From Peptostreptococcaceae bacterium VA2 (GTDB taxonomy: Bacteria > Bacillota > Clostridia > Peptostreptococcales > Peptostreptococcaceae), in the NCBI GenBank assembly GCA_000686145.1, contig JMMB01000007.1, positions 806,001 through 870,000 of the forward strand: a stretch of DNA of 64,000 nucleotides, written 5' to 3'. The translations under genes and the position numbers were made by a program. The notes beneath the pieces are model-generated. The model saw only the letters and a program-made list of their open reading frames with translations, did no database searches and had not been told where the DNA came from. Shown here piece by piece: positions 1-64,000 of the stretch. How positions within the stretch are numbered: the stretch's first letter is position 1; every line of letters begins with the position of its first letter.

Positions 1-2253
1 GGAGCTAATAAACAAGCTATAAAAATAATAGGAGACCATACAGATAAATATGCTCAAGCTTACTTTGCATATGACTCTAAAAAATCTGGTGGTATAACTA
101 TGTCTCACTTAAGATTTGGAAATACTCCAATAAGAGCTACTTACTTAATAGATGAGGCTGATTATATAGCATGTCACAACCAATCATATGTTAACCAATA
201 TGATTTACTAAAAGGACTTAAAAAGCAAGGTACATTCGTACTTAACACTATATGGAATAAAGAAGAATTAGAAGCAAATTTACCAGCTAAAATGAAGCAA
301 TTTATAGCTAAGAATGATATAAACTTCTACACTGTAAATGCTACTAAGATAGCTCAAGAAATAGGTCTTGGAACAAGAATAAATATGATAATGCAATCTG
401 CATTCTTCAAATTAGCTGAGATAATACCTGCAGAGCAAGCTACTGAGCACTTAAAAGACTCTATAACTAAAGCTTACGGTAAAAAAGGTGAAAAAATAGT
501 TAAAATGAACTTTGAAGCTGTTGAAGCAGGTATGAATTCAATAGTTAAAATAGATGCACCATCTGCATGGGCAAATGCTAAAGAATTAGAAATGGCAGCA
601 GATTCTACTGAACCAGAATTCATCAAAAACATCTTAAGACCAATGAACGCACAAGAAGGTGATAGTTTACCAGTAAGTGCATTTAATGGAATAGAAGATG
701 GAACATTCCCTTGTGGAACAGCTGCTTACGAAAAAAGAGGTATAGCTGTAGATGTTCCTGAGTGGGTATTAGAGAACTGTATCCAATGTAACCAATGTGC
801 TTATGTATGTCCTCATGCATGTATAAGACCAGTATTAGTAAATGAAGAAGAAGTTGCAAATGCTCCAGAAAGCTTCAACACTAAAAAAGCTATTGGTAAA
901 GGATTAGAAGGATTACAATACAGAATTCAAGTGGCTCCAATGGACTGTACTGGATGTGGAAACTGTGCTGATGTATGTCCAGCTAAGCAAAAAGCTTTAG
1001 TTATGAAACCTATTGATACTCAAGAAGTTGAAGTAGAAAACTGGGCGTTTGCAGCTGATACACAAAAAGTATCTCCAAAAGGAGACTTAATGGGTACAAA
1101 CACTGTTAAGGGAAGTCAATTTAGACAACCACTAATGGAGTTCTCAGGTGCTTGTGCAGGTTGTGGAGAAACTCCATACATCAAGTTAGTAACTCAATTA
1201 TTTGGAGATAGAATGATGATAGCTAATGCTACAGGATGTTCTTCTATATGGGGAGGATCAGCTCCTTCAACTCCATACACAACTAACCATGAAGGTAAAG
1301 GTCCATCTTGGGCAAACTCATTATTTGAGGACAATGCTGAATATGGATACGGAATGATGTTAGCTGTTAAACAAATGAGAAATAAAATAGCTGATAATAT
1401 GCAAGAATTAGTAAAAATGGATATATGTGGTTGTGCTAAAGAAGCATTCACTGCTTGGTTAGAGGGAATGGATGATTCAGAAGCTTCACAAGTTGCAAGT
1501 CAAAAAGTAATAGAAGTATTAGATGGTACTTGCGATTGTTCAGGTGAAGAAGTAAAAGCATTAATCAAAGAAATAGATGAAAGAAGAGATTACTTAGTTA
1601 AGAGATCTCAATGGATACTTGGAGGAGATGGATGGGCTTATGACATCGGATACGGTGGACTTGACCACGTACTAGCTTCAGGTGAAGATGTAAATGTATT
1701 AGTGTTTGATACAGAAATCTATTCAAATACAGGAGGTCAAGCTTCTAAATCTACTCCAATGGCTGCAATGGCTAAATTCGCTGCTGCTGGTAAGAGATCT
1801 AAGAAAAAAGACTTAGGTATGATGGCTATGACTTACGGAAATGTATACGTAGCACAAGTTGGAATGGGTGCAGACAAGAATCAATTAATGAAGGCTGTAA
1901 TAGAAGCTGAAAAGCATGACGGACCATCATTAATAATAGCTTATTCTCCATGTATATCTCATGGATTAAAAGAAGGAATGGGAAGAGCTCAAGCAAACAT
2001 AGAGCAAGCTGTTAAAGCTGGATACTGGCATTTATACAGATACAACCCAACTCTAAAAGCTGAAGGGAAAAATCCTTTCACTCTAGATTCTAAAGAACCT
2101 ACAGAAAGCTTTAGAGAGTTCTTATTAAAACAAGTAAGATATTCTGCAATAGCTAATCAATTCCCAGACATGGCTGATGAATTATTCACTATGGCTGAAG
2201 AAGATGCTACTGAAAGATACAATGGATATAAAAGATTAGCAGAACAATTCTAA
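1..2253 (+). CDS. nifJ: Pyruvate:ferredoxin oxidoreductase, C-terminal part (5' end outside window)
   Basis: The reading frame is open from base 1, so the window begins inside the gene; about 751 codons of a family usually near 1,170-1,190 residues are present. The enzyme converts pyruvate and CoA to acetyl-CoA, CO2 and reduced ferredoxin in the cytoplasm. Visible are two [4Fe-4S] ferredoxin-type clusters (CIQCNQCAYVCP and CTGCGNCADVCP), then the TPP-binding domain with its extra cysteines (CAGCGETPY) and the GDGWAYDIGYGG and NTGGQASKSTP motifs. It is followed by a strong terminator, so it ends its own transcript. The ferredoxin it reduces could feed the hydrogenase encoded near 34-36 kb. Identity is secure; only the N-terminal pyruvate-binding domain is missing from view. 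Confidence 0.97.
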   Translation, partial: GANKQAIKIIGDHTDKYAQAYFAYDSKKSGGITMSHLRFGNTPIRATYLIDEADYIACHNQSYVNQYDLLKGLKKQGTFVLNTIWNKEELEANLPAKMKQFIAKNDINFYTVNATKIAQEIGLGTRINMIMQSAFFKLAEIIPAEQATEHLKDSITKAYGKKGEKIVKMNFEAVEAGMNSIVKIDAPSAWANAKELEMAADSTEPEFIKNILRPMNAQEGDSLPVSAFNGIEDGTFPCGTAAYEKRGIAVDVPEWVLENCIQCNQCAYVCPHACIRPVLVNEEEVANAPESFNTKKAIGKGLEGLQYRIQVAPMDCTGCGNCADVCPAKQKALVMKPIDTQEVEVENWAFAADTQKVSPKGDLMGTNTVKGSQFRQPLMEFSGACAGCGETPYIKLVTQLFGDRMMIANATGCSSIWGGSAPSTPYTTNHEGKGPSWANSLFEDNAEYGYGMMLAVKQMRNKIADNMQELVKMDICGCAKEAFTAWLEGMDDSEASQVASQKVIEVLDGTCDCSGEEVKALIKEIDERRDYLVKRSQWILGGDGWAYDIGYGGLDHVLASGEDVNVLVFDTEIYSNTGGQASKSTPMAAMAKFAAAGKRSKKKDLGMMAMTYGNVYVAQVGMGADKNQLMKAVIEAEKHDGPSLIIAYSPCISHGLKEGMGRAQANIEQAVKAGYWHLYRYNPTLKAEGKNPFTLDSKEPTESFREFLLKQVRYSAIANQFPDMADELFTMAEEDATERYNGYKRLAEQF

Positions 2254-2273
2254 TATAAATATAGAGTATAATT

Positions 2274-2306
2274 AAGGATGGACTTTTAAAAAGTCCATCC
2301 TTTTTT
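2274..2306 (+). terminator. Intrinsic terminator after nifJ
   Basis: The stem AAGGATGGACTT pairs with AAGTCCATCCTT and is followed by a T-run, 20 bases past the PFOR stop codon. Confidence 0.93.
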
Positions 2307-2448
2307 AATGCTAATAAATAACAAACTAAGGCTTTAAAAAAGAAAATTTTAAAAAATATATAGAATATACTATATAAGTGCATTAGTGTATACTATTTAA
2401 AAATATGATACAATAAGAGTATAAGAAGTATGAGTTTGGAGGGGCAAA

Positions 2449-4410
2449 ATGAAAAGTGTAGAAAGTGAAATAAAATATCTGAAGTTACTATCAAAGCAGT
2501 ATCCGAGTATATCAAAAGCAAGTACTGAAATAATAAACTTAGAAGCGATACTAAATTTACCAAAGGGAACTGAACACTTTATAAGTGATATACATGGGGA
2601 GTATGAATCATTTGTTCATGTACTTAAAAATGGTTCAGGAGTTATAAAAAGGAAAATAGAAGAAGTATTTTCAAGTACTATGAGAGATAATGAAAAAAAA
2701 GCTTTAGCAACTCTTATTTACTATCCAGAACAAAAATTAGACTTAATAATTAAAGAAGAAGAAAATATAGATGATTTTTATAGAATAAATATATATAGAC
2801 TTATAGAATTATGTAAATATGCATCTAGTAAATATACTAGATCAAAAGTGAGAAAGTTACTTCCAAAAGATTTTAAATATATAATAGAAGAACTTTTACA
2901 TGAAAATATAGATGGTGAACATAAAAAGAATTATTATAAAAGTATAGTAGAAACAATAATACAAATAGATAGAGCAAAAGAATTTATAATAGCTATATCT
3001 AAAGTTATACAAAAGTTAGTAGTAGATAGACTACATATAATAGGTGATATATACGATAGAGGTCCAAGACCTGATATAGTTATGGATACCCTAATGGACT
3101 ATCACTGTGTAGATATACAATGGGGAAATCATGATATATTATGGATGGGAGCAGCAGCAGGGTCAAAGGCATGTATAGCAAATGCACTTAGAATATCTGC
3201 TAGATATGCAAATTTAGATATTATTGAAGATATCTATGGTATAAATTTATTGCCATTAGCTACATTTGCAATGGAAGTTTATAAAGATGACCCATGTAAT
3301 TGTTTTATACCAAAAATAAGTGATCAAGATGTATCTACCAAAGAGAAATCATTAATAGCTAAAATGCACAAAGCAATAAGTGTGATTCAGTTTAAGTTAG
3401 AGGGAGATACAATAAATAGAAGACCAGAGTTTGACATGAAACATAGATTATTACTTAATAATATAAATTATGAAGATGGAACTATAAATTTAAAAGGAAA
3501 AAACTACAAATTAAAAGATACAAACTTCACAACTATAGATAAAAATAATCCATACAAATTTACAAAAGAAGAAGAAATAGTAATGGATAAATTAGTGTCT
3601 TGCTTTAAAAATAGTGAAAAACTTCAGAAACATGTTTCATTTTTATTTTCTAAAGGAAGCATTTATTTAACAGCAAACTCAAATTTATTAATTCATGGAT
3701 GTATACCTTTAAATGAAGATTCAAGTTTTATGAGTATGAAGCTACAAGGAAGTGAATATAAAGGAAAAGCATTGATGAATAAAATGGAGTCTTTATCTAG
3801 AGAAGGTTACTTCTTTGAAGAAAAAAGTATTCAAAAACAATATGGAATGGATATGATGTGGTATCTTTGGACTGGGAAATGTTCATCGTTATTTGGAAAA
3901 GATGATATGACAACATTTGAAAGATATTTTATAGGAGAAAAAGAAACTCATAAGGAAAATAAAAATCCGTATTTTAAACTAAGAGAAGATGAAGAAATGT
4001 GTGAAAAAATATTTAGGGAATTTAATTTAGATAGTAAAGACGCACATATAATAAACGGACACGTACCAGTAGAAAGCAAAAATGGAGAAAGTCCAATAAA
4101 AGCAAATGGGAAAATACTAGCAATAGATGGTGGATTTTCAAGAGCGTACCAAGAGAAAACTGGAATAGCTGGATACACCTTGATATATAACTCGTATAGT
4201 TTACAATTAGTATCTCATGATCCATTTACTTGTGCAGAAGAAGCGATAGTAAATGAAAGTGATATATTATCTACAACAGAAATAGTAGAACATAAAGCTA
4301 AGAGAAAAACAGTAAGAGATACAGATGCAGGAAAAAAACTAGAAGAAGAAGTGAAAGATTTAAAACTATTATTAATGGCATATAAAAAAGGTATTATAAA
4401 GGAAATATAA
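2449..4410 (+). CDS. fbp: Fructose-1,6-bisphosphatase, class III
   Basis: This 653-residue gluconeogenic enzyme hydrolyses fructose-1,6-bisphosphate to fructose-6-phosphate. The length and the metallophosphatase motifs are those of the Firmicutes class III family: [10 protein letters not shown] near residue 44, [11 protein letters not shown] near 200, GNHD near 226 and a late NGHVPV. It is unrelated to class I and II FBPases. The ATG is preceded by a good Shine-Dalgarno (GGAGGGG) at 8 bases. It stands alone between two terminators. No regulatory site is recognised in the 140-base leader. Confidence 0.96.
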
Positions 4411-4436
4411 AAGAAGTCGAAAGACTTCTTTTTTGT
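4411..4436 (+). terminator. Intrinsic terminator after fbp
   Basis: The short hairpin AGAAGTC-GAAA-GACTTCT is followed by a T-run directly behind the fbp stop codon. Confidence 0.9.
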
Positions 4437-4495
4437 ATAAAATTATAAAATTATGGAAATATTAATAATAATTAATTTTGTAGAGGAGGTATAAC

Positions 4496-5089
4496 ATGAA
4501 CTCACTAAAGGATAGTAAGACTAAATTAAACTTAATGAGGGCTTTTGCAGGAGAGAGTCAAGCAAGAAATAGATACACTTTTGGAGCATCTCAAGCTAAG
4601 AATAAAAAATTAGCACTAATAGAACAGGCATTTATTTATACAGCAGACCAAGAAAAAGCTCATGCAAAGGTATTTTATGATCATTTAAAAGAACTTACAG
4701 GTGAAACTATACACATAGATGGAGGATATCCTGTAGAAATATATGATGATATATTACAAACGCTAAGAGCAGCTCAACATGATGAGTATGAAGAATGGGA
4801 AGAAATTTACAAAAGTTTTGCAAACACTGCTAAAGAAGAAGGATTTGTATCAGTAGCAAATAGCTTCGAAAAAATAGCAGAAATTGAAAAAACTCATGGA
4901 GACAGATTTGGTTATTTTGCACAAAAATTAGAATCTAATATGTTATTTAAAAGTGATAAAGAAGAACAATGGATATGCTTAAACTGTGGCCATATACACA
5001 GTTCAAAAGAAGCACCTAATGCTTGTCCAGTATGTTCTCATCCACAAGGTTATTTTATATTATATTCTAAATCACCTTTTGAAAACTAA
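4496..5089 (+). CDS. rbr: Rubrerythrin
   Basis: This 197-residue cytoplasmic peroxide reductase protects anaerobes from oxidative stress. The N-terminal two thirds form a ferritin-like diiron four-helix domain (the family ligands lie in the AFAGESQARNRY, DQEKAHAKVF and EKIAEIEKTHGDRF segments). The C-terminus is a rubredoxin-type Fe(SCys)4 domain with CLNCGH and CPVCSHP. Length and domain order are those of classical rubrerythrin. The start has a strong SD (GAGGAGGT). I saw no convincing PerR operator in the 60-base leader. It is probably monocistronic, since a promoter for glcT follows within about 50 bases. Confidence 0.96.
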   Translation: MNSLKDSKTKLNLMRAFAGESQARNRYTFGASQAKNKKLALIEQAFIYTADQEKAHAKVFYDHLKELTGETIHIDGGYPVEIYDDILQTLRAAQHDEYEEWEEIYKSFANTAKEEGFVSVANSFEKIAEIEKTHGDRFGYFAQKLESNMLFKSDKEEQWICLNCGHIHSSKEAPNACPVCSHPQGYFILYSKSPFEN

Positions 5090-5135
5090 AAAAAATGTCG
5101 TATAAAAATACATAAAGAAAGAGTTTTCAAAACAC

Positions 5136-5164
5136 TTGACAGGATTATACAATTATTATAAAAT
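5136..5164 (+). promoter_or_regulatory. SigA-type promoter for glcT
   Basis: TTGACA at 5136-5141, a 17-base spacer, and TAAAAT at 5159-5164. It is oriented toward the antitermination leader of glcT. Confidence 0.8.
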
Positions 5165-5243
5165 TAATCCTATAAGATAGTAATATAAAGATCTACTATA
5201 AAAGGGTAATACAAAAATCTACTTTAAAATAAATTTAAAAAAT

Positions 5244-5324
5244 GGATTGTTACTGATAGAGCAGGCAATACCTAAGTTAGGATATAAGTTATTTTTTGTA
5301 TCTTAATTTAGGTATTTTATATTT
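5244..5324 (+). promoter_or_regulatory. RAT antiterminator and overlapping terminator (glcT leader)
   Basis: The ribonucleic antiterminator (5244-5272) carries the TGTTACTG...GCAGGCA core known for BglG/GlcT-family targets. Its 3' end overlaps the left arm of an 18-bp terminator stem (5267-5284 with 5299-5316, two G-U pairs) followed by a T-rich tail. Binding of the antiterminator protein would prevent the terminator from forming. It lies ahead of the antiterminator gene itself, implying autoregulation. Confidence 0.85.
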
Positions 5325-5430
5325 TATATGATAAATATCTTAATATAAGGGTATAAATGAACTAACAAATAACAATTGTTTTATATCATTTAATAAATAA
5401 AATTTCAGGTAAGGGTGTGAGTAAATAGAC

Positions 5431-6270
5431 ATGATTATTCAAAAAATTTATAACAACAATGTAGTATTGGTTATAGATAGGAAAAGTAAAAAGGAACTAG
5501 TACTCACTGGCTGTGGAATAGGATTTCAGAAAAAAGTAGGAGAAGAAGTAGAAAAAGATAAAGTAGAAAAAAAGTTTATAACTGAAAATGAAACATTAAA
5601 AAAACAAATAACTAAATTGATAAGTGAAGTTGACGAAAATATATTTAACTTAAGTTCTAAGATAATAGACTATGCAAAAGAATACTTATCATCAGATTTA
5701 GATGATTATATATACGCTTCTCTTACAGATCATATAGCATTTGCATTTAAAAGACATGAAGAGAACATAGAAATAAAAAATGATTTATTATATGAAATAA
5801 AGAGAATTCATAAAAGAGAATTTGAAGTTGGTAAATGGGCAATAGAATACATAAATAAAGAATTTGGTGTTCAATTTTCAATAGATGAAGCAGGATTTAT
5901 AGCGATGCATTTAGCAAACGCAAATTATAAAGATAATATAAGCGAGTCGTTTTTAATGACAAATATTGTGAATGAAATACTTGATATAATAAAATCTTAT
6001 TATAATATTGAGTTTGAAGAAGATGATTTTAACTATGATAGATTAATTACACATCTAAAATTCTTTGCAAAGAGACTAATAAAAAAAGAACATGTAGAAG
6101 ATAAAAATAATGGACTTATAGATATAATAAAGTTACAATATAAAAAACCCTATGATTGTTCATGCATAATAAAACAATTTATAGAAGATAATAATGAGTA
6201 TATAGTGAGTGAAGACGAACTGTTATACCTTACATTACACATTAATAAAGTTATATCAGCTATAACGTAA
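5431..6270 (+). CDS. glcT: BglG/GlcT-family transcription antiterminator
   Basis: This 279-residue RNA-binding regulator has an N-terminal CAT domain (about 1-55), then PRD1 with candidate phosphorylation histidines H101 and H160, and PRD2 with H208 and H270. In the family, PTS-dependent phosphorylation of the PRDs controls whether the CAT dimer binds the RAT RNA. Three matching RAT/terminator elements lie nearby, before this gene, the IIA gene and the IICB gene, so it almost certainly controls the glucose PTS and itself. The start ATG is preceded by a modest SD (AAGGGTGTGA, about 10 bases upstream). Assignment to GlcT rather than LicT rests on the linked PTS genes and the RAT sequence. Confidence 0.88.
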   Translation: MIIQKIYNNNVVLVIDRKSKKELVLTGCGIGFQKKVGEEVEKDKVEKKFITENETLKKQITKLISEVDENIFNLSSKIIDYAKEYLSSDLDDYIYASLTDHIAFAFKRHEENIEIKNDLLYEIKRIHKREFEVGKWAIEYINKEFGVQFSIDEAGFIAMHLANANYKDNISESFLMTNIVNEILDIIKSYYNIEFEEDDFNYDRLITHLKFFAKRLIKKEHVEDKNNGLIDIIKLQYKKPYDCSCIIKQFIEDNNEYIVSEDELLYLTLHINKVISAIT

Positions 6271-6300
6271 AATTTAATAAATGCGAAACAAGCTATCTAA

Positions 6301-6432
6301 AGTTGTTACTGGTTGGGCAGGCAAGACTTAGGTTTATGAAAATATGTAATAGGTATAAATTATAACAATACTTTTTTAAGATTGATATTTATGTCTATAT
6401 AATATTATATTTTTATAGATTTAGGTCTTTTT
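6301..6432 (+). promoter_or_regulatory. RAT antiterminator and terminator (IIA leader)
   Basis: The RAT at 6301-6327 has the same TGTTACTG...GGCAGGCA core. Its end overlaps the left arm (from 6323) of a terminator whose right arm lies at 6419-6429, followed by TTTTTAT. The loop is about 80 bases, so this is the weakest of the three switches and the secondary structure is less certain. Confidence 0.72.
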
Positions 6433-6482
6433 ATATATTAAAATAAAAAAAATTATACAACAAATAGAAGGAGACAGATAAT

Positions 6483-6983
6483 ATGAGTTTTTTCAAAAAT
6501 ATATTCAAAGGAAATAAAGAGGAAGTTAAGAAAGAAGAAATAGCAGCATTAACTAATGGAGAATTAGTTTCAATAACTGAAGTTCCAGATGAAGTATTTT
6601 CAACTAAAATGATGGGTGACGGATTTGCTATGAAAACTACCGATGGAATAATAGTATCTCCAGTTGCTGGTAAAATAGGAAGTGTATTCCCAACTAAACA
6701 TGCTATAACAATAAACTCTGTAGATGGAAGAGAAGTTCTAATACATTTAGGAGTTGATACTGTAAAATTAAAAGGTGAAGGATTTGAATCTTTTGTAGAA
6801 GAAAATCAAGATGTTAAAGTTGGAGATAAATTAGTTAAAATGGATATTGAATTTATAGAAAAAAATGCTAAATCATCTATGCCTATAGTAATATTTACTA
6901 ATTTAGAAGGAACTGAAAGCGTGAAAATACAAGAAGGTAGCGCAAAAGCAGGAGAGTTAAATAAAATAGAAATAACGAAATAA
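6483..6983 (+). CDS. crr: Glucose PTS EIIA component (stand-alone)
   Basis: This 166-residue EIIA(Glc) passes phosphate from HPr to EIIB. It shows the family motif VLIHLGVDTVKL with the phospho-acceptor H88, and the assisting H73 in FPTKHAITI. The start has an AGAAGGAGA SD. In Bacillus the IIA domain is fused to PtsG, but here it is a separate gene ahead of the IICB protein. It is preceded by its own RAT switch, so its level can be set separately from IICB. Confidence 0.93.
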   Translation: MSFFKNIFKGNKEEVKKEEIAALTNGELVSITEVPDEVFSTKMMGDGFAMKTTDGIIVSPVAGKIGSVFPTKHAITINSVDGREVLIHLGVDTVKLKGEGFESFVEENQDVKVGDKLVKMDIEFIEKNAKSSMPIVIFTNLEGTESVKIQEGSAKAGELNKIEITK

Positions 6984-7020
6984 TTTGAATAAAAAAAATA
7001 TAAAAAATATTATGAAAATG

Positions 7021-7049
7021 TTTACAAAAAAATTGTCGTATGTTATACT
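7021..7049 (+). promoter_or_regulatory. Promoter for ptsG
   Basis: TTTACA at 7021-7026, a 17-base spacer, and an extended -10 TGT-TATACT ending at 7049. It fires into the third RAT switch. Confidence 0.75.
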
Positions 7050-7085
7050 TTAGATAGAAATTAAATAAATTAATAAATAAGTATA

Positions 7086-7166
7086 GCGTGTTACTGGTAA
7101 TGCAGGCATGGGCTAAGTTATTTATAGATACCTTGTGTAACTATAAATTGTTTAGCCCTTTTTTAT
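7086..7166 (+). promoter_or_regulatory. RAT antiterminator and terminator (ptsG leader)
   Basis: The RAT at 7086-7113 (TGTTACTG...GCAGGCA) overlaps the GGGCTAA start of a long terminator stem, 7110-7127 with 7141-7158, followed by seven Ts. This is the best formed of the three switches. Confidence 0.88.
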
Positions 7167-7286
7167 TGGGGAATTATGTAATAGAGTTTAAAAATTTTAA
7201 TAATATTTTGCATAAATGAAAATAATAAACTGTATAGTCGGTAAAAACGTTCTTACAAAATTAAATAAAATAGGAGGAATAATAAT

Positions 7287-8945
7287 ATGCTTCAATACTT
7301 ACAAAGAATTGGTAAAGCAATAATGCTTCCAATCGCAGCACTACCAGTTGCAGGTATATTACTAGGTGTTGGTGGAGCGCTACTTAACATAGCGAACTTA
7401 CCTGATGCACCAGCAATATATCAGCCGTTAATAGCTTTTGTTGATATTCACGCAGTAACAATAATTTTAAAACTAATGCAAGGTATAGGTGATATAGTAT
7501 TTGGTAACTTACCGTTACTATTTGCAGTAGGTACTGCAGTTGGTCTTGCTAAGCAAGATAAAGGTACTGCTGGACTTGCTTCTGTATTTGGATTCTTAAT
7601 AATGAATCAGGTTATAAGTATATTATTGGGTTTAGGTGCTACTCCACTAGGTGTTTTAACACCAGATGCAGTACCAGCTCAATATGCAACTTATGTAACT
7701 AAAACATTAGGAATATTTACTCTTAACATGTCAGTGTTCGGTGGTATTATAACAGGTATGGTAACATCTACATTACACAATAAATATTACAAAATACAAT
7801 TACCAGCAGTTATAGGATTCTTCTCAGGTTCAAGATTTGTACCTATCGTAGTTTCTTTAGCAATGGCAGTTACAGGTGTTATATTAGCTTATGCATGGCC
7901 ATTTGTACAAGATGGAATCGCTCTAATAGCTTTATTTGTTAAAAATGCAGGACCAATTGGTACTTTCTTATACGGAGTAATAGAAAGATCATTAATACCA
8001 TTTGGACTACATCATGTATTCTATACTCCATTCTGGTTTGGATCTTTTGTAGATGGACAAGTTTTAGCAGATGGAGCTTGGCAAACAGTACAAGGTGCTA
8101 ACTACGCATACTTCGCTCAATTAAGCCATATGAAAGATATAGTTGGTGCTGATCCAGAAACTATGTCAAAAATAGTATCAGGTTCAACAAGATTTATGGC
8201 AGGTAAATTCCCATTCATGATGTTTGGATTACCAGCAGCAGCACTTGCAATGTATCATACAGCAGCAGATAACAAGAAAAAAGTTGTTGGAAGTTTACTA
8301 CTTGCAGCAGCATTTACATCATTCTTAACAGGTATAACTGAACCATTAGAATTTACATTCTTATTTGTTGCACCAGTATTATATGGAGTTCACTGTTTAA
8401 TGGCAGGTCTTTCATTCTTATTAATGGATGTACTTAATGTATTTATAGGTATGACATTCTCAGGTGGATTTATAGACTTCTCATTATTTGGATTACTTCC
8501 TGCAGGAGCTGGAGTTCCAACTAAATGGTTTATGGTAATAGCTGTTGGTGCAGTTTATGCATTTGTTTATTACTTCTTATTCAAGTTCTTAATATTAAAA
8601 TTTGACTTAAAGACTCCAGGTAGAGAAGGAGACGAAGAAGAAGCTAAACTTTACTCTAAAGCTGATTTCAATGAAGCTAAAGGATCAAATACTAAAGATG
8701 AAATAGTTGAAAATGCTCCACATGTAATCGCTGCATTAGGTGGAGGAGAAAATGCTGTTTCAATAGATGCATGTATAACTAGACTTAGAGTTGAAGTTTT
8801 AGATAAATCTAAAGTAGACAAAGCTAAACTTAAAGCATTAGGTGCTGTAGGAGTTGTAGAGGTTGGTAATGGAATACAAGCAATCTTTGGAGCTAAAGCA
8901 GATGCATATAAACATGAAATAAACAAAATATTAGGAAGAGACTAA
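7287..8945 (+). CDS. ptsG: Glucose PTS permease, EIICB
   Basis: This 552-residue membrane permease imports and phosphorylates glucose. Residues 1 to about 440 form the multi-span EIIC domain, including the GITEPLEFTFLF substrate-site motif. After a charged linker, residues about 475-552 are the EIIB domain with phospho-cysteine C496 in DACITRLRVEV. No IIA domain is fused; that function is supplied by the preceding gene. The SD is strong (AGGAGG). Expression should depend on the RAT switch just upstream. The specificity could extend to glucosamine or maltose relatives, but the linked glcT supports glucose. Confidence 0.93.
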   Translation: MLQYLQRIGKAIMLPIAALPVAGILLGVGGALLNIANLPDAPAIYQPLIAFVDIHAVTIILKLMQGIGDIVFGNLPLLFAVGTAVGLAKQDKGTAGLASVFGFLIMNQVISILLGLGATPLGVLTPDAVPAQYATYVTKTLGIFTLNMSVFGGIITGMVTSTLHNKYYKIQLPAVIGFFSGSRFVPIVVSLAMAVTGVILAYAWPFVQDGIALIALFVKNAGPIGTFLYGVIERSLIPFGLHHVFYTPFWFGSFVDGQVLADGAWQTVQGANYAYFAQLSHMKDIVGADPETMSKIVSGSTRFMAGKFPFMMFGLPAAALAMYHTAADNKKKVVGSLLLAAAFTSFLTGITEPLEFTFLFVAPVLYGVHCLMAGLSFLLMDVLNVFIGMTFSGGFIDFSLFGLLPAGAGVPTKWFMVIAVGAVYAFVYYFLFKFLILKFDLKTPGREGDEEEAKLYSKADFNEAKGSNTKDEIVENAPHVIAALGGGENAVSIDACITRLRVEVLDKSKVDKAKLKALGAVGVVEVGNGIQAIFGAKADAYKHEINKILGRD

Positions 8946-8966
8946 TATTAATATAAAACAACACAA

Positions 8967-8994
8967 AAACCTAGCGTATTCGCTAGGTTTTTGA
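8967..8994 (+). terminator. Intrinsic terminator after ptsG
   Basis: AAACCTAGCG-TATT-CGCTAGGTTT is followed by T residues. The T-run overlaps the -35 box of the next promoter. Confidence 0.93.
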
Positions 8995-9019
8995 CATTTA
9001 AGAGAAAAAGGAGTATAAT
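8991..9019 (+). promoter_or_regulatory. Perfect-consensus promoter for the ligase/racemase genes
   Basis: TTGACA at 8991-8996, exactly 17 bases, and TATAAT at 9014-9019. The -35 is embedded in the tail of the ptsG terminator. Confidence 0.88.
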
Positions 9020-9070
9020 TATTAAGTGAGTTTAATGATATAAATTACTTTGTTTTAAGAGGTGAAAAGT

Positions 9071-10285
9071 ATGGAAAATACAATAATACAACCAGTTTTA
9101 GTCGGTGGAGATATAAATTGCTATTCTGTTGCCAGAGCATACCACGAGGCTTATGGCGTTAAGTCAATAGCATTTGGAAGATATGCATTAGGAGCAACTA
9201 AAGATAGTAATATAATTGATTTTAGAATAGATCCCAAAATAACAGAAGAAAAAGAATTCATAGAAGTTTTATTAAAAACAGCAGATGAATTAGCAGCACC
9301 TAATAAGAAACTAATATTAATGGGATGTACTGATGAATATGCAGAATTAATAATAGACCATAGAGATACATTAAAAGAAAAATATATAGTTCCTTATATA
9401 AATAGCGAATTAAAAAATAAATTAATAGAAAAAGAATTATTTTATCAAATGTGTGAAGAAAAAGGATTAGATTATCCAAAGACTTTCATATATTCAAAAG
9501 GTGATAAAATAGAAAACTTTGGATTTAATTATCCAGTTATAATAAAACCTTCAGACAGTGTATTATACTGGCAGTTCCCATTTGAAGGAATGAAAAAAGC
9601 ATATGTAGCTAATAATGAAAAAGAGTTTATAGAAATAACTAGCACAATATACAAAGGCAAATATGATAAAAATATGATAATACAAGATTTTATACCAGGG
9701 GATGACTCAAACATGAGAGTTTTAACTTGTTATTCAGATCAACATGGAAAAGTAAAGATGATGTGCTTAGGACATGTATTATTAGAAGAACATACTCCAA
9801 AAGGAATAGGAAATCATGCTGCTATAATAACAGAGTATGATGGACCTTTAATGGAAAAATTCAAAACATTCTTAGAAGACATAAATTATACTGGATATTC
9901 AAACTTTGACATAAAGTTTGATACTAGAGATAATACATATAAAGTGTTTGAAATAAATCTAAGACAAGGTAGAAGTAACTACTACGTAACAAGCTCTGGA
10001 AATAACATAGCTAAGTATATAGTAGAAGATAGAGTATACAATAAAGAGTTAGATTTAAAAATCCAAAAAGATGAATTTTTCTGGCATGTTATACCAAATA
10101 ATGTTGTGTACAAATATGTAAAAGATACATCTTTAGTAAACAAAGCTAAATCTTTAGTTAGCCAAGGAAATAGTGCTACATCATTTGGATATGATAAAGA
10201 CTTAAAAGGAAACTTTAAGAGACGTTGGTATATACTTTTATACAGTATAAATCAAATGAAAAAGTTTAAAAAATACTGCAAATAG
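9071..10285 (+). CDS. ATP-grasp carboxylate-amine ligase, D-aspartate ligase-like
   Basis: This ATP-grasp enzyme has 404 residues from the chosen ATG; the upstream GTG at 9062 lies inside the SD (AAGAGGTG). The N-terminus (VLVGGDINCYSVARAYHEAYG) resembles what I recall of the Enterococcus D-aspartate ligase family, which attaches D-Asp to the side-chain amine of the stem-peptide lysine. ATP-grasp features include PVIIKP near residue 155 and the metal-binding FEINLRQGRSNY near 293. The next gene is an aspartate/glutamate racemase and the one after that is a MurE lacking the DAP motif, which fits a D-Asp bridge. The family also contains other amino-acid ligases, so the substrate is inferred. 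Confidence 0.72.
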   Translation: MENTIIQPVLVGGDINCYSVARAYHEAYGVKSIAFGRYALGATKDSNIIDFRIDPKITEEKEFIEVLLKTADELAAPNKKLILMGCTDEYAELIIDHRDTLKEKYIVPYINSELKNKLIEKELFYQMCEEKGLDYPKTFIYSKGDKIENFGFNYPVIIKPSDSVLYWQFPFEGMKKAYVANNEKEFIEITSTIYKGKYDKNMIIQDFIPGDDSNMRVLTCYSDQHGKVKMMCLGHVLLEEHTPKGIGNHAAIITEYDGPLMEKFKTFLEDINYTGYSNFDIKFDTRDNTYKVFEINLRQGRSNYYVTSSGNNIAKYIVEDRVYNKELDLKIQKDEFFWHVIPNNVVYKYVKDTSLVNKAKSLVSQGNSATSFGYDKDLKGNFKRRWYILLYSINQMKKFKKYCK

Positions 10286-10300
10286 ATTGGTGAGATGACT

Positions 10301-11005
10301 ATGGAAACTAACAAGACAGTTGGAGTGATGGGTGGATTAGGTCCTATGGCTACGGTTTATTTTTATGATATGATAGTTAGACTGACAGATGCAAAATCTG
10401 ATCAAGAACATATTGATATGGTAATAACTAATCGTGCAACAACACCTGATAGAACTGATTATATAATTGGAAAGTCTCCAAAAAATCCTGTCGATGTGCT
10501 TGTAAAAGATGCTAAAAAATTAGAGCAATATGGAACAGATTTTTTAGTACTTACATGTAATACAGCACATTACTTTCATGAAAAAATAGCTGAGAGTGTA
10601 AATATACCAGTTATAAATATAGTAGAAGAGACTATTATATACGCAAAGCAAAAAGGGTACAATAAGCTAGGAATACTAGCTACAACAGGAAACATACAAA
10701 CCAAATTGTATCAAAATATGTGTGAGAAGTATGAAATAGACTATTTAGTATTAGACGATGAAAAACAACAATATATAATGGATATTATTTATAAAGACAT
10801 AAAAAGTGGAAAAAGTGCGGATATGGAAAAATTCAATAAGATTGTTGAGTATTTAAAAGAAAACAATTGTGATGGATCAATACTTGGATGTACAGAACTT
10901 TCTATTTTAAAAAATGATAATAACTTAGACAATAAATTTTATATAGATTCTCTAGAGGTATTAGCTAGAAAAACTATAAATTTATGCGGCAAAAATTCTA
11001 AGTAA
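10301..11005 (+). CDS. Aspartate/glutamate racemase family protein
   Basis: This 234-residue, PLP-independent racemase has the paired catalytic cysteines of the family: C86 in LTCNTAH and C197 in LGCTELS. The N-terminal GVMGGLGPMATVYFY is typical. The ATG at 10301 is preferred over 10295 because the SD (GGTGAG) would be too close to the earlier one. It begins 15 bases after the ligase gene and shares its transcript. The likely product is D-aspartate for that ligase; D-glutamate for MurD is an alternative, but the amino-acid racemase fold with CNTAH and the partner gene favour aspartate. Confidence 0.82.
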   Translation: METNKTVGVMGGLGPMATVYFYDMIVRLTDAKSDQEHIDMVITNRATTPDRTDYIIGKSPKNPVDVLVKDAKKLEQYGTDFLVLTCNTAHYFHEKIAESVNIPVINIVEETIIYAKQKGYNKLGILATTGNIQTKLYQNMCEKYEIDYLVLDDEKQQYIMDIIYKDIKSGKSADMEKFNKIVEYLKENNCDGSILGCTELSILKNDNNLDNKFYIDSLEVLARKTINLCGKNSK

Positions 11006-11010
11006 ACAAA

Positions 11011-11041
11011 AAATAGAGTAGGTAAAACTACTCTATTTTTC
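11011..11041 (+). terminator. Intrinsic terminator after the racemase gene
   Basis: AAATAGAGTAG pairs with CTACTCTATTT around a 6-base loop and is followed by Ts. Confidence 0.92.
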
Positions 11042-11150
11042 TAAAATTATTACGAAAATATTTGTATGTTCGGTAATAATATTCAATTAAAAATACAAAG
11101 ATATTATGTTATACTACATAATTAAAAGCAATAAATAGGAGGATTAGGTT

Positions 11151-12650
11151 ATGAGATTATTAGAGATGATGAATGAAGTAGTATTTAATTCTAATAAACC
11201 TTGGGATAAAATAAAAAATACAGAAATAAAAGACTTGGCATATAACTCTTCTAAATGTAAAGATGGGTATATGTTTATAGCTATAAAAGGTGAAAGTTTA
11301 GATGGTCATAAATATGCACAAGATGCATATGAAAAAGGATGTAGAGTATTTATATTACAAGATGATGTGAAACTTAATGAAGACGCTATAAAATTATTCG
11401 TTAAAGATAGCAGAATAGCTTTATCAAAAATTTCATCAAATTATTTTGGTAATCCTTCTAAAGAATTAAAAATTATAGGAGTTACAGGTACAAAAGGGAA
11501 AACTACTATAACAAATTATTTAAGTACAGTTTTAAATCATGCGGGATTAAATACTGGTGTAATAGGAACTAATGGAACTTTTTATAATGGAAAAGAAGAA
11601 AGAACGGCCAACACAACGCCAGAGAGTTATGAGTTACACAGAATATTTAGAGACATGCTAGATAGTGGAGTTAAATGTGTATCAATGGAAGTATCATCAG
11701 GTGGGTTAATGATGGATAGAGTTAAAGATATTAATTTTGATGTAGCAATATTCTCTAATTTATCCCTAGACCATGTAGGCCCTAAAGAACATCCAACATT
11801 TGAAAATTATTTAGATTGTAAAGCTAAATTATTTACGTTAGCTAAGCATGGTATAGTAAATATAGATGATAAATATGCAAATCAAATAATAGAAAAAGCA
11901 ACTTGTGATATAGACACTTTTGGAATAGAAAATAAAGGTGATATAGTAGCAAAGAACATAGAATATTCTAGAGAATTAGATTCATTAGGTGTAAGCTTCG
12001 ATGTAGCAACTAAAAATGAAGAATTTAATACATATATATGCTCACCAGGGACATTTAGTATATATAATGCACTAGCTGTTATATCAGTTTGTAGATATCT
12101 ACAAATTGATCAAGATATAATGTTAGATGCTTTAAAAAGTGCTAAAGTAAAAGGAAGAGTAGAAGTGTTACCAGTTCTTGATTATGCAACTGTAATAATA
12201 GACTATGCTCACAATGGCGTAAGTTTAGAGAATATATTACAAACATTAAAAAAATATGATCACAATAGATTAATATGTTTATTCGGATCAGTAGGTGGAA
12301 GAACAAAATTAAGAAGAAAAGAACTTGGAGATGTAGCATCTAGAGAATGTGATTTATGCATATTAACAAGTGATAATCCAGATTTTGAAGATCCAATGGA
12401 TGTAATAAAAGATATAGCTGATTCATTTAAAAACTCAGATTGCGATTATATAGTAGAACCTGATAGAAAAGTAGCTGTTGAAAAAGCAATAGAAATAGCT
12501 CAAGATGGTGATATGATAGTATTTGCAGGAAAAGGGCATGAAGAATATCAACTTATAAAAGGAGAAAATCTACCTTTTAGTGAAACAGAAGTAGCTGTAA
12601 ATGCAGCTAAAAGAATTATGGAAAGTAAAGTCAAAAAACAACTTTCATAA
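11151..12650 (+). CDS. murE: UDP-MurNAc-tripeptide synthetase MurE, non-DAP type
   Basis: This 499-residue Mur ligase adds the third stem-peptide residue. It shows the ATP loop TGTKGKTT (112-119), the TTPES substrate motif and the late GKGHEEYQ motif. The diamino-acid site reads D408-N409-P410-D411, whereas DAP-adding MurE enzymes carry DNPR with an arginine that contacts the second carboxylate of meso-DAP. The missing arginine argues for L-Lys (or ornithine) as substrate. The gene has its own terminator and an SD (AGGAGG), and lies outside the main mur cluster, beside the D-Asp ligase pair. Confidence 0.92.
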   Translation: MRLLEMMNEVVFNSNKPWDKIKNTEIKDLAYNSSKCKDGYMFIAIKGESLDGHKYAQDAYEKGCRVFILQDDVKLNEDAIKLFVKDSRIALSKISSNYFGNPSKELKIIGVTGTKGKTTITNYLSTVLNHAGLNTGVIGTNGTFYNGKEERTANTTPESYELHRIFRDMLDSGVKCVSMEVSSGGLMMDRVKDINFDVAIFSNLSLDHVGPKEHPTFENYLDCKAKLFTLAKHGIVNIDDKYANQIIEKATCDIDTFGIENKGDIVAKNIEYSRELDSLGVSFDVATKNEEFNTYICSPGTFSIYNALAVISVCRYLQIDQDIMLDALKSAKVKGRVEVLPVLDYATVIIDYAHNGVSLENILQTLKKYDHNRLICLFGSVGGRTKLRRKELGDVASRECDLCILTSDNPDFEDPMDVIKDIADSFKNSDCDYIVEPDRKVAVEKAIEIAQDGDMIVFAGKGHEEYQLIKGENLPFSETEVAVNAAKRIMESKVKKQLS

Positions 12651-12702
12651 TAACCATATAGCATGATATATAAAGCTTAGTAATTAAGTTATTAATAAAT
12701 TA

Positions 12703-12734
12703 GAAAAGAGAAGTTTTATTACTTCTCTTTTCTG
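12703..12734 (+). terminator. Intrinsic terminator after murE
   Basis: GAAAAGAGAAGT-TTTATT-ACTTCTCTTTTC, a perfect 12-bp stem 52 bases past the murE stop codon. Confidence 0.92.
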
Positions 12735-12786
12735 TATGTAAAAACAAAATTATTTATAATAATAAAAAATGGATAGAGGTGAATTT

Positions 12787-14448
12787 ATGGATAAAGGTGA
12801 AATATTTTTATCATTACTTGAAAAATCAAGTTTAATAATAGTTTTATTTATTATGATTACTAAGATAAAAGGATTTAAATATATATTTCAAAAGGAAAAT
12901 CATAATATAGGTGATTTATTTATTATATCTATAATATTTAGCTTATTAGCTATGTTGGGTACTTATAATGGTATTAGCGTGCATGGCTCATTAGCTAATA
13001 CAAGAATAATTGCTATAGTGTCTGGAGGTATATTGTTTGGACCATTAGTAGGTTTTACGTCGGGATTTGTATCTGGTTTTCATAGATATATACTTGATGT
13101 AAGCGGAATTACAAGTATTCCTTGTTTTATATCTAGTATATTTGCAGGATTATTATCAGGGTATGTAAGTAAAAAAGTTAGTGATGAGCAAAAGTGGTTC
13201 TATGGAATTATATGTGGAGTAGCATCTGAAAGTATTAGTATGTTTTTAATATTTTTAATGTCAAATCCACACAACACAGCTGTAGTAGTAATAAATAAAA
13301 TATACCTACCAATGATAGTTGGTCAAGTTGGAATAGGTTTTTTAGTATCTGTTGTAAATGTTATAAAAAAAGAAAAAGAAGAAATAGCGGCATTTCAGTC
13401 AAAGTTAGCGCTAAATATAGCTAATAAAACTCTACCATATTTTAGATCTATAAATGAAGAATCTTTAAAAGTTATATGTTCAATAATAAAAGAAGAAATA
13501 AATTCAGATGCAGTGGCAATAACAGATAGTGAAAAAGTACTAGCTTATGTAGGTGTTGGACAAGATGTATTTGATAAGCCTAATGTAGAGCTTAGCGATA
13601 CAACTAAAGAGTCAATGAGAGAAAATAAAATATTAAATATAAAAGTAGACAAGGAAGAATATTCTTTAAGTGAAAAAATAAGTTTAAAAACAGCGATGAT
13701 TATACCTTTAACAGACTCTCAAGGCGTTATGGGAACTTTAAAAATATATTATACAAAACAATATGAGATGAGTTATTCAAAAAAATCTTTAGCAATAGGA
13801 TTATCATACATTATATCCACATTAATGGAAATATCTAAAATTGAAAAAATTAAAGAAGCAAAAAATAAAGCAGAAATAAAGGCACTTCAGACTCAAATAA
13901 ATCCTCATTTTTTATTTAATGCATTAAATACTATAACTTCTTTTATAAGAATAGACCCAGATAAAGCAAGAAAACTTATAATAAATTTATCTACATATAT
14001 GAGATATAACATAGAAGTAAATGATAACCTTATAAATATAAAAAAAGAGTTAGAACAAGTAAGAGCATATATTGAAATAGAAAAAGCAAGGTTTGGAGAT
14101 AAACTAAATGTAGTTTATAATATAGATGAAAACATAGATATAAAAATACCGAGTCTTATAATTCAGCCACTAGTAGAAAATGCAATTATACATGGAATAA
14201 GGAAAAATGGTGGTTGTGGAACTGTAATAATAGGAATAAAAAAACATGAAGATAAAACTGAGATTTGGGTAGAAAATGATGGTATAACTATAGGTGAAGA
14301 TATAATTAAAAAAGTCTATAATGATGATATGCCAGAAAATAAAATAGGTCTTTATAACGTTCATTTAAGACTAAAGCTACTTTATGGACAAGGTCTTAGT
14401 ATAAATAGATTAAGCCCTGGAACTAAAATGGAGTTTTATATTTATTAG
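12787..14448 (+). CDS. LytS/BtsS-type membrane sensor histidine kinase
   Basis: This protein has 553 residues from the ATG at 12787, chosen because AGAGGTGA lies just upstream; an ATG at 12769 precedes that SD. Order of parts: 5TM-LYT membrane region (about 1-195), a GAF-like domain (about 205-350), the histidine box QINPHFLFNALNTI and a GHKL ATPase with LVENAIIHGI. It phosphorylates the LytTR regulator encoded 10 bases downstream. The following cstA-type transporter suggests a carbon or pyruvate sensing role as in BtsS rather than autolysis control; the ligand is not visible from the sequence. Confidence 0.9.
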   Translation: MDKGEIFLSLLEKSSLIIVLFIMITKIKGFKYIFQKENHNIGDLFIISIIFSLLAMLGTYNGISVHGSLANTRIIAIVSGGILFGPLVGFTSGFVSGFHRYILDVSGITSIPCFISSIFAGLLSGYVSKKVSDEQKWFYGIICGVASESISMFLIFLMSNPHNTAVVVINKIYLPMIVGQVGIGFLVSVVNVIKKEKEEIAAFQSKLALNIANKTLPYFRSINEESLKVICSIIKEEINSDAVAITDSEKVLAYVGVGQDVFDKPNVELSDTTKESMRENKILNIKVDKEEYSLSEKISLKTAMIIPLTDSQGVMGTLKIYYTKQYEMSYSKKSLAIGLSYIISTLMEISKIEKIKEAKNKAEIKALQTQINPHFLFNALNTITSFIRIDPDKARKLIINLSTYMRYNIEVNDNLINIKKELEQVRAYIEIEKARFGDKLNVVYNIDENIDIKIPSLIIQPLVENAIIHGIRKNGGCGTVIIGIKKHEDKTEIWVENDGITIGEDIIKKVYNDDMPENKIGLYNVHLRLKLLYGQGLSINRLSPGTKMEFYIY

Positions 14449-14458
14449 GGAGGATATA

Positions 14459-15187
14459 ATGAAATCAATAATAGTTGAAGACGAATTTCCTGCAAGAGAA
14501 GAACTTAAATATTTTATTAAAAATTTTAGTGATATAGAGATTGTTAATGAATTTGATAATGGAATAGACGTATTAAAATTTATACAAGAAAATAAAGTAG
14601 ATGTTATATTTTTAGATATTAATATACCACTACTTGATGGGATGTTGCTTGCAAAAACAATAAAAAATTTTAAAGTAAGTCCTAAAATAGTATTTATCAC
14701 TGCTTATAAAGAACATGCGGTAGATGCTTTTGAACTTGAGGTTTTTGATTATATACTAAAACCTTATTCAGAAGAAAGAATAGTTTCTATGTTAAATAAG
14801 CTTAAAGTATTTGATAAAAAAAATATAGAAAATAAATTATTAGAGAATGAAAATTCAGTATCTAGCGTTAGCTTATGGAAAAATGAAAAACTAATGGTAA
14901 TAAATACAAAAGATATATATTATTGTGAAGCTAAAGAAAGAGAAACTTATGTGTTCACAAAAGATGATGAATATATAGTGAAATGTAGTATAACTGAATT
15001 TGAAAAAAATTTACCAATTAATATATTTTTTAAAACACATAGGTCTTATATAGTAAATATTAATAAAATAAATGAAATAATACCTTGGTTTAATAATACA
15101 TATAAATTAAAATTAAAGCATAAAAAATGTGATATACCAGTTAGCAGAAGTAAGATAAAGAATTTCAGAAAACTTATGCATATATAA
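14459..15187 (+). CDS. LytTR-family response regulator
   Basis: This 242-residue regulator has a receiver domain with phospho-acceptor D53 (FLDINIPLLDG) and a C-terminal LytTR DNA-binding domain (about 138-240; KTHRSYIVNI and VSRSKIK motifs). It is the cognate partner of the preceding kinase, with an SD GGGAGG in the 10-base gap. LytTR proteins bind direct repeats spaced by about two helical turns, and such a repeat lies immediately downstream (15189-15220), ahead of cstA. This suggests direct activation of that transporter gene. Confidence 0.92.
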   Translation: MKSIIVEDEFPAREELKYFIKNFSDIEIVNEFDNGIDVLKFIQENKVDVIFLDINIPLLDGMLLAKTIKNFKVSPKIVFITAYKEHAVDAFELEVFDYILKPYSEERIVSMLNKLKVFDKKNIENKLLENENSVSSVSLWKNEKLMVINTKDIYYCEAKERETYVFTKDDEYIVKCSITEFEKNLPINIFFKTHRSYIVNINKINEIIPWFNNTYKLKLKHKKCDIPVSRSKIKNFRKLMHI

Positions 15188-15188
15188 G

Positions 15189-15220
15189 TGCACTTTATGT
15201 ATTAAATTATGCATTTCATG
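15189..15220 (+). promoter_or_regulatory. Candidate LytTR binding site: 21-bp-phased direct repeat
   Basis: TGCACTTTATG at 15189-15199 and TGCATTTCATG at 15210-15220 match at 9 of 11 positions and are 21 bases apart. The pair sits between the regulator gene and cstA, about 30 bases upstream of a TATTAT -10-like box near 15253. Confidence 0.65.
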
Positions 15221-15312
15221 CAAAGATAAGTCTATTTAATATGAAAAAAAGCTATTATATTGTTGAAATAATAAATATTAACACAAGAATATATTGTGGA
15301 GGAGAAAACGAT

Positions 15313-16749
15313 ATGATAACATTTTTAGCATGCTTAGCGTTTCTTATAGGTGGATACTTTGTCTATGGAAACATAGTTGAAAGATCAGTAAGTTTAGATG
15401 ATTCAAATTGTACACCAGCGGTAAAATTACAAGATGGTGTAGATTATGTACCAATGCCATGGCATAAGGTATTTTTAATACAATTTTTAAATATAGCAGG
15501 AACTGGTCCTATATTTGGGGCTATAATGGGAGCATTATTTGGACCTGTTGCATTTTTATGGATAACATTTGGAACTATATTTGCAGGAGGAATACACGAC
15601 TTTTTATCAGGCGTAATATCTATGAAACATGATGGAACTTCAGTTTCTGAAATAGTTGGGATATATTTAGGCGATAAAATGAAGGTAGTTATGAGAGTAT
15701 TCTCAGTTATATTATTAATATTAGTTGGGACTGTATTTGTTACATCTCCAGCAGGATTATTAACATCTATGACTGGAATAGATAAAAATATTTGGGTAGT
15801 ATTAATAATAATTTATTATATGTTAGCTACAGTTTTACCAATTGATAAAGTTATAGGGAAAGTATATCCTGTATTTGGAGCAGCTTTATTATTTATGGCG
15901 ATAGGTTTATGTATTTCTATGTTTGTAGGTCATATTAATGGAACTAGACCAATGATGGAACTTACTCTACAAAACTTACATCCAGATGGATTATCTGTGT
16001 TCCCATTCTTATTTACTACTATAGCATGTGGTGCTATATCTGGATTCCATGCTACTCAATCACCTATGATGGCTAGATGCCTTCATAAAGAATCTGAAAG
16101 TAAAAAAGTTTTCTATGGAGCAATGGTAGTAGAAGGAATAGTAGCTTTAATATGGTGTGGTGTTACTATAGCATTCTTTGGAGATACTTTATCTATACAA
16201 CATGCTTTAACAGAATATAATGGTCAATCAGGTGTAGTAGGACTTTTATCTAGAGAATTACTAGGACCAATGGGTTCAATACTTGCAATACTTGGAGTTG
16301 TTGCTTGTCCTATAACTAGTGGAGATACTGCATTTAGAAGTGCTAGACTTACGATAGCTGATGCATTTAAAATTAAGCAAGAAGGATTTAAAAATAGATT
16401 TATATTAGCAATACCATTATTCTTAGTATGTATAGCATTAACTACAGTAGATTTCAATATAATATGGAGATACTTTGCTTGGTCTAACCAAACTCTAGCT
16501 ACTATATTCTTATGGGCGGGAACTGTATATCTACTTAAAAATAAATCGAATTACTGGATGACTTTAATACCAGCAACATTTATGACTTCTGTATGTATGG
16601 CATATATATTACAAGCACCAGAAGGATTTAGATTAAATGCAAGTGTTTCTAATGCAGTGGGAGTACTTACTGCGGCTATACTATTTGTACTATTTATGAT
16701 AAATAAAAATAAGTTAGTTAATAATGTAGCTGATAAAAAAATAGCTTAA
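15313..16749 (+). CDS. cstA: CstA-family transporter (pyruvate/peptide)
   Basis: This polytopic membrane protein of about 478 residues belongs to the carbon-starvation CstA/BtsT family, which imports pyruvate or peptides. The start at 15313 follows GGAGGAG; an upstream in-frame ATG at 15241 has no SD. The family's conserved NIAGTGPIFGAIMGALFGP near the N-terminus is present, followed by a dozen or so hydrophobic spans. It is shorter than the roughly 700-residue E. coli paralogues, as usual in Firmicutes. The linked LytS/LytR pair mirrors the E. coli BtsSR control of btsT, so regulation by that system is inferred. Confidence 0.9.
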   Translation: MITFLACLAFLIGGYFVYGNIVERSVSLDDSNCTPAVKLQDGVDYVPMPWHKVFLIQFLNIAGTGPIFGAIMGALFGPVAFLWITFGTIFAGGIHDFLSGVISMKHDGTSVSEIVGIYLGDKMKVVMRVFSVILLILVGTVFVTSPAGLLTSMTGIDKNIWVVLIIIYYMLATVLPIDKVIGKVYPVFGAALLFMAIGLCISMFVGHINGTRPMMELTLQNLHPDGLSVFPFLFTTIACGAISGFHATQSPMMARCLHKESESKKVFYGAMVVEGIVALIWCGVTIAFFGDTLSIQHALTEYNGQSGVVGLLSRELLGPMGSILAILGVVACPITSGDTAFRSARLTIADAFKIKQEGFKNRFILAIPLFLVCIALTTVDFNIIWRYFAWSNQTLATIFLWAGTVYLLKNKSNYWMTLIPATFMTSVCMAYILQAPEGFRLNASVSNAVGVLTAAILFVLFMINKNKLVNNVADKKIA

Positions 16750-16755
16750 AATACT

Positions 16756-16797
16756 AAAGAGCATCTCTAATAAAATAAAAGAGATGCTCTTTTTTAT
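16756..16797 (+). terminator. Intrinsic terminator after cstA
   Basis: AAAGAGCATCTCT and AGAGATGCTCTTT form a perfect 13-bp stem with an 11-base loop and a T-run. Confidence 0.94.
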
Positions 16798-17037
16798 ACA
16801 CTTTTTTATGTTTTTAAAGTTGATTTATCGTTAATAATCATAATATAACTGAGCTTCTTGAATATAATTTTTGGTTTGATGATTAAAGATTATTAACAAG
16901 TTTAGATCGGTTATATTATTTTTTGAATTTAATTTTAAAATTATTTGTAAAGTGGTGTGATTTTATTTAGACTACTATATTAATTTAGCTGTTGTATAAT
17001 AATTATAGAAAAGATAAATGTAAAAATGGGGGGAATT

Positions 17038-17739
17038 ATGATAAACGTTCTTATGATAGAAGATGATAGTACAATAGCCTTTGGAGTAAAGTATGCACTA
17101 GAGCAAGAAGGTTTTAATATTGGTATATGCAAGGATTTAGAAAGTGGTAGAAAAAGTATTAATGATAAGGAGTACAATATTATTCTTTTAGATGTAATGC
17201 TAGCAGATGGGAATGGATACGAATTTTGTAAGGAAATTAGAGAAATTATAGATACGCCGATAATATTCTTAACTGCTTGTGATGAAGAAGTGAATGTAGT
17301 TACAGGCTTAGATATTGGGGGAGATGATTATGTAAGCAAACCTTTTAGAGTTAGAGAACTCATTTCTAGAATGAATGCAGTACTTAGAAGAAGAGGGAAT
17401 AGTAATGAAAGCAAAAAGGTAGTGAAATTTGGAGATTTAAGTATGCATACTTTAGAAGCTAGGGTTTACAAAAATGGTGAAGAGATTTTCTTAACTTCTG
17501 TTGAGTATAAGTTATTATTAATCTTAACACGAAATAAGAATGTGGTTTTAAGTAGGACTAAGATTCTAGAAAAATTATGGGATGTTACTTATGATTTTGT
17601 AAATGATAACACTCTTACTGTTTATATAAAAAGACTTAGAGAAAAAATAGAAGATGACTCAACTAATCCGAAATACATAATTACAGTAAGAGGACTTGGA
17701 TATAAATGGAATGGAAGTGAAAACCATGTTTCTATCTAA
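17038..17739 (+). CDS. OmpR/PhoB-family response regulator
   Basis: This 233-residue regulator has a receiver domain with D52 (LLDVMLADGNGY), K in YVSKPF, and a winged-helix C-terminal domain ending in ITVRGLGYKW. The ATG at 17038 is used because GGGGGG lies directly upstream; the earlier ATG at 17026 is part of the SD region. The stop overlaps the start of the kinase gene, so the two are translationally coupled. The adjacent ABC exporter genes suggest control of antimicrobial-peptide or envelope-stress export. A TATAAT at 16995 may be the -10, without a good -35. Confidence 0.92.
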   Translation: MINVLMIEDDSTIAFGVKYALEQEGFNIGICKDLESGRKSINDKEYNIILLDVMLADGNGYEFCKEIREIIDTPIIFLTACDEEVNVVTGLDIGGDDYVSKPFRVRELISRMNAVLRRRGNSNESKKVVKFGDLSMHTLEARVYKNGEEIFLTSVEYKLLLILTRNKNVVLSRTKILEKLWDVTYDFVNDNTLTVYIKRLREKIEDDSTNPKYIITVRGLGYKWNGSENHVSI

Positions 17740-18967
17740 TGTTGAGATAAAAAGTTTTATAAGAAATTATATAGGCTTATTTATAATTACTATAATGCTT
17801 TCATTAGGAATTAGTTTTATAAGTGCAAATATTATAAAAGATAAGATAGTAGAAAATAATCAAGCTATGGTAGGAGCTATAGTTTCTCAAAATCCTAATT
17901 TAGAAAGTGACATAATAGGTGTAATAACTCAGGGTAAATCAAAGGATAATATAAGTTTAGGAAAAGAAGTATTAAGCAAATATAACTATGATAAAAATAT
18001 AAGCCTTAGAAATGAACCAATTATAAGTGAGATTATAAAAGAATTATTTAGTGTAAATACATTATTTATAGCTATTATATTTATTTTGATTTTTATTTTA
18101 GTTATGTATTGTTTTAAAAATATTTATAGTGATATAAAAGATATGACTAATTATGTATATAATAGCTCAGAAGGCAGAGATTTTGAAATAAAAAATAAAA
18201 ATCAAGAAGGGCAAATTGGACTTCTTAAAACTGAGCTTTTAAAGATGACCAATATACTTAAAGAAAAAGTAGATTTATTAAATAAAGAAAAAATATTTTT
18301 AAATGATAATATTTCTGATATTTCACATCAGTTAAAAACTCCTATGACTTCACTTATAATACTTAATGACTTAATGTATGGGGAGATACCAAAGGAAACT
18401 AAAATAGAATTTTTAGATAAAATAAAATCTCAACTAAATAGGATGGAGTGGCTAATAAAAAGCATGTTAAAGCTTTCTAAAGTAGAAGCTAAGGTTATAG
18501 ATTTTAAGTGTGAAAAAGTAAATATTAAAGAATTAGTAATAAGAGCACTTCAACCAAGTTTAATTCCTATAGAGCTTAAGAATATAGAACTTAGTATAAG
18601 TGGTGAGGATAGCGCTACATACAATGGAGATATAGATTGGTCTAGTGAAGCTTTAGTTAATATAATTAAAAACTGTGTAGAGCATACTCCACAAAATGGA
18701 AGCTTAAAAATTAATTATGAAGAGAATCCACTGTACTGCGAAATAATTATAAAAGATAGTGGAGAAGGAATAGATAAAAAAGATTTACCTCATATATTTA
18801 AAAGATTTTATAAAGGCAAAAGTAGCTCAAAAGAGGATAGTGTAGGCATTGGGCTAGCTATGGCAAAGTCTATAATAGAAAGCCAAAATGGTGATATCTA
18901 TGTTGAAAGTGAAAAAAGTAAAGGGGCAGAATTCCATATTGTATTCCATAAAACTTATAGTGACTAA
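17726..18967 (+). CDS. Membrane sensor histidine kinase
   Basis: This kinase has 413 residues from the ATG at 17726, preceded by GGAAGTGA; upstream in-frame starts lack an SD. TM1 (about 13-33) and TM2 (about 112-130) flank an extracytoplasmic sensor of about 75 residues. A HAMP-like linker, the H-box DISHQLKTPMTSL with H201 and a GHKL ATPase (NIIKNCVEHTP, DSGEGI, VGIGLAMAKSI) follow. It overlaps the regulator gene by 14 bases. The sensor is larger than in BceS-type kinases, which nearly lack one, so it may sense the signal directly. Confidence 0.91.
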   Translation: MFLSNVEIKSFIRNYIGLFIITIMLSLGISFISANIIKDKIVENNQAMVGAIVSQNPNLESDIIGVITQGKSKDNISLGKEVLSKYNYDKNISLRNEPIISEIIKELFSVNTLFIAIIFILIFILVMYCFKNIYSDIKDMTNYVYNSSEGRDFEIKNKNQEGQIGLLKTELLKMTNILKEKVDLLNKEKIFLNDNISDISHQLKTPMTSLIILNDLMYGEIPKETKIEFLDKIKSQLNRMEWLIKSMLKLSKVEAKVIDFKCEKVNIKELVIRALQPSLIPIELKNIELSISGEDSATYNGDIDWSSEALVNIIKNCVEHTPQNGSLKINYEENPLYCEIIIKDSGEGIDKKDLPHIFKRFYKGKSSSKEDSVGIGLAMAKSIIESQNGDIYVESEKSKGAEFHIVFHKTYSD

Positions 18968-19075
18968 TTTGTAATATTTAATTCACTTTAATGTAATGAT
19001 GAGTCTGTAAACTATAAAATATAAACAAGAAAAATGAAGTTGAGATTCTTTAAAAAGGAATATATGGAGGGTAGT

Positions 19076-19753
19076 ATGGAAATTTTAAAAGTTGAAAATT
19101 TAACAAAAAGTTATGGTAAAGGAGAGGCAAAGGTAGATGCCTTAAAAAATATAAATTTATCAATAAATAAAGGTGAATTTGTTGCAATAGTAGGACCAAG
19201 CGGTAGCGGTAAAAGTACTTTACTACACTTATTAGGTGGAGTTGATAAACCAACTAGTGGAAAGGTATTTATAAATGATGTAGATATATATACTTTAAAA
19301 GAAAAGGATTTATCTATATTTAGAAGACGGAATGTAGGACTTATATATCAGTTTTATAATTTGATACCTGTACTTAGTGCAAAGGAAAATATATTATTAC
19401 CAGCTGAGCTTGATAATAGAAAAATAGAAAAAGAATATCTGGATGACTTATTAAAAACTTTAGGATTAAAAGAAAGAAAAAATCATCTTCCAAATGAGTT
19501 AAGCGGAGGGCAACAACAAAGAACATCTATAGGTAGAGCACTTATAAATAGACCAGCTATAGTTCTTGCAGATGAGCCAACAGGAAATTTAGATAGTAAA
19601 AATTCAAAAGAGGTATTAGAGCTGTTAAAGTTATCAGTAAAGAAATATAATCAAACTTTAATAATGATAACTCATGATACTAATATTGCGCTACAAGCAG
19701 ATAGAGTTATAACTATAGAAGATGGAATGATTAAAGTTAACGAGGTGATATAG
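19076..19753 (+). CDS. ABC transporter ATP-binding protein (MacB/LolD-like)
   Basis: This 225-residue ATPase has Walker A GPSGSGKST (40-48), signature LSGGQQQR, and Walker B with VLADEPTGNLDS. The ATG at 19076 follows GGAGGG; an earlier in-frame ATG at 19034 has no SD. It ends directly against the permease gene, which starts at the next base. Class assignment to the LolD/MacB/BceA group rests on the TGNLDS motif and on the FtsX-type partner. It likely powers the permease in removing peptides or lipids from the membrane. Confidence 0.93.
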   Translation: MEILKVENLTKSYGKGEAKVDALKNINLSINKGEFVAIVGPSGSGKSTLLHLLGGVDKPTSGKVFINDVDIYTLKEKDLSIFRRRNVGLIYQFYNLIPVLSAKENILLPAELDNRKIEKEYLDDLLKTLGLKERKNHLPNELSGGQQQRTSIGRALINRPAIVLADEPTGNLDSKNSKEVLELLKLSVKKYNQTLIMITHDTNIALQADRVITIEDGMIKVNEVI

Positions 19754-22333
19754 ATGAATTTATATACATCTTTAACTTTAAGATATTTAAAAGAAAATAA
19801 GAAAAGAACGATAGTTACTATAATAGGTATAATATTATCTACTGCACTAATTTGTGGAATTGGTAATATATTTGAAAGTTTTATGGATTACCAAATTAGA
19901 GAGACTATAGCTGATAATGGAAATTTCCATGCAACTTTTTATGATATAAAAAAAGAAAATTTAGATACTATAACAAAGAGTACAGGAATATCTAAAAGCT
20001 CTCTTAGTGATAATTTAGGTTATGCAAAGTTAACTAATGAAAAAAGGAACTTAGTTCAAGTTAAAGCTTATGATAAAAATGCTTTTGAAGCATATCAAGT
20101 CAAGTTAAAAGAAGGTAAGTTTCCTACTAATGAAAATGAAATTGTATTAAGTGAAAGAGCTATGCCTTTAATTAATAAAAAAATAGGGGATAGTATAAAT
20201 CTAAACGTTGGAAAAAGAGTAGATAAAAATGGAAAAGATATAGAAATTACAATATTGGATGATAATGAAAATATAGTAGATGGAAGAAGTGAAAATTTTA
20301 AGATAGTTGGTATTATTAATAAACCACAAAATGATATTGGAAATGATGTTGTAAGTGGAATAACTTATTTAGATATAAAAGAACAACCTAAAGATGATAC
20401 AGTAAATGTAGCTATATCTGCTAACAAGCCTAATGAAATTTATAAAATTGCACCAGCTATATCAAAGAATTTAGGTTTAAAAGTAGTAAGTACTGATAAT
20501 GGTGTAGCTTATGAAGACTTATCATTTAATGAGGAATTACTAAGACTAGAAGGTGCAAGTGCTTATGCTAATATAAATGAAACAATTAATATAATACTAT
20601 TTATAGTCATAACTTTAGTAGTTGCATGTACAATAGCTACAGTATACAATGCCTTTAGTATTTCTATAAGTGAACGTAAAAAACAATTTGGTATACTAAA
20701 CTCTATAGGAGCAACAAAATCTCAGGTTATGAAGTTAGTATTTATAGAAGCTATTATAGTAAGTGAAATAGGTATACCTTTAGGATTAGCAGCAGGAACT
20801 TTTGCAATAGATTTAGTATTTAAATTAATAAAAGTGCTATTTAATAATTCTATGATTGCAGATATGAATTTAAGAATAGTTTATAACCCTTATGTAATTA
20901 TAGGAAGTGCGGTAATAGTACTATTAACAATATTAGTATCAGCAATACTTCCGGCACTTAATGCAGCAAAAACTCCGCCTCTAGAAGCTATAAAAAATAG
21001 TGGTAGTCTTAAATTAGGAAAAGTAAAAGATTCTAAATTAGTTAAATTATTATTTAAAACTGAAGGAGTTTTAGCATATAAAAACTTGAGACGAAATAAA
21101 AAGAAATTTAGAATAACTTTATTTTCATTGATAATTAGTGTAGTGATATTTATATCATTTAGTGGATTTATAGAGTTGTTTGCAAAAGCTAGTGAGGTTA
21201 ATAATGGGATAGTGAATTATGATGTAAGGCTATGGAAAAGTGGTATTGTAGAAGACGATAAGATAATAAATGATTTAAATAAGGTAAATGGAATAAAAAA
21301 AATTAGTGTTAGCAATACCTATGGGATAGGTTTCGATGTTAAGGAAAGTAATATAAATAAAGAATATAAGGAGTTAATAGATAACAACTTTTCTAAAAAT
21401 AATAAGAATGGTGAAACTATATATAATTTTGATCCTATGCAAAATACTTTCCAATTTACAGGAGATAAAGATATAGAAGAGTTAGAATTAAAAACTGGTA
21501 GTTTTGATAAAGAAACTGCTTTAAAAGAAAATGGTATAATACTTAGAAATAAAAGTTATTATAAAGAGCTTGGTAAAAAAGCTGAGATTGCACTAACTAA
21601 TTATAAAGTAGGAGATACAATAGATGCTTATAATATTTCTAGGGATAAAGACGGTAATGAAGTAAGAAAACCAATTAGATTAAAAGTGTTAGCTACTACT
21701 GAGGATTTACTGCCAGGAAATAAATATGCTACTTACATGGGAATAGATTTTATAACTTATGACGAAGTAGGTTCAAAATTAGGATATGATATTAATTGTG
21801 GGGATATATATATAAACTCGGATAAAACAGAAAATACTAGAAAAGAATTAAAAGAAATAGGTAAAAAGTATGGATATGATGTATATGATGAAGTAGAACA
21901 AGCATTAAAGGTTGAACAATCTATTATGGCTACAAAAGTATTTGTATATGGTTTTGTAACAGTTATATCTTTGGTAAGTATAACTAATATAGTAAATACT
22001 ATAAGTACAAATATAAATTTGAGAAAAAGAGAGTTTGCTATAATTAAGTCAATAGGTGTAACACCTGGTGGATTTAATAAGATGATATATCTTGAAAGTT
22101 TGTTATACGGGGATTTAGCTTTAGTATATGGAGTTCCTGTAGGTCTTGGAATAGATGTACTTATGAATAAAACCACTGGATATGTTATACAATTAGGTAT
22201 GGTACTTCCTTGGGATGCAGTTTTAATATCTGTTGTAGGAATATTTGTGATTACATTTATTGCATCATATATACCTATGAAGAAGATAAACAAGGAAAAT
22301 ATAATAGAAAATATTAGACAAGAGAGTATATAG
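19754..22333 (+). CDS. FtsX-type ABC transporter permease
   Basis: This 859-residue membrane protein has eight predicted spans in two FtsX repeats: TM1 near 15-37, a large extracellular domain to about 275, TM2-4 to about 410, TM5 near 450, a second extracellular domain of about 260 residues, and TM6-8 at the end. Both repeats carry the FtsX-style short motif (ERKKQFGILNSIGATKSQV and KREFAIIKSIGVTPGGF). This duplicated layout differs from ten-TM BceB proteins. Its ATG abuts the ATPase stop. Together with the upstream kinase and regulator it forms a likely detoxification or envelope-stress unit; substrate unknown. Confidence 0.9.
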   Translation: MNLYTSLTLRYLKENKKRTIVTIIGIILSTALICGIGNIFESFMDYQIRETIADNGNFHATFYDIKKENLDTITKSTGISKSSLSDNLGYAKLTNEKRNLVQVKAYDKNAFEAYQVKLKEGKFPTNENEIVLSERAMPLINKKIGDSINLNVGKRVDKNGKDIEITILDDNENIVDGRSENFKIVGIINKPQNDIGNDVVSGITYLDIKEQPKDDTVNVAISANKPNEIYKIAPAISKNLGLKVVSTDNGVAYEDLSFNEELLRLEGASAYANINETINIILFIVITLVVACTIATVYNAFSISISERKKQFGILNSIGATKSQVMKLVFIEAIIVSEIGIPLGLAAGTFAIDLVFKLIKVLFNNSMIADMNLRIVYNPYVIIGSAVIVLLTILVSAILPALNAAKTPPLEAIKNSGSLKLGKVKDSKLVKLLFKTEGVLAYKNLRRNKKKFRITLFSLIISVVIFISFSGFIELFAKASEVNNGIVNYDVRLWKSGIVEDDKIINDLNKVNGIKKISVSNTYGIGFDVKESNINKEYKELIDNNFSKNNKNGETIYNFDPMQNTFQFTGDKDIEELELKTGSFDKETALKENGIILRNKSYYKELGKKAEIALTNYKVGDTIDAYNISRDKDGNEVRKPIRLKVLATTEDLLPGNKYATYMGIDFITYDEVGSKLGYDINCGDIYINSDKTENTRKELKEIGKKYGYDVYDEVEQALKVEQSIMATKVFVYGFVTVISLVSITNIVNTISTNINLRKREFAIIKSIGVTPGGFNKMIYLESLLYGDLALVYGVPVGLGIDVLMNKTTGYVIQLGMVLPWDAVLISVVGIFVITFIASYIPMKKINKENIIENIRQESI

Positions 22334-22409
22334 TTAATACTAAAAAGCAGTAATAACTTAGGTCTTGATAACCTGAATTATATAATTAAATAAAACAAAT
22401 GTATAAATA

Positions 22410-22453
22410 AAAAAAGCTTATAGCAATGAAATTTTCATTGCTATAAGCTTTTT
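22410..22453. terminator. Bidirectional terminator between permease gene and ychF
   Basis: A stem of about 20 bp (AAGCTTATAGCAATGAAA with TTTCATTGCTATAAGCTT) is flanked by an A-run and a T-run, so it can end both converging transcripts. Confidence 0.94.
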
Positions 22454-22457
22454 TATA

Positions 22458-23555
22458 TTATACGTTAAATCTGAATAATATAACGTCTCCATCTTTAACT
22501 ATATATTCTTTTCCTTCAAGTCTAACAAGACCTTTATCTTTAGCAGCACTCATAGTACCAACTCCAATTAAGTCGTTAAATGCTATAGTTTCTGCTCTTA
22601 TAAATCCTCTTTCTATATCAGAGTGAATCTTTCCACCAGCAGCTGGTGCTTTTGTACCAGACTTTATAGTCCAAGCTCTGACCTCTTGAGGACCTGCTGT
22701 TAAGTAAGACATAAGTCCAAGTAGTGAATAAGAAGATCTTATTAATTTATCTAATCCTGATTGCTCAAGACCTAGAGTTTCTAAGAATTCTTGTTTTTCT
22801 TCATCAGAATCAAGTTCAGCTATTTCTGCTTCTATTTGAGCACAAACAACAACAACTTCAGCATCTTCACTAGAAGCAAATTCTCTAACTATATTAACGT
22901 AAGCATTGCTTTGTGCTTCATCAGCTAAATCATCTTCACATACGTTAGTAGCGTATATTACGGGCTTAGAAGTAAGTAAGTTTAGTGAATCAACAAAAGT
23001 CTTTTGATCATCATTAAATTCCATAGTTCTAACACATTTTCCATCTTCTAAAGTAGCTAATATTTCTTTTAAGAATTCAAGCTCAGAAGCTAATGCTTTA
23101 TTAGCTCTAGCAGCTTTAGAACCTTTTTGTATTCTTCTGTCTAATATCTCTATATCAGAGAATATTAATTCTAAGTTTATAGTTTCCATATCTCTTAAAG
23201 GATCAACAGAACCGTCAACGTGAACAACATTAGAATCTTCAAAACATCTAACAACGTGAACAATAGCGTCAACTTCTCTTATGTGAGATAAGAATTTATT
23301 ACCTAAACCTTCACCTTTAGAAGCACCTCTAACTAGTCCAGCTATATCACAAAACTCTATAGCTGTAGGAACTACCTTTTTAGAATTATATAATTCTTTT
23401 AATTTTTCTAACCTTTCATCTGGAACAGAAACAACACCAATGTTTGGTTCTATTGTACAGAATGGGTAGTTTGCAGATTCTGCTCCTGCTTGAGTTATTG
23501 CATTAAATAGTGTACTTTTACCTACATTTGGTAAACCAACTATACCTAATTTCAT
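22458..23555 (-). CDS. ychF: Redox-regulated ATPase/GTPase YchF (Obg family)
   Basis: This ribosome-associated P-loop protein has 365 residues from the internal ATG. The earlier in-frame starts are rejected because GAGAGG lies 9 bases before this one. G1 is GLPNVGKST near residue 7, and the nucleotide-specificity motif reads NVCE instead of NKxD, as in YchF proteins that prefer ATP. A TGS domain occupies the C-terminus (ending KDGDVILFRFNV). It is a single-gene unit convergent with the ABC permease. Confidence 0.95.
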   Translation of the reverse strand: MKLGIVGLPNVGKSTLFNAITQAGAESANYPFCTIEPNIGVVSVPDERLEKLKELYNSKKVVPTAIEFCDIAGLVRGASKGEGLGNKFLSHIREVDAIVHVVRCFEDSNVVHVDGSVDPLRDMETINLELIFSDIEILDRRIQKGSKAARANKALASELEFLKEILATLEDGKCVRTMEFNDDQKTFVDSLNLLTSKPVIYATNVCEDDLADEAQSNAYVNIVREFASSEDAEVVVVCAQIEAEIAELDSDEEKQEFLETLGLEQSGLDKLIRSSYSLLGLMSYLTAGPQEVRAWTIKSGTKAPAAGGKIHSDIERGFIRAETIAFNDLIGVGTMSAAKDKGLVRLEGKEYIVKDGDVILFRFNV

Positions 23556-23747
23556 AGTCATCGTCCTCTCTTTTGTCATAGTTATATATTATAAATTTAA
23601 ACAACCTATCAAGGCGTCAAATTGAGCTAAAAAGCCAAATTTATAAATTTACAAGATTCTATTATAGACATACATACTGATTATACCTCATATATATAAT
23701 AGATGTAAACTACACATTTACATTAAAAAAATATTGGGGTTGATTTT

Positions 23748-24854
23748 ATGTTACTTTCAATACTTTTATTTATATCTATAGCTTTTAGTTTTATATTTAA
23801 GGGATACATAGAAAACATATTTATAGTATTAGCAACAGTAATAATTTATAAGCAAGTAATAATAGATAAAGATTATAAGTATATGTTTTATGCTTTTATT
23901 ATTTCATTTATTGGGGTTAATTTAATGATAGCATTTAGTTTTAAAGACGATATAAGTTTTAAAAATGTAAAAGTAGGGGAAGATAAAGAAGAAACATTAA
24001 TACTATTAGTTTCAGAAGGAGAAGCTAAACATTATGACCTAAAGGAAAGAGCTATTCAAATAAATTATGAAAATGGATATAAATCTATATTAAGTGGTAT
24101 AAAATCATTATATAACTACAAATCATACTATAATCAGTTAGAAGATAGTACATTTAAAGATGATGCAAACCAAGTTGCTACAAAACTAAGTAATCAACTA
24201 GGAGAAAAGTACAAAATAGTTAATTCGTATATGTACACTAAGCCGTACTTTGAAAATTCACTAGAAGATATTATTTCACAAGGCTATAAGAAAATAATAA
24301 TTTGTCCTCTTTTTATGACCGAAGGAAAAGACTATGAGGTATTTAAAGAAAGATATGAAAAATTAAATTTATTATCATTAGACTTAGAACAAATAGAAAT
24401 ACTAGAGCCGTTTTATGAATCTAACAATTTAGCAATGGTTTATAAAGATGAAATATTAAAAAATATTAGAACTTTAGGTGAAGATGCAGGTGTACTATTA
24501 ATAGGCTTATATGACAAAAACAATTTAGAACAAGACATATTATTTAGAGAAAAAATAAAAGAATACATAGAGTATGAAGAAAAAAATATAGATATTCAAA
24601 TAAAATTACCTCTTTTAGAAAATAATAAAAAAGATATAATAAAATCAGGAGAAGAATTGCTAGAATATGGAATACATACCTTGTATGTCGTTACTCCAAC
24701 ATGTACAATTGACACTATGTATACTAAACATTTAGTAAAAAGTATACTTGAGGATTTAGATATGGGAAATACTAAATTTTATTATATAGACCCTGACAAA
24801 AAAGAGAACGCTATAGCAGATGAGCTTTTTACAAGAATATCATTAAAGAAATAA
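23748..24854 (+). CDS. Membrane-anchored chelatase-fold-like protein, function unknown
   Basis: This 368-residue protein begins with three hydrophobic segments (about 2-16, 20-36, 46-64), followed by a soluble domain. The domain has a pattern reminiscent of ferrochelatase: IIICPLFMTEG (183-193) resembles the LPLYPQYS region and VVTPTCTIDTMYT (314-326) resembles the family's PxFxxDxxET region. The positions expected to hold the catalytic His and Glu read LLIGLYDKN (250-258) and DTMYT, so both seem lost. It sits ahead of the ymfF/ymfH pair, with 13 bases between genes. I read it as a possible inactive, membrane-tethered relative of HemH; the match is from pattern only. Confidence 0.5.
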   Translation: MLLSILLFISIAFSFIFKGYIENIFIVLATVIIYKQVIIDKDYKYMFYAFIISFIGVNLMIAFSFKDDISFKNVKVGEDKEETLILLVSEGEAKHYDLKERAIQINYENGYKSILSGIKSLYNYKSYYNQLEDSTFKDDANQVATKLSNQLGEKYKIVNSYMYTKPYFENSLEDIISQGYKKIIICPLFMTEGKDYEVFKERYEKLNLLSLDLEQIEILEPFYESNNLAMVYKDEILKNIRTLGEDAGVLLIGLYDKNNLEQDILFREKIKEYIEYEEKNIDIQIKLPLLENNKKDIIKSGEELLEYGIHTLYVVTPTCTIDTMYTKHLVKSILEDLDMGNTKFYYIDPDKKENAIADELFTRISLKK

Positions 24855-24867
24855 GTAGGAGGATAAA

Positions 24868-26133
24868 ATGGAAAAAGATATAAAAAAAATCAACTTAGGT
24901 AAAAACATTAACTTAACATTAATACGTGCTACGAAGTTTAAATCTAATCTTGTTAGTATTTATATACAAAGGTTATTAGATAAAGAAGAAGCTACAAAAA
25001 ATGCGTTATTACCAACTATAATAACTAGTGGATGTGAAAAATATCCTAGCTTAAGGGAAACATCGAATAAACTAGACGATTTATATGGTTCATCTATGAT
25101 GGGAGATGTTTCTAAAAGAGGAGAGCGTCAAGTAATATCATTTAAAATAATAAGTACTAATGAAAAGTATTTAGATGAAAAAATATTTACAGATGTTATA
25201 GAATTCTTTAATGAAGTATTAAATAAACCTTTAGTAGTAGATGGTGGATTTAACAAAGAATATTTAGATATAGAAAAAACTAATTTAAAAGATAGAATTC
25301 AAGCTAAAATAAACGACAAAGGTAGATATGCACTTGAAAGAACATTTGAAGAAATGTGTAAAGGCGAAAGATTTAGTATAAGTGAAATTGGTTACGAAGA
25401 AGACTTAGATAAAATAAGTCCTAGTGATTTATATGAACACTACAAACATATTATAAAAACTTCTCCTATAGATATAGTCGTAGAAGGTGATTTCGATGAA
25501 AATGAAGTTGTTGATATAATAAGTAAAAACTTTATTTTTGAAAGGGAAGAAATAATAGAAATTCCTAGAGAAGAATACAAAGCAGATATAAAAGAAGTAA
25601 AAGTAATTGAAGAAAAAATGGATATAACTCAAGGTAAATTAGTTATGGGATATAGAACTAATGTAGACTTTAGAGATGAAGATAAATATTATCCATTAGT
25701 AGTGGGATGCAACGTATTAGGCGGAGGACCTCATTCTAAGATGTTTGTAAACATAAGAGAAAAAGAAAGCTTATGTTACTATATTTACTCATCAGTTGAA
25801 AAATACAAAGGCATATTATTTGTATCATCAGGAATAGAAGTACAAAATTATGAAAAAACTGTAGAATTAGTTAAAAAGCAATTAGAAAGTATAAAAAGTG
25901 GAGAAATATCAATAGATGAAATAGAAAATAGTAAAAGTGCATTAATAAACTCAATGAAGTCACTTTCTGATAGTATAGGTGGAATGTCTGATTTTTACTT
26001 TGCACAAGGAATGAGCAAAACAAATGCTACGATAGAAGATATTATACAAAATATAGATAAAGTTAAAAGTGAAGATATAGTTAAAGCTTTAGAATCAATA
26101 GAACTTGATACTGTTTATTTCTTAAGAAACTAA
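24868..26133 (+). CDS. ymfF: M16-family peptidase-like protein, YmfF-type (catalytically inert)
   Basis: This 421-residue protein has the M16 insulinase-like fold but no HxxEH zinc motif in its N-terminal half; the corresponding region reads SGCEKYPSLRETSNKLDDLY. The C-terminal half keeps the R/Y region of the family (MFVNIREKESLCYYIYSS). In the family such proteins pair with an active partner, here the next gene, whose start is 14 bases downstream. The start codon has AGGAGG. The substrate is unknown; related pairs cleave small peptides or help process cellular peptides. Confidence 0.86.
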   Translation: MEKDIKKINLGKNINLTLIRATKFKSNLVSIYIQRLLDKEEATKNALLPTIITSGCEKYPSLRETSNKLDDLYGSSMMGDVSKRGERQVISFKIISTNEKYLDEKIFTDVIEFFNEVLNKPLVVDGGFNKEYLDIEKTNLKDRIQAKINDKGRYALERTFEEMCKGERFSISEIGYEEDLDKISPSDLYEHYKHIIKTSPIDIVVEGDFDENEVVDIISKNFIFEREEIIEIPREEYKADIKEVKVIEEKMDITQGKLVMGYRTNVDFRDEDKYYPLVVGCNVLGGGPHSKMFVNIREKESLCYYIYSSVEKYKGILFVSSGIEVQNYEKTVELVKKQLESIKSGEISIDEIENSKSALINSMKSLSDSIGGMSDFYFAQGMSKTNATIEDIIQNIDKVKSEDIVKALESIELDTVYFLRN

Positions 26134-26147
26134 GTGAGGTGGCATAT

Positions 26148-27437
26148 ATGAAAAAAATAACTAACGATATATTAAAAGAAGAAATTTATTATGAAAAATT
26201 AGAAAACGGGCTAGATGTTTATTTTATGCCTAAACATGGATTTACTAAAAAATATGCAGTTTTAGCAACTAACTATGGTTCCAATGAATTAGAATTTATT
26301 CCAATTGGAGAAAAAGAAAAAATCAGAGTTAATGAAGGAATTGCACATTTCTTAGAACATAAAATGTTTGAACAACCAGATGGAGGAAATGCATTTGATA
26401 AATTCTCTAAATGGGGAGCAAGCGCAAATGCGTTTACTAATTTTACAATGACAGCATATTTATTCTCAGCTACTGAAAACTTTTACGATAGCTTAGCGCA
26501 CTTAATAGACTATGTACAGACTCCTTACTTTACAGACGAAAATGTAGAAAAGGAAAAAGGGATAATTGAGCAAGAAATAAAAATGTATGATGATGATCCT
26601 AATTGGAATGTTTATTTTAACTGCTTAAAAGCATTATATGTAAATTATCCTGTAAAAGTTGATATAGCAGGAAGTGTAGAAAGTATTAATAAAATAACAA
26701 AAGAAGAGCTATATAAATGTTATAATACATTTTATAACCCGGGAAATATGACGTTATTTGTTGTAGGGGATTTAGATTGTGATAAAGTTATGGATATAGC
26801 TAAAAAAGCTAACCATTATGATGTAGATAAATTATCTAATGAAATACAAAAATTTTATCCAAAAGAACCAGATAACGTTAATGAAAAAGAAATTGTAGCT
26901 AAATTCCCTATATCAATGCCTACATTTAATATAGCTTTTAAAGATAATAAAGTAGGTATAAAAGGAAATAAACTTTTAAGAAAAGAAATAGTAACAGAAA
27001 TATTAATAGACATTATTTTTAAAAGAGGTAGTAGATTGTTTGAAGATTTATATATGAAAGGTCTTATAAATGATAGCTTTGGAGGAGGGTTCTCTTCTCA
27101 AGTAGATTATGGATTTACTATAATTGGAGGCGACTCTAAAGACCCTAGAGAAGTTAAAAAAATAATACTAGAACATATAGAAAAATATAAAATAGAAGGT
27201 CTTAACAACCAAGAATTTGAAAGAATTAGAAAGAAAAAAATAGGGAATCTATTAAAATATTTTGATTCAGTAGATTTTATAGCTAATAATTTTATAACTT
27301 ATAATTTTAAAGGAATAAATCTATTAGATTATTTAGAGGTGCTAAAAGATATTAAGTTTGAGGAAGTACAAGAGAGATTAAATTCTCATCTAAAAGAAGA
27401 ATACTGCGTTATGTCTATAGTAGAACCTATTAAATAA
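26148..27437 (+). CDS. ymfH: M16-family zinc peptidase, YmfH-type (active subunit)
   Basis: This 429-residue metallopeptidase has the inverted zinc motif H67-F-L-E70-H71, with the downstream glutamate expected in EKEKGIIEQEIKMYDDDP. The ATG at 26148 follows GAGGTGG; the upstream TTG-type in-frame start is ignored. It forms a presumed heterodimer with the preceding inert M16 protein. A terminator closes the operon 6 bases past the stop codon. The pair is common in Firmicutes, often near lgt or ftsK-like genes; function in this organism is not shown. Confidence 0.89.
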   Translation: MKKITNDILKEEIYYEKLENGLDVYFMPKHGFTKKYAVLATNYGSNELEFIPIGEKEKIRVNEGIAHFLEHKMFEQPDGGNAFDKFSKWGASANAFTNFTMTAYLFSATENFYDSLAHLIDYVQTPYFTDENVEKEKGIIEQEIKMYDDDPNWNVYFNCLKALYVNYPVKVDIAGSVESINKITKEELYKCYNTFYNPGNMTLFVVGDLDCDKVMDIAKKANHYDVDKLSNEIQKFYPKEPDNVNEKEIVAKFPISMPTFNIAFKDNKVGIKGNKLLRKEIVTEILIDIIFKRGSRLFEDLYMKGLINDSFGGGFSSQVDYGFTIIGGDSKDPREVKKIILEHIEKYKIEGLNNQEFERIRKKKIGNLLKYFDSVDFIANNFITYNFKGINLLDYLEVLKDIKFEEVQERLNSHLKEEYCVMSIVEPIK

Positions 27438-27443
27438 TGTATA

Positions 27444-27480
27444 AATAAGAGTAGAATTATTACAATTCTACTCTTATTTT
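27444..27480 (+). terminator. Intrinsic terminator after ymfH
   Basis: AATAAGAGTAGAATT and AATTCTACTCTTATT form a perfect 15-bp stem followed by TTGTT. The right arm overlaps the lgt promoter. Confidence 0.92.
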
Positions 27481-27488
27481 GTTATAAT
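27460..27488 (+). promoter_or_regulatory. Promoter for lgt-rsmH
   Basis: TTACAA at 27460-27465, a 17-base spacer, and TATAAT at 27483-27488, partly inside the ymfH terminator. Confidence 0.78.
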
Positions 27489-27543
27489 ACTAAGTAATTA
27501 AAACAAAATTACAATGAATTTTATAAAAACAAGAGGTGATAGT

Positions 27544-28299
27544 ATGGACAGAGTGGCATTTAGCATGTTTGGAATAGATGTTATGTGGTATGGAATTCTT
27601 ATGGCAATAGGTATGATTTTAGGAACTTTAATAGCACTTAGAGAAGCTAAAAGAGTAGGAATAAAGGAAGATGATATTTTAGACTTAGCAATACTTGCAA
27701 TACCAATAGGATTACTAGGTGCAAGATTGTATTATGTTATCTTTAATTGGGAATATTATTTCCAAAATCCATCTCAGATTTTAAACTTTAGAGGCGGAGG
27801 AATGGCTATTCATGGTGCACTTATTGGAGGTATACTTACAGGGTATATTTTTAGTAGAATAAAAAAAATAGATTTCTTAAAATTGGCTGATACTGTTATA
27901 ATAGGTATGCCCCTTGCACAAGCAATAGGTAGATGGGGAAACTTCATAAATGGAGAAGCGCATGGAGGACCTACAAACTTACCATGGGCGATAGTTGTAG
28001 ATGGGGTTAAAGTTCATCCAACATTTTTATATGAATCAATATGGAACATAGGTGTATTTGTACTCTTATGGATGCTTAGAAAGAAAAAGAAATACGAAGG
28101 ACAAATTATAGTATATTATATAACTCTATATTCTCTAGGTAGATTCTTTATAGAAGGACTTAGAACTGATAGTCTTATGATAGGGCCACTTAGAATGGCT
28201 CAAGTTATAAGTTTAGTAGGTGTAATTGGTGGTATAATTGCACATATGTATTTGTCAAAGAGAAACAAACAAAGTAAAATAGAAGAAGACAAAAAGTAA
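27544..28299 (+). CDS. lgt: Prolipoprotein diacylglyceryl transferase
   Basis: This 251-residue, seven-span membrane enzyme moves diacylglycerol from phosphatidylglycerol to the lipobox cysteine of prelipoproteins. The conserved GGMAIHGALIGG and GRWGNFINGEAHGG motifs are present. The ATG at 27544 is chosen for the AGAGGTGAT SD; an ATG at 27514 lacks one. rsmH starts 17 bases downstream and is probably cotranscribed. One client in this window is the tungstate-binding lipoprotein TupA. Confidence 0.95.
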   Translation: MDRVAFSMFGIDVMWYGILMAIGMILGTLIALREAKRVGIKEDDILDLAILAIPIGLLGARLYYVIFNWEYYFQNPSQILNFRGGGMAIHGALIGGILTGYIFSRIKKIDFLKLADTVIIGMPLAQAIGRWGNFINGEAHGGPTNLPWAIVVDGVKVHPTFLYESIWNIGVFVLLWMLRKKKKYEGQIIVYYITLYSLGRFFIEGLRTDSLMIGPLRMAQVISLVGVIGGIIAHMYLSKRNKQSKIEEDKK

Positions 28300-28315
28300 C
28301 TAAGGAGAAAACAAA

Positions 28316-29251
28316 ATGGAATTTCATCACGTATCCGTACTTTTAAATGAGTGCATAGATAATTTAGACATAAAACCAGATGGTGTATATGTAGACTGTA
28401 CAATGGGTGGAGCAGGACACTCTAAGGAAATAGTAAAAAGACTTTCAGAAAAAGGATTATTCATAGGATTTGATCAAGATAAAAATGCTATAGAAACTGC
28501 TAAAGAAAGATTAAGTGAATATAGTGATAGAGTTAAGTTTGTTCATAGTAATTTTGAAAATATAAAAGAAGAATTAGCTAATATAGGTGTTTATAAAATA
28601 GATGGAGTTCTTGCAGATTTAGGTGTTTCATCTCATCAATTAGATGAAGCTGAAAGAGGATTTTCATATATGCAAGATGCACCTCTTGATATGAGAATGG
28701 ATGTAAGATGTGATTTTTCTGCATATGATGTAGTAAATACATACAGTGAAGAAGAATTAGCTAAAATAATAAAAGACTACGGTGAAGATAACTGGGCTAA
28801 ACGTATAGCTAAGTTTATAGTAGAATTAAGAGCTGAAAAGCCAATAGAGACTACTGGAGAACTTGTAGATGTAATTAAGAAGGCTGTTCCTAAAAAAGCT
28901 AGAATGGATGGCCCACATCCAGCTAAGAGGACATTCCAAGCTATAAGAATAGAAGTAAACAATGAACTTGGTGTAATAACTAATATGATTGAAGACGCAG
29001 TATCTATAATGAATGAAGATGGAAGAGTATGCATAATAACATTCCACTCTTTAGAAGATAGAATAGTAAAAAATGCATTTAGACATTTGGCACTAGATTG
29101 TGTATGTCCTTCAAGTTTACCTATATGTCAGTGTGATAAAGAGTCTCTTGTAAAAGTTATAAGTAGAAAACCAATATTACCAACTGATGAGGAAATAGAA
29201 GTTAATCCAAGAAGTAGAAGTGCTAAGTTAAGAGTTGCAAAGAGAATATAA
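28316..29251 (+). CDS. rsmH: 16S rRNA (cytosine-1402-N4)-methyltransferase
   Basis: This 311-residue SAM-dependent methyltransferase (formerly MraW) modifies C1402 of 16S rRNA. It shows [11 protein letters not shown] at the start, the SAM-binding [21 protein letters not shown] and the C-terminal [14 protein letters not shown] signature. In most bacteria this gene is followed at once by ftsL and a penicillin-binding protein in the dcw cluster. Here it ends in a terminator and those genes appear about 16.5 kb later. The SD is AAGGAG. Confidence 0.96.
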
Positions 29252-29260
29252 TATAAAATA

Positions 29261-29316
29261 AAAAATAGCTATAACATTAAAATTGATTGTATTTTATTGT
29301 TATAGCTATTTTTGTA
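29261..29316 (+). terminator. Intrinsic terminator after rsmH
   Basis: AAAAATAGCTATAACA and TGTTATAGCTATTTTT form a perfect 16-bp stem with a 21-base loop and a T-tail. Confidence 0.92.
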
Positions 29317-29367
29317 TTATATAAAAAGTTATATTTTAATGCAAACGTAATCAAAGCTTTCTAAAAC

Positions 29368-29396
29368 TTGTTAACTAATATCTGTTGTGATATATT
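29368..29396 (+). promoter_or_regulatory. Promoter for the mogA-moaC-hyd operon
   Basis: TTGTTA at 29368-29373, exactly 17 bases, and TATATT at 29391-29396, about 55 bases before mogA. Confidence 0.65.
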
Positions 29397-29451
29397 ATCT
29401 ATCAAGGAGATGTTAATTTTTATATAAAAAATATTTAAAGGAGACATTCAA

Positions 29452-29949
29452 ATGTTTAAAGTATCAATTATAACTCTTAGCGATAAAGGCTATGAGGGTA
29501 AAAGAGAAGATGTAACAGGAAAAAAATTAATAGAATTTTTTAATAATACAAACTTATATGAAGTCGTTTTATATAAATTAATAAAAGACGATAAAGATAT
29601 GTTAAAAGAGGAAATTATAAAAATTTGTGATAATAATACAGCAGATTTAATAATTACTAATGGAGGAACAGGTTTTTCAAAGAGAGATATAACTCCAGAA
29701 GCAACAAAAGAAGTTATAGAAAGAGAAATTCCAGGAATTAGTGAATATATGAGAATGGAATCATCTAAAATCACTAAAAGAGCAATATTAAGCAGAGGTG
29801 TAAGCGGAATAAGAAATAACTCTATAATAATAAATTTACCAGGTAGCCCTAAAGGTGCAATAGAAAATCTTGATTTTGTTATTGATACTTTATCTCATGG
29901 TATAGAAATTTTAAGAGGAGAAGCCACAGAATGTGCTACTAAGATATAA
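29452..29949 (+). CDS. mogA: Molybdopterin adenylyltransferase (MogA/MoaB family)
   Basis: This 165-residue MoCF_biosynth domain protein activates molybdopterin as the AMP derivative before metal insertion by MoeA. The family core ITNGGTGFSKRDITPEAT and the late NLPGSPKGAIENLDFV are clear. The SD is AAAGGAGA. It opens a run of cofactor and hydrogenase maturation genes. MogA and MoaB are hard to tell apart in Gram-positives, so the symbol is by function in context; metal choice (Mo or W) follows from the tup genes further down. Confidence 0.88.
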   Translation: MFKVSIITLSDKGYEGKREDVTGKKLIEFFNNTNLYEVVLYKLIKDDKDMLKEEIIKICDNNTADLIITNGGTGFSKRDITPEATKEVIEREIPGISEYMRMESSKITKRAILSRGVSGIRNNSIIINLPGSPKGAIENLDFVIDTLSHGIEILRGEATECATKI

Positions 29950-29962
29950 AAATGGTATATAA

Positions 29963-29980
29963 TTATATGTATACATATAA
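29963..29980. repeat. Perfect 18-base palindrome before moaC
   Basis: The sequence TTATATGTATACATATAA directly follows a TATAAT-like hexamer (29958-29963) and lies 16 bases before the moaC start. It has the shape of an operator, but no -35 is evident. Confidence 0.5.
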
Positions 29981-29995
29981 AACTGGAGGCAAAAA

Positions 29996-30463
29996 ATGTT
30001 AACTCACATAAATGAAAAAGGTTATGCAAAGATGGTAGATATAAGCGAAAAAGACGATACAAAAAGAGTTGCAATAGCAACATCAACAATTACAATGAGT
30101 GAAGAAGTTTTAGATAAAATAAGAAAAGGACAAATAAAAAAAGGTGATGTTTTATCTGTAGCTCAAGTAGCAGGTATAATGGGAGCAAAAAATACATCAT
30201 TAAACATACCTATGTGCCATCAAATTAATTTAGTTGGATGTGATTTGGATTTTGAAATGGACTATGAAACTTCATCAATAAAAATATATGCAACATGTAA
30301 ATCACTTGGAAAAACAGGTGTAGAAATGGAAGCCCTAACAGCTTGTTCTATAGCAGCACTTACTATTTACGATATGTGTAAAGCGATAGATAAAAAAATG
30401 GTTATAAGTAATACTCATTTAATAGAAAAAACTGGTGGGAAATCAGGCGAATTTAAATTTTAG
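29996..30463 (+). CDS. moaC: Cyclic pyranopterin monophosphate synthase
   Basis: This 155-residue MoaC converts the MoaA product 3',8-cyclo-GTP to cyclic pyranopterin monophosphate, the first pterin intermediate. [30 protein letters not shown] and KSGGKSGEF-like residues of the family are visible, together with an SD of TGGAGG. The leader has an 18-base perfect palindrome (29963-29980). The gene is followed 11 bases later by hydF. moaA, moaD and moaE are not in this window and must be encoded elsewhere. Confidence 0.94.
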
Positions 30464-30474
30464 GAGGCGTTACT

Positions 30475-31683
30475 ATGAGTTTAAACTCTACTCCACAATC
30501 AGTAAGAGTTCACATAGGAATCTTTGGCAAAAGAAATGCTGGTAAATCTAGTGTAATAAATGCTATAACAAATCAAGAAGCGGCAATAGTATCAAATGTT
30601 TTAGGAACAACTACAGACCCCGTATTTAGACCAATGGAAATACTTCCAATAGGGCCGTGTGTTCTTATAGATACAGCAGGATTAGATGACGTAGGAGATC
30701 TTGGAAAACTTCGCATAAATAAAAGTATGGATGTTCTTGATAAAACAGACATAGCATTAGTTGTTATAGATAGTAGTATAGGAATTTGTGAAGAAGACTT
30801 GATTTTAACTGAAAAATTAAAATTAAAAAAAATACCATATATTTTAGTTTTAAATAAAGTTGATAAAATTTCTAATGAATCTAAACTAATAGAGAATGTT
30901 AAAAATAAAATTAATGCACCTATGGTGTGTGTATCTTCTAGGAATAAAGTTGGAATAGAAGAACTAAAAAAAGAAATTATAAATGTTATACCACAAAGTA
31001 GTAATGATTTAAAATTAGTTTCAGACCTAATAAAACCAAAAGACTTTGTGGTACTTGTAGTACCTATAGATAAGGCTGCTCCTAAAGGAAGGTTGATTCT
31101 TCCTCAACAGCAAGTGATAAGAGATATATTAGATAGTGGATCTACAGCAATAGTTGTTAAAGAAGATGAATTAAAAGATACTTTAGAAAATCTTAATAAA
31201 AAGCCAAGTATTGTTATAACAGATTCTCAAGTTTTTGAAAAAGTTAATAAAGATACACCTAAAGATATACTATTAACATCTTTTTCTATATTGTTTGCTA
31301 GACAAAAAGGAGATCTTGATGAACTTATAAGTGGAGCTTATTATATTGATAAATTAAAAGATGGTGACAAAGTTCTTATAGCTGAAGGATGTACTCATCA
31401 CAGACAAAGTGATGATATAGGTAAATTTAAAATTCCAAACTTAATCAGACAAAGAATTGGAAAAAATATAATATTTGAATTTACATCAGGGACAACTTTT
31501 ACAGAAGACATAACTCAGTACGCACTTGTTGTTCATTGTGGTGCATGTATGATGAATAGAAATGCAATGCTTTCAAGAATAGAAAAATCTAAATCTTTAA
31601 ATGTTCCTATTGTAAACTATGGAGTATTAATAGCTTACACTAAAGGAATCTTAGATAGAACTTTAGAGCCGTTTAAATTATGA
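30475..31683 (+). CDS. hydF: [FeFe]-hydrogenase maturation GTPase HydF
   Basis: This 402-residue scaffold protein carries the 2Fe subcluster precursor to apo-HydA. The N-terminal Era-like G domain has GKRNAGKSSV and DTAGLDD; a dimerisation domain follows; the C-terminal cluster domain has the CTHH and VVHCGACM ligands (the CxH...HCxxC pattern). The start has TAGGAGGCG. Its stop codon overlaps the hydE start (ATGATGA), so hydF and hydE are translationally coupled. It acts with the next two genes to mature the hydrogenase encoded on the opposite strand. Confidence 0.96.
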   Translation: MSLNSTPQSVRVHIGIFGKRNAGKSSVINAITNQEAAIVSNVLGTTTDPVFRPMEILPIGPCVLIDTAGLDDVGDLGKLRINKSMDVLDKTDIALVVIDSSIGICEEDLILTEKLKLKKIPYILVLNKVDKISNESKLIENVKNKINAPMVCVSSRNKVGIEELKKEIINVIPQSSNDLKLVSDLIKPKDFVVLVVPIDKAAPKGRLILPQQQVIRDILDSGSTAIVVKEDELKDTLENLNKKPSIVITDSQVFEKVNKDTPKDILLTSFSILFARQKGDLDELISGAYYIDKLKDGDKVLIAEGCTHHRQSDDIGKFKIPNLIRQRIGKNIIFEFTSGTTFTEDITQYALVVHCGACMMNRNAMLSRIEKSKSLNVPIVNYGVLIAYTKGILDRTLEPFKL

Positions 31684-32741
31684 TGAATATTAAAGATTTG
31701 ATTAATAAACTCTACATAACTAATTCCCTATCTTTTGATGAATTACTATATATAACAGAAAATATATCTAAACAAGAAGATAAAAATTATCTTTTTGAAA
31801 AAGCACGTGAAACAAGATATAAACATTATGAAAATAAAGTTTTTTTAAGAGGTCTTATAGAAATTTCAAATTACTGTAAGAATGATTGCTACTACTGTGG
31901 CATAAGATGTTCAAATAAAAATATAACTAGATATAGATTAACAGAAAAAGAAATTTTAAAGTGTTGTGATATAGGATATGAAATTGGATATAGAACCTTT
32001 GTATTACAAGGTGGAGAAGATCCGTTTTTGAATGATGATATCATGTGTAATATTATATATAGTATAAAATCAAAATATCCAGATTGTGCTATAACGTTGT
32101 CTATTGGTGAAAAAAATTATAATTCGTATGAAAGATACTTTTTAAGTGGAGCTGATAGATTTTTATTAAGGCATGAAACATCTACTGATTGTCATTATAA
32201 AAAATTACATCCAGAAAACTTAAGTCTTGAAAATCGAAAAAATTGTTTGAAGAATTTAAAAAAAATAGGTTATCAAGTAGGTGCTGGTTTTATGGTTGGA
32301 TCACCTTTTCAGACTAATGAGGATGTTGTACGTGATTTGATATACCTAAAGGAATTAGATCCTCATATGGTAGGGATAGGTCCTTTTATACCTCATCATG
32401 ATACTAAATTTAAAGATTTTCCCCATGGTGATTTAAATAAAAGTATCATAATACTAGCACTTACTAGACTTTTATTACCAAAGTGTTTATTACCTGCTAC
32501 AACAGCACTTGCATCAATAAGTGAAAATGGAAGGGATTTAGGGCTATTAGCAGGATGTAATGTTATTATGCCAAATCTTTCTCCACATGAATTTAGGAAA
32601 AATTATTCTCTTTATGATAATAAACTGTCAGTTGGCGAAGAAGCATGTGAATATCATAAAAGCTTGGAAGCTAGTATAAAACAACTAGGCCTTTTTGTTG
32701 ATTACTCAAGAGGCGACAATATTGAATGGAGGCGTATTTAA
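31680..32741 (+). CDS. hydE: [FeFe]-hydrogenase maturation radical SAM protein HydE
   Basis: This 353-residue radical SAM enzyme helps build the dithiomethylamine-bridged subcluster. The CxxxCxxC cluster motif CKNDCYYCGIR near residue 61 is intact, followed by VLQGGEDP and GAGFMVGSPFQT. The start overlaps the hydF stop, either ATG of ATGATG being possible, and no SD is seen, which fits coupled translation. hydG starts at the next base after the stop. The three maturases form one compact operon with mogA and moaC upstream. Confidence 0.95.
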   Translation: MMNIKDLINKLYITNSLSFDELLYITENISKQEDKNYLFEKARETRYKHYENKVFLRGLIEISNYCKNDCYYCGIRCSNKNITRYRLTEKEILKCCDIGYEIGYRTFVLQGGEDPFLNDDIMCNIIYSIKSKYPDCAITLSIGEKNYNSYERYFLSGADRFLLRHETSTDCHYKKLHPENLSLENRKNCLKNLKKIGYQVGAGFMVGSPFQTNEDVVRDLIYLKELDPHMVGIGPFIPHHDTKFKDFPHGDLNKSIIILALTRLLLPKCLLPATTALASISENGRDLGLLAGCNVIMPNLSPHEFRKNYSLYDNKLSVGEEACEYHKSLEASIKQLGLFVDYSRGDNIEWRRI

Positions 32742-34118
32742 ATGTTCATAAACCATGAACTTATTAATTCCTTATTAAAGGAAGCTAAAAATGCTACAGA
32801 TAAAGATATAGAAAAGGTATTAGAGAAAGCTTTAAATAGAGAGCAATTAGACTACAAGGATATAGCGACACTTCTTGAAATTAGTGATAAAAATCAATTG
32901 AACAAGTTGTATGAAATAGCTGGAAGAATAAAAAATGAAATTTATGGAAATAGAATAGTGGTATTCGCTCCTTTATACGTATCTAATTATTGTGTTAATG
33001 AATGTGAGTACTGTGGATATAAAAGATGTAACAAGTTTAAAAGAAGAAAACTTACAATGGATGAGATAAAAGAAGAAGTAATGATACTTGAAAAAATGGG
33101 TCATAAAAGACTTGCGCTAGAAGCTGGTGAAGACCCTGTTAATTGTTCTATTGAATATATCCTAGATTCGATAGATGCCATTTACTCTACATGTAGTGAA
33201 AATTCAAGTATAAGAAGAATAAACGTAAATATTGCAGCAACTACAGTTGAAAACTATAAAAAATTAAAAAATAAAGGAATTGGTACTTATATACTATTCC
33301 AAGAAACTTATCATCAACCTACATTTACAAAAGTGCATGGTAAGTGTGTAAAAAATAACTATGATTATCACTTAACAGCTTTTGATAGAGCTATGGAAGC
33401 TGGTGTTGATGATGTTGGAGCTGGTGTATTATTTGGATTAGCTGATCCTAAATTTGAGGTACTTGGGCTTATGATGCATAATGCTCATCTTGAAGAAAAA
33501 TTTGGAGTAGGTTTCCATACTATATCGTTCCCTAGATTAAAAAAAGCTGAGGGTATGGACTTGAAAGATTTCCCTCACTTAGTTGATGATGATATGTTCA
33601 AAAAAATAGTTGCTATAACTCGTTTAGCAGTACCTTTTACAGGTATAATAATGTCTACTCGTGAAAGTGAAACTATGAGACGTGAACTATTAAAATATGG
33701 AGTATCTCAGGTTAGTGCTGGTTCTATAACAGGTGTTGGTGGATATAAAGAAGAACAAGATGGAAAAGAAGTTGACCAATTTAAGCTAGAAGATCATAGA
33801 ACTCCAATAGAGGTTTTAAAATCTCTTATAAAGGACGGTTACATTCCTAGTTACTGTACTGCATGCTACAGAATGGGAAGAACTGGAGATAGATTTATGA
33901 AATTAGCTAAAAGCGGAGAAATACATAATGTTTGTACTCCAAACGCACTTACAACGTTAATGGAATTCTTATTAGATTATGGTGATGAAGAATTAAAATT
34001 AATGGGAGAAGAATTTATTGCTAAGGAAATAGATAAAATAGAAAATGAAAATACAAAAAATATAGTAATTAATAATATAGCTTCTTTAAAAGAAGGTAAA
34101 AGAGATTTATATTTATAG
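32742..34118 (+). CDS. hydG: [FeFe]-hydrogenase maturation tyrosine lyase HydG
   Basis: This 458-residue radical SAM enzyme cleaves tyrosine to give CO and cyanide for the H-cluster. The N-terminal CVNECEYCGYKRCN binds the SAM cluster, LALEAGEDP follows, and the C-terminal CTACYRMGRTGDRFMKLA with a later cysteine binds the auxiliary cluster. The SD GGAGGCG lies in the end of hydE. The length is typical. The gene converges on hydA with a terminator between them. Confidence 0.96.
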   Translation: MFINHELINSLLKEAKNATDKDIEKVLEKALNREQLDYKDIATLLEISDKNQLNKLYEIAGRIKNEIYGNRIVVFAPLYVSNYCVNECEYCGYKRCNKFKRRKLTMDEIKEEVMILEKMGHKRLALEAGEDPVNCSIEYILDSIDAIYSTCSENSSIRRINVNIAATTVENYKKLKNKGIGTYILFQETYHQPTFTKVHGKCVKNNYDYHLTAFDRAMEAGVDDVGAGVLFGLADPKFEVLGLMMHNAHLEEKFGVGFHTISFPRLKKAEGMDLKDFPHLVDDDMFKKIVAITRLAVPFTGIIMSTRESETMRRELLKYGVSQVSAGSITGVGGYKEEQDGKEVDQFKLEDHRTPIEVLKSLIKDGYIPSYCTACYRMGRTGDRFMKLAKSGEIHNVCTPNALTTLMEFLLDYGDEELKLMGEEFIAKEIDKIENENTKNIVINNIASLKEGKRDLYL

Positions 34119-34128
34119 CATTACAAAA

Positions 34129-34153
34129 GGCTCTTGGAATATTTCCAAGAGCC
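34129..34153. terminator. Terminator between hydG and hydA
   Basis: GGCTCTTGGAA-TAT-TTCCAAGAGCC, an 11-bp stem. On the minus strand it is followed by TTTTG, so it serves hydA best; on the plus strand the T-run is weak. Confidence 0.8.
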
Positions 34154-34187
34154 TAAATTTATTAAATATAAAATAATATATAATTTA

Positions 34188-35915
34188 TTATTTTTGTCTT
34201 TTTACAAAATGAGTATGAAGTATATGATGGGCCTTATGAGCACCTGGAGATTTTAAGTATTCATCATATAATTTTATTATTGATGGATTTTCATGTGATT
34301 TACGTAAAGGTTTATTTTTATCTATTTTATATAATCCTTGTGCACGTTTTTTTATTATATCAAAATCACCATTGTGATACGGTTGACCGCCACCGCCAAC
34401 ACATCCACCAGGACACGCCATAACTTCGATTATATGGTATTTACAAGTACCATTTTCTATTTGTTCTAATACATTTCTTGCATTTCCTAATCCACATACA
34501 ACTGCAACATTTACATCAACTGAATTTATATTTAAAGTAGCTTCTTTTATACCTTTTATTCCTCTTAACTCTTTAAATTCAACTTTTTCTAAATTATCTT
34601 TAGTTATCCATTCATAAGCAGTACGAAGAGCAGCTTCTAAAACTCCACCAGTAGTACCAAATATTACAGATGCTCCAGTAGATTCTCCTAGTGGATGATC
34701 AAAATCATTTTCTTCTAAATTATCAAAGTTTATACCTGCTTCTTTTATCATTCTTGCTAATTCTCTAGTAGTTATTACTGTGTCAACATCTTGAATATTA
34801 TCAACTGATAATTCCTCACGAGATGCTTCGAATTTTTTAGCAACGCAAGGCATAACTGCTACGACATACATATCTTCTGGTTTTGTGTTAAGTTTTTTAG
34901 GAAGATATGATTTTGCTATTGCTCCAAACATTTGTTGTGGAGATTTACAAGATGACGGATGATTTAAAAGTTCTGGTTTTTGGTGTTCTATAAATTTTAT
35001 CCATGCAGGACAACAACTTGTAAGTATAGGTAAGTTTTCGCCAGATTGTAATCTGTTTATAAACTCATTTGCTTCTTCCATTATAGTTAAGTCAGCTGCA
35101 AAATCAGTATCAAAAATTAAGTCAAAGCCTAATTTTTTAAGTGCAGTAACTATTTTACCAGTAACTATAGAACCAATTTCCATGCCAAATTCTTCACCAA
35201 GAGCAACTCTAACTGCAGGCGCTATTTGAACAACAACCTTTTTATCATCATCATCAATAGCATCCCATACATCTTTTATATTATTAACTTCTGTTAATGC
35301 ACCAGTTGGGCATACTGCAACGCATTGACCACAGTATGTACAAGATGTTTTTTCTAAATATTTTTCAGTAGAACTTATAACTTTTTTGTACCCGTTATCT
35401 ATCTCTGTTAATAAATTAACAGTTTGGATTTTATTACACATAACTTCACACTTTCTGCAAAGGATACATTTTTCAGGGTCTCTAACTATTGATTTACTAG
35501 AATTATCTATTTCATATCTTAATTTTGGTTTAACGACATTTAAATTTCTCACTCCACAGTCAGCTGCTATAGACTGTAGGGCACAATCATTATGCTTTTC
35601 ACATAACAAACAGTCTTGTGGATGTGTTTCTAATATTTTTTCTATAGCTTGCTTACGAGCGGTTGTAGCTTTTTCAGAATGAGTGTATATTTTCATGTTT
35701 TCAACTGGGTAAGAAGAACATGAGTTAAGTAAACCTAAATTAGTATCTACTTTACATACGCCACATGACGCACATTCATCTATATTTATATCTTTAAATT
35801 TCAAACTACATATATGAGGTATATCTATGTTTAAAGATTTTGAGATTTCAAGAATTGTGTTGCTATTATCGATATTAACGTTTTTATCATTTATAAATAT
35901 ATTAATAAAACTCAT
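34188..35915 (-). CDS. hydA: [FeFe]-hydrogenase, monomeric M3 type
   Basis: This 575-residue enzyme evolves or takes up H2 with ferredoxin-type electrons. Domains: [2Fe-2S] (C36, C48, C51, C66), a His-ligated [4Fe-4S] (H98, C102, C105, C111), two further [4Fe-4S] clusters (CILCRKCEVMC and CTYCGQCVAVC), and the H-cluster domain with TSCCPAW, MPCVAKKFE and ACPGGCVGGGGQP. All H-cluster cysteines are present. The architecture is that of Clostridium CpI. The SD is AGGAG. It is divergent from fdhF, which has the same N-terminal cluster arrangement, suggesting the two enzymes exchange electrons. Confidence 0.97.
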   Translation of the reverse strand: MSFINIFINDKNVNIDNSNTILEISKSLNIDIPHICSLKFKDINIDECASCGVCKVDTNLGLLNSCSSYPVENMKIYTHSEKATTARKQAIEKILETHPQDCLLCEKHNDCALQSIAADCGVRNLNVVKPKLRYEIDNSSKSIVRDPEKCILCRKCEVMCNKIQTVNLLTEIDNGYKKVISSTEKYLEKTSCTYCGQCVAVCPTGALTEVNNIKDVWDAIDDDDKKVVVQIAPAVRVALGEEFGMEIGSIVTGKIVTALKKLGFDLIFDTDFAADLTIMEEANEFINRLQSGENLPILTSCCPAWIKFIEHQKPELLNHPSSCKSPQQMFGAIAKSYLPKKLNTKPEDMYVVAVMPCVAKKFEASREELSVDNIQDVDTVITTRELARMIKEAGINFDNLEENDFDHPLGESTGASVIFGTTGGVLEAALRTAYEWITKDNLEKVEFKELRGIKGIKEATLNINSVDVNVAVVCGLGNARNVLEQIENGTCKYHIIEVMACPGGCVGGGGQPYHNGDFDIIKKRAQGLYKIDKNKPLRKSHENPSIIKLYDEYLKSPGAHKAHHILHTHFVKRQK

Positions 35916-36059
35916 TGTATTAGCTCCTATATTATGATATTTTATATTTGTGAAATAAAATCTAATATAAAGAGAGTATACTACAAAAATTTAAGACTGT
36001 ATACAAAATTCAATACCTTAAGATTCAATATCAAAAACAATACTTTAGGAGTGATTTAA

Positions 36060-38732
36060 GTGTTAAACATCAAAGTTAATGGTACAAAACTTCAAGTTAA
36101 TGAAAACTTAACTATACTTGAAGCTTGTAAAGACATAGATATAGAAATACCAAATTTTTGTTATGATGAAAGATTAGTTCCACATGCTTATTGTGGGATT
36201 TGTGTAGTAGAAGTTGAAGATAAATTAGTTCACGCTTGTTCAACAAAAGTTGAAGAAGGAATGAGAATAAATACTAACAGTAGAAAAGTAAGAAGTTCAA
36301 GAGCGAAGGTTTTAGAAAACATTATGTGTGATCATGCACTTGAATGTACGACTTGTATAAGAACCGGTAATTGTAAATTACAAGATTATTCAAATGAATA
36401 TTCTTATTCAATAGACAAAGAAAGAGTTCAAAGTGAATCATCTAAAAAAGAATTATTGCCAATCGATGACAGCAATCCTTTATTTATATATGACCCAAAT
36501 AAATGTATTAAATGTAAAAAGTGTTTTAGGGTTTGTGAAGAACTTCAAAGTACACATGGTATAGAGTGTGACTTAAGAGGATATCAAATAAATCGAAGAG
36601 ATGAACTTATAGAAAAGATAGGAAAGCCTGAGTGTGTTTCTTGTGGAAATTGTGTTTCAATTTGCCCAGTAGGAGCATTAACACCTAAAAAAGGTGAGTT
36701 TTATAATACAAAAAAAGTCAGAACAACTTGCCCTTATTGTGGGGTAGGATGTCAACTTGACTTAAAAGTTAAAAATAATATTATTGTTGGAGTAGAGCCA
36801 GCTAATGGTGATTCTAACAAAGGGTTACTATGTGTTAAAGGGAAATTTGGATATAAATTTGTAAATCATCCAGAGAGGCTAACAACTCCACTAATAAAGA
36901 AAAATGGAAACTTTGAAGAAGCTACTTGGGAAGAAGCTTATGATTTTATAGCAAATAAATTTAATTCTATAAAAGAAAAACATGGATCTAGTGCTTTTGC
37001 AGGTTTAACTTCAGCAAGATGTACTAATGAAGAAAACTTCTTATTCCAAAAGATGGTTAGAGTTGTTATGAACAACAATAACATTGATCACTGCGCACGT
37101 TTATGACATTCGTCTACAGTTGCAGGTCTTGCAACTACATTAGGTAGCGGTGCTATGACAAATAGTATAGATGAAACAGAGAATAATGATGTTATTTTCG
37201 TAATAGGTTCAAACACAACAGAAAATCACCCAGTAATAGGTGCAAAGATGAAAATGGCTTTAGAAAAGGGTGCAAAACTTATAGTAGCAGACCCTAGAAG
37301 AATAGAGTTAGCAGATTATGCAGATGTTTATTTCCAATTAAATCCTGCATCAAATATAGCACTTTTAAATTCTATGATGAACGTAATAATAAAAGAAAAT
37401 CTTCAAGATATGAAATACATAAAAGAACATACTGAAAATTATGAAGCTTTAGTTGAATTAGTTAAAGACTACACTCCAGAAAAAGCATCACAAATATGTG
37501 GTGTTAGTGCAGATGATATAAGAAAAGCTGCAAGAATATACGCAACTTCAGATAAAGCAGCCATCTATTATTGCATGGGAATAACTCAACATAGTAATGG
37601 TACTCATAATGTTATAGCTGTTTCAAATTTAGCATTACTTTGTGGAAATATAGGTAAAGAATTTGCAGGAGTAAATCCATTAAGAGGCCAAAATAATGTT
37701 CAAGGCGCTTGTGATATGGGTGGACTTCCAAACGTATTAACTGGATACCAAAAATATAGCGATGAAGTAATAGACAAATATGAAAAAGAGTGGAATGTTA
37801 GTTTAAGTAGAGAAGACGGTTTAACTATACCTGAGATAATGCATGAAATAGAAGAAGAAAAGATAAAATTCTTATACATAATGGGAGAAAACCCAATGAT
37901 AACAGATCCAGATACTAATCATATAAAACATGCACTAGAAACTATAGACTGTCTAGTTGTTCAAGATCTATTCTTAACAGAAACAGCTCAATTTGCAGAT
38001 GTAGTTTTACCTGGTGCGTCATTTGCAGAAAAAGATGGTACGTTCTCAAACACTGAAAGAAGAATTCAAAGAGTTAGAAAAGCAGTAGAACCAGTAGGTA
38101 GTTCTAAGCCTGACTGGGTTATACTTACTGAAGTTATGAACAAGTTAGGGTATTGCGTAAACTACGATTCACCATCAGAGATATTTGATGAAATTGCTAG
38201 ACTTACACCTCAATATGGAGGAATAAGCTACGAAAGATTAGAAAAGAAAACATTACAGTGGCCTTGTCCAACTAAAGATCATGAAGGAACTAAATATCTT
38301 CATGCTGATAAGCCTATTAAAGGAAAAGGAACTTTTGTACCTACAGATTACATAAAAAGTTATGAAGAAATAAATAGCGATTATCCATACTTACTTATAA
38401 ATGGAAGGGTACTATACCATTATCATTCAAGAACTATGACTGGTAAGGTTGATGAATTAAATGAATTAAGCGGTAAGTCATTTATAGAAATAAATCCAAA
38501 TACAGCTAGAAAATTAAAAATAGTTGATGGAGAAAGATTAAAAATTTCTTCAAGAAGAGGAGAAATAGAAACTACTGCTAAAATAACAGATATAGTAGAA
38601 GAAGACATATTCTTTATGCCTTTCCACTTTGCAGATGGAGCGGCAAACTATTTAAGTAACACAACTTTAGATGAAATATGTAAAATACCAGATTTAAAGT
38701 TATGTGCTATAAAAGTTGAAAAATTAAAATAA
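36060..38732 (+). CDS. fdhF: Selenocysteine formate dehydrogenase, catalytic subunit
   Basis: Read through the UGA at 37104-37106 this gives one 890-residue selenoprotein with Sec349, in the context ARL-Sec-HSSTVAGL that is diagnostic of formate dehydrogenase. It interconverts formate and CO2. N-terminal NuoG-like part: [2Fe-2S] (C34, C45, C48, C60), a His-ligated [4Fe-4S] (H92, C96, C99, C105), and clusters at C149-C159 and C192-C202. The molybdopterin domain starts with its own [4Fe-4S] (C224, C227, C231, C258). The start is GTG after TAGGAGTG. A SECIS hairpin follows the UGA. A tool ignoring Sec would split it at 37106 and restart at 37155. Confidence 0.97.
37104..37136 (+). promoter_or_regulatory. 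UGA(Sec) codon and bacterial SECIS element
   Basis: The UGA is followed after 11 bases by AGTTGCA-GGTCT-TGCAACT, a perfect 7-bp stem (37118-37124 with 37130-37136) with the GGUCU loop. Spacing and loop match the E. coli fdhF SECIS recognised by SelB. Confidence 0.93.
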
Positions 38733-38738
38733 GTGAAA

Positions 38739-38771
38739 AATAGTAGTAGTGCTTTAAGCTCTACTACTATT
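38739..38771 (+). terminator. Hairpin after fdhF, probable terminator
   Basis: AATAGTAGTAG and CTACTACTATT (11 bp) with an inner GCT-TTA-AGC stem. The right arm is followed by AAAAG rather than Ts, so termination may be partial or it may be an RNA stabiliser. Confidence 0.6.
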
Positions 38772-38906
38772 AAAAGTAGACTTATTTAAATAGATATAAA
38801 ATATTAATAATTATTTTTTTATATAAGTCTAAAATATTTTATTTTGAGAGAATAAAGAGGATTTCATCAAAAAATATTGTATAAATATGTAGAGGATGTG
38901 AAAAAA

Positions 38907-39677
38907 ATGGATATTACTAAAGAATATATTATAGAAAAATATAAAGATGAAAAAATAACTAAAGAAGAAGATTTAGTGGTAACAGAATATCCATTTACTT
39001 TGTTTTTAAATGGAAATGATTTTATAACATTGTTATGTTCTCCAAAATCTTTAAAAAATCTAGTTATAGGTTTTCTACATTCAGAAGGTATTATAAAGTC
39101 TATGAATGACATTGAAAATATACGAATTGACGAAGAAAAAGGATATGCGTATGTTAAATTATACAATATAAATAAATTTGTAGAAAATTTATATGGCAAA
39201 AGAACTATAACTACTGGATGTGGAAAAGGAAGTGTATTTTACAATGTTATAGATTCTTTAAAATGTAAAAAAAATAATAATAAGATGGACTTAAATTATG
39301 AAAAAATATTAGAAACAATGAAAATATTTAATAAAAAGTCTGAGTTATTTTATGAAACTGGCGGTGTACATAGCGTAGGATTAATAGATAATGATGACAT
39401 ATTATATTTTGAAGAAGATATAGGAAGACATAATGCACTTGATAAGATAATTGGAAATTGTTTAATAGACAATATAAATATAGAAAATAAAATAGTAATA
39501 ACTAGCGGAAGAATTACTTCTGAAATAGTTTTGAAATGCGCAAAACTTGGAATTGGATGTATAATTTCAAGATCTGCTCCTACCAATCTAGCAATAGATA
39601 TGGGGAAAAAATTAAACATTGAAATAATTGGATTTGCTAGAGGAAACAGATTAAATGTCTACAATAAATATATTTAA
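38907..39677 (+). CDS. fdhD: Formate dehydrogenase sulfurtransferase FdhD
   Basis: This protein has 256 residues from the ATG at 38907, chosen for the AGAGGATG SD over a TTG at 38877. FdhD passes sulfur to the bis-MGD cofactor of formate dehydrogenase, without which the enzyme is inactive. Family motifs include LCSPKSLKNLVIGFLHSEGII, TTGCGKGS, GGVHSVGL, EDIGRHNALDKIIG and ISRSAPTNLAIDMGK. Only one cysteine is seen where some homologues have CxxC. It follows fdhF and precedes the tungstate transporter, completing the formate dehydrogenase supply line. Confidence 0.95.
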   Translation: MDITKEYIIEKYKDEKITKEEDLVVTEYPFTLFLNGNDFITLLCSPKSLKNLVIGFLHSEGIIKSMNDIENIRIDEEKGYAYVKLYNINKFVENLYGKRTITTGCGKGSVFYNVIDSLKCKKNNNKMDLNYEKILETMKIFNKKSELFYETGGVHSVGLIDNDDILYFEEDIGRHNALDKIIGNCLIDNINIENKIVITSGRITSEIVLKCAKLGIGCIISRSAPTNLAIDMGKKLNIEIIGFARGNRLNVYNKYI

Positions 39678-39694
39678 ATAAAAGGAGAAAGATT

Positions 39695-40558
39695 ATGAAA
39701 TTAAAAAGAAAGATAGGGATTTTAACATTAGCACTTTTAACAGCTACATCGATTACAGCTTGTGGAAATAAAAATCAAGATCAAGCAACTAAAGAAACAA
39801 AACCAAGTTCTAATTTAATATTAGCAACTACAACTAGTACTCAAGATAGCGGTCTTTTAGATGATTTACTACCAAAATTTACTAAAGAAACTAATATTGA
39901 AGTTAAAACTATAGCAGTTGGAACAGGTAAAGCAATAGAAATGGGAGAAAAAGGTGAAGCAGATGTATTGTTAGTTCATGATACTAAATCTGAAGAAAAA
40001 TTTGTTAAAGATGGATATGCTAAAGAAAGACATGATGTAATGTACAATGATTTTGTAATAGTTGGACCTAAAAATGATCCATTAAAATTAAAAGACATTA
40101 CAGGGGAAAATAAAACTGAAGATGCTTTAAAGAAAATATATGAAGATAAGGGAATGTTCATATCAAGAGCAGATGATTCAGGAACAAATAAAAAAGAACT
40201 TAAATTATGGAAAAGTGTTGAGTTAAAACCAGAGGGAGACTGGTATGTTCAAGCAGGGTCTGGAATGGGTGAAGTATTAAAAATGGCTAGTGAAAAACAA
40301 GCATACACTATAACAGATAGAGGAACTTTCCTAGCTATGAAAGACAAGTTAAACTTAGAAGTAGCAGTTGAAAATGATAAAAATTTAAAGAATCAATATG
40401 GAGTAATGTGTGTTAACCCAGATAAATTTAAAAATGTAAATTCTAAAGATGCTAAAAAGTTTGAAGAATGGATATTAGATGACAAAACTCAAAAGGATAT
40501 AAGCGAGTTTAAAAAAGCAGAGTACGGACAATCATTATTCAACCCAAATGCTAAATAG
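39695..40558 (+). CDS. tupA: Tungstate ABC transporter, substrate-binding lipoprotein
   Basis: This 287-residue lipoprotein has a short basic N-terminus, a hydrophobic stretch and a lipobox ending in C23 (SITAC). The mature domain opens with LATTTSTQDSGLLDDLLP, the TupA hallmark that separates it from ModA, and has ISRADDSGTNKKE further on. It binds oxyanions outside the membrane and passes them to TupB/TupC. Choice of tungstate over molybdate is from this motif and is inferred for this protein. The SD is AAAGGAGA; the gene is 18 bases after fdhD. Confidence 0.93.
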   Translation: MKLKRKIGILTLALLTATSITACGNKNQDQATKETKPSSNLILATTTSTQDSGLLDDLLPKFTKETNIEVKTIAVGTGKAIEMGEKGEADVLLVHDTKSEEKFVKDGYAKERHDVMYNDFVIVGPKNDPLKLKDITGENKTEDALKKIYEDKGMFISRADDSGTNKKELKLWKSVELKPEGDWYVQAGSGMGEVLKMASEKQAYTITDRGTFLAMKDKLNLEVAVENDKNLKNQYGVMCVNPDKFKNVNSKDAKKFEEWILDDKTQKDISEFKKAEYGQSLFNPNAK

Positions 40559-40567
40559 GAGATTTAT

Positions 40568-41257
40568 ATGAATTATATAATAGAAGGATTTAAAAATAGT
40601 ATTGAGCTATTGGTAAGTTTTGATAAAAATTTATACGATATAATATTTTTATCTTTGAAAGTTTCATGTATTGCTACTTTTATATCTTCTATAATTATGA
40701 TTCCTTTAGGTGTATACAGTGGTATAACTGACTTTAAGTTTAAAGCATTATTTTCTAGATTAGTATATACATTTATGAGCATTCCATCTGTAATAGTTGG
40801 GCTTGTGATTTCTATAATACTAACTAGAAATGGGCCACTAGGTTTTTTAAACCTGATGTATACACCTTATGTAATGATAGTAGCTCAAAGTGTTTTAATT
40901 TCGCCATTAATTTTAGGTCTTACATATAACCTTAGTAAATCTAGGGGCAAGGATATAAAAGAGATGGGAATAACACTGGGAGCTAATAAATTACAAATTG
41001 TAATTCTTATTATTAAGGAATTAAAAGAAGATATGTTAATGAATATTATAACTGCATTTTCAAGAGCAATTTCAGAAGTTGGAGCAGTTATGGTCGTTGG
41101 TGGTAATATAAAAGGATGTACAAGAGTTATGACGACATCTATAGCTATGTATAATTCTATGGGAGACTATTCTATGGCAATAGCTTTGGGGATAGTTTTA
41201 CTTTTGATATCATTTATTATTAATAACATAACTTATACTTATAGTATGGAGGATTAA
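40568..41257 (+). CDS. tupB: Tungstate ABC transporter permease
   Basis: This 229-residue inner-membrane permease has about five spans. The EAA-like cytoplasmic loop for contact with the ATPase reads EMGITLGANKLQIVILIIKELKED-like, and ISEVGAVMVVGGN is the conserved family segment. It starts 10 bases after tupA with an AGGAG SD and ends 3 bases before tupC. It moves tungstate (or molybdate) delivered by TupA. Confidence 0.93.
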   Translation: MNYIIEGFKNSIELLVSFDKNLYDIIFLSLKVSCIATFISSIIMIPLGVYSGITDFKFKALFSRLVYTFMSIPSVIVGLVISIILTRNGPLGFLNLMYTPYVMIVAQSVLISPLILGLTYNLSKSRGKDIKEMGITLGANKLQIVILIIKELKEDMLMNIITAFSRAISEVGAVMVVGGNIKGCTRVMTTSIAMYNSMGDYSMAIALGIVLLLISFIINNITYTYSMED

Positions 41258-41259
41258 GT

Positions 41260-41889
41260 ATGAATATAGTGATAAAAAAATTAAAAAAATACTATAAAGA
41301 TAAGTTGATATTAGATATACCATACTTAGAAATTAAAGAAAATGAAATAACTGGAATAGTTGGAGAAAATGGATGTGGCAAAAGTACTTTATTAAATATA
41401 ATAAGTGGAATTGATCAAAATTTTAGTGGAAAAGTTTACTATGATGATAAAGAATTAAATAATGAAATTTTAAAAAAAGTCACTTTAGTTTTTCAAAAAC
41501 CAAGACTTTTAAATAGTATAGTTTATAAAAATTTATCTTATCCATTAAGTCTTAGAAAAATTAAAAAAGAAGATAAAAAAAATGAAGTTGAAAAAATATT
41601 AAAACTTTTAGAAATAGAAAGTTTAAAAGATAAAAAGGCTACTAAATTATCTGGAGGCGAGCAACAAAAAGTTGCACTAGCTAGAGCGTTAATATTTAAA
41701 CCAAAAGTATTGATACTAGATGAAGCAACCTCAAATATAGATTGTGATTATAAAAAAACTATTGAAAAGATTATTGTTAATTATAATACTAATGAAAATA
41801 ATACAATTATATTAGTTTCTCACGATAAAGAACAAATAAAATCTTTATGTGATAATGTAATTTTTTTAGATAAACAGGAGGGGAATTAA
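41260..41889 (+). CDS. tupC: Tungstate ABC transporter ATP-binding protein
   Basis: This short 209-residue ATPase has Walker A GENGCGKST, signature LSGGEQQK, and Walker B VLILDEATSNID. It lacks the C-terminal regulatory MOP domain found in ModC. Its stop codon abuts the moeA start directly, so uptake of the metal and its insertion are encoded in a single run. The SD is TGGAGG at the end of tupB. Confidence 0.93.
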   Translation: MNIVIKKLKKYYKDKLILDIPYLEIKENEITGIVGENGCGKSTLLNIISGIDQNFSGKVYYDDKELNNEILKKVTLVFQKPRLLNSIVYKNLSYPLSLRKIKKEDKKNEVEKILKLLEIESLKDKKATKLSGGEQQKVALARALIFKPKVLILDEATSNIDCDYKKTIEKIIVNYNTNENNTIILVSHDKEQIKSLCDNVIFLDKQEGN

Positions 41890-43116
41890 ATGGACTTTTT
41901 TAATGTGATGTCTGTTGATAAAGTTAAAGATATTTTAGTTAAGAATTTTAAAAATATAAAAATAGAAACTGAAAAAGTAAGCATTTTAGATTCTTATGAA
42001 AAAGTTTTAAGTAAAGATATAATATCTCAAATTAATGTTCCTCAATTTAATCGCTCAACTGTTGATGGATATGCTATAAAAAGCAAAGATAGTCATGGTT
42101 GTAGCGATTTTATGCCTTCTTTTTTAGATGTTTTAGGAGAAGTTAGAATGGGAGAAGCTGTAAACATTGATATAAATAATGGTCAATGTGTATACGTTCC
42201 AACAGGAGGAATGATTCCTAAAAGCAGTGATTGCGTTATTATGATAGAACATGTTGAAAAACTAGATGAAGATACTATTGCAATTCATAAACCTATATCA
42301 ACTAGAGAAAATGTGGTTTATAAAGGTGATGATATTAAAGAAAATGAAAAAGTATTAAGTAAAGGTAGAAAAATAACTTCTCAAGATATAGGTGTTTTAG
42401 CAGCACTTGGTGTGAATGAAGTAGAGATTTATAAGCCTATAAAATTCACGATAATATCTAGTGGCGATGAAATTATAGACTTAGATGAAGAGTTAGAATT
42501 TGGAAAAATTAGAGATATAAATGGATATGCACTTTATTCACTTATACAAAAATTAGGTGGAAGTGTTGTAAAAAGAACTATAGTTAAAGATAAATATGAT
42601 TTATTAAAAGAAGAAGTTTTAAATGGAATAAACAACAGTGATATAGTATTAATTTCAGGAGGTAGTTCTGTTGGAACTAAAGACTATACTTATGATGTAA
42701 TAAATTCGTTTGATGGACAAGGTGTTTTAGTTCATGGAATTTCTCTAAAACCAGGTAAGCCAACTATAATAGGAAAATGTCAAAATAAACCTGTTATAGG
42801 TCTTCCAGGTCATCCTGTATCTGCTATAATAGTTTTTAAAATATTCATCGAATATTTAGTTAGTGAGATACTAGATATTAATCAAAAAAAATACACTGTT
42901 AGTGCGATAATAGATAAAAACTTACATTCTTCGCCAGGAAAAAGAACTTATCAAATGGTAAGTTTAGAAGAAGTTGATAATAAGTACTATGCTAGACCTA
43001 TGTTTGGAAAATCTTCCATGATAACATTACTATCAAAATCTTGTGGATATGTGATTATAGATGAAAATTGTGAAGGTCTATATAAAGAACAAGAAGTAAA
43101 AGTTCATTTATTATAA
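41890..43116 (+). CDS. moeA: Molybdopterin molybdenumtransferase MoeA
   Basis: This 408-residue enzyme inserts molybdate or tungstate into adenylated molybdopterin. The N-terminal region has NRSTVDGYAIKS; the MoCF domain has ISGGSSVGTKDYT and GLPGHPVSAI. It begins immediately after tupC (SD AGGAGGGG). A second MoeA, fused to another domain, follows 10 bases later; the pair may divide substrates (Mo and W) or steps. Confidence 0.94.
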   Translation: MDFFNVMSVDKVKDILVKNFKNIKIETEKVSILDSYEKVLSKDIISQINVPQFNRSTVDGYAIKSKDSHGCSDFMPSFLDVLGEVRMGEAVNIDINNGQCVYVPTGGMIPKSSDCVIMIEHVEKLDEDTIAIHKPISTRENVVYKGDDIKENEKVLSKGRKITSQDIGVLAALGVNEVEIYKPIKFTIISSGDEIIDLDEELEFGKIRDINGYALYSLIQKLGGSVVKRTIVKDKYDLLKEEVLNGINNSDIVLISGGSSVGTKDYTYDVINSFDGQGVLVHGISLKPGKPTIIGKCQNKPVIGLPGHPVSAIIVFKIFIEYLVSEILDINQKKYTVSAIIDKNLHSSPGKRTYQMVSLEEVDNKYYARPMFGKSSMITLLSKSCGYVIIDENCEGLYKEQEVKVHLL

Positions 43117-43126
43117 GGGGATTACT

Positions 43127-45022
43127 ATGAAAAAAGAAGATAGAAATATATATATATCAAATATTGATTTAGATGAAGCTATAGATAGTTATTTTTCAAA
43201 GATAAACTTTGAAAACAATTCTTATGAAGAAATAGATATTTATGATTGTTTAGATAGAGTAACTATTGAATGTATTTTTGCTAAAAATTCTTCACCTCAT
43301 TATAATAGTGCTGCAATGGATGGAATTGAAGTTATTTCACAAAACACAATGGGAGCAAGTGAAGTAAATCCTAAAATATTAGAATTAAATAAAGATTTTA
43401 TTTATGTTAATACTGGGAATGTAATAAATGATGATTATAATGGCGTAATAATGATTGAAGATGTTATGGAACTTGAATGTGATAAAGTTCAAATAATAGC
43501 TCCTGCATACCCTTGGCAACATATAAGACCTATTGGTGAAGATATTGTAGCTGGAGAAATGATATTGCCTTCTAATCATAAAATACGCCCTATAGACATA
43601 GGTGCACTTATTAGTGGAGGAATTTCAAAAGTAAAAGTATTTAAAAAACCTATAGTTTCTATAATACCTACAGGTAGTGAAATAATAGAAAATATAGATG
43701 AACTTGAAAAAGGTAAAATTTTAGATACTAATTCTAGAGTTTTTGAAAATTTAGTAACTAAGTATGGTGGAATTGCAAATAGATATTCACCACAAAAAGA
43801 TGATTATGATAAGTTAAAAAACACTATAGATGAAGCTAGTAAAAATAGTGATGTAGTAGTAGTAAACGCAGGAACTTCAGCAGGAAGCAAAGACTTTATA
43901 GTTAAAGTTATAAGAGAAATTGGAGAAGTTGTAGTTCATGGAATAGCTTTAAAACCTGGAAAGCCAACTATACTTGGAATAGTAAATAATAAGCCTGTAG
44001 TTGGAATACCTGGATACCCAGTTTCAGCTTACATAGTATTTGAAGAAATTGCTAAAAGAATAATATTAAAATTCAATGGATTAGATAAAGAACAAGAAGA
44101 TACTTATGATGCGATACTTTCTAAGCGATTAGTTTCTTCTTTAAAACATAAAGAAATAGTTAGAGTTAACTTAGGTTATATAAATGAAAAATTAGTAGCT
44201 ACACCTTTAACTAGAGGTGCAGGGGTTACTATGAGTTTAGTTAAAGCAGATGGACTCCTTGAAATACCTAGAAATTGTGAAGGTATAGAAGCGGGAAGTG
44301 TTGTAAAAGTTAAAATCTTAAAACCTATGAATGAAATAAAAAATTCATTAGTTTCTATAGGAAGTCATGATATGGTGATGGATATATTAGCAAACAAAAT
44401 GAACTTATCTTCAGGTCATGTTGGTAGTATGGGTGGGATTATGGCAATTAAAAGAGATGAAGCTCATATTGCACCGATACATTTATTAGATATGAATACT
44501 GGAGAATACAACGTAAGTTATGTTAAAAAATATTTTAAAGATGAAAAAATGGCTTTAATAAAAGGACTTAGAAGACTTCAAGGATTTATAGTTCAAAAAG
44601 GAAATCCTAAGAATATACAAAAATTTGAAGATTTACTAAGAAAAGATGTTGGATATATAAATAGGCAAAGAGGTGCAGGAACTAGACTTTTACTAGATTA
44701 TAAATTAAATGAATTAAATATATGCGTAGATGAAATTATTGGATATGAAAGAGAAATGAATACTCATATGGCAGTAGCAGTTACAGTTAAAAGTGAAAGT
44801 GCAGATACTGGTCTTGGAGTAATGTCTGTGGCTAAGGCTATGGATTTAGATTTTGTTTCTGTAGGATATGAAAGTTATGATTTTTTAGTTAAAGAAGAAA
44901 TGTTAAAAGATAAGAAAATTAAAAAATTTATAGATATATTAAAAAGTGAAAAATTTAAGAGTGAAGTTGAAAAACTTGGTGGCTATGAATTTGACAAGAT
45001 AGGTGAGGTTGTTCATATATGA
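43127..45022 (+). CDS. MoeA fused to a periplasmic-binding-protein-like domain
   Basis: This 631-residue protein has a complete MoeA (about 1-405: SAAMDGIEV, NAGTSAGSKDFI, GIPGYPVSAY) followed by a PBP-like domain (about 415-631; SIGSHDMVMDIL, SSGHVGSMGGIMAIKRDEAHIAP, INRQRGAGTRLLLD). The added domain resembles those that bind molybdate or tungstate in transport proteins but has no signal peptide, so it should act in the cytoplasm, perhaps capturing the oxyanion for insertion. Its stop overlaps the start of the MOSC gene (ATGA). It is about 25% sequence-similar by eye to the preceding moeA, a divergent paralogue. Confidence 0.9.
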   Translation: MKKEDRNIYISNIDLDEAIDSYFSKINFENNSYEEIDIYDCLDRVTIECIFAKNSSPHYNSAAMDGIEVISQNTMGASEVNPKILELNKDFIYVNTGNVINDDYNGVIMIEDVMELECDKVQIIAPAYPWQHIRPIGEDIVAGEMILPSNHKIRPIDIGALISGGISKVKVFKKPIVSIIPTGSEIIENIDELEKGKILDTNSRVFENLVTKYGGIANRYSPQKDDYDKLKNTIDEASKNSDVVVVNAGTSAGSKDFIVKVIREIGEVVVHGIALKPGKPTILGIVNNKPVVGIPGYPVSAYIVFEEIAKRIILKFNGLDKEQEDTYDAILSKRLVSSLKHKEIVRVNLGYINEKLVATPLTRGAGVTMSLVKADGLLEIPRNCEGIEAGSVVKVKILKPMNEIKNSLVSIGSHDMVMDILANKMNLSSGHVGSMGGIMAIKRDEAHIAPIHLLDMNTGEYNVSYVKKYFKDEKMALIKGLRRLQGFIVQKGNPKNIQKFEDLLRKDVGYINRQRGAGTRLLLDYKLNELNICVDEIIGYEREMNTHMAVAVTVKSESADTGLGVMSVAKAMDLDFVSVGYESYDFLVKEEMLKDKKIKKFIDILKSEKFKSEVEKLGGYEFDKIGEVVHI

Positions 45023-45462
45023 ATAAAAAAGGAGTAGTAATAGCAATTAATATAAGCAAAGAAAAAGGAGTTATAAAAACTCCAATAGAAGTAGGTTTCT
45101 TTAAAGAAAACCATGGTTTAGTAGGAGATGCTCATGCAGGAGACTGGCATAGACAAGTAAGCTTACTAGGCGATGAAAGTATAGATAAGATAAGAGCAAT
45201 GGGTATTGATGACTTAGGTAGTGGGAAATTTGCAGAAAATATAACTACTAAAGATATAATCTTATACAAATTGCCCGTAGGAACTAAATTGAAAATAGGC
45301 GAGACTATTCAAGAAGTTACTCAAATAGGTAAAAAGTGTCATGCAGGTTGTGCTATAAAATCTCAAGTTGGAGATTGTGTAATGCCTAGAGAAGGGATAT
45401 TTACTAAAATTTTAAAAGCTGGAGAGATAAGACCAGGGGATGAAATAGAAGTTATAGAGTAA
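45019..45462 (+). CDS. MOSC domain protein
   Basis: This 147-residue single-domain MOSC protein belongs to the family related to the C-terminus of molybdenum cofactor sulfurase. NHGLVGDAHAGDWHRQVSLL and GKKCHAGCAI (with the conserved cysteine) are visible. The start overlaps the MoeA-PBP stop. A role in cofactor sulfuration or delivery to the formate dehydrogenase is inferred from context. It is the last gene of the island and is followed by a strong terminator. Confidence 0.9.
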   Translation: MNKKGVVIAINISKEKGVIKTPIEVGFFKENHGLVGDAHAGDWHRQVSLLGDESIDKIRAMGIDDLGSGKFAENITTKDIILYKLPVGTKLKIGETIQEVTQIGKKCHAGCAIKSQVGDCVMPREGIFTKILKAGEIRPGDEIEVIE

Positions 45463-45485
45463 TAGATATAGCAATGTTATTTAAT

Positions 45486-45527
45486 AAAAAGGACAGATTA
45501 ATTTTTGAAATTAATCTGTCCTTTTTA
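45486..45527 (+). terminator. Intrinsic terminator at the end of the tup-moeA operon
   Basis: AAAAAGGACAGATTAA and TTAATCTGTCCTTTTT, a perfect 16-bp stem with flanking A and T runs. Confidence 0.95.
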
Positions 45528-45602
45528 TGTGTTTATAACTTTAGTTATATTAAATTAGAGAGATTTTTTTACAGAAAAATTATCTGTTAATTTATTAAAA
45601 GG

Positions 45603-45647
45603 TACGCTAAATAACACAAATAAATAAAAATTTTGTTATTTAGTGTA
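45603..45647. repeat. 14-bp inverted repeat upstream of the division cluster
   Basis: TACGCTAAATAACA (45603-45616) pairs with TGTTATTTAGTGTA (45634-45647), one G-U pair, with a 17-base AT-rich loop and no T-run. It lies about 90 bases before the ftsL-like gene. Role unknown: operator, hairpin in the leader, or backup terminator. Confidence 0.6.
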
Positions 45648-45734
45648 TTAATTTTACGATGAAAGTTTAAAGGAAGGTTGATAACAAATCACAAATATAA
45701 TATAGAGATTTAATAAAGCGTGAAGGTGGCATAT

Positions 45735-46091
45735 ATGAAAAAAAATAATAAAATTAAAAACATGAATGAATATAAAAAAGGAAAAAAGAATAAGCATAAA
45801 AAGAAAAGAAATGTAAAATTTAAAAAGAAAATATTTATATGTTTAATATCTATTTCTATAGTAGGCATTCTTATAGGAAGTATGTGTGGATATACAGTTG
45901 TATCTGACCTTAAATATGATATTCATTATTTAAAGCAAGATTTGCGTAAAGAACAAGTTAGGTTAGAAGAACTAAAGGCTAAAGTAGATACTGATACATC
46001 TATACAAGAAATAGAAAAAAAAGCTAAAGAAGAACTTGGTATGGACTATCCTACAAAAAGTCAAACAAGATACATAGAAGTTGAAAAGTAA
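45735..46091 (+). CDS. ftsL: FtsL/DivIC-like septum protein
   Basis: This small bitopic protein has 118 residues from the ATG at 45735 (SD GAAGGTGG); the GTG at 45720 lies before the SD. It has a very basic cytoplasmic tail (many Lys in the first 35 residues), one TM (about 38-60) and an extracytoplasmic coiled coil (about 62-95). Size, topology and its place just before the class B penicillin-binding protein identify an FtsL-type divisome protein. Sequence conservation in this family is low, so the call rests on position and topology. Confidence 0.8.
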   Translation: MKKNNKIKNMNEYKKGKKNKHKKKRNVKFKKKIFICLISISIVGILIGSMCGYTVVSDLKYDIHYLKQDLRKEQVRLEELKAKVDTDTSIQEIEKKAKEELGMDYPTKSQTRYIEVEK

Positions 46092-46104
46092 GGGGGGGGA
46101 ATAA

Positions 46105-48084
46105 TTGAATAAAAAGATAAAAAGAGTAAGTAAAAAAAGATTAGTAATGGTTCTCGTATTAGCTTGCGCTTTATTTTTAGGCCTTACATTTAGAACTGGA
46201 TATATTCAATTAATAAAGGGTGATTGGCTAAGTACTAAGGCTACAGACCAACAAACTAGAGAAATCCCTATAGAGCCTAAAAGAGGAACTATATATGATA
46301 AAAATATGAAAGAACTTGCAGTAAGTGTTACTAAATATACTGTATGGTGTAAGCCTGTAGAGGTTAAAGATAAAGACGAAGCTGCAAAGAAAGTTTCACA
46401 AATATTAGGGAAAGAACAAAAAGATATTCAAAAACTCGTAAGTAAAAAGAACATGGCATTAGTTAAAATAGAAAGATGGATAGATGATGATAAAGCAACT
46501 AAAATAAGAGAAGCTAAAATTCCAGGCATATGGGTTGCGGAGGATAATCAAAGATATTACCCATATGGAAACTTTGCTCCTTACGTATTAGGACATACAT
46601 CTTCAGATTCTCAAGGTATAGCTGGAATTGAAATGAAATATGATAAACACTTAAAAGGAAAGTCTGGAAAACTAATAGTAAGTACCGATGCATCAGGAAG
46701 AGAAATACCAAGAGGTATGGAAAAATATTATGAGCCAACTCAAGGGGATGGATTAGTTACAACAATAGATGAGGTAATACAACATTATACAGAAAAAGCT
46801 GTTCAAAAAGCATATGAGCTTAATAATGCAAAAAGAGTTACTGTAGTTACTATGGACCCAAAGACAGGGGATATACTATCTTTAGCATCAAAACCAGACT
46901 ACAATCCTAATGACCCAAGAACTCCAATATATCCATACTTTCAAGAAGAACTAGATAAATATGAGGAAAAAGATAAATTAAAAGGATATTATCAAATGTG
47001 GAGAAATCCAGTAGTAAGTGATACATATGAACCGGGATCTACTTTTAAATTAATTACATCATCTGCTGGATTAGAAGAAAATGTAATTAAAGATAATGAA
47101 AAATTCACTTGTACAGGAAGTGTAATGGTAGGAGGAAGAAAAATAAAATGTTGGAGACATTATAGACCTCATGGACCACAATTATTTAAACAAGGTGTTC
47201 AAAATTCATGTAACCCAGTCTTTGTAGAAGTAGGAAGTAGACTTGGAGTTGCAAAAATGTATGATTATATAGAAGCCTTTGGTTTTATGGATAAAACAGG
47301 TATAGATTTACCTGGAGAAGCTAAAGGTATTTTATATAATGAAAAAAATGTAGGACCAGTAGAACTTGCTACAATATCTTTTGGTCAATCAATATCAGTA
47401 ACACCGATACAACTTATAACGGCTATATCATCAATAGCAAATGATGGAAATTTAATGGCACCGAGAATAGTCAAAGCATATACAGATAATCAAGCGAATA
47501 TAGTAGATGAAATTCCTCCTAAGGTAGTAAGACAGGTAATATCTAGTGATACATCTAAAAAGATGATGGACATAATAGAATCTGTTGTAAGCGATGGATC
47601 AGGTAAGGCTGCATATATACCAGGGTACAGAATCGGTGGAAAAACAGGTACAGCTCAAAAGGTTGTAGATGGAAAATATGCTCAAGGGAAATACATATGT
47701 TCATTTATGGGTGTGGCCCCATGTGATGATCCTCAAATAGTAGTTCTTGCTATAGTAGATGAACCAACAGGAGTTCAAGCATTCGGTAGTACAACAGCTG
47801 GACCTATAGTAAAAGAAATAATGAATGACTCTTTAAAATATTTAGGGGTAGAACCAAAATATAGTGAAAAAGAGAAAGAAGAATTCCAAAAACAACAAGT
47901 TAGTGTTCCTGATGTAAGAAACTTACCAATAGAAGAAGCTACTAAAGTGTTGGAAGAAGCGAAATTAAAACCGAATTTAGACACAGACATAGAAATAGAT
48001 AAAGGTACTAAGGTTGAAGATATGTTTCCAAAACCTGGTATAAAAATATCTGAAGGGTCTAGTATAATGTTATATTTCAAATAA
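46105..48084 (+). CDS. spoVD: Class B penicillin-binding protein SpoVD/FtsI type with PASTA domain
   Basis: This 659-residue membrane-anchored transpeptidase has one N-terminal TM (about 13-32), a dimerisation domain, and catalytic motifs S312-TFK315, S368-C-N370 and K513-T-G515. A single PASTA domain fills residues about 592-659. TTG start after AGGGGGGGA. The PASTA tail and the linked spoVE favour SpoVD, needed for spore cortex synthesis. A vegetative FtsI role cannot be excluded, since no second PBP is present in the cluster. Confidence 0.9.
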   Translation: MNKKIKRVSKKRLVMVLVLACALFLGLTFRTGYIQLIKGDWLSTKATDQQTREIPIEPKRGTIYDKNMKELAVSVTKYTVWCKPVEVKDKDEAAKKVSQILGKEQKDIQKLVSKKNMALVKIERWIDDDKATKIREAKIPGIWVAEDNQRYYPYGNFAPYVLGHTSSDSQGIAGIEMKYDKHLKGKSGKLIVSTDASGREIPRGMEKYYEPTQGDGLVTTIDEVIQHYTEKAVQKAYELNNAKRVTVVTMDPKTGDILSLASKPDYNPNDPRTPIYPYFQEELDKYEEKDKLKGYYQMWRNPVVSDTYEPGSTFKLITSSAGLEENVIKDNEKFTCTGSVMVGGRKIKCWRHYRPHGPQLFKQGVQNSCNPVFVEVGSRLGVAKMYDYIEAFGFMDKTGIDLPGEAKGILYNEKNVGPVELATISFGQSISVTPIQLITAISSIANDGNLMAPRIVKAYTDNQANIVDEIPPKVVRQVISSDTSKKMMDIIESVVSDGSGKAAYIPGYRIGGKTGTAQKVVDGKYAQGKYICSFMGVAPCDDPQIVVLAIVDEPTGVQAFGSTTAGPIVKEIMNDSLKYLGVEPKYSEKEKEEFQKQQVSVPDVRNLPIEEATKVLEEAKLKPNLDTDIEIDKGTKVEDMFPKPGIKISEGSSIMLYFK

Positions 48085-48124
48085 ATAAAAAGTAACAGAT
48101 TATTAATATATACTTAGAAATACC

Positions 48125-48153
48125 TTCAAAAAAACAAAAATATAGTATATAAT
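48125..48153 (+). promoter_or_regulatory. Promoter upstream of murF
   Basis: TTCAAA at 48125-48130, a 17-base spacer, and TATAAT at 48148-48153. The hairpin at 48173 would lie only about a dozen bases into its transcript. Confidence 0.65.
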
Positions 48154-48172
48154 TATAAAGTTAAGATTAGTA

Positions 48173-48204
48173 GGCAATGTATATGTGGATATACATTGCC
48201 TTTT
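48173..48204 (+). terminator. Terminator-like hairpin between spoVD and murF
   Basis: GGCAATGTATAT-GTGG-ATATACATTGCC followed by TTTTA. It could end the ftsL-spoVD transcript or attenuate transcription from the promoter just upstream. Confidence 0.82.
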
Positions 48205-48254
48205 ATTGGAAATTTATATAAACAATAGAAAAAGGACTTAAAGGAGGCATGAAT

Positions 48255-49628
48255 ATGAATAGTCTAACAATAGCAGAGTTAGTACTTGCAACGAAAGGAA
48301 TACTAATAACTGGGAATGAAAATGACCGTATAAATGACGTTATTATAGATAGCAGATCTGCAAATAAAGAAAATATATTTGTAGCTATAGTTGGAGAAAG
48401 TTTAGACGGACATGAATTTATTAAATCAGCGTATGAAAATGGATGTAGAAATTTTATAAAAAATGAAAGTACTAGCATAAAATTAGATAGTTCGGACATA
48501 AATTTAATAGAAGTTAAAGATACAGAGATAGCTATGGGAGATATAGGAAAATATTATAAATCGAAATTTAATATACCATATATCGGAATTACGGGTAGTG
48601 TTGGTAAAACAACTACTAGAGATATGATATATGCTACAGTGTCAGCAAAGTTTAATACATTAAAAAATGAAGGTAATTTAAATAACCAACTTGGAGTTCC
48701 ACTAACATTATTTAATTTAAATGAATCTCATAAATGTGGTGTAATAGAGATGGGTATGTCTGGGTTTGATGAAATAAAATATTTGGCTAATATAGTAAAC
48801 CCTCAAATAGGAGTTATATCTAATATAGGATTATCTCATATAGAAAACTTAGGATCACAAGAAGGAATCTTAAAAGCTAAGATGGAAATAACATCGAATT
48901 TTGATTCTTCGAGTACATTAATAGTTAATGGAGATGATAAATTTTTATCTACTTTAAAAAACAAAAATCACGAATATAAGCTAAAGACATTTGGATTTAA
49001 TGAAGATAATGATATTTATTGTAGTAGTTACGAGATGAATGAAGAAAGTATGACATTTGTGTGTATGATAAACAATAAAAAAGAAGAAATATTTATACCT
49101 ACAGTAGGTGAACATAACATATATAACGCAATGGGTGCTATATTAGTGGGTATGAGTTTAGGACTTTCTTTGGATGAAATAAAAGAAGGTTTAAAAAACT
49201 TTAAAGCAACTGGTATGAGATTAGATATAGTTAAAACTGATAAATTAACAATAATAAACGATACATATAATGCAAGCCCAGACTCTATGAAAGCAGCTTT
49301 GAAAATTTTAGGAAGATATAAAAATAGAAGAGTTGCAATACTTGGAGATATCTTTGAAATGGGAACGCATGCTGAGTATGGTCATAGATTAGTAGGAGAA
49401 AGTGTTATAAACAATACGGATTTATTAATAACTATAGGATGTAATTCTAGATTTATAGGAAGTGAAGCCTTAAATTTAGGGCTTGATAAAGTAAATATAC
49501 ATCATTTTGATACAAAAGAAGATGCTATTAATAAAATAGATAACTTATTAAATGAAAAAGATATCGTATTAGTTAAAGCATCTAGAGGTATGAAATTAGA
49601 AAAAATAGTAGAATATCTTAGTAAATAA
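48255..49628 (+). CDS. murF: UDP-MurNAc-pentapeptide synthase MurF
   Basis: This 457-residue Mur ligase adds D-Ala-D-Ala to the UDP-MurNAc-tripeptide. Motifs: DSRSANKENIFVAI, ATP loop TGSVGKTTTRD, NEGNLNNQLGVP, and NDTYNASPDSM. The second ATG (48255) is used because AAGGAGG lies only 1 base before the first one at 48249. It opens the murF-mraY-murD-spoVE-murG run. The substrate should carry the residue chosen by the unusual MurE at 11-12.6 kb. Confidence 0.95.
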   Translation: MNSLTIAELVLATKGILITGNENDRINDVIIDSRSANKENIFVAIVGESLDGHEFIKSAYENGCRNFIKNESTSIKLDSSDINLIEVKDTEIAMGDIGKYYKSKFNIPYIGITGSVGKTTTRDMIYATVSAKFNTLKNEGNLNNQLGVPLTLFNLNESHKCGVIEMGMSGFDEIKYLANIVNPQIGVISNIGLSHIENLGSQEGILKAKMEITSNFDSSSTLIVNGDDKFLSTLKNKNHEYKLKTFGFNEDNDIYCSSYEMNEESMTFVCMINNKKEEIFIPTVGEHNIYNAMGAILVGMSLGLSLDEIKEGLKNFKATGMRLDIVKTDKLTIINDTYNASPDSMKAALKILGRYKNRRVAILGDIFEMGTHAEYGHRLVGESVINNTDLLITIGCNSRFIGSEALNLGLDKVNIHHFDTKEDAINKIDNLLNEKDIVLVKASRGMKLEKIVEYLSK

Positions 49629-49669
49629 CAAAACTAAAGAGATAGCCAGCAAGGGAGAGGAGATATATT

Positions 49670-50635
49670 ATGTTAGGAATAACAGAACTTACTTATACAG
49701 CATTGATTTCATTTCTAATAGTAGTTATATTAGGACCAATATTTTTACCTATGTTAACAAAATTTAAATTCGGTCAGACAGTTAGAGACGACGGGCCAAA
49801 AACACATTTAGCAAAAAATGGAACACCAACTATGGGTGGGATATTAATGATAGTAGCAATCCTTATAACGGGACTTACTAGAAGTAAGGTTGGATCAGAT
49901 ATGGTAGTAGGTCTAATGTCTATAGTAGGATTTGGTCTTGTAGGATTTATAGATGACTTTATAATTATAAAGAAAAAAAGATCGTTAGGATTAAGAGCAT
50001 GGCAAAAAATAGTACTTCAATTTGCTCTAGCTTTATATATATCATATTATCAATATACATCAGCAGCTAGTGCACCACAGCTTATAATACCATTTACAGA
50101 TGCAGTTATAAACTTAGGAGCGTTATACATTCCTATAATGACATTTATAATAGTTGGTATTGTTAATGCAGTAAACTTAACTGATGGATTAGATGGATTA
50201 GCATCAGGAGTAACTTTAATCGTGGCTACATTCTTTATGTTACTTGCAGCAACAGTAACTGTTAATACAGATGTAGCAGTTCTAGCAGCAGCAACAGTAG
50301 GAGGATGCTTAGGATTCTTAGGATTTAACTCATACCCAGCAAAAGTATTTATGGGTGATACAGGTTCAATGGCTCTAGGTGGAGCGGTTGTTGCATTTTC
50401 AGTATTAACAAACTCTATTTTATTAATACCATTAGTTGGAGGAATATATTTTGCAGAAGCTATATCTGTAATACTTCAAGTAGGGTCTTTCAAATTAAGA
50501 GGAAAAAGAATATTTAAAATGGCTCCAATTCATCATCACTTTGAACAATGTGGATGGCCTGAAACTAGAGTGGTATTTGTATTTTGGATAACTACTGTAG
50601 TATTAGCATGGATAGGTATAATAGCAATATTCTAA
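49670..50635 (+). CDS. mraY: Phospho-MurNAc-pentapeptide transferase MraY
   Basis: This 321-residue polytopic enzyme makes lipid I. Conserved segments: DDGPKTHLAKNGTPTMGG, GFIDDF, NAVNLTDGLDGLASG, MGDTGSMALGG and the HHHFE motif (APIHHHFEQCGWPET). The SD is GGGAGAGGAG. It lies 41 bases after murF and 16 bases before murD. All catalytic aspartates appear intact. Confidence 0.97.
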   Translation: MLGITELTYTALISFLIVVILGPIFLPMLTKFKFGQTVRDDGPKTHLAKNGTPTMGGILMIVAILITGLTRSKVGSDMVVGLMSIVGFGLVGFIDDFIIIKKKRSLGLRAWQKIVLQFALALYISYYQYTSAASAPQLIIPFTDAVINLGALYIPIMTFIIVGIVNAVNLTDGLDGLASGVTLIVATFFMLLAATVTVNTDVAVLAAATVGGCLGFLGFNSYPAKVFMGDTGSMALGGAVVAFSVLTNSILLIPLVGGIYFAEAISVILQVGSFKLRGKRIFKMAPIHHHFEQCGWPETRVVFVFWITTVVLAWIGIIAIF

Positions 50636-50651
50636 ACTTGGGGGTAGGAAA

Positions 50652-52010
50652 ATGAACCTAGAAAATAAAAAAATTCTATTAGTAGGTCTTGCAAAAACTG
50701 GTATATCAACAATTAAATATTTAGATAAACTAGGTGCAAGCATAATAGTTAATGACATAAAAGATAAAGAAAAATTAAGTGATATACTCAAAGAATTAGA
50801 TAATTTAGATAATGTTGAATATATATTAGGATATCATCCAGAAAATGTTGATGATATAGATATGGCTGTGGTATCACCAGGTGTGCCATTAGATTTACCT
50901 TTTATATTAAAATTAAAATCAAAAAATATAGAAATAATAGGTGAGGTAGAGTTAGCTTATAGACTATCTAACAATCCTACATTTATAGGAATAACAGGAA
51001 CAAATGGTAAAACGACTACAACTAGCTTAGTAGGAGAAATATTTAAAAAATATAATGTAGATACTTATATAGTTGGAAACATAGGTAATCCAGTTATAGA
51101 TACTGTAGGGGTTGCAAATGAAAAATCAGTTTTAGTTACTGAATTAAGTAGTTTTCAATTAGAGAGTATAGATACTTTCAAACCTAGGGTTAGTGCAATA
51201 CTAAACTTTACAGAAGATCACTTAAATAGACACCATACTATGAAAAATTACATAGAAGCAAAATCTAGAATATTTATGAATCAAAATAGCGAAGATTTTT
51301 GTATTTTAAACTATGATGACGAAGTAGTAAGAGAGATAAGTAAAGATATAAAAGCTAAAAAAATATTCTTTTCTAGAAAAAAACAACTTGAAGAAGGAAT
51401 ATATTTAAATAAGGACAATAATATAGTTATAGATATAAATGATAAAATAGTTCTTTTAAATAAAGAAGAGCTAAGCTTACCAGGAAACCATAACTTAGAA
51501 AACTGTATGGCAGCAATAGGTATCTCATATGTATCTAATGTAGATATAGAAGTTATAAAAGATGTATTAAAAAGTTTTGCAGCAGTACAACACAGACAAG
51601 AATTTGTAAAGAGTTTAAATGGAGTAATGTTTGTAAATGACTCTAAAGGGACTAATCCAGACTCAACTATAAAGGCAATTCAGTCTTATAAGAGACCGAT
51701 AATATTAATCGCAGGTGGAATGGATAAGCAAAGTAATTTTGATGAACTTTTAGATGTTGCAAAAGAAAATGTTAAGGCATTAGTGCTTTTAGGAGAAACT
51801 GCTTCTAAAATACAAACTATTGCAAAAGAAAAAGGATTTAAAGAGATTTATAAAGTTAAAGATATGAAAGAAGCGGTTAACATTTCTTATAAAATAGCAA
51901 ATAAAGAAGATGTTGTACTTCTTTCTCCAGCTTGTGCAAGCTGGGATATGTATAAAAGTTTTGAAGTAAGAGGTAACGACTTCAAAGATAATGTACACAA
52001 TTTAAGATAA
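50652..52010 (+). CDS. murD: UDP-MurNAc-L-Ala:D-Glu ligase MurD
   Basis: This 452-residue Mur ligase adds D-Glu. Motifs: an N-terminal Rossmann-like LVGLAKTGIST, ATP loop TGTNGKTTTT, FTEDHLNRHHTM and NDSKGTNPDST. The SD is GGGGGTAGG. After the stop codon there is a hairpin that covers the SD of spoVE, so translation of the next gene may depend on ribosomes finishing murD. Confidence 0.96.
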   Translation: MNLENKKILLVGLAKTGISTIKYLDKLGASIIVNDIKDKEKLSDILKELDNLDNVEYILGYHPENVDDIDMAVVSPGVPLDLPFILKLKSKNIEIIGEVELAYRLSNNPTFIGITGTNGKTTTTSLVGEIFKKYNVDTYIVGNIGNPVIDTVGVANEKSVLVTELSSFQLESIDTFKPRVSAILNFTEDHLNRHHTMKNYIEAKSRIFMNQNSEDFCILNYDDEVVREISKDIKAKKIFFSRKKQLEEGIYLNKDNNIVIDINDKIVLLNKEELSLPGNHNLENCMAAIGISYVSNVDIEVIKDVLKSFAAVQHRQEFVKSLNGVMFVNDSKGTNPDSTIKAIQSYKRPIILIAGGMDKQSNFDELLDVAKENVKALVLLGETASKIQTIAKEKGFKEIYKVKDMKEAVNISYKIANKEDVVLLSPACASWDMYKSFEVRGNDFKDNVHNLR

Positions 52011-52013
52011 CCT

Positions 52014-52036
52014 CTTACCTCATGAATGGAGGTAAG
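52014..52036 (+). promoter_or_regulatory. Hairpin masking the spoVE ribosome binding site
   Basis: CTTACCTC (52014-52021) pairs perfectly with GAGGTAAG (52029-52036) around a 7-base loop. The right arm is the SD of spoVE. Confidence 0.7.
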
Positions 52037-52044
52037 TCTATCGG

Positions 52045-53175
52045 ATGCCCAAGGAAGTATTAAAAAAACGAATTGACAAGGGAACAAAGATGGAGTTTGA
52101 TAGTGTAATATTTTATACTACTATGATTTTAGTATTTATAGGAATCATCATGGTATTTAGTGCAAGTTTTGTTCAATCTTCGTTTAAACACCATGATGCT
52201 TATTATTTTCTAAAGAAAAATGTAGTCTTTGCAATATTAGGTTTTATTTGTATGATAACAATATCTAATATTGATTATAGATTTTGGAAGAAAAATGCTA
52301 CGTCTCTGGGTATTATAGCGTTTATACTATTAATATTGGTTTTAACACCGCTTGGTATAAAAGCAAATGGGGCTAGACGATGGTTAGGTTATAGTGCGCT
52401 TACTATACAACCGGCAGAGATTGCAAAATTTGCAACAATAATAATTACAGCAAAATTAATAGAAAAAAAATATGATGATATAAAATCTTTGACAAAGGGT
52501 GTTTTGCCATTAATAATAATTCCCGCATTATTTTTTATTCTTATAATGCTTCAACCTAATATGTCTACAGCCGGGACTATAATATTAGTAACTTTTGTTA
52601 TGATATTTGTAGCAGGTATGGATATGAAATTTGTAGGTATTATGTTTGGTAGTGGAGTTGCATTATTTTTAGCTTTAGCACTGACATCTGAATATAGATT
52701 AAAACGTGTATTATCATTTTTAGATCCATTCCAAGACCCTCTAGGTAATGGATACCAAGTTATACAAGGGCTTTATGCACTTGGATCAGGTGGATTATTT
52801 GGAATGGGATTAGGAAAAAGTCAACAAAAATGGTTTTACATACCAGAACCACAAAATGACTTTATATTTGCTATAATAGGCGAAGAACTGGGTCTTGTAG
52901 GATGCGCAATAGTAATAATGTTATTTGTAATATTAGTTTACAGATGTATACGAATAGCTTTAAAATGTTCTAATATATTTGAGTGTATGGTAGTTATAGG
53001 AATCGGTGCTCAAATAGGAATTCAAGCAGCTTTAAATATAGCTGTATCAACTTCTTCAATGCCAGTTACAGGTGTTGCATTGCCATTTATAAGTTATGGT
53101 GGAACATCCCTTATAATATTTATGAGTGCAATTGGTATTGTATTAAATATCTCAAAACATGTCAAAATTAATTAA
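52045..53175 (+). CDS. spoVE: SpoVE/FtsW-family SEDS glycosyltransferase
   Basis: This 376-residue, roughly ten-span SEDS protein polymerises lipid II with a cognate class B PBP, here presumably SpoVD. Conserved segments: NGARRWLG, LQPNMSTAG, GNGYQVIQGLYALGSGG, FIFAIIGEELGL and LPFISYGGTSL. The ATG at 52045 lies 10 bases after GGAGGT; a downstream ATG (52090) has a poorer SD but would give a more usual N-terminus. FtsW and SpoVE cannot be told apart by sequence alone; position favours a protein used for both division and cortex. Confidence 0.92.
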   Translation: MPKEVLKKRIDKGTKMEFDSVIFYTTMILVFIGIIMVFSASFVQSSFKHHDAYYFLKKNVVFAILGFICMITISNIDYRFWKKNATSLGIIAFILLILVLTPLGIKANGARRWLGYSALTIQPAEIAKFATIIITAKLIEKKYDDIKSLTKGVLPLIIIPALFFILIMLQPNMSTAGTIILVTFVMIFVAGMDMKFVGIMFGSGVALFLALALTSEYRLKRVLSFLDPFQDPLGNGYQVIQGLYALGSGGLFGMGLGKSQQKWFYIPEPQNDFIFAIIGEELGLVGCAIVIMLFVILVYRCIRIALKCSNIFECMVVIGIGAQIGIQAALNIAVSTSSMPVTGVALPFISYGGTSLIIFMSAIGIVLNISKHVKIN

Positions 53176-53189
53176 CAGGAGAAAATGCA

Positions 53190-54410
53190 ATGAAAGTTTT
53201 ATTATCAGGCGGTGGAACTGGGGGTCATGTTTATCCAGCCATAGCCATAGCAAACAGAATAAAAGAAGAGCATCCTGACGCTGAAATAGTATTTGTTGGT
53301 ACTGAAAAAGGAATAGAATCAGAAATAGTTCCAAAGTATGGATATGAATTAAAGACTGTTACAGTACAAGGATTTAAAAGAAAAATAGATTTTGATAACG
53401 TAAAAAGAGTTTTTAAATTATTTAAAGGGTTAGAACAATCTAGAAAAGTAGTTAAAAAATTCAAACCGGATATCGTAATAGGTACAGGTGGATATGTAAG
53501 TGGACCTGTATTGTTTAATGCATCTATGAATAAGGTAGCGACTGTTATACATGAGCAAAACTCTTTCCCAGGAGTTACTAATAAGATATTGTCTAAAATG
53601 GTAACTAGAGTTTTAACAAGCTTTGAAGATTCACATGAAAGATTCCCTGAAGGAAGCAGAGAAAAATTAGTTCTTGTAGGAAATCCAGTTAGAAAAGAGA
53701 TATTAAATGCTAGAAAAAATGTATCTAGAAGAACTTTAGGTATAAGTGAAGATAAAAAAATGGTACTTTGCTACGGAGGTAGTGGAGGAAGTGAAGATAT
53801 AAATAATGCTATGAAATTAGTAATAGAAAACATGGTAAAAGATGATGTTGCATTTATATTTGCAACAGGAAAATATTATTATGAAGAGTTTTCAAACAGC
53901 ATATCAAATATATCTCTAAAACCATATCAAAGAGTTGTTCCGTATCTAGAAGATATGGCTAATGCACTAGCTGCTAGTGATTTAGTAATTGGTAGTGCTG
54001 GTGCAATATCTTTAGCTGAAATAACAGCGCTTGGTAAGCCATCTATAATAATACCTAAAGCTTATACTGCTGAGAATCATCAAGAGTACAATGCTAAGAG
54101 TATTGAAAATCAAGGTGGTGGGGTAGCTATACTAGAAAAAGATTTAACTCCAGAAAAATTAAATGAAGCAGTATTTAAACTTTTAGGAGATAAAGAAAAA
54201 TTAATGGATATGGCTAATGCAAGTAAAGAAATAGGAAAGCCAGAAGCAATAGATCTTATATATGCTGAGGTTATGAAAATATATAACGAGAATCAAAAAA
54301 AATCATCAAAAGAAAATAAGACAGTTAAAAAGAATGAAGAAATAGAAAACAGTGAAAATAATATAGAAGCACAAAAACAACCTAAAGTAATAGGAATAAA
54401 GAAAAAGTAA
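53190..54410 (+). CDS. murG: Lipid II synthase MurG with C-terminal charged tail
   Basis: This 406-residue glycosyltransferase adds GlcNAc to lipid I. GGGTGGHVYPAIA, VIGTGGYVSGP, HEQNSFPGVTN and GSAGAISLAEITALGKPSIIIP are canonical. Most MurG proteins end near residue 360; this one continues with a Lys/Glu/Asn-rich low-complexity tail of about 40 residues (from about 366). The SD CAGGAG is 8 bases from the ATG, and the gene follows spoVE by 14 bases. Confidence 0.95.
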   Translation: MKVLLSGGGTGGHVYPAIAIANRIKEEHPDAEIVFVGTEKGIESEIVPKYGYELKTVTVQGFKRKIDFDNVKRVFKLFKGLEQSRKVVKKFKPDIVIGTGGYVSGPVLFNASMNKVATVIHEQNSFPGVTNKILSKMVTRVLTSFEDSHERFPEGSREKLVLVGNPVRKEILNARKNVSRRTLGISEDKKMVLCYGGSGGSEDINNAMKLVIENMVKDDVAFIFATGKYYYEEFSNSISNISLKPYQRVVPYLEDMANALAASDLVIGSAGAISLAEITALGKPSIIIPKAYTAENHQEYNAKSIENQGGGVAILEKDLTPEKLNEAVFKLLGDKEKLMDMANASKEIGKPEAIDLIYAEVMKIYNENQKKSSKENKTVKKNEEIENSENNIEAQKQPKVIGIKKK

Positions 54411-54414
54411 CATA

Positions 54415-54482
54415 TAACCCCTCTAGTACATAATATTTAAATTATAGGTATTATGATTTAATATACAACACTAGGGGGGTTA
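54415..54482 (+). promoter_or_regulatory. Structured murA leader masking its ribosome binding site
   Basis: TAACCCCTCTAGT (54415-54427) pairs with ACTAGGGGGGTTA (54470-54482) over 13 positions (one G-U), burying the SD 3 bases before the TTG start. An inner stem CATAATA/TATTATG (54429-54435 with 54449-54455) sits in the loop. It could be a translational switch, a processing site or a coupling device; it lacks a T-run and so is not a plain terminator. Confidence 0.72.
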
Positions 54483-54485
54483 ACT

Positions 54486-55766
54486 TTGTCCAAATATATA
54501 ATTAGTGGTAAAAACAAAATAGAGGGTAGGCTATCAATAAGAGGAGCTAAAAACTCCATATTACCTATCATGGCAGCAACTATACTTAATGAAAGTATAA
54601 GCACAATCCATAATGTACCGGATATATCTGATGTATACGTTATGATAAAAATATTAGAAAGCATTGGATGTAAGACAAGCTATGATAATGGAACATTAAT
54701 TATAGATAGTTCAAATATAAATTCTATGGAAGTAGAAGAACAGTATGTTAGAAAAATGAGATCTTCAATAATTATAATGGGTGCTATGATAGGAAGACTT
54801 GATTATATAAAAATAAGCCATCCAGGAGGATGTGCAATAGGAGCAAGACCTATAGATTTGCATCTTAAATCTTTAAAAAAACTAGGAATAAGGATACAAG
54901 AGGAAGATGGCTTCATAAAATGCTTTAGAGATAGATTAGCAGGAAATACTGTAAATCTTGAGTTTCCTAGTGTGGGAGCAACAGAAAATACAATGTTAGC
55001 TGCAGTTAGGGCTAAAGGTATAACAAAAATATATAATGCAGCAAGAGAACCAGAAATAGAAGATTTACAATTTTTTTTGAATGCAATGGGAGCAAAAATA
55101 AAAGGGGCAGGAACTAGTTATATAGAAATAGAAGGAGTAGATTCATTACACGAAGTAGAATACAATGTTATCCCTGATAGGATAGCCATAGGAACGTATA
55201 TGGTGGCCTCTGCGATGACTGGAGGGTGTTTGGAAGTAGATAAGGTAGTAAGAACTCATATGGAGCCTATAAATGACAAATTGAGAACTGCTGGATGTGA
55301 AATAGAATATACAAAGGAAGGTCTTAAACTTAAACCACCAAAGATTATACAAGCTATAGATTTAGTAAAAACTTCTCCACACCCAGGATTTCCAACAGAC
55401 ATGCAAGCACAATTAATGGCGCTTATGTCAATATCTAATGGAAGTACTATATTCCATGAAACTATTTTTGAAAATAGATTTATGCATTGCAGTGAACTTG
55501 CTAAATTAGGTGCAAATATTAAATATATAACGGAAAAAATGTGTATAGTAAAAGGTGTTGATAGACTCTATAATGCAAATGTTTCATCTCCTGATTTAAG
55601 AGGGGGAGCATCTCTTATATTAGCTGCGTTAACAATAGAGGGGGAAACTGAGATCTCAAATATATATCATGTTGAAAGAGGATATGAAAATATTGAGAGT
55701 ATATTAAGAGAATTAGGTGCTGATATAGTAAAAGTGGAAGATATAGAAGTGATAAAAGGCTATTAA
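54486..55766 (+). CDS. murA: UDP-GlcNAc 1-carboxyvinyltransferase MurA
   Basis: This 426-residue enzyme catalyses the first committed step of peptidoglycan synthesis and is the fosfomycin target. The active-site cysteine is C116 in SHPGGCAIGARPID, so fosfomycin could bind; K22 and N23 of the KN motif (RGAKNSILP) are also present. TTG start after AGGGGGG. It is downstream of a structured leader that hides this SD. Firmicutes usually have two MurA paralogues; only this one is in view. Confidence 0.95.
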   Translation: MSKYIISGKNKIEGRLSIRGAKNSILPIMAATILNESISTIHNVPDISDVYVMIKILESIGCKTSYDNGTLIIDSSNINSMEVEEQYVRKMRSSIIIMGAMIGRLDYIKISHPGGCAIGARPIDLHLKSLKKLGIRIQEEDGFIKCFRDRLAGNTVNLEFPSVGATENTMLAAVRAKGITKIYNAAREPEIEDLQFFLNAMGAKIKGAGTSYIEIEGVDSLHEVEYNVIPDRIAIGTYMVASAMTGGCLEVDKVVRTHMEPINDKLRTAGCEIEYTKEGLKLKPPKIIQAIDLVKTSPHPGFPTDMQAQLMALMSISNGSTIFHETIFENRFMHCSELAKLGANIKYITEKMCIVKGVDRLYNANVSSPDLRGGASLILAALTIEGETEISNIYHVERGYENIESILRELGADIVKVEDIEVIKGY

Positions 55767-55780
55767 GCCTTTTATTATTT
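55752..55780 (+). terminator. Terminator-like hairpin overlapping the murA stop codon
   Basis: ATAAAAGGC-TATTAA-GCCTTTTAT followed by TATTTT. The stop codon of murA lies in the loop. Confidence 0.75.
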
Positions 55781-55848
55781 TGAAGGGAAAAGTGCATATT
55801 TAGTTGTATTTATTAGTTATATAAAAAAATAAGAGAGGGAGTATAAAC

Positions 55849-56583
55849 ATGAAAAAATATAAAAAACATAATACTAGCAAATTAATGATTTTGCTAAGCT
55901 TTATGTTAATGATAATAATATTTATATATATAACTCTAAATAGCAATTTATTTAATAGCACAAATGTAAAGATAGAAGGCAACAAAAGAGTCTCAAAAGA
56001 TGAAATAATAAAAGTATTAGACATAAAAGAAGATAAAAATATATTTATGTATAATGCAAAAGAAATGGAAAAGTCTTTGATGAAAAATAAATACATAGAA
56101 AGTGTAAAAGTAAAAAGAAGCATCCCTAATAAATTGAAAATATTAATTATAGAAAAAGAGATAGCTGCAACTATTAAAGATGAAAAAAATTATTGCTATA
56201 TAGACACTAAAGGAAACTTAATACAAAAAATAGAAAAATTAGATGGAAATGAAGAAAATGTTGTTGTAGAAGTAAAATATAAAGTAAATGATGATCAAAG
56301 CATAGATTTTGAGAATGAAGAAATTAAAAAAAGGTTACTATATTTATTAGAATCTATGAAAAAAAATAATCTTTACAAAAAAATAAATAAAATTAACTTG
56401 CAAAAAAATGATATTATAAATATGTACACAAAAGATGATATAAAAATAATATTACCGAATGATAAAAAAATAGAGTATAATATTGCGATGATAAGTTCTA
56501 TTTTGTCAGATTTACAAGGAAAACATGTAAATGGAGGAACGATAGATTTTATTTCTGGAAATAATCCTATATATAGACCTTAA
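55849..56583 (+). CDS. ftsQ: FtsQ/DivIB-type division protein
   Basis: This 244-residue bitopic protein has a short basic cytoplasmic tail, one TM (about 12-32) and an extracytoplasmic POTRA domain starting NVKIEGNKRVSKDEIIKVL (about 42-115), then a beta domain. It belongs to the divisome with FtsL and DivIC. The SD is GAGAGGGAG. It starts about 80 bases after murA, past a hairpin. Its sequence is divergent, as usual for the family, but topology and place are decisive. Confidence 0.9.
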   Translation: MKKYKKHNTSKLMILLSFMLMIIIFIYITLNSNLFNSTNVKIEGNKRVSKDEIIKVLDIKEDKNIFMYNAKEMEKSLMKNKYIESVKVKRSIPNKLKILIIEKEIAATIKDEKNYCYIDTKGNLIQKIEKLDGNEENVVVEVKYKVNDDQSIDFENEEIKKRLLYLLESMKKNNLYKKINKINLQKNDIINMYTKDDIKIILPNDKKIEYNIAMISSILSDLQGKHVNGGTIDFISGNNPIYRP

Positions 56584-56611
56584 ATAGTAATTTAGATAAG
56601 GGGTGATTTTG

Positions 56612-57304
56612 TTGCAAAAGAAAAAGGCTTATAAAAGCTTAGTAATTTGCAGTATAATACTAGGTATTCTTATAAGTTTACAGTTAAAAACTATAGATAC
56701 AGAAAACAATGGAATGACAACTTCTAAAAAAGGAGAACAATTAGCTGTAGAGTTGAAAGGATTAAAAAAAGAAGAAAGCGATCTTAAAGCTGAAAATAAA
56801 GCCATAAAAGATAAAATAGATCAGTATAAAGGCGATCAGGGTGACGATAAGCTTGAAGCTGAAATAGAGAAATATGAAATTTTAGCTGGATACACTAATG
56901 TATCTGGAAAGGGAATAGAAGTTAATATTAATCAAAATGAAGATGTAAAATCAAATAGTAGTCAAAGTATAATATATAACTACGATTTAATATTATCTAT
57001 GATAAATAAACTAAATTCAGCACAAGCAAATGCAATATCAATAAATGGAGAAAGAGTTGTTTCTAATACATATATACATTTAAAAGGCGATAGTTTATTT
57101 ATAAATGATATAAAAATAGATGAACCAATAATAGTAAAAGCAATTGGAGATCCAGATACTTTAGCCTCAGCTTTACAAATTAAATATGGTATCATTTGGG
57201 AGATGGAGAAGTATTATAATTGTAAAATTGAGATAAAAAAAGAAACAAAAATGGAGATAAATGGGCATAGTAAATTGATTGATTCAAGTGCGGATAAGAG
57301 GTAA
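56612..57304 (+). CDS. DUF881 family membrane protein (first of two)
   Basis: This protein has about 230 residues from the TTG at 56612, chosen because the AGGGGTG that overlaps an in-frame GTG (56603) serves as SD. It has an N-terminal TM (about 10-28), a coiled coil (about 45-80) and an extracytoplasmic DUF881 domain (SGKGIEVNI, LNSAQANAISINGERVV, AIGDPDTLASAL). Function unknown; the family lies between ftsQ and ftsZ in many clostridia, suggesting a role in division or envelope remodelling. The next gene is its paralogue, with a 3-base gap. Confidence 0.88.
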   Translation: MQKKKAYKSLVICSIILGILISLQLKTIDTENNGMTTSKKGEQLAVELKGLKKEESDLKAENKAIKDKIDQYKGDQGDDKLEAEIEKYEILAGYTNVSGKGIEVNINQNEDVKSNSSQSIIYNYDLILSMINKLNSAQANAISINGERVVSNTYIHLKGDSLFINDIKIDEPIIVKAIGDPDTLASALQIKYGIIWEMEKYYNCKIEIKKETKMEINGHSKLIDSSADKR

Positions 57305-57307
57305 GTT

Positions 57308-58000
57308 ATGCATAAAATTATAAAGCGAAAAATAATTATATTTAGTGCATTTATATTTGGTATTTTAATATCAACATATATAAAGTCTTTAGATTCTAAT
57401 AAAATATATATTACTTTAGAAAACAAAAAAGAGATTGAAAGTCAAATAGAAAAAACTAAAAAAGAAGTAAACAAACTAAAAGAAACAAAAATAAGTTATG
57501 AAAAGAAATTAGAAAATTATAAAGAAGTAATGGAAGATGAAAATAAATCTATTCCAGATTTAATGGAAGAAGAATTAAAATCTTTAAAAGAAATGAGTGG
57601 AATGGCAAAAGTAAGCGGAGATGGTGTTATAATTACTATAAAGGATAGTGATAAAGAATTAGCTAGTGGCCAAAATCCAAATGATTTAATTGTTCATGAT
57701 ATAGATATTATAAGGGTTATAAATGATTTGAAAAAATCTGGAGCGAAAGCGTTATCTATAAATGGAGAGAGGCTTTTGCCTTTAAGTAAAATAAAATGCT
57801 CTGGAGCTACTATAACTGTAAATGATAAAACATATGGACAACCCTTTATTATAAGTGCGATAGGAGATAAAGATATCTTAATGGCATCAATGATTTCACC
57901 GCAATCTTATGCAAATTTGTTAAAAGATGGATATGGAATTTATATAAAAGTTGAACAAAAAGATGGTATAACAATAAACTCATATAAAAAATCTATATAA
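57308..58000 (+). CDS. DUF881 family membrane protein (second of two)
   Basis: This 230-residue paralogue of the preceding gene has the same layout: TM (about 8-25), coiled coil (about 38-80) and a DUF881 domain with SGDGVIITI, LKKSGAKALSINGERLLP and AIGDKDILMASM. The start has an AAGAGGTAAG SD inside the end of the first copy. The two copies are clearly diverged, so the duplication is old, and both look intact. Confidence 0.88.
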   Translation: MHKIIKRKIIIFSAFIFGILISTYIKSLDSNKIYITLENKKEIESQIEKTKKEVNKLKETKISYEKKLENYKEVMEDENKSIPDLMEEELKSLKEMSGMAKVSGDGVIITIKDSDKELASGQNPNDLIVHDIDIIRVINDLKKSGAKALSINGERLLPLSKIKCSGATITVNDKTYGQPFIISAIGDKDILMASMISPQSYANLLKDGYGIYIKVEQKDGITINSYKKSI

Positions 58001-58061
58001 AAAACATTAAAAACCTTGAAAAATGTAGGGGTTTCAAAGTAAAATAAAGAAGGTGATTATT

Positions 58062-58415
58062 TTGATATGGATATTAGCAGGCCTAGCACTTGGAGTTGTA
58101 GTTGGATATTATATTCCATTTACTTATCCTATAGATTATTCATTATATATGTCTGTAGCAATACTTGCAACTATGGACTCTATATTTGGAGCAGTTAAAT
58201 CAGGATTTGAAAGCAAATATGATAATATAATATTTTTAACTGGGTTCATAGGCAATGCATTATTAGCTATGATACTGACATATATAGGCGATAGACTGGG
58301 TATACCGCTTTATTATGTCGCTATATTGGTATTCGGATCGAGAATATTTGACAATTTATCCACAATTAGGAGATATATTGTTACGAATATGAGGAATAAA
58401 AAAAGAGGAAAATGA
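58062..58415 (+). CDS. sbp: Small basic protein Sbp (DUF1290)
   Basis: This small membrane protein has 117 residues from the TTG at 58062, which follows AGAAGGTGA; the GTG at 58053 is inside the SD. Three hydrophobic spans are present, with the family's YMSVAILATMDSIFGAVKSGFESKYDN and FGSRIFDNLSTIRR. Function unknown. It sits just before ftsZ, as in many Firmicutes, hinting at a link to division, and has its own short gap of about 60 bases from the DUF881 pair. Confidence 0.9.
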   Translation: MIWILAGLALGVVVGYYIPFTYPIDYSLYMSVAILATMDSIFGAVKSGFESKYDNIIFLTGFIGNALLAMILTYIGDRLGIPLYYVAILVFGSRIFDNLSTIRRYIVTNMRNKKRGK

Positions 58416-58521
58416 ATATTTTTGTGGAATAACTTAGTTAAATATTAACAAAATTAAAAGATTAAATGATATAATTAATACATATATTTATTTACAATCA
58501 TAAAATAAGGAGGTTTAATAG

Positions 58522-59661
58522 ATGCTAAACTTTGACGTAGAAACAGATGGTCTTGCTCAAATCAAGGTAATAGGCGCAGGTGGCGGAGGAAACAACGCTG
58601 TCAATAGAATGGTTGAAGCTCAGCTTCAAGGTGTTGAATTCATAGCCGTTAACACAGATAAGCAAGCTTTACTTACATCAAAAGCTGAATATAAAATTCA
58701 AATAGGCGAGAAATTAACGAGAGGGCTTGGAGCAGGAGCAAATCCTGAAGTTGGTAAAAGAGCCGCAGAAGAAAGTAAAGATGAGATAGTTAAAGTACTT
58801 CAAGGATCAGATATGGTATTCGTAACTGCGGGTATGGGTGGAGGAACAGGTACAGGAGCAGCACCTGTTATAGCTCAACTTGCAAAAGAAATGGGAATAC
58901 TTACTGTAGGGGTAGTTACTAAACCTTTCGTATTCGAAGGTAAAGTTAGAATGAAAAATGCAGAAAGTGGTATATCTGAATTAAAATCAAAAGTTGATAC
59001 ATTAATAACTATTCCAAATGATAGACTTTTACAGATAGTACAAAAAAATACATCTATGCTAGATGCATTCTCTATAGCTGATGATGTATTAAAGCAAGGT
59101 ATACAATCTATATCAGATTTAATAGCAGTTCCAGGTCTTATAAACTTAGACTTTGCTGACGTTACCTCAGTAATGAAAGAACAAGGACTAGCACATATGG
59201 GACTAGGTAGCGCATCAGGCGAAAATAGAGCACTTGAAGCAGCAAGACTAGCTATACAATCACCACTTCTTGAAACATCGATAAGAGGAGCAAGAGGTGT
59301 ATTACTTAATATAACAGGTGGCCCTAACTTAGGACTATTAGAAATAAATGAGGCATCAACTTTAGTTAATGAGTCATGTGACCCAGAAGCTAATATTATA
59401 TTTGGAGCATCTATAAGAGAAGATTTAGGTGAAGAAATAAAGATAACTGTAATAGCTACAGGATTTGATGATAATAAAGATATGAGCTTTGATATAGCTG
59501 AGAAGCCAAAGGTAACACAAAGACCTACTTTAAATACAGCACCAATACAAAAACAAGAAGAAAAAGAAGAAATAATAATGACAAGAGAAGAACCTAAAAA
59601 AGTAAATGTTGTTGAAGAAGACGATATGGAAATTCCAACATTTTTAAGAAGAAGAAGATAA
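58522..59661 (+). CDS. ftsZ: Cell division GTPase FtsZ
   Basis: This 379-residue tubulin homologue forms the Z-ring. The nucleotide loop [13 protein letters not shown] near residue 18 and the tubulin signature GGGTGTG (106-112) are intact. A linker from about 320 leads to the conserved C-terminal peptide ([13 protein letters not shown]) that binds FtsA/SepF-type partners. The SD AAGGAGG is strong. It ends the cluster with a terminator. No ftsA is present next to it. Confidence 0.97.
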
Positions 59662-59664
59662 TTT

Positions 59665-59691
59665 AAAGAAGTCTATATGGCTTCTTTTTTT
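59665..59691 (+). terminator. Intrinsic terminator after ftsZ
   Basis: AAAGAAGTC-TATAT-GGCTTCTTT (one G-U) followed by Ts, 4 bases after the ftsZ stop codon. Confidence 0.88.
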
Positions 59692-59869
59692 ATGCACTAA
59701 ATTAAGTGCAAATATTACTTGTAGAGGTCAATTTCTACAAATTAGTATAAATAAAAAAAGTTAAAATATAGGTATAAAAATGAACATTATTGAATAAGTA
59801 TTATAGGGAAACATTCTAATATAGCCATTTTGAAAAATATATTTAAAATATAATGTAAATTTAGAAATT

Positions 59870-59898
59870 AAAAAGAAAGCTGAATGCTTTCTTTTTTT
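59870..59898 (+). terminator. Second terminator in the ftsZ-spoIIGA gap
   Basis: AAAAAGAAAGC-TGAAT-GCTTTCTTTTT with a T-run. No gene lies between it and the ftsZ terminator 180 bases upstream. Confidence 0.88.
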
Positions 59899-59926
59899 GT
59901 GTTTTCTTACAGTAAAATAAATGCAT

Positions 59927-59974
59927 TTCGACCATTAAAAATGACATAAAATTTTGTAACTACTAATTTATAAT
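59927..59974 (+). promoter_or_regulatory. Candidate Spo0A-dependent spoIIG promoter
   Basis: A 0A-box-like TTCGACC (59927-59933) lies just before ATGACA (59941-59946), followed by a 22-base spacer and TATAAT (59969-59974). The B. subtilis spoIIG promoter is known for a 22-bp spacing and adjoining 0A boxes. Confidence 0.65.
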
Positions 59975-60003
59975 ATAAGCAAAGGTAAAGGGGGGACTAT
60001 GCA

Positions 60004-60846
60004 ATGTATATGGAATACTACGTTATAGAAAACCTATTAATAAATTATATTATTATAAGTTGTACTTCTATTCTAACAAAAAAATATAATAACAATAAAA
60101 AAAAATGTATAGGTGCGTCTTTAGGGGCTATTTACTCTGTAGCATATATTTATCCCCAGCTAGATATATTGTTTACGATACCATTTAAAATATTAATTAT
60201 GACCATTATAACTCTTTTAGCATTTACATATAAAAATAAAAAAGAGTATATGAGCATAGTTCTTGTTTTTTATTTAGTAAATATTTTTATATCTGGAACT
60301 ACTTTTTTTATAATTTATTTTACAGGTATAGATCATATGAAAATATCTTTTGTAATAATTTGTGCATATGTAAGTTGTGAACTACTAAAGTACATATATA
60401 ACGATATAAAGACGATTAAGCAGCTTAAAGAATTCACCAAGACTGTAAATATAAATTTTTTAGATAAAAGCTGTAGTTGCAAAGCCCTATTAGATAGTGG
60501 GAATTTATTAAAAGATCCTATGAGCAATAATGATGTTGTTATTGTTAAATCAAGTGCATTGAAAGATGTATTACCAGAAGCTCTTGTTAATTATAATTAC
60601 GAGAATATAGATATGATTAAGGCAGAAGAACTTATAAATTTATTAGATGATGAAATTTCATCTAGAATAAGGTTGATTCCGTACAAACATGCAGGAAGTA
60701 GTAAAGGTAGTATTATATTGGGCCTAAAAGCAGATTACATAGAGGTAGATGAAAATAAAATAGGAAATATAATATTAGGTATTTCTAATTTTAATGATTG
60801 TGAGTACAATGCAATATTAAATCCGTGTTTATTGTCAGAGGTTTAG
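60004..60846 (+). CDS. spoIIGA: Sporulation sigma-E processing peptidase SpoIIGA
   Basis: This 280-residue membrane protease cleaves pro-sigma-E in the mother cell after a signal from the forespore. The N-terminal half has five spans; the C-terminal half holds a retroviral-type aspartyl protease motif, ALLDSGNLLKDP with D164. The SD is GGGGGGAC. The next gene, sigE, is its substrate and starts 26 bases downstream in the same operon. Confidence 0.94.
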   Translation: MYMEYYVIENLLINYIIISCTSILTKKYNNNKKKCIGASLGAIYSVAYIYPQLDILFTIPFKILIMTIITLLAFTYKNKKEYMSIVLVFYLVNIFISGTTFFIIYFTGIDHMKISFVIICAYVSCELLKYIYNDIKTIKQLKEFTKTVNINFLDKSCSCKALLDSGNLLKDPMSNNDVVIVKSSALKDVLPEALVNYNYENIDMIKAEELINLLDDEISSRIRLIPYKHAGSSKGSIILGLKADYIEVDENKIGNIILGISNFNDCEYNAILNPCLLSEV

Positions 60847-60872
60847 ATATATAAATTAAAGGGGGAGATAAA

Positions 60873-61595
60873 ATGAGATCATTAATGTCAAAGGTATTTA
60901 ACAAATTTATATCTATATTAATTAAGTTAGGTATAATAAAGCCAAAAGGAATTTATTACATGGGTGGAGTAAATATACTTCCACCACCTTTAAAACCAGA
61001 TGAAGAAAATGAGATATTACAAAAACTAGAGCATGATGAAAGTGTAAAAACTGTTTTAATAGAGAGAAATTTAAGATTAGTAGTATATATATCTAGAAAA
61101 TTTGAAAATACAGGAATTGATGTAGAAGATTTAATATCTATAGGAACTATAGGTTTAATTAAAGCTGTAAACACATTTAAGCTAAATAAAAATATAAAAT
61201 TAGCAACATATGCTTCAAGATGTATAGAAAATGAGATATTAATGTATCTTAGAAAAAATAATAAAAAGAAAACTGAGGTTTCTTTTGATGAACCTTTAAA
61301 TGTAGATCTAGACGGTAATGAACTTTTACTATCAGATGTATTAGGAACTGAAAATGATGAGATATATAAAATGATAGAAGAAGAGATAGATAAGGATTTA
61401 TTAGTTATGGCACTTGATAGGTTGTCAGACAGAGAAAAGCAAATTATGGAATTAAGATTTGGCTTAACTACAAGAGGAAGAGAAAAAACTCAAAAAGAAG
61501 TTGCGAATATGCTTGGAATATCTCAATCTTACATTTCTAGACTTGAAAAAAAAATAATTTTAAGATTAAAAAAAGAAATGAAAAAATTTGTATAA
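60873..61595 (+). CDS. sigE: Sporulation sigma factor sigma-E
   Basis: This 240-residue mother-cell sigma factor is made with an N-terminal pro-sequence (about the first 27-30 residues, amphipathic, [20 protein letters not shown]) that SpoIIGA removes. Region 2 ([39 protein letters not shown]) and region 4 ([28 protein letters not shown]) are clear. The SD is AAGGGGGAG. Together with spoIIGA it forms the spoIIG operon. Confidence 0.96.
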
Positions 61596-61607
61596 ATAAA
61601 TAAATTC

Positions 61608-61669
61608 TTCTTAAAAGTATAAAAATATATGATGTGTAAATAATTTCATATAGATAAAACTTTTAAGAA
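61608..61669 (+). promoter_or_regulatory. Inverted repeat in the sigG leader reaching the ribosome binding site
   Basis: TTCTTAAAAGT (61608-61618) pairs perfectly with ACTTTTAAGAA (61659-61669). The right arm runs into the AAAGGA SD at 61668-61673, ahead of the sigG ATG at 61683. Confidence 0.65.
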
Positions 61670-61682
61670 AGGACTGAAATGT

Positions 61683-62456
61683 ATGCAAATAAATAAAGTT
61701 GAAATCTGTGGTGTAAATACATCTGAGCTTCCAGTTCTTAAAAATAAGCAAATGATGGAGCTTTTTGTGAAAATAAAAGCTGGAGACGAAGAAGCAAGAC
61801 AACAGTTTGTAAGAGGAAATCTAAGACTAGTTTTAAGTGTGATACAAAAGTTCAATAATAGAGGAGAAAATGTAGATGATTTATTCCAAATAGGATGTAT
61901 AGGTCTAATAAAGGCTATAGATAATTTTGACTTAAGCCAAAATGTAAGATTTTCAACTTATGCAGTTCCTATGATTATAGGTGAAATAAGAAGATATTTA
62001 AGAGACAATAACCCTATAAGAGTTAGTAGATCATTAAAGGACGTAGCATACAAAGCTTTACAAGTTAGAGAAAGACTAGTACGAGCTAATTCAAAAGAGC
62101 CTACAGTGTCTGAGATAGCAAAAGAACTAGAACTAGCAGTAGAAGATGTAGTTATGGCACTAGATGCAATACAAGATCCTATATCATTATTTGATCCGGT
62201 GTATCAAGACAATGGAGATGCTATATTTGTAATGGACCAAGTTCAAGATAAAAAAGATACAGATGAAAATTGGTTACAAGAAATAGCATTGAAAGAAGCA
62301 ATTAAAAAGTTGAACAATAGAGAAAAACTAGTACTAGATTTAAGGTTTTATAAAGGTCGAACTCAAATAGAAGTGGCAGATGAGATTGGAATATCTCAAG
62401 CTCAAGTATCAAGAATTGAAAAAAATGCTTTGAAAAATATGAAAAAATACATGTAG
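61683..62456 (+). CDS. sigG: Sporulation sigma factor sigma-G
   Basis: This 257-residue late forespore sigma factor has no pro-sequence and a characteristic N-terminus (KVEICGVNTSELPVLKN). Region 2 (NLRLVLSVIQKF, DLFQIGCIGLIKAIDNF), region 3 (NPIRVSRSLKDVAYKAL) and region 4 (LNNREKLVLDLRF, GISQAQVSRIEKNAL) are complete. It follows sigE by 87 bases, the conserved spoIIGA-sigE-sigG order. The leader hairpin near its SD may slow translation. Confidence 0.96.
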   Translation: MQINKVEICGVNTSELPVLKNKQMMELFVKIKAGDEEARQQFVRGNLRLVLSVIQKFNNRGENVDDLFQIGCIGLIKAIDNFDLSQNVRFSTYAVPMIIGEIRRYLRDNNPIRVSRSLKDVAYKALQVRERLVRANSKEPTVSEIAKELELAVEDVVMALDAIQDPISLFDPVYQDNGDAIFVMDQVQDKKDTDENWLQEIALKEAIKKLNNREKLVLDLRFYKGRTQIEVADEIGISQAQVSRIEKNALKNMKKYM

Positions 62457-62470
62457 AGGAAGTTAAGAAT

Positions 62471-62508
62471 TAATCGTTGATATAAAATTATATCAACGAT
62501 TTTTATTT
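62471..62508 (+). terminator. Intrinsic terminator after sigG
   Basis: AATCGTTGATATA-AAAT-TATATCAACGATT followed by TTTATTTTT. Confidence 0.94.
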
Positions 62509-62519
62509 TTTTGTAATTA

Positions 62520-62549
62520 TTGTAAAAAAAGGGAAAAATATGGTATAAT
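62520..62549 (+). promoter_or_regulatory. Extended -10 promoter for the agr-like operon
   Basis: TTGTAA at 62520-62525, an 18-base spacer, and TGG-TATAAT with the -10 at 62544-62549. Confidence 0.75.
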
Positions 62550-62584
62550 TCATTGTAGGAGAAACTTACTCAAGGAGAAAAATT

Positions 62585-63082
62585 ATGATTAATTCAGATA
62601 TTATTTATGCTGTATTAAGAACAATTCCAGAAAGTATAATGATAATATTTGCTGGATTAATTTTGTTAGGTATAAAAAAAGATAAATTATATATATTAAA
62701 AAATGGAATTTTATTAGGAATTATTATATCTGTAATAAGAAAATTGCCAATTGGTTTTGGAATACATACAGTATTATCTATGATAACAGTGGGTGTAATA
62801 TTATTTATAATATCAAAGGATAGACTTTTAAATTCTATTATAGCAACTTGTCAAATTTGGATAGCATTGTCATTAAGTGAAGCAATATATATAATGATAG
62901 CTACTAAAATTATAAAAATACCATTTAATATTCTAATAAACAATATAGGTATAAAAGGAGCTGTCACAACACTTCCATCTTTAGTAATATTTTTAGGATT
63001 ATCTTTATTGTTTAATAAGATACAAAATAAAATAAAAAAAATATTAAAAGAAAAGTTAAAAGAAAATACTGAAATTGCATAG
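62585..63082 (+). CDS. Sensor-like membrane protein of an agr operon, no kinase domain
   Basis: This 165-residue protein has about five hydrophobic spans and a short basic helix at the C-terminus (residues about 142-165). LRTIPESIMIIFAGLILL and IRKLPIGFGIHTVLSMI recall the N-terminal membrane region of GHKL (AgrC-type) histidine kinases of clostridia, but the protein stops before any dimerisation or ATPase domain. It is the first gene of the operon with agrB and agrD (12-base gap, SD AAGGAG). It may be a peptide-binding receptor or chaperone for AgrB; function is not known. The resemblance is from pattern only. Confidence 0.62.
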   Translation: MINSDIIYAVLRTIPESIMIIFAGLILLGIKKDKLYILKNGILLGIIISVIRKLPIGFGIHTVLSMITVGVILFIISKDRLLNSIIATCQIWIALSLSEAIYIMIATKIIKIPFNILINNIGIKGAVTTLPSLVIFLGLSLLFNKIQNKIKKILKEKLKENTEIA

Positions 63083-63094
63083 TAGGAGAGTAAT

Positions 63095-63748
63095 ATGGGG
63101 GCTATAGATCATATATCAAAAGATGTATCAGAAAAATTAGGGAATAGATTAGATAAAACTGAAGAAGAAAAAGCTGTTTTGAATTATGGCTTATTTATAA
63201 TAATACATACTAGCTTAGCCATTATTTTAACATTTATAGCAGGTCTAGTTACAGGCATGGTAATTGAAATGATGACAATAACATTTTCAGCAGCATGGAT
63301 GAAAAGGTATTCAGGTGGTGTCCATGCAAATACACCAAATAGATGTTTAATAATCGGAATAATAGTATCACTTATATTCTGTTTTCTGTATAAAACAGAA
63401 ATAATTTTTTTAGAAGATAATATGTTATTACTTATATTGCTGATAGGTATTATATTATCATATATAGTACTTTATTATAAATGTCCTGTAGGCTCTAAAA
63501 ATAAACCATTAAAAAAAGAATCTACTAGAAGAAAATTAAGAAAAAAAGCATTTACACTAATTAATGTATACTCGATAGCTATATTAGCTGGATATTTACT
63601 ATATAAAAAGCAAGATATATATATATTAAAAGATATAATAAGTTGTATATGGCTAGGATTGATGTTGCAAACTTCAATGCTTACTAAATTTGGTCAAAGG
63701 TTAATTATATTATTAGATGCTATGTTAGGAAAGTTGAAGATATCATAA
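63095..63748 (+). CDS. agrB: AgrB-type peptide-processing protease
   Basis: This 217-residue membrane endopeptidase cuts the AgrD precursor and forms the thiolactone ring. The catalytic pair is H77 and C84 in YSGGVHANTPNRC, at the same positions as in S. aureus AgrB. Several hydrophobic spans surround it. The SD is TAGGAGAG. The short agrD gene follows 70 bases later, past a small hairpin. It is a complete AgrB; no homologue of agrC or agrA is in the window. Confidence 0.95.
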   Translation: MGAIDHISKDVSEKLGNRLDKTEEEKAVLNYGLFIIIHTSLAIILTFIAGLVTGMVIEMMTITFSAAWMKRYSGGVHANTPNRCLIIGIIVSLIFCFLYKTEIIFLEDNMLLLILLIGIILSYIVLYYKCPVGSKNKPLKKESTRRKLRKKAFTLINVYSIAILAGYLLYKKQDIYILKDIISCIWLGLMLQTSMLTKFGQRLIILLDAMLGKLKIS

Positions 63749-63758
63749 TTTTGTATTC

Positions 63759-63779
63759 TAAGATAATTTAATTATCTTA
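63759..63779 (+). repeat. Small hairpin between agrB and agrD
   Basis: TAAGATAA-TTTAA-TTATCTTA, an 8-bp stem about 10 bases past the agrB stop codon. It may stabilise or separate the agrD part of the transcript. Confidence 0.55.
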
Positions 63780-63818
63780 AGATAAATTAATAAAACTTTA
63801 TTAAAAGGGGGATTTAAA

Positions 63819-63938
63819 ATGAATTTTTTATTTGACACGATATCTAATATGATATCAAGCGTTTCACAAGGTGCTTCTACATTCTGCGTACTGGTATTTT
63901 TCGAGCCAGAGGTACCAAAATCATTAAGAGAAGAATAA
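63819..63938 (+). CDS. agrD: AgrD autoinducing-peptide precursor
   Basis: This 39-residue peptide was found by eye downstream of agrB. It has an amphipathic N-terminal leader (MNFLFDTISNMISSVSQ), a core centred on C23 and an acidic C-terminal recognition tail FEPEVPKSLREE that matches the family's conserved E-x-E-V-P-K. By alignment with S. aureus AgrD the thiolactone ring would be C23-V-L-V-F27, with a tail of a few residues such as AST-F before C23. The SD AAAAGGGGG is 6 bases upstream. The exact N-terminus of the mature peptide cannot be told from sequence. Confidence 0.93.
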   Translation: MNFLFDTISNMISSVSQGASTFCVLVFFEPEVPKSLREE

Positions 63939-63943
63939 TAAAT

Positions 63944-63981
63944 AATTAAAACCATAGGGATATATCCCTATGGTTTTAATT
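63944..63981 (+). terminator. Strong terminator after agrD
   Basis: AATTAAAACCATAGGGA-TATA-TCCCTATGGTTTTAATT, a perfect 17-bp stem 6 bases past agrD. It closes the operon before any receptor gene. Confidence 0.92.
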
Positions 63982-64000
63982 AAATTATATATTAGGTGAT

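Follow-up and report, generated by a model that had tools for sequence, protein, structure and literature searches.

The agr-like genes at the end of the window, i.e., of the whole 64,000-nucleotide stretch analyzed here, which comes from a clostridium related to Romboutsia, form a conserved unit of four genes. They encode a stand-alone membrane protein called X below, an AgrB-type membrane peptidase, an AgrD-type thiolactone peptide precursor, and an enzyme in which a membrane domain, denoted 6TM, precedes GGDEF and HD-GYP domains. The pairing of X with a second-messenger enzyme in place of the usual sensor kinase points to a possible short route by which a secreted peptide could reach c-di-GMP. 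The interpretation favored here, to which we give slightly better than even chances on the basis of sequence comparisons, is that X receives the peptide of this Agr-type operon and acts on c-di-GMP by way of the 6TM protein, with no phosphorelay. AgrB would process AgrD and help export the peptide, the latter would bind X on the outer face, and X in complex with the 6TM domain would shift the balance between diguanylate cyclase and phosphodiesterase, whereby cell density would set c-di-GMP levels. The direction of this shift is left free, both catalytic motifs of the enzyme being intact. If this interpretation is correct, peptide quorum sensing would be joined to c-di-GMP with neither a kinase nor a response regulator in between, and receptor and output would be separate, exchangeable parts.

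All features of the operon lie on the forward strand of the window, which covers positions 806001-870000 of contig C7 (G000). A putative sigma-A-type promoter with an extended -10 element, read directly at positions 62520-62549 (TTGTAA-N18-TATAAT, with TG preceding the -10 hexamer), stands ahead of the gene for X (62585-63082, 165 aa), and 18 of 24 loci of the family have an exact TATAAT at a distance of 15-75 nt ahead of X. The X gene is followed by agrB (63095-63748, 217 aa), agrD (63819-63938, 39 aa), and a terminator-like hairpin, possibly an attenuator, at 63943-63982. The first-pass annotation had described a promoter, a membrane protein, an AgrB with H77 and C84, and a 39-residue AgrD, all of which were found at these positions. 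It had missed the next gene, that of the 6TM-GGDEF-HD-GYP protein, which lies at and beyond the window edge: the edge falls inside the operon, and the first bases of this fourth gene occupy positions 63996-64000. The gene begins 66 bp past agrD, with candidate starts at GTG 63996 and ATG 64005, and it runs to 65678, outside the window, giving an open reading frame of 560 codons from the GTG or 557 from the ATG. Since the locus continues in this manner, a possible output is encoded beside X, AgrB, and AgrD. The claim that AgrC and AgrA are missing was borne out, as the open reading frames of the flanking DNA include no agrC or agrA in the 14 kb downstream of agrD, an interval in which the adjacent AgrC and LytTR-type AgrA that characterize a complete agr locus (agrBDCA) do not occur. 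A response regulator/kinase pair, OmpR-type by eye, lies about 3.3 kb further on.

X is a real gene. Its homologs are present in 25 of 71 genomes of the family, and its dN/dS ratios relative to its two nearest relatives are 0.32 and 0.36, which together rule out that it is a truncated agrC pseudogene; a 26th match, in G040, is a weak one within a 906-aa frame that is not X, and it was excluded. With the same two relatives, the ratios are 0.18 and 0.23 for AgrB, 0.25 and 0.09 for AgrD, and 0.10 and 0.09 for the 6TM enzyme. Residues R12, P15, E16, R52, P55, G59, H61, and P131 are kept in all 24 aligned close X sequences, among which E99 is nearly invariant. In a broader set of 39 X sequences, conservation is complete at E16 and G59 and almost complete at P15, R52, H61, and P131, while R12 is not kept. 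An AlphaFold2 model based on an alignment of eight sequences (pLDDT 85.1, pTM 0.78) comprises five long helices, spanning residues 6-28, 34-53, 58-77, 81-108, and 131-164. By positive-inside reasoning on this five-helix model, for which the lysines of the first loop and of the C-terminal tail serve as the basis, the polar residues R12, E16, R52, H61, and E99 would face the outside.

X itself yields nothing above cut-off in Pfam or NCBIfam scans, and the 39 relatives give only scattered weak matches to Pfam, the best of which has an E value of 0.0037. Its profile finds no match among PDB sequences up to an E value of 10. A search of the model against PDB folds returned 25 Foldseek matches, none with E ≤ 0.001, and in a second look at 174 chains the best Z score was 5.1, which is in the range expected by chance for helical bundles. 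The fold of X was therefore not placed. In viral contigs, 14 pattern matches to X were found and none was confirmed.

Profile comparisons link X to a specific group of sensor kinases. A broad X profile aligns over 157 columns with the full-length SPOB_a-GHKL kinase of L033 (hhalign probability 97.7, E 2.4e-12), and at the class level it matches frames of about 456 aa with E values of about 1e-23, including that of L270, which was confirmed as a SPOB_a-GHKL kinase; fused X-kinases thus exist. X matches the N-terminal membrane region of these AgrC-like kinases, some 150-160 residues in length, but it is devoid of their further membrane helices, dimerization helix, and ATPase, and Pfam and NCBIfam scans of X detect neither part of the kinase core (SPOB_a, GHKL ATPase). 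In contrast, the comparison of X with nine canonical-looking AgrC-type sensors from its own genome was not significant (hhalign probability 13.8, with 0.2 and 2.2 for the controls). The proposal made in the first-pass annotation, that X is the membrane half of an AgrC-type kinase without the kinase, therefore holds for the SPOB_a-GHKL kinases and is not supported for the canonical AgrC sensors.

More distant relatives of X complete this picture. Among 42 such loci in the order, a count that leaves out G019 and G078 (frames of 722 and 85 aa, respectively), X lies beside a short SPOB_a-GHKL kinase in 17, as labeled with a kinase profile that was itself built from 5 of those same 17 loci. These kinases are 285-310 aa long, one of them being cut by a contig end, and AgrB is present in 16 of the 17 loci, which are predicted to encode split AgrC proteins. 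Because its relatives adjoin, or are fused to, GHKL kinases, X is a sensor half that can be detached from AgrC-like kinases of one class, and not detectably from the canonical AgrC. The same two arrangements support a receptor role. Of the functions that had been offered for X from the sequence, that of a separate peptide receptor fits best.

In the other 25 of the 42 distant loci, neither AgrB nor a kinase is found beside X, which implies that sensing of AgrD peptides is not a necessary property of the X fold. A gene for a RibU-like transporter, identified by eye, comes after X in 12 of the 16 of those loci that were inspected. Stand-alone X relatives without AgrB or kinase (L110, L111, L112, L115, L117, and 20 more) sometimes adjoin Tex, MFS, amidohydrolase, or TsaE-like genes, all named by eye. 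Two X genes each are present in L109, L114, L255, L260, and L261, possibly as two receptor subunits or as paralogs. L271 (2843-3878) and L272 (2582-3625) encode proteins of 286 and 294 aa in which the X domain is joined to extra helices and a short tail, with no ATPase; an AgrD-like peptide follows, with a cysteine in one case and a serine in the other, and there is no AgrB match in 6 kb.

The linkage of X to the three other genes is strict in the family, in which the order X-AgrB-AgrD-6TM, on one strand, is found in all 25 loci that have X. A scan of genomes for the first three genes, as suggested at the outset, recovers them in the same order throughout these family loci, with the 6TM gene as a regular fourth. 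In 19 of these 25 loci, sigG lies upstream of the unit; the other six keep the same order, which rules out that the linkage is a mere effect of location next to sigG. Two genes look frameshifted, AgrB in G012 (L125) and X in G065 (L137), through decay or sequencing error.

Among the 297 genomes of the order, the X profile matches 36 at E < 1e-20 and the 6TM profile 39, with the weak 6TM matches of G001 and G220 left out of the count. All 36 genomes with X, which represent four taxonomic families, have a 6TM match within 2.6 kb, downstream of X and on the same strand in 35 and upstream in G182, and a close-type AgrB is present in 34. In G174 and G119 (L103 and L107), the 6TM enzyme comes directly after X with no AgrB or AgrD there, and both genomes carry other AgrB relatives elsewhere. 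The remaining three genomes with a 6TM match are G048, whose locus is masked with N, G031, where it is at a contig start, and G121, which has no X beside it. As the 6TM profile was built from genes adjacent to X, this overlap arises partly by construction: its rows come from 30 of the same 36 genomes. Two rows of its alignment (L128 and L134) extend a few residues into GGDEF. Related genomes, moreover, are not independent. What the count indicates is that, in the genomes searched, 6TM copies away from X are rare.

The class-level data offset this circularity, because they are independent of the building of the profile. Across 391 genomes, the 6TM profile was found in 21, of which 19 had not already been counted, and in 14 of these 19 X lies within 2.2 kb; in one of the 14, G343, a 183-aa gene separates 6TM from X, and the search for AgrB there was negative. 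G349 is split over two contig ends in a manner that fits the unit, and in G332, G359, and G386 the 6TM enzyme lies apart from X, which is accompanied by AgrB elsewhere. In G335 (L265), the operon consists of AgrB, AgrD, and the 6TM enzyme with no X, a second copy of the 6TM protein stands on its own in G634 and in G617, and L257 combines X with a 6TM kinase in a place where AgrB and AgrD are absent. X matches in the class amount to 63 genomes, and wider regions were read for those with 6TM matches and for five others. The four-gene unit is thus kept in four families of the order and in further ones of the class, while its upstream neighbors change.

These exceptions have a bearing on what X does. 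One could envision that the 6TM domain itself is the peptide receptor and that X is an accessory, as a helper of AgrB and AgrD, a modulator, or an insulator. The AgrB-AgrD-6TM operon of L265 and the 6TM proteins found alone in G121, G634, and G617 are consistent with such an arrangement, which we nevertheless consider unlikely, as X is kept with the 6TM protein in L103, L107, and L257, where AgrB and AgrD are absent, and serves as the sensor domain in fused or split kinases that have no 6TM match. That X might protect the cell from its own peptide or assist export by AgrB, with no signaling through it, is very improbable: in those three loci X goes with a 6TM output and not with AgrB or AgrD, and it is homologous to sensor halves of kinases, although it is co-encoded with AgrB and AgrD in the operon and presumably has about the size of certain membrane proteins that confer immunity. 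The immunity factor and the AgrB partner considered in the first-pass annotation consequently fit less well than a receptor.

Both components predicted to produce the signal carry the features expected of them. AgrB scores 119 bits against PF04647 (cut-off 23), and H77 and C84, the His/Cys pair that has the catalytic role in AgrB proteins, are invariant in 23 of 23 aligned family sequences. AgrD scores 26 bits against TIGR04223 (cut-off 19), and it remains below the cut-off of the Pfam model of staphylococcal AgrD, with 15.5 bits against 22.7. Its core lies around STFCVLVFFEPE, and C23, E31, and P33 do not vary among the 23 sequences aligned, the cysteine being followed by an acidic, proline-rich tail. 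Both alignments cover 23 of the 25 loci, without L015 and L030, in which the genes are apparently broken or were missed by the search pattern. AgrB and AgrD thus have the residues on which the making of a thiolactone peptide depends. Among named relatives, the one nearest to AgrB, at 88% identity, is from Romboutsia sedimentorum.

The putative output protein combines a GGDEF domain (PF00990, 170 bits, cut-off 23.8) that has a GGEEF motif with an HD-GYP-type domain (HD_5, PF13487, 148 bits, cut-off 27.2) that has HDIGK and HHERYDG; diguanylate cyclase and phosphodiesterase domains are thus predicted, both with intact catalytic motifs. Such a tandem is shared with other membrane GGDEF-HD-GYP proteins, from which this enzyme differs by an input domain that is genetically tied to X and AgrBD and for which Pfam scans of several of the proteins gave nothing above cut-off, with weak matches to 6TM_PilS and DUF4118 alone. 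A low-confidence model of the R. sedimentorum counterpart (pLDDT 65.7) has about six helices in its membrane part. The GGEEF motif is present in all 21 6TM proteins that were read further (L004 and L118-L137), and the HD-GYP motifs of L128 are lost to a contig end. By motif search, GG[DE][DE]F is missing from the 6TM enzymes of L252, L253, L266, L268, and L269, so cyclase activity is not universal.

The 6TM domain is also found with other outputs. At the class level, GGDEF-HD-GYP predominates, as determined by Pfam scan for L252, L253, and L266 and by motif for the others, and the 6TM domain carries PAS-HisKA-HATPase in L254, L255, L257, and L262 (Pfam scan) as well as in L260 and L267 (by motif), while 6TM and kinase are separate genes in L261. 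In the order, a protein of L102 (4486-5901) has HisKA-HATPase fused to the 6TM domain, in the place taken elsewhere by GGDEF-HD-GYP; its gene sits upstream of X-AgrB-AgrD, with a gene of the opposite strand between them. No response regulator was seen by eye among the neighbors in L102, L254, L255, L257, L260, L261, and L262. In these relatives, the pair formed by X and the 6TM domain would drive a kinase. We consider it an even bet that the loci represent a widespread form of quorum sensing in Clostridia, in which a detached X would read an Agr-type peptide and plug into interchangeable 6TM outputs, GGDEF-HD-GYP or HisKA, the former making a direct connection from peptide to c-di-GMP without a phosphorelay.

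How the enzyme is expressed relative to the peptide may depend on the hairpin between agrD and the 6TM gene. Its two arms (63943-63960 and 63965-63982) form an 18-bp stem closed by a 4-nt loop, so that the 17-bp terminator announced after agrD is real as a hairpin, with a slightly longer stem, but probably does not end the operon. The 22 nt that separate the stem from the ATG of the 6TM gene are too short to accommodate a promoter, on which ground an operon end at this point was rejected; the 6TM gene is probably read through the hairpin. A candidate hairpin was found in 22 of 22 folded family loci, i.e., of the 25 without L015, L030, and L031, and in 8 of 8 loci from other families, the weakest of which has a 7-bp stem (L101). 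In an alignment of 19 of the 22, from which L026, L027, and L029 were left out, 10 of 14 base pairs have changed at both positions in ways that preserve pairing. The data fit an attenuator, which would possibly hold the message of the enzyme, and thereby its level, below that of the peptide.

The system shares with Agr quorum sensing, as represented by staphylococcal agrBDCA and C. difficile agr2, an AgrB-type peptidase and an AgrD-type cysteine precursor encoded in one operon. It differs from those in that its locus has neither AgrC nor AgrA and holds a sensor-like half as a protein of its own, along with a GGDEF/HD-GYP enzyme. Among the papers listed by full-text literature searches, as judged by titles and the openings of abstracts, none describes an operon in which AgrBD is accompanied by a detached sensor half and a GGDEF-HD-GYP enzyme, which is a limited negative. 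Complete agr2 and partial agr1 loci have been described in C. difficile (PMC3754575). The agrB1D1 locus of that species resembles the present one in that it is reported to have no apparent cognate agrC or agrA; its receptor is called elusive, and AgrD1 is reported not to activate RgaS-RgaR (PMC10602386). Agr loci that lack a known receptor, such as Agr1, represent an open puzzle (PMC10602386), for which the X-6TM locus offers a concrete candidate class of receptors, with an output measurable by c-di-GMP reporters. More speculatively, such a pathway might have consequences for sporulation in relatives.

The C. difficile precedent (PMC10602386) would also be compatible with an orphan GHKL kinase that senses the peptide from elsewhere in the genome, the c-di-GMP enzyme being a mere neighbor or target. 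Candidates are not lacking: the search for GHKL kinases elsewhere in the genome, advised in the first-pass annotation, yielded 34 HATPase_c_5 matches, of which 13 have at least 67 bits, and two of those 13 adjoin other agrB genes on contig C5. The retention of the four-gene unit across families, while its upstream neighbors change, argues against such an orphan, which we regard as improbable.

Contig C5 of the same genome carries further agr-like genes. By reading, L005 (1496-4321) contains genes for a LytTR-type regulator, a GHKL kinase, an AgrD-like peptide of 46 aa with a serine-rich core, and AgrB; genes for radical SAM proteins and ABC transporters lie next to them. Two copies each of AgrB and the kinase, with equal scores, are present on this contig, the second copy being near G000:C5:68288, and a fixed-offset comparison of the two contig ends found 6509 of 12000 bases to be identical.
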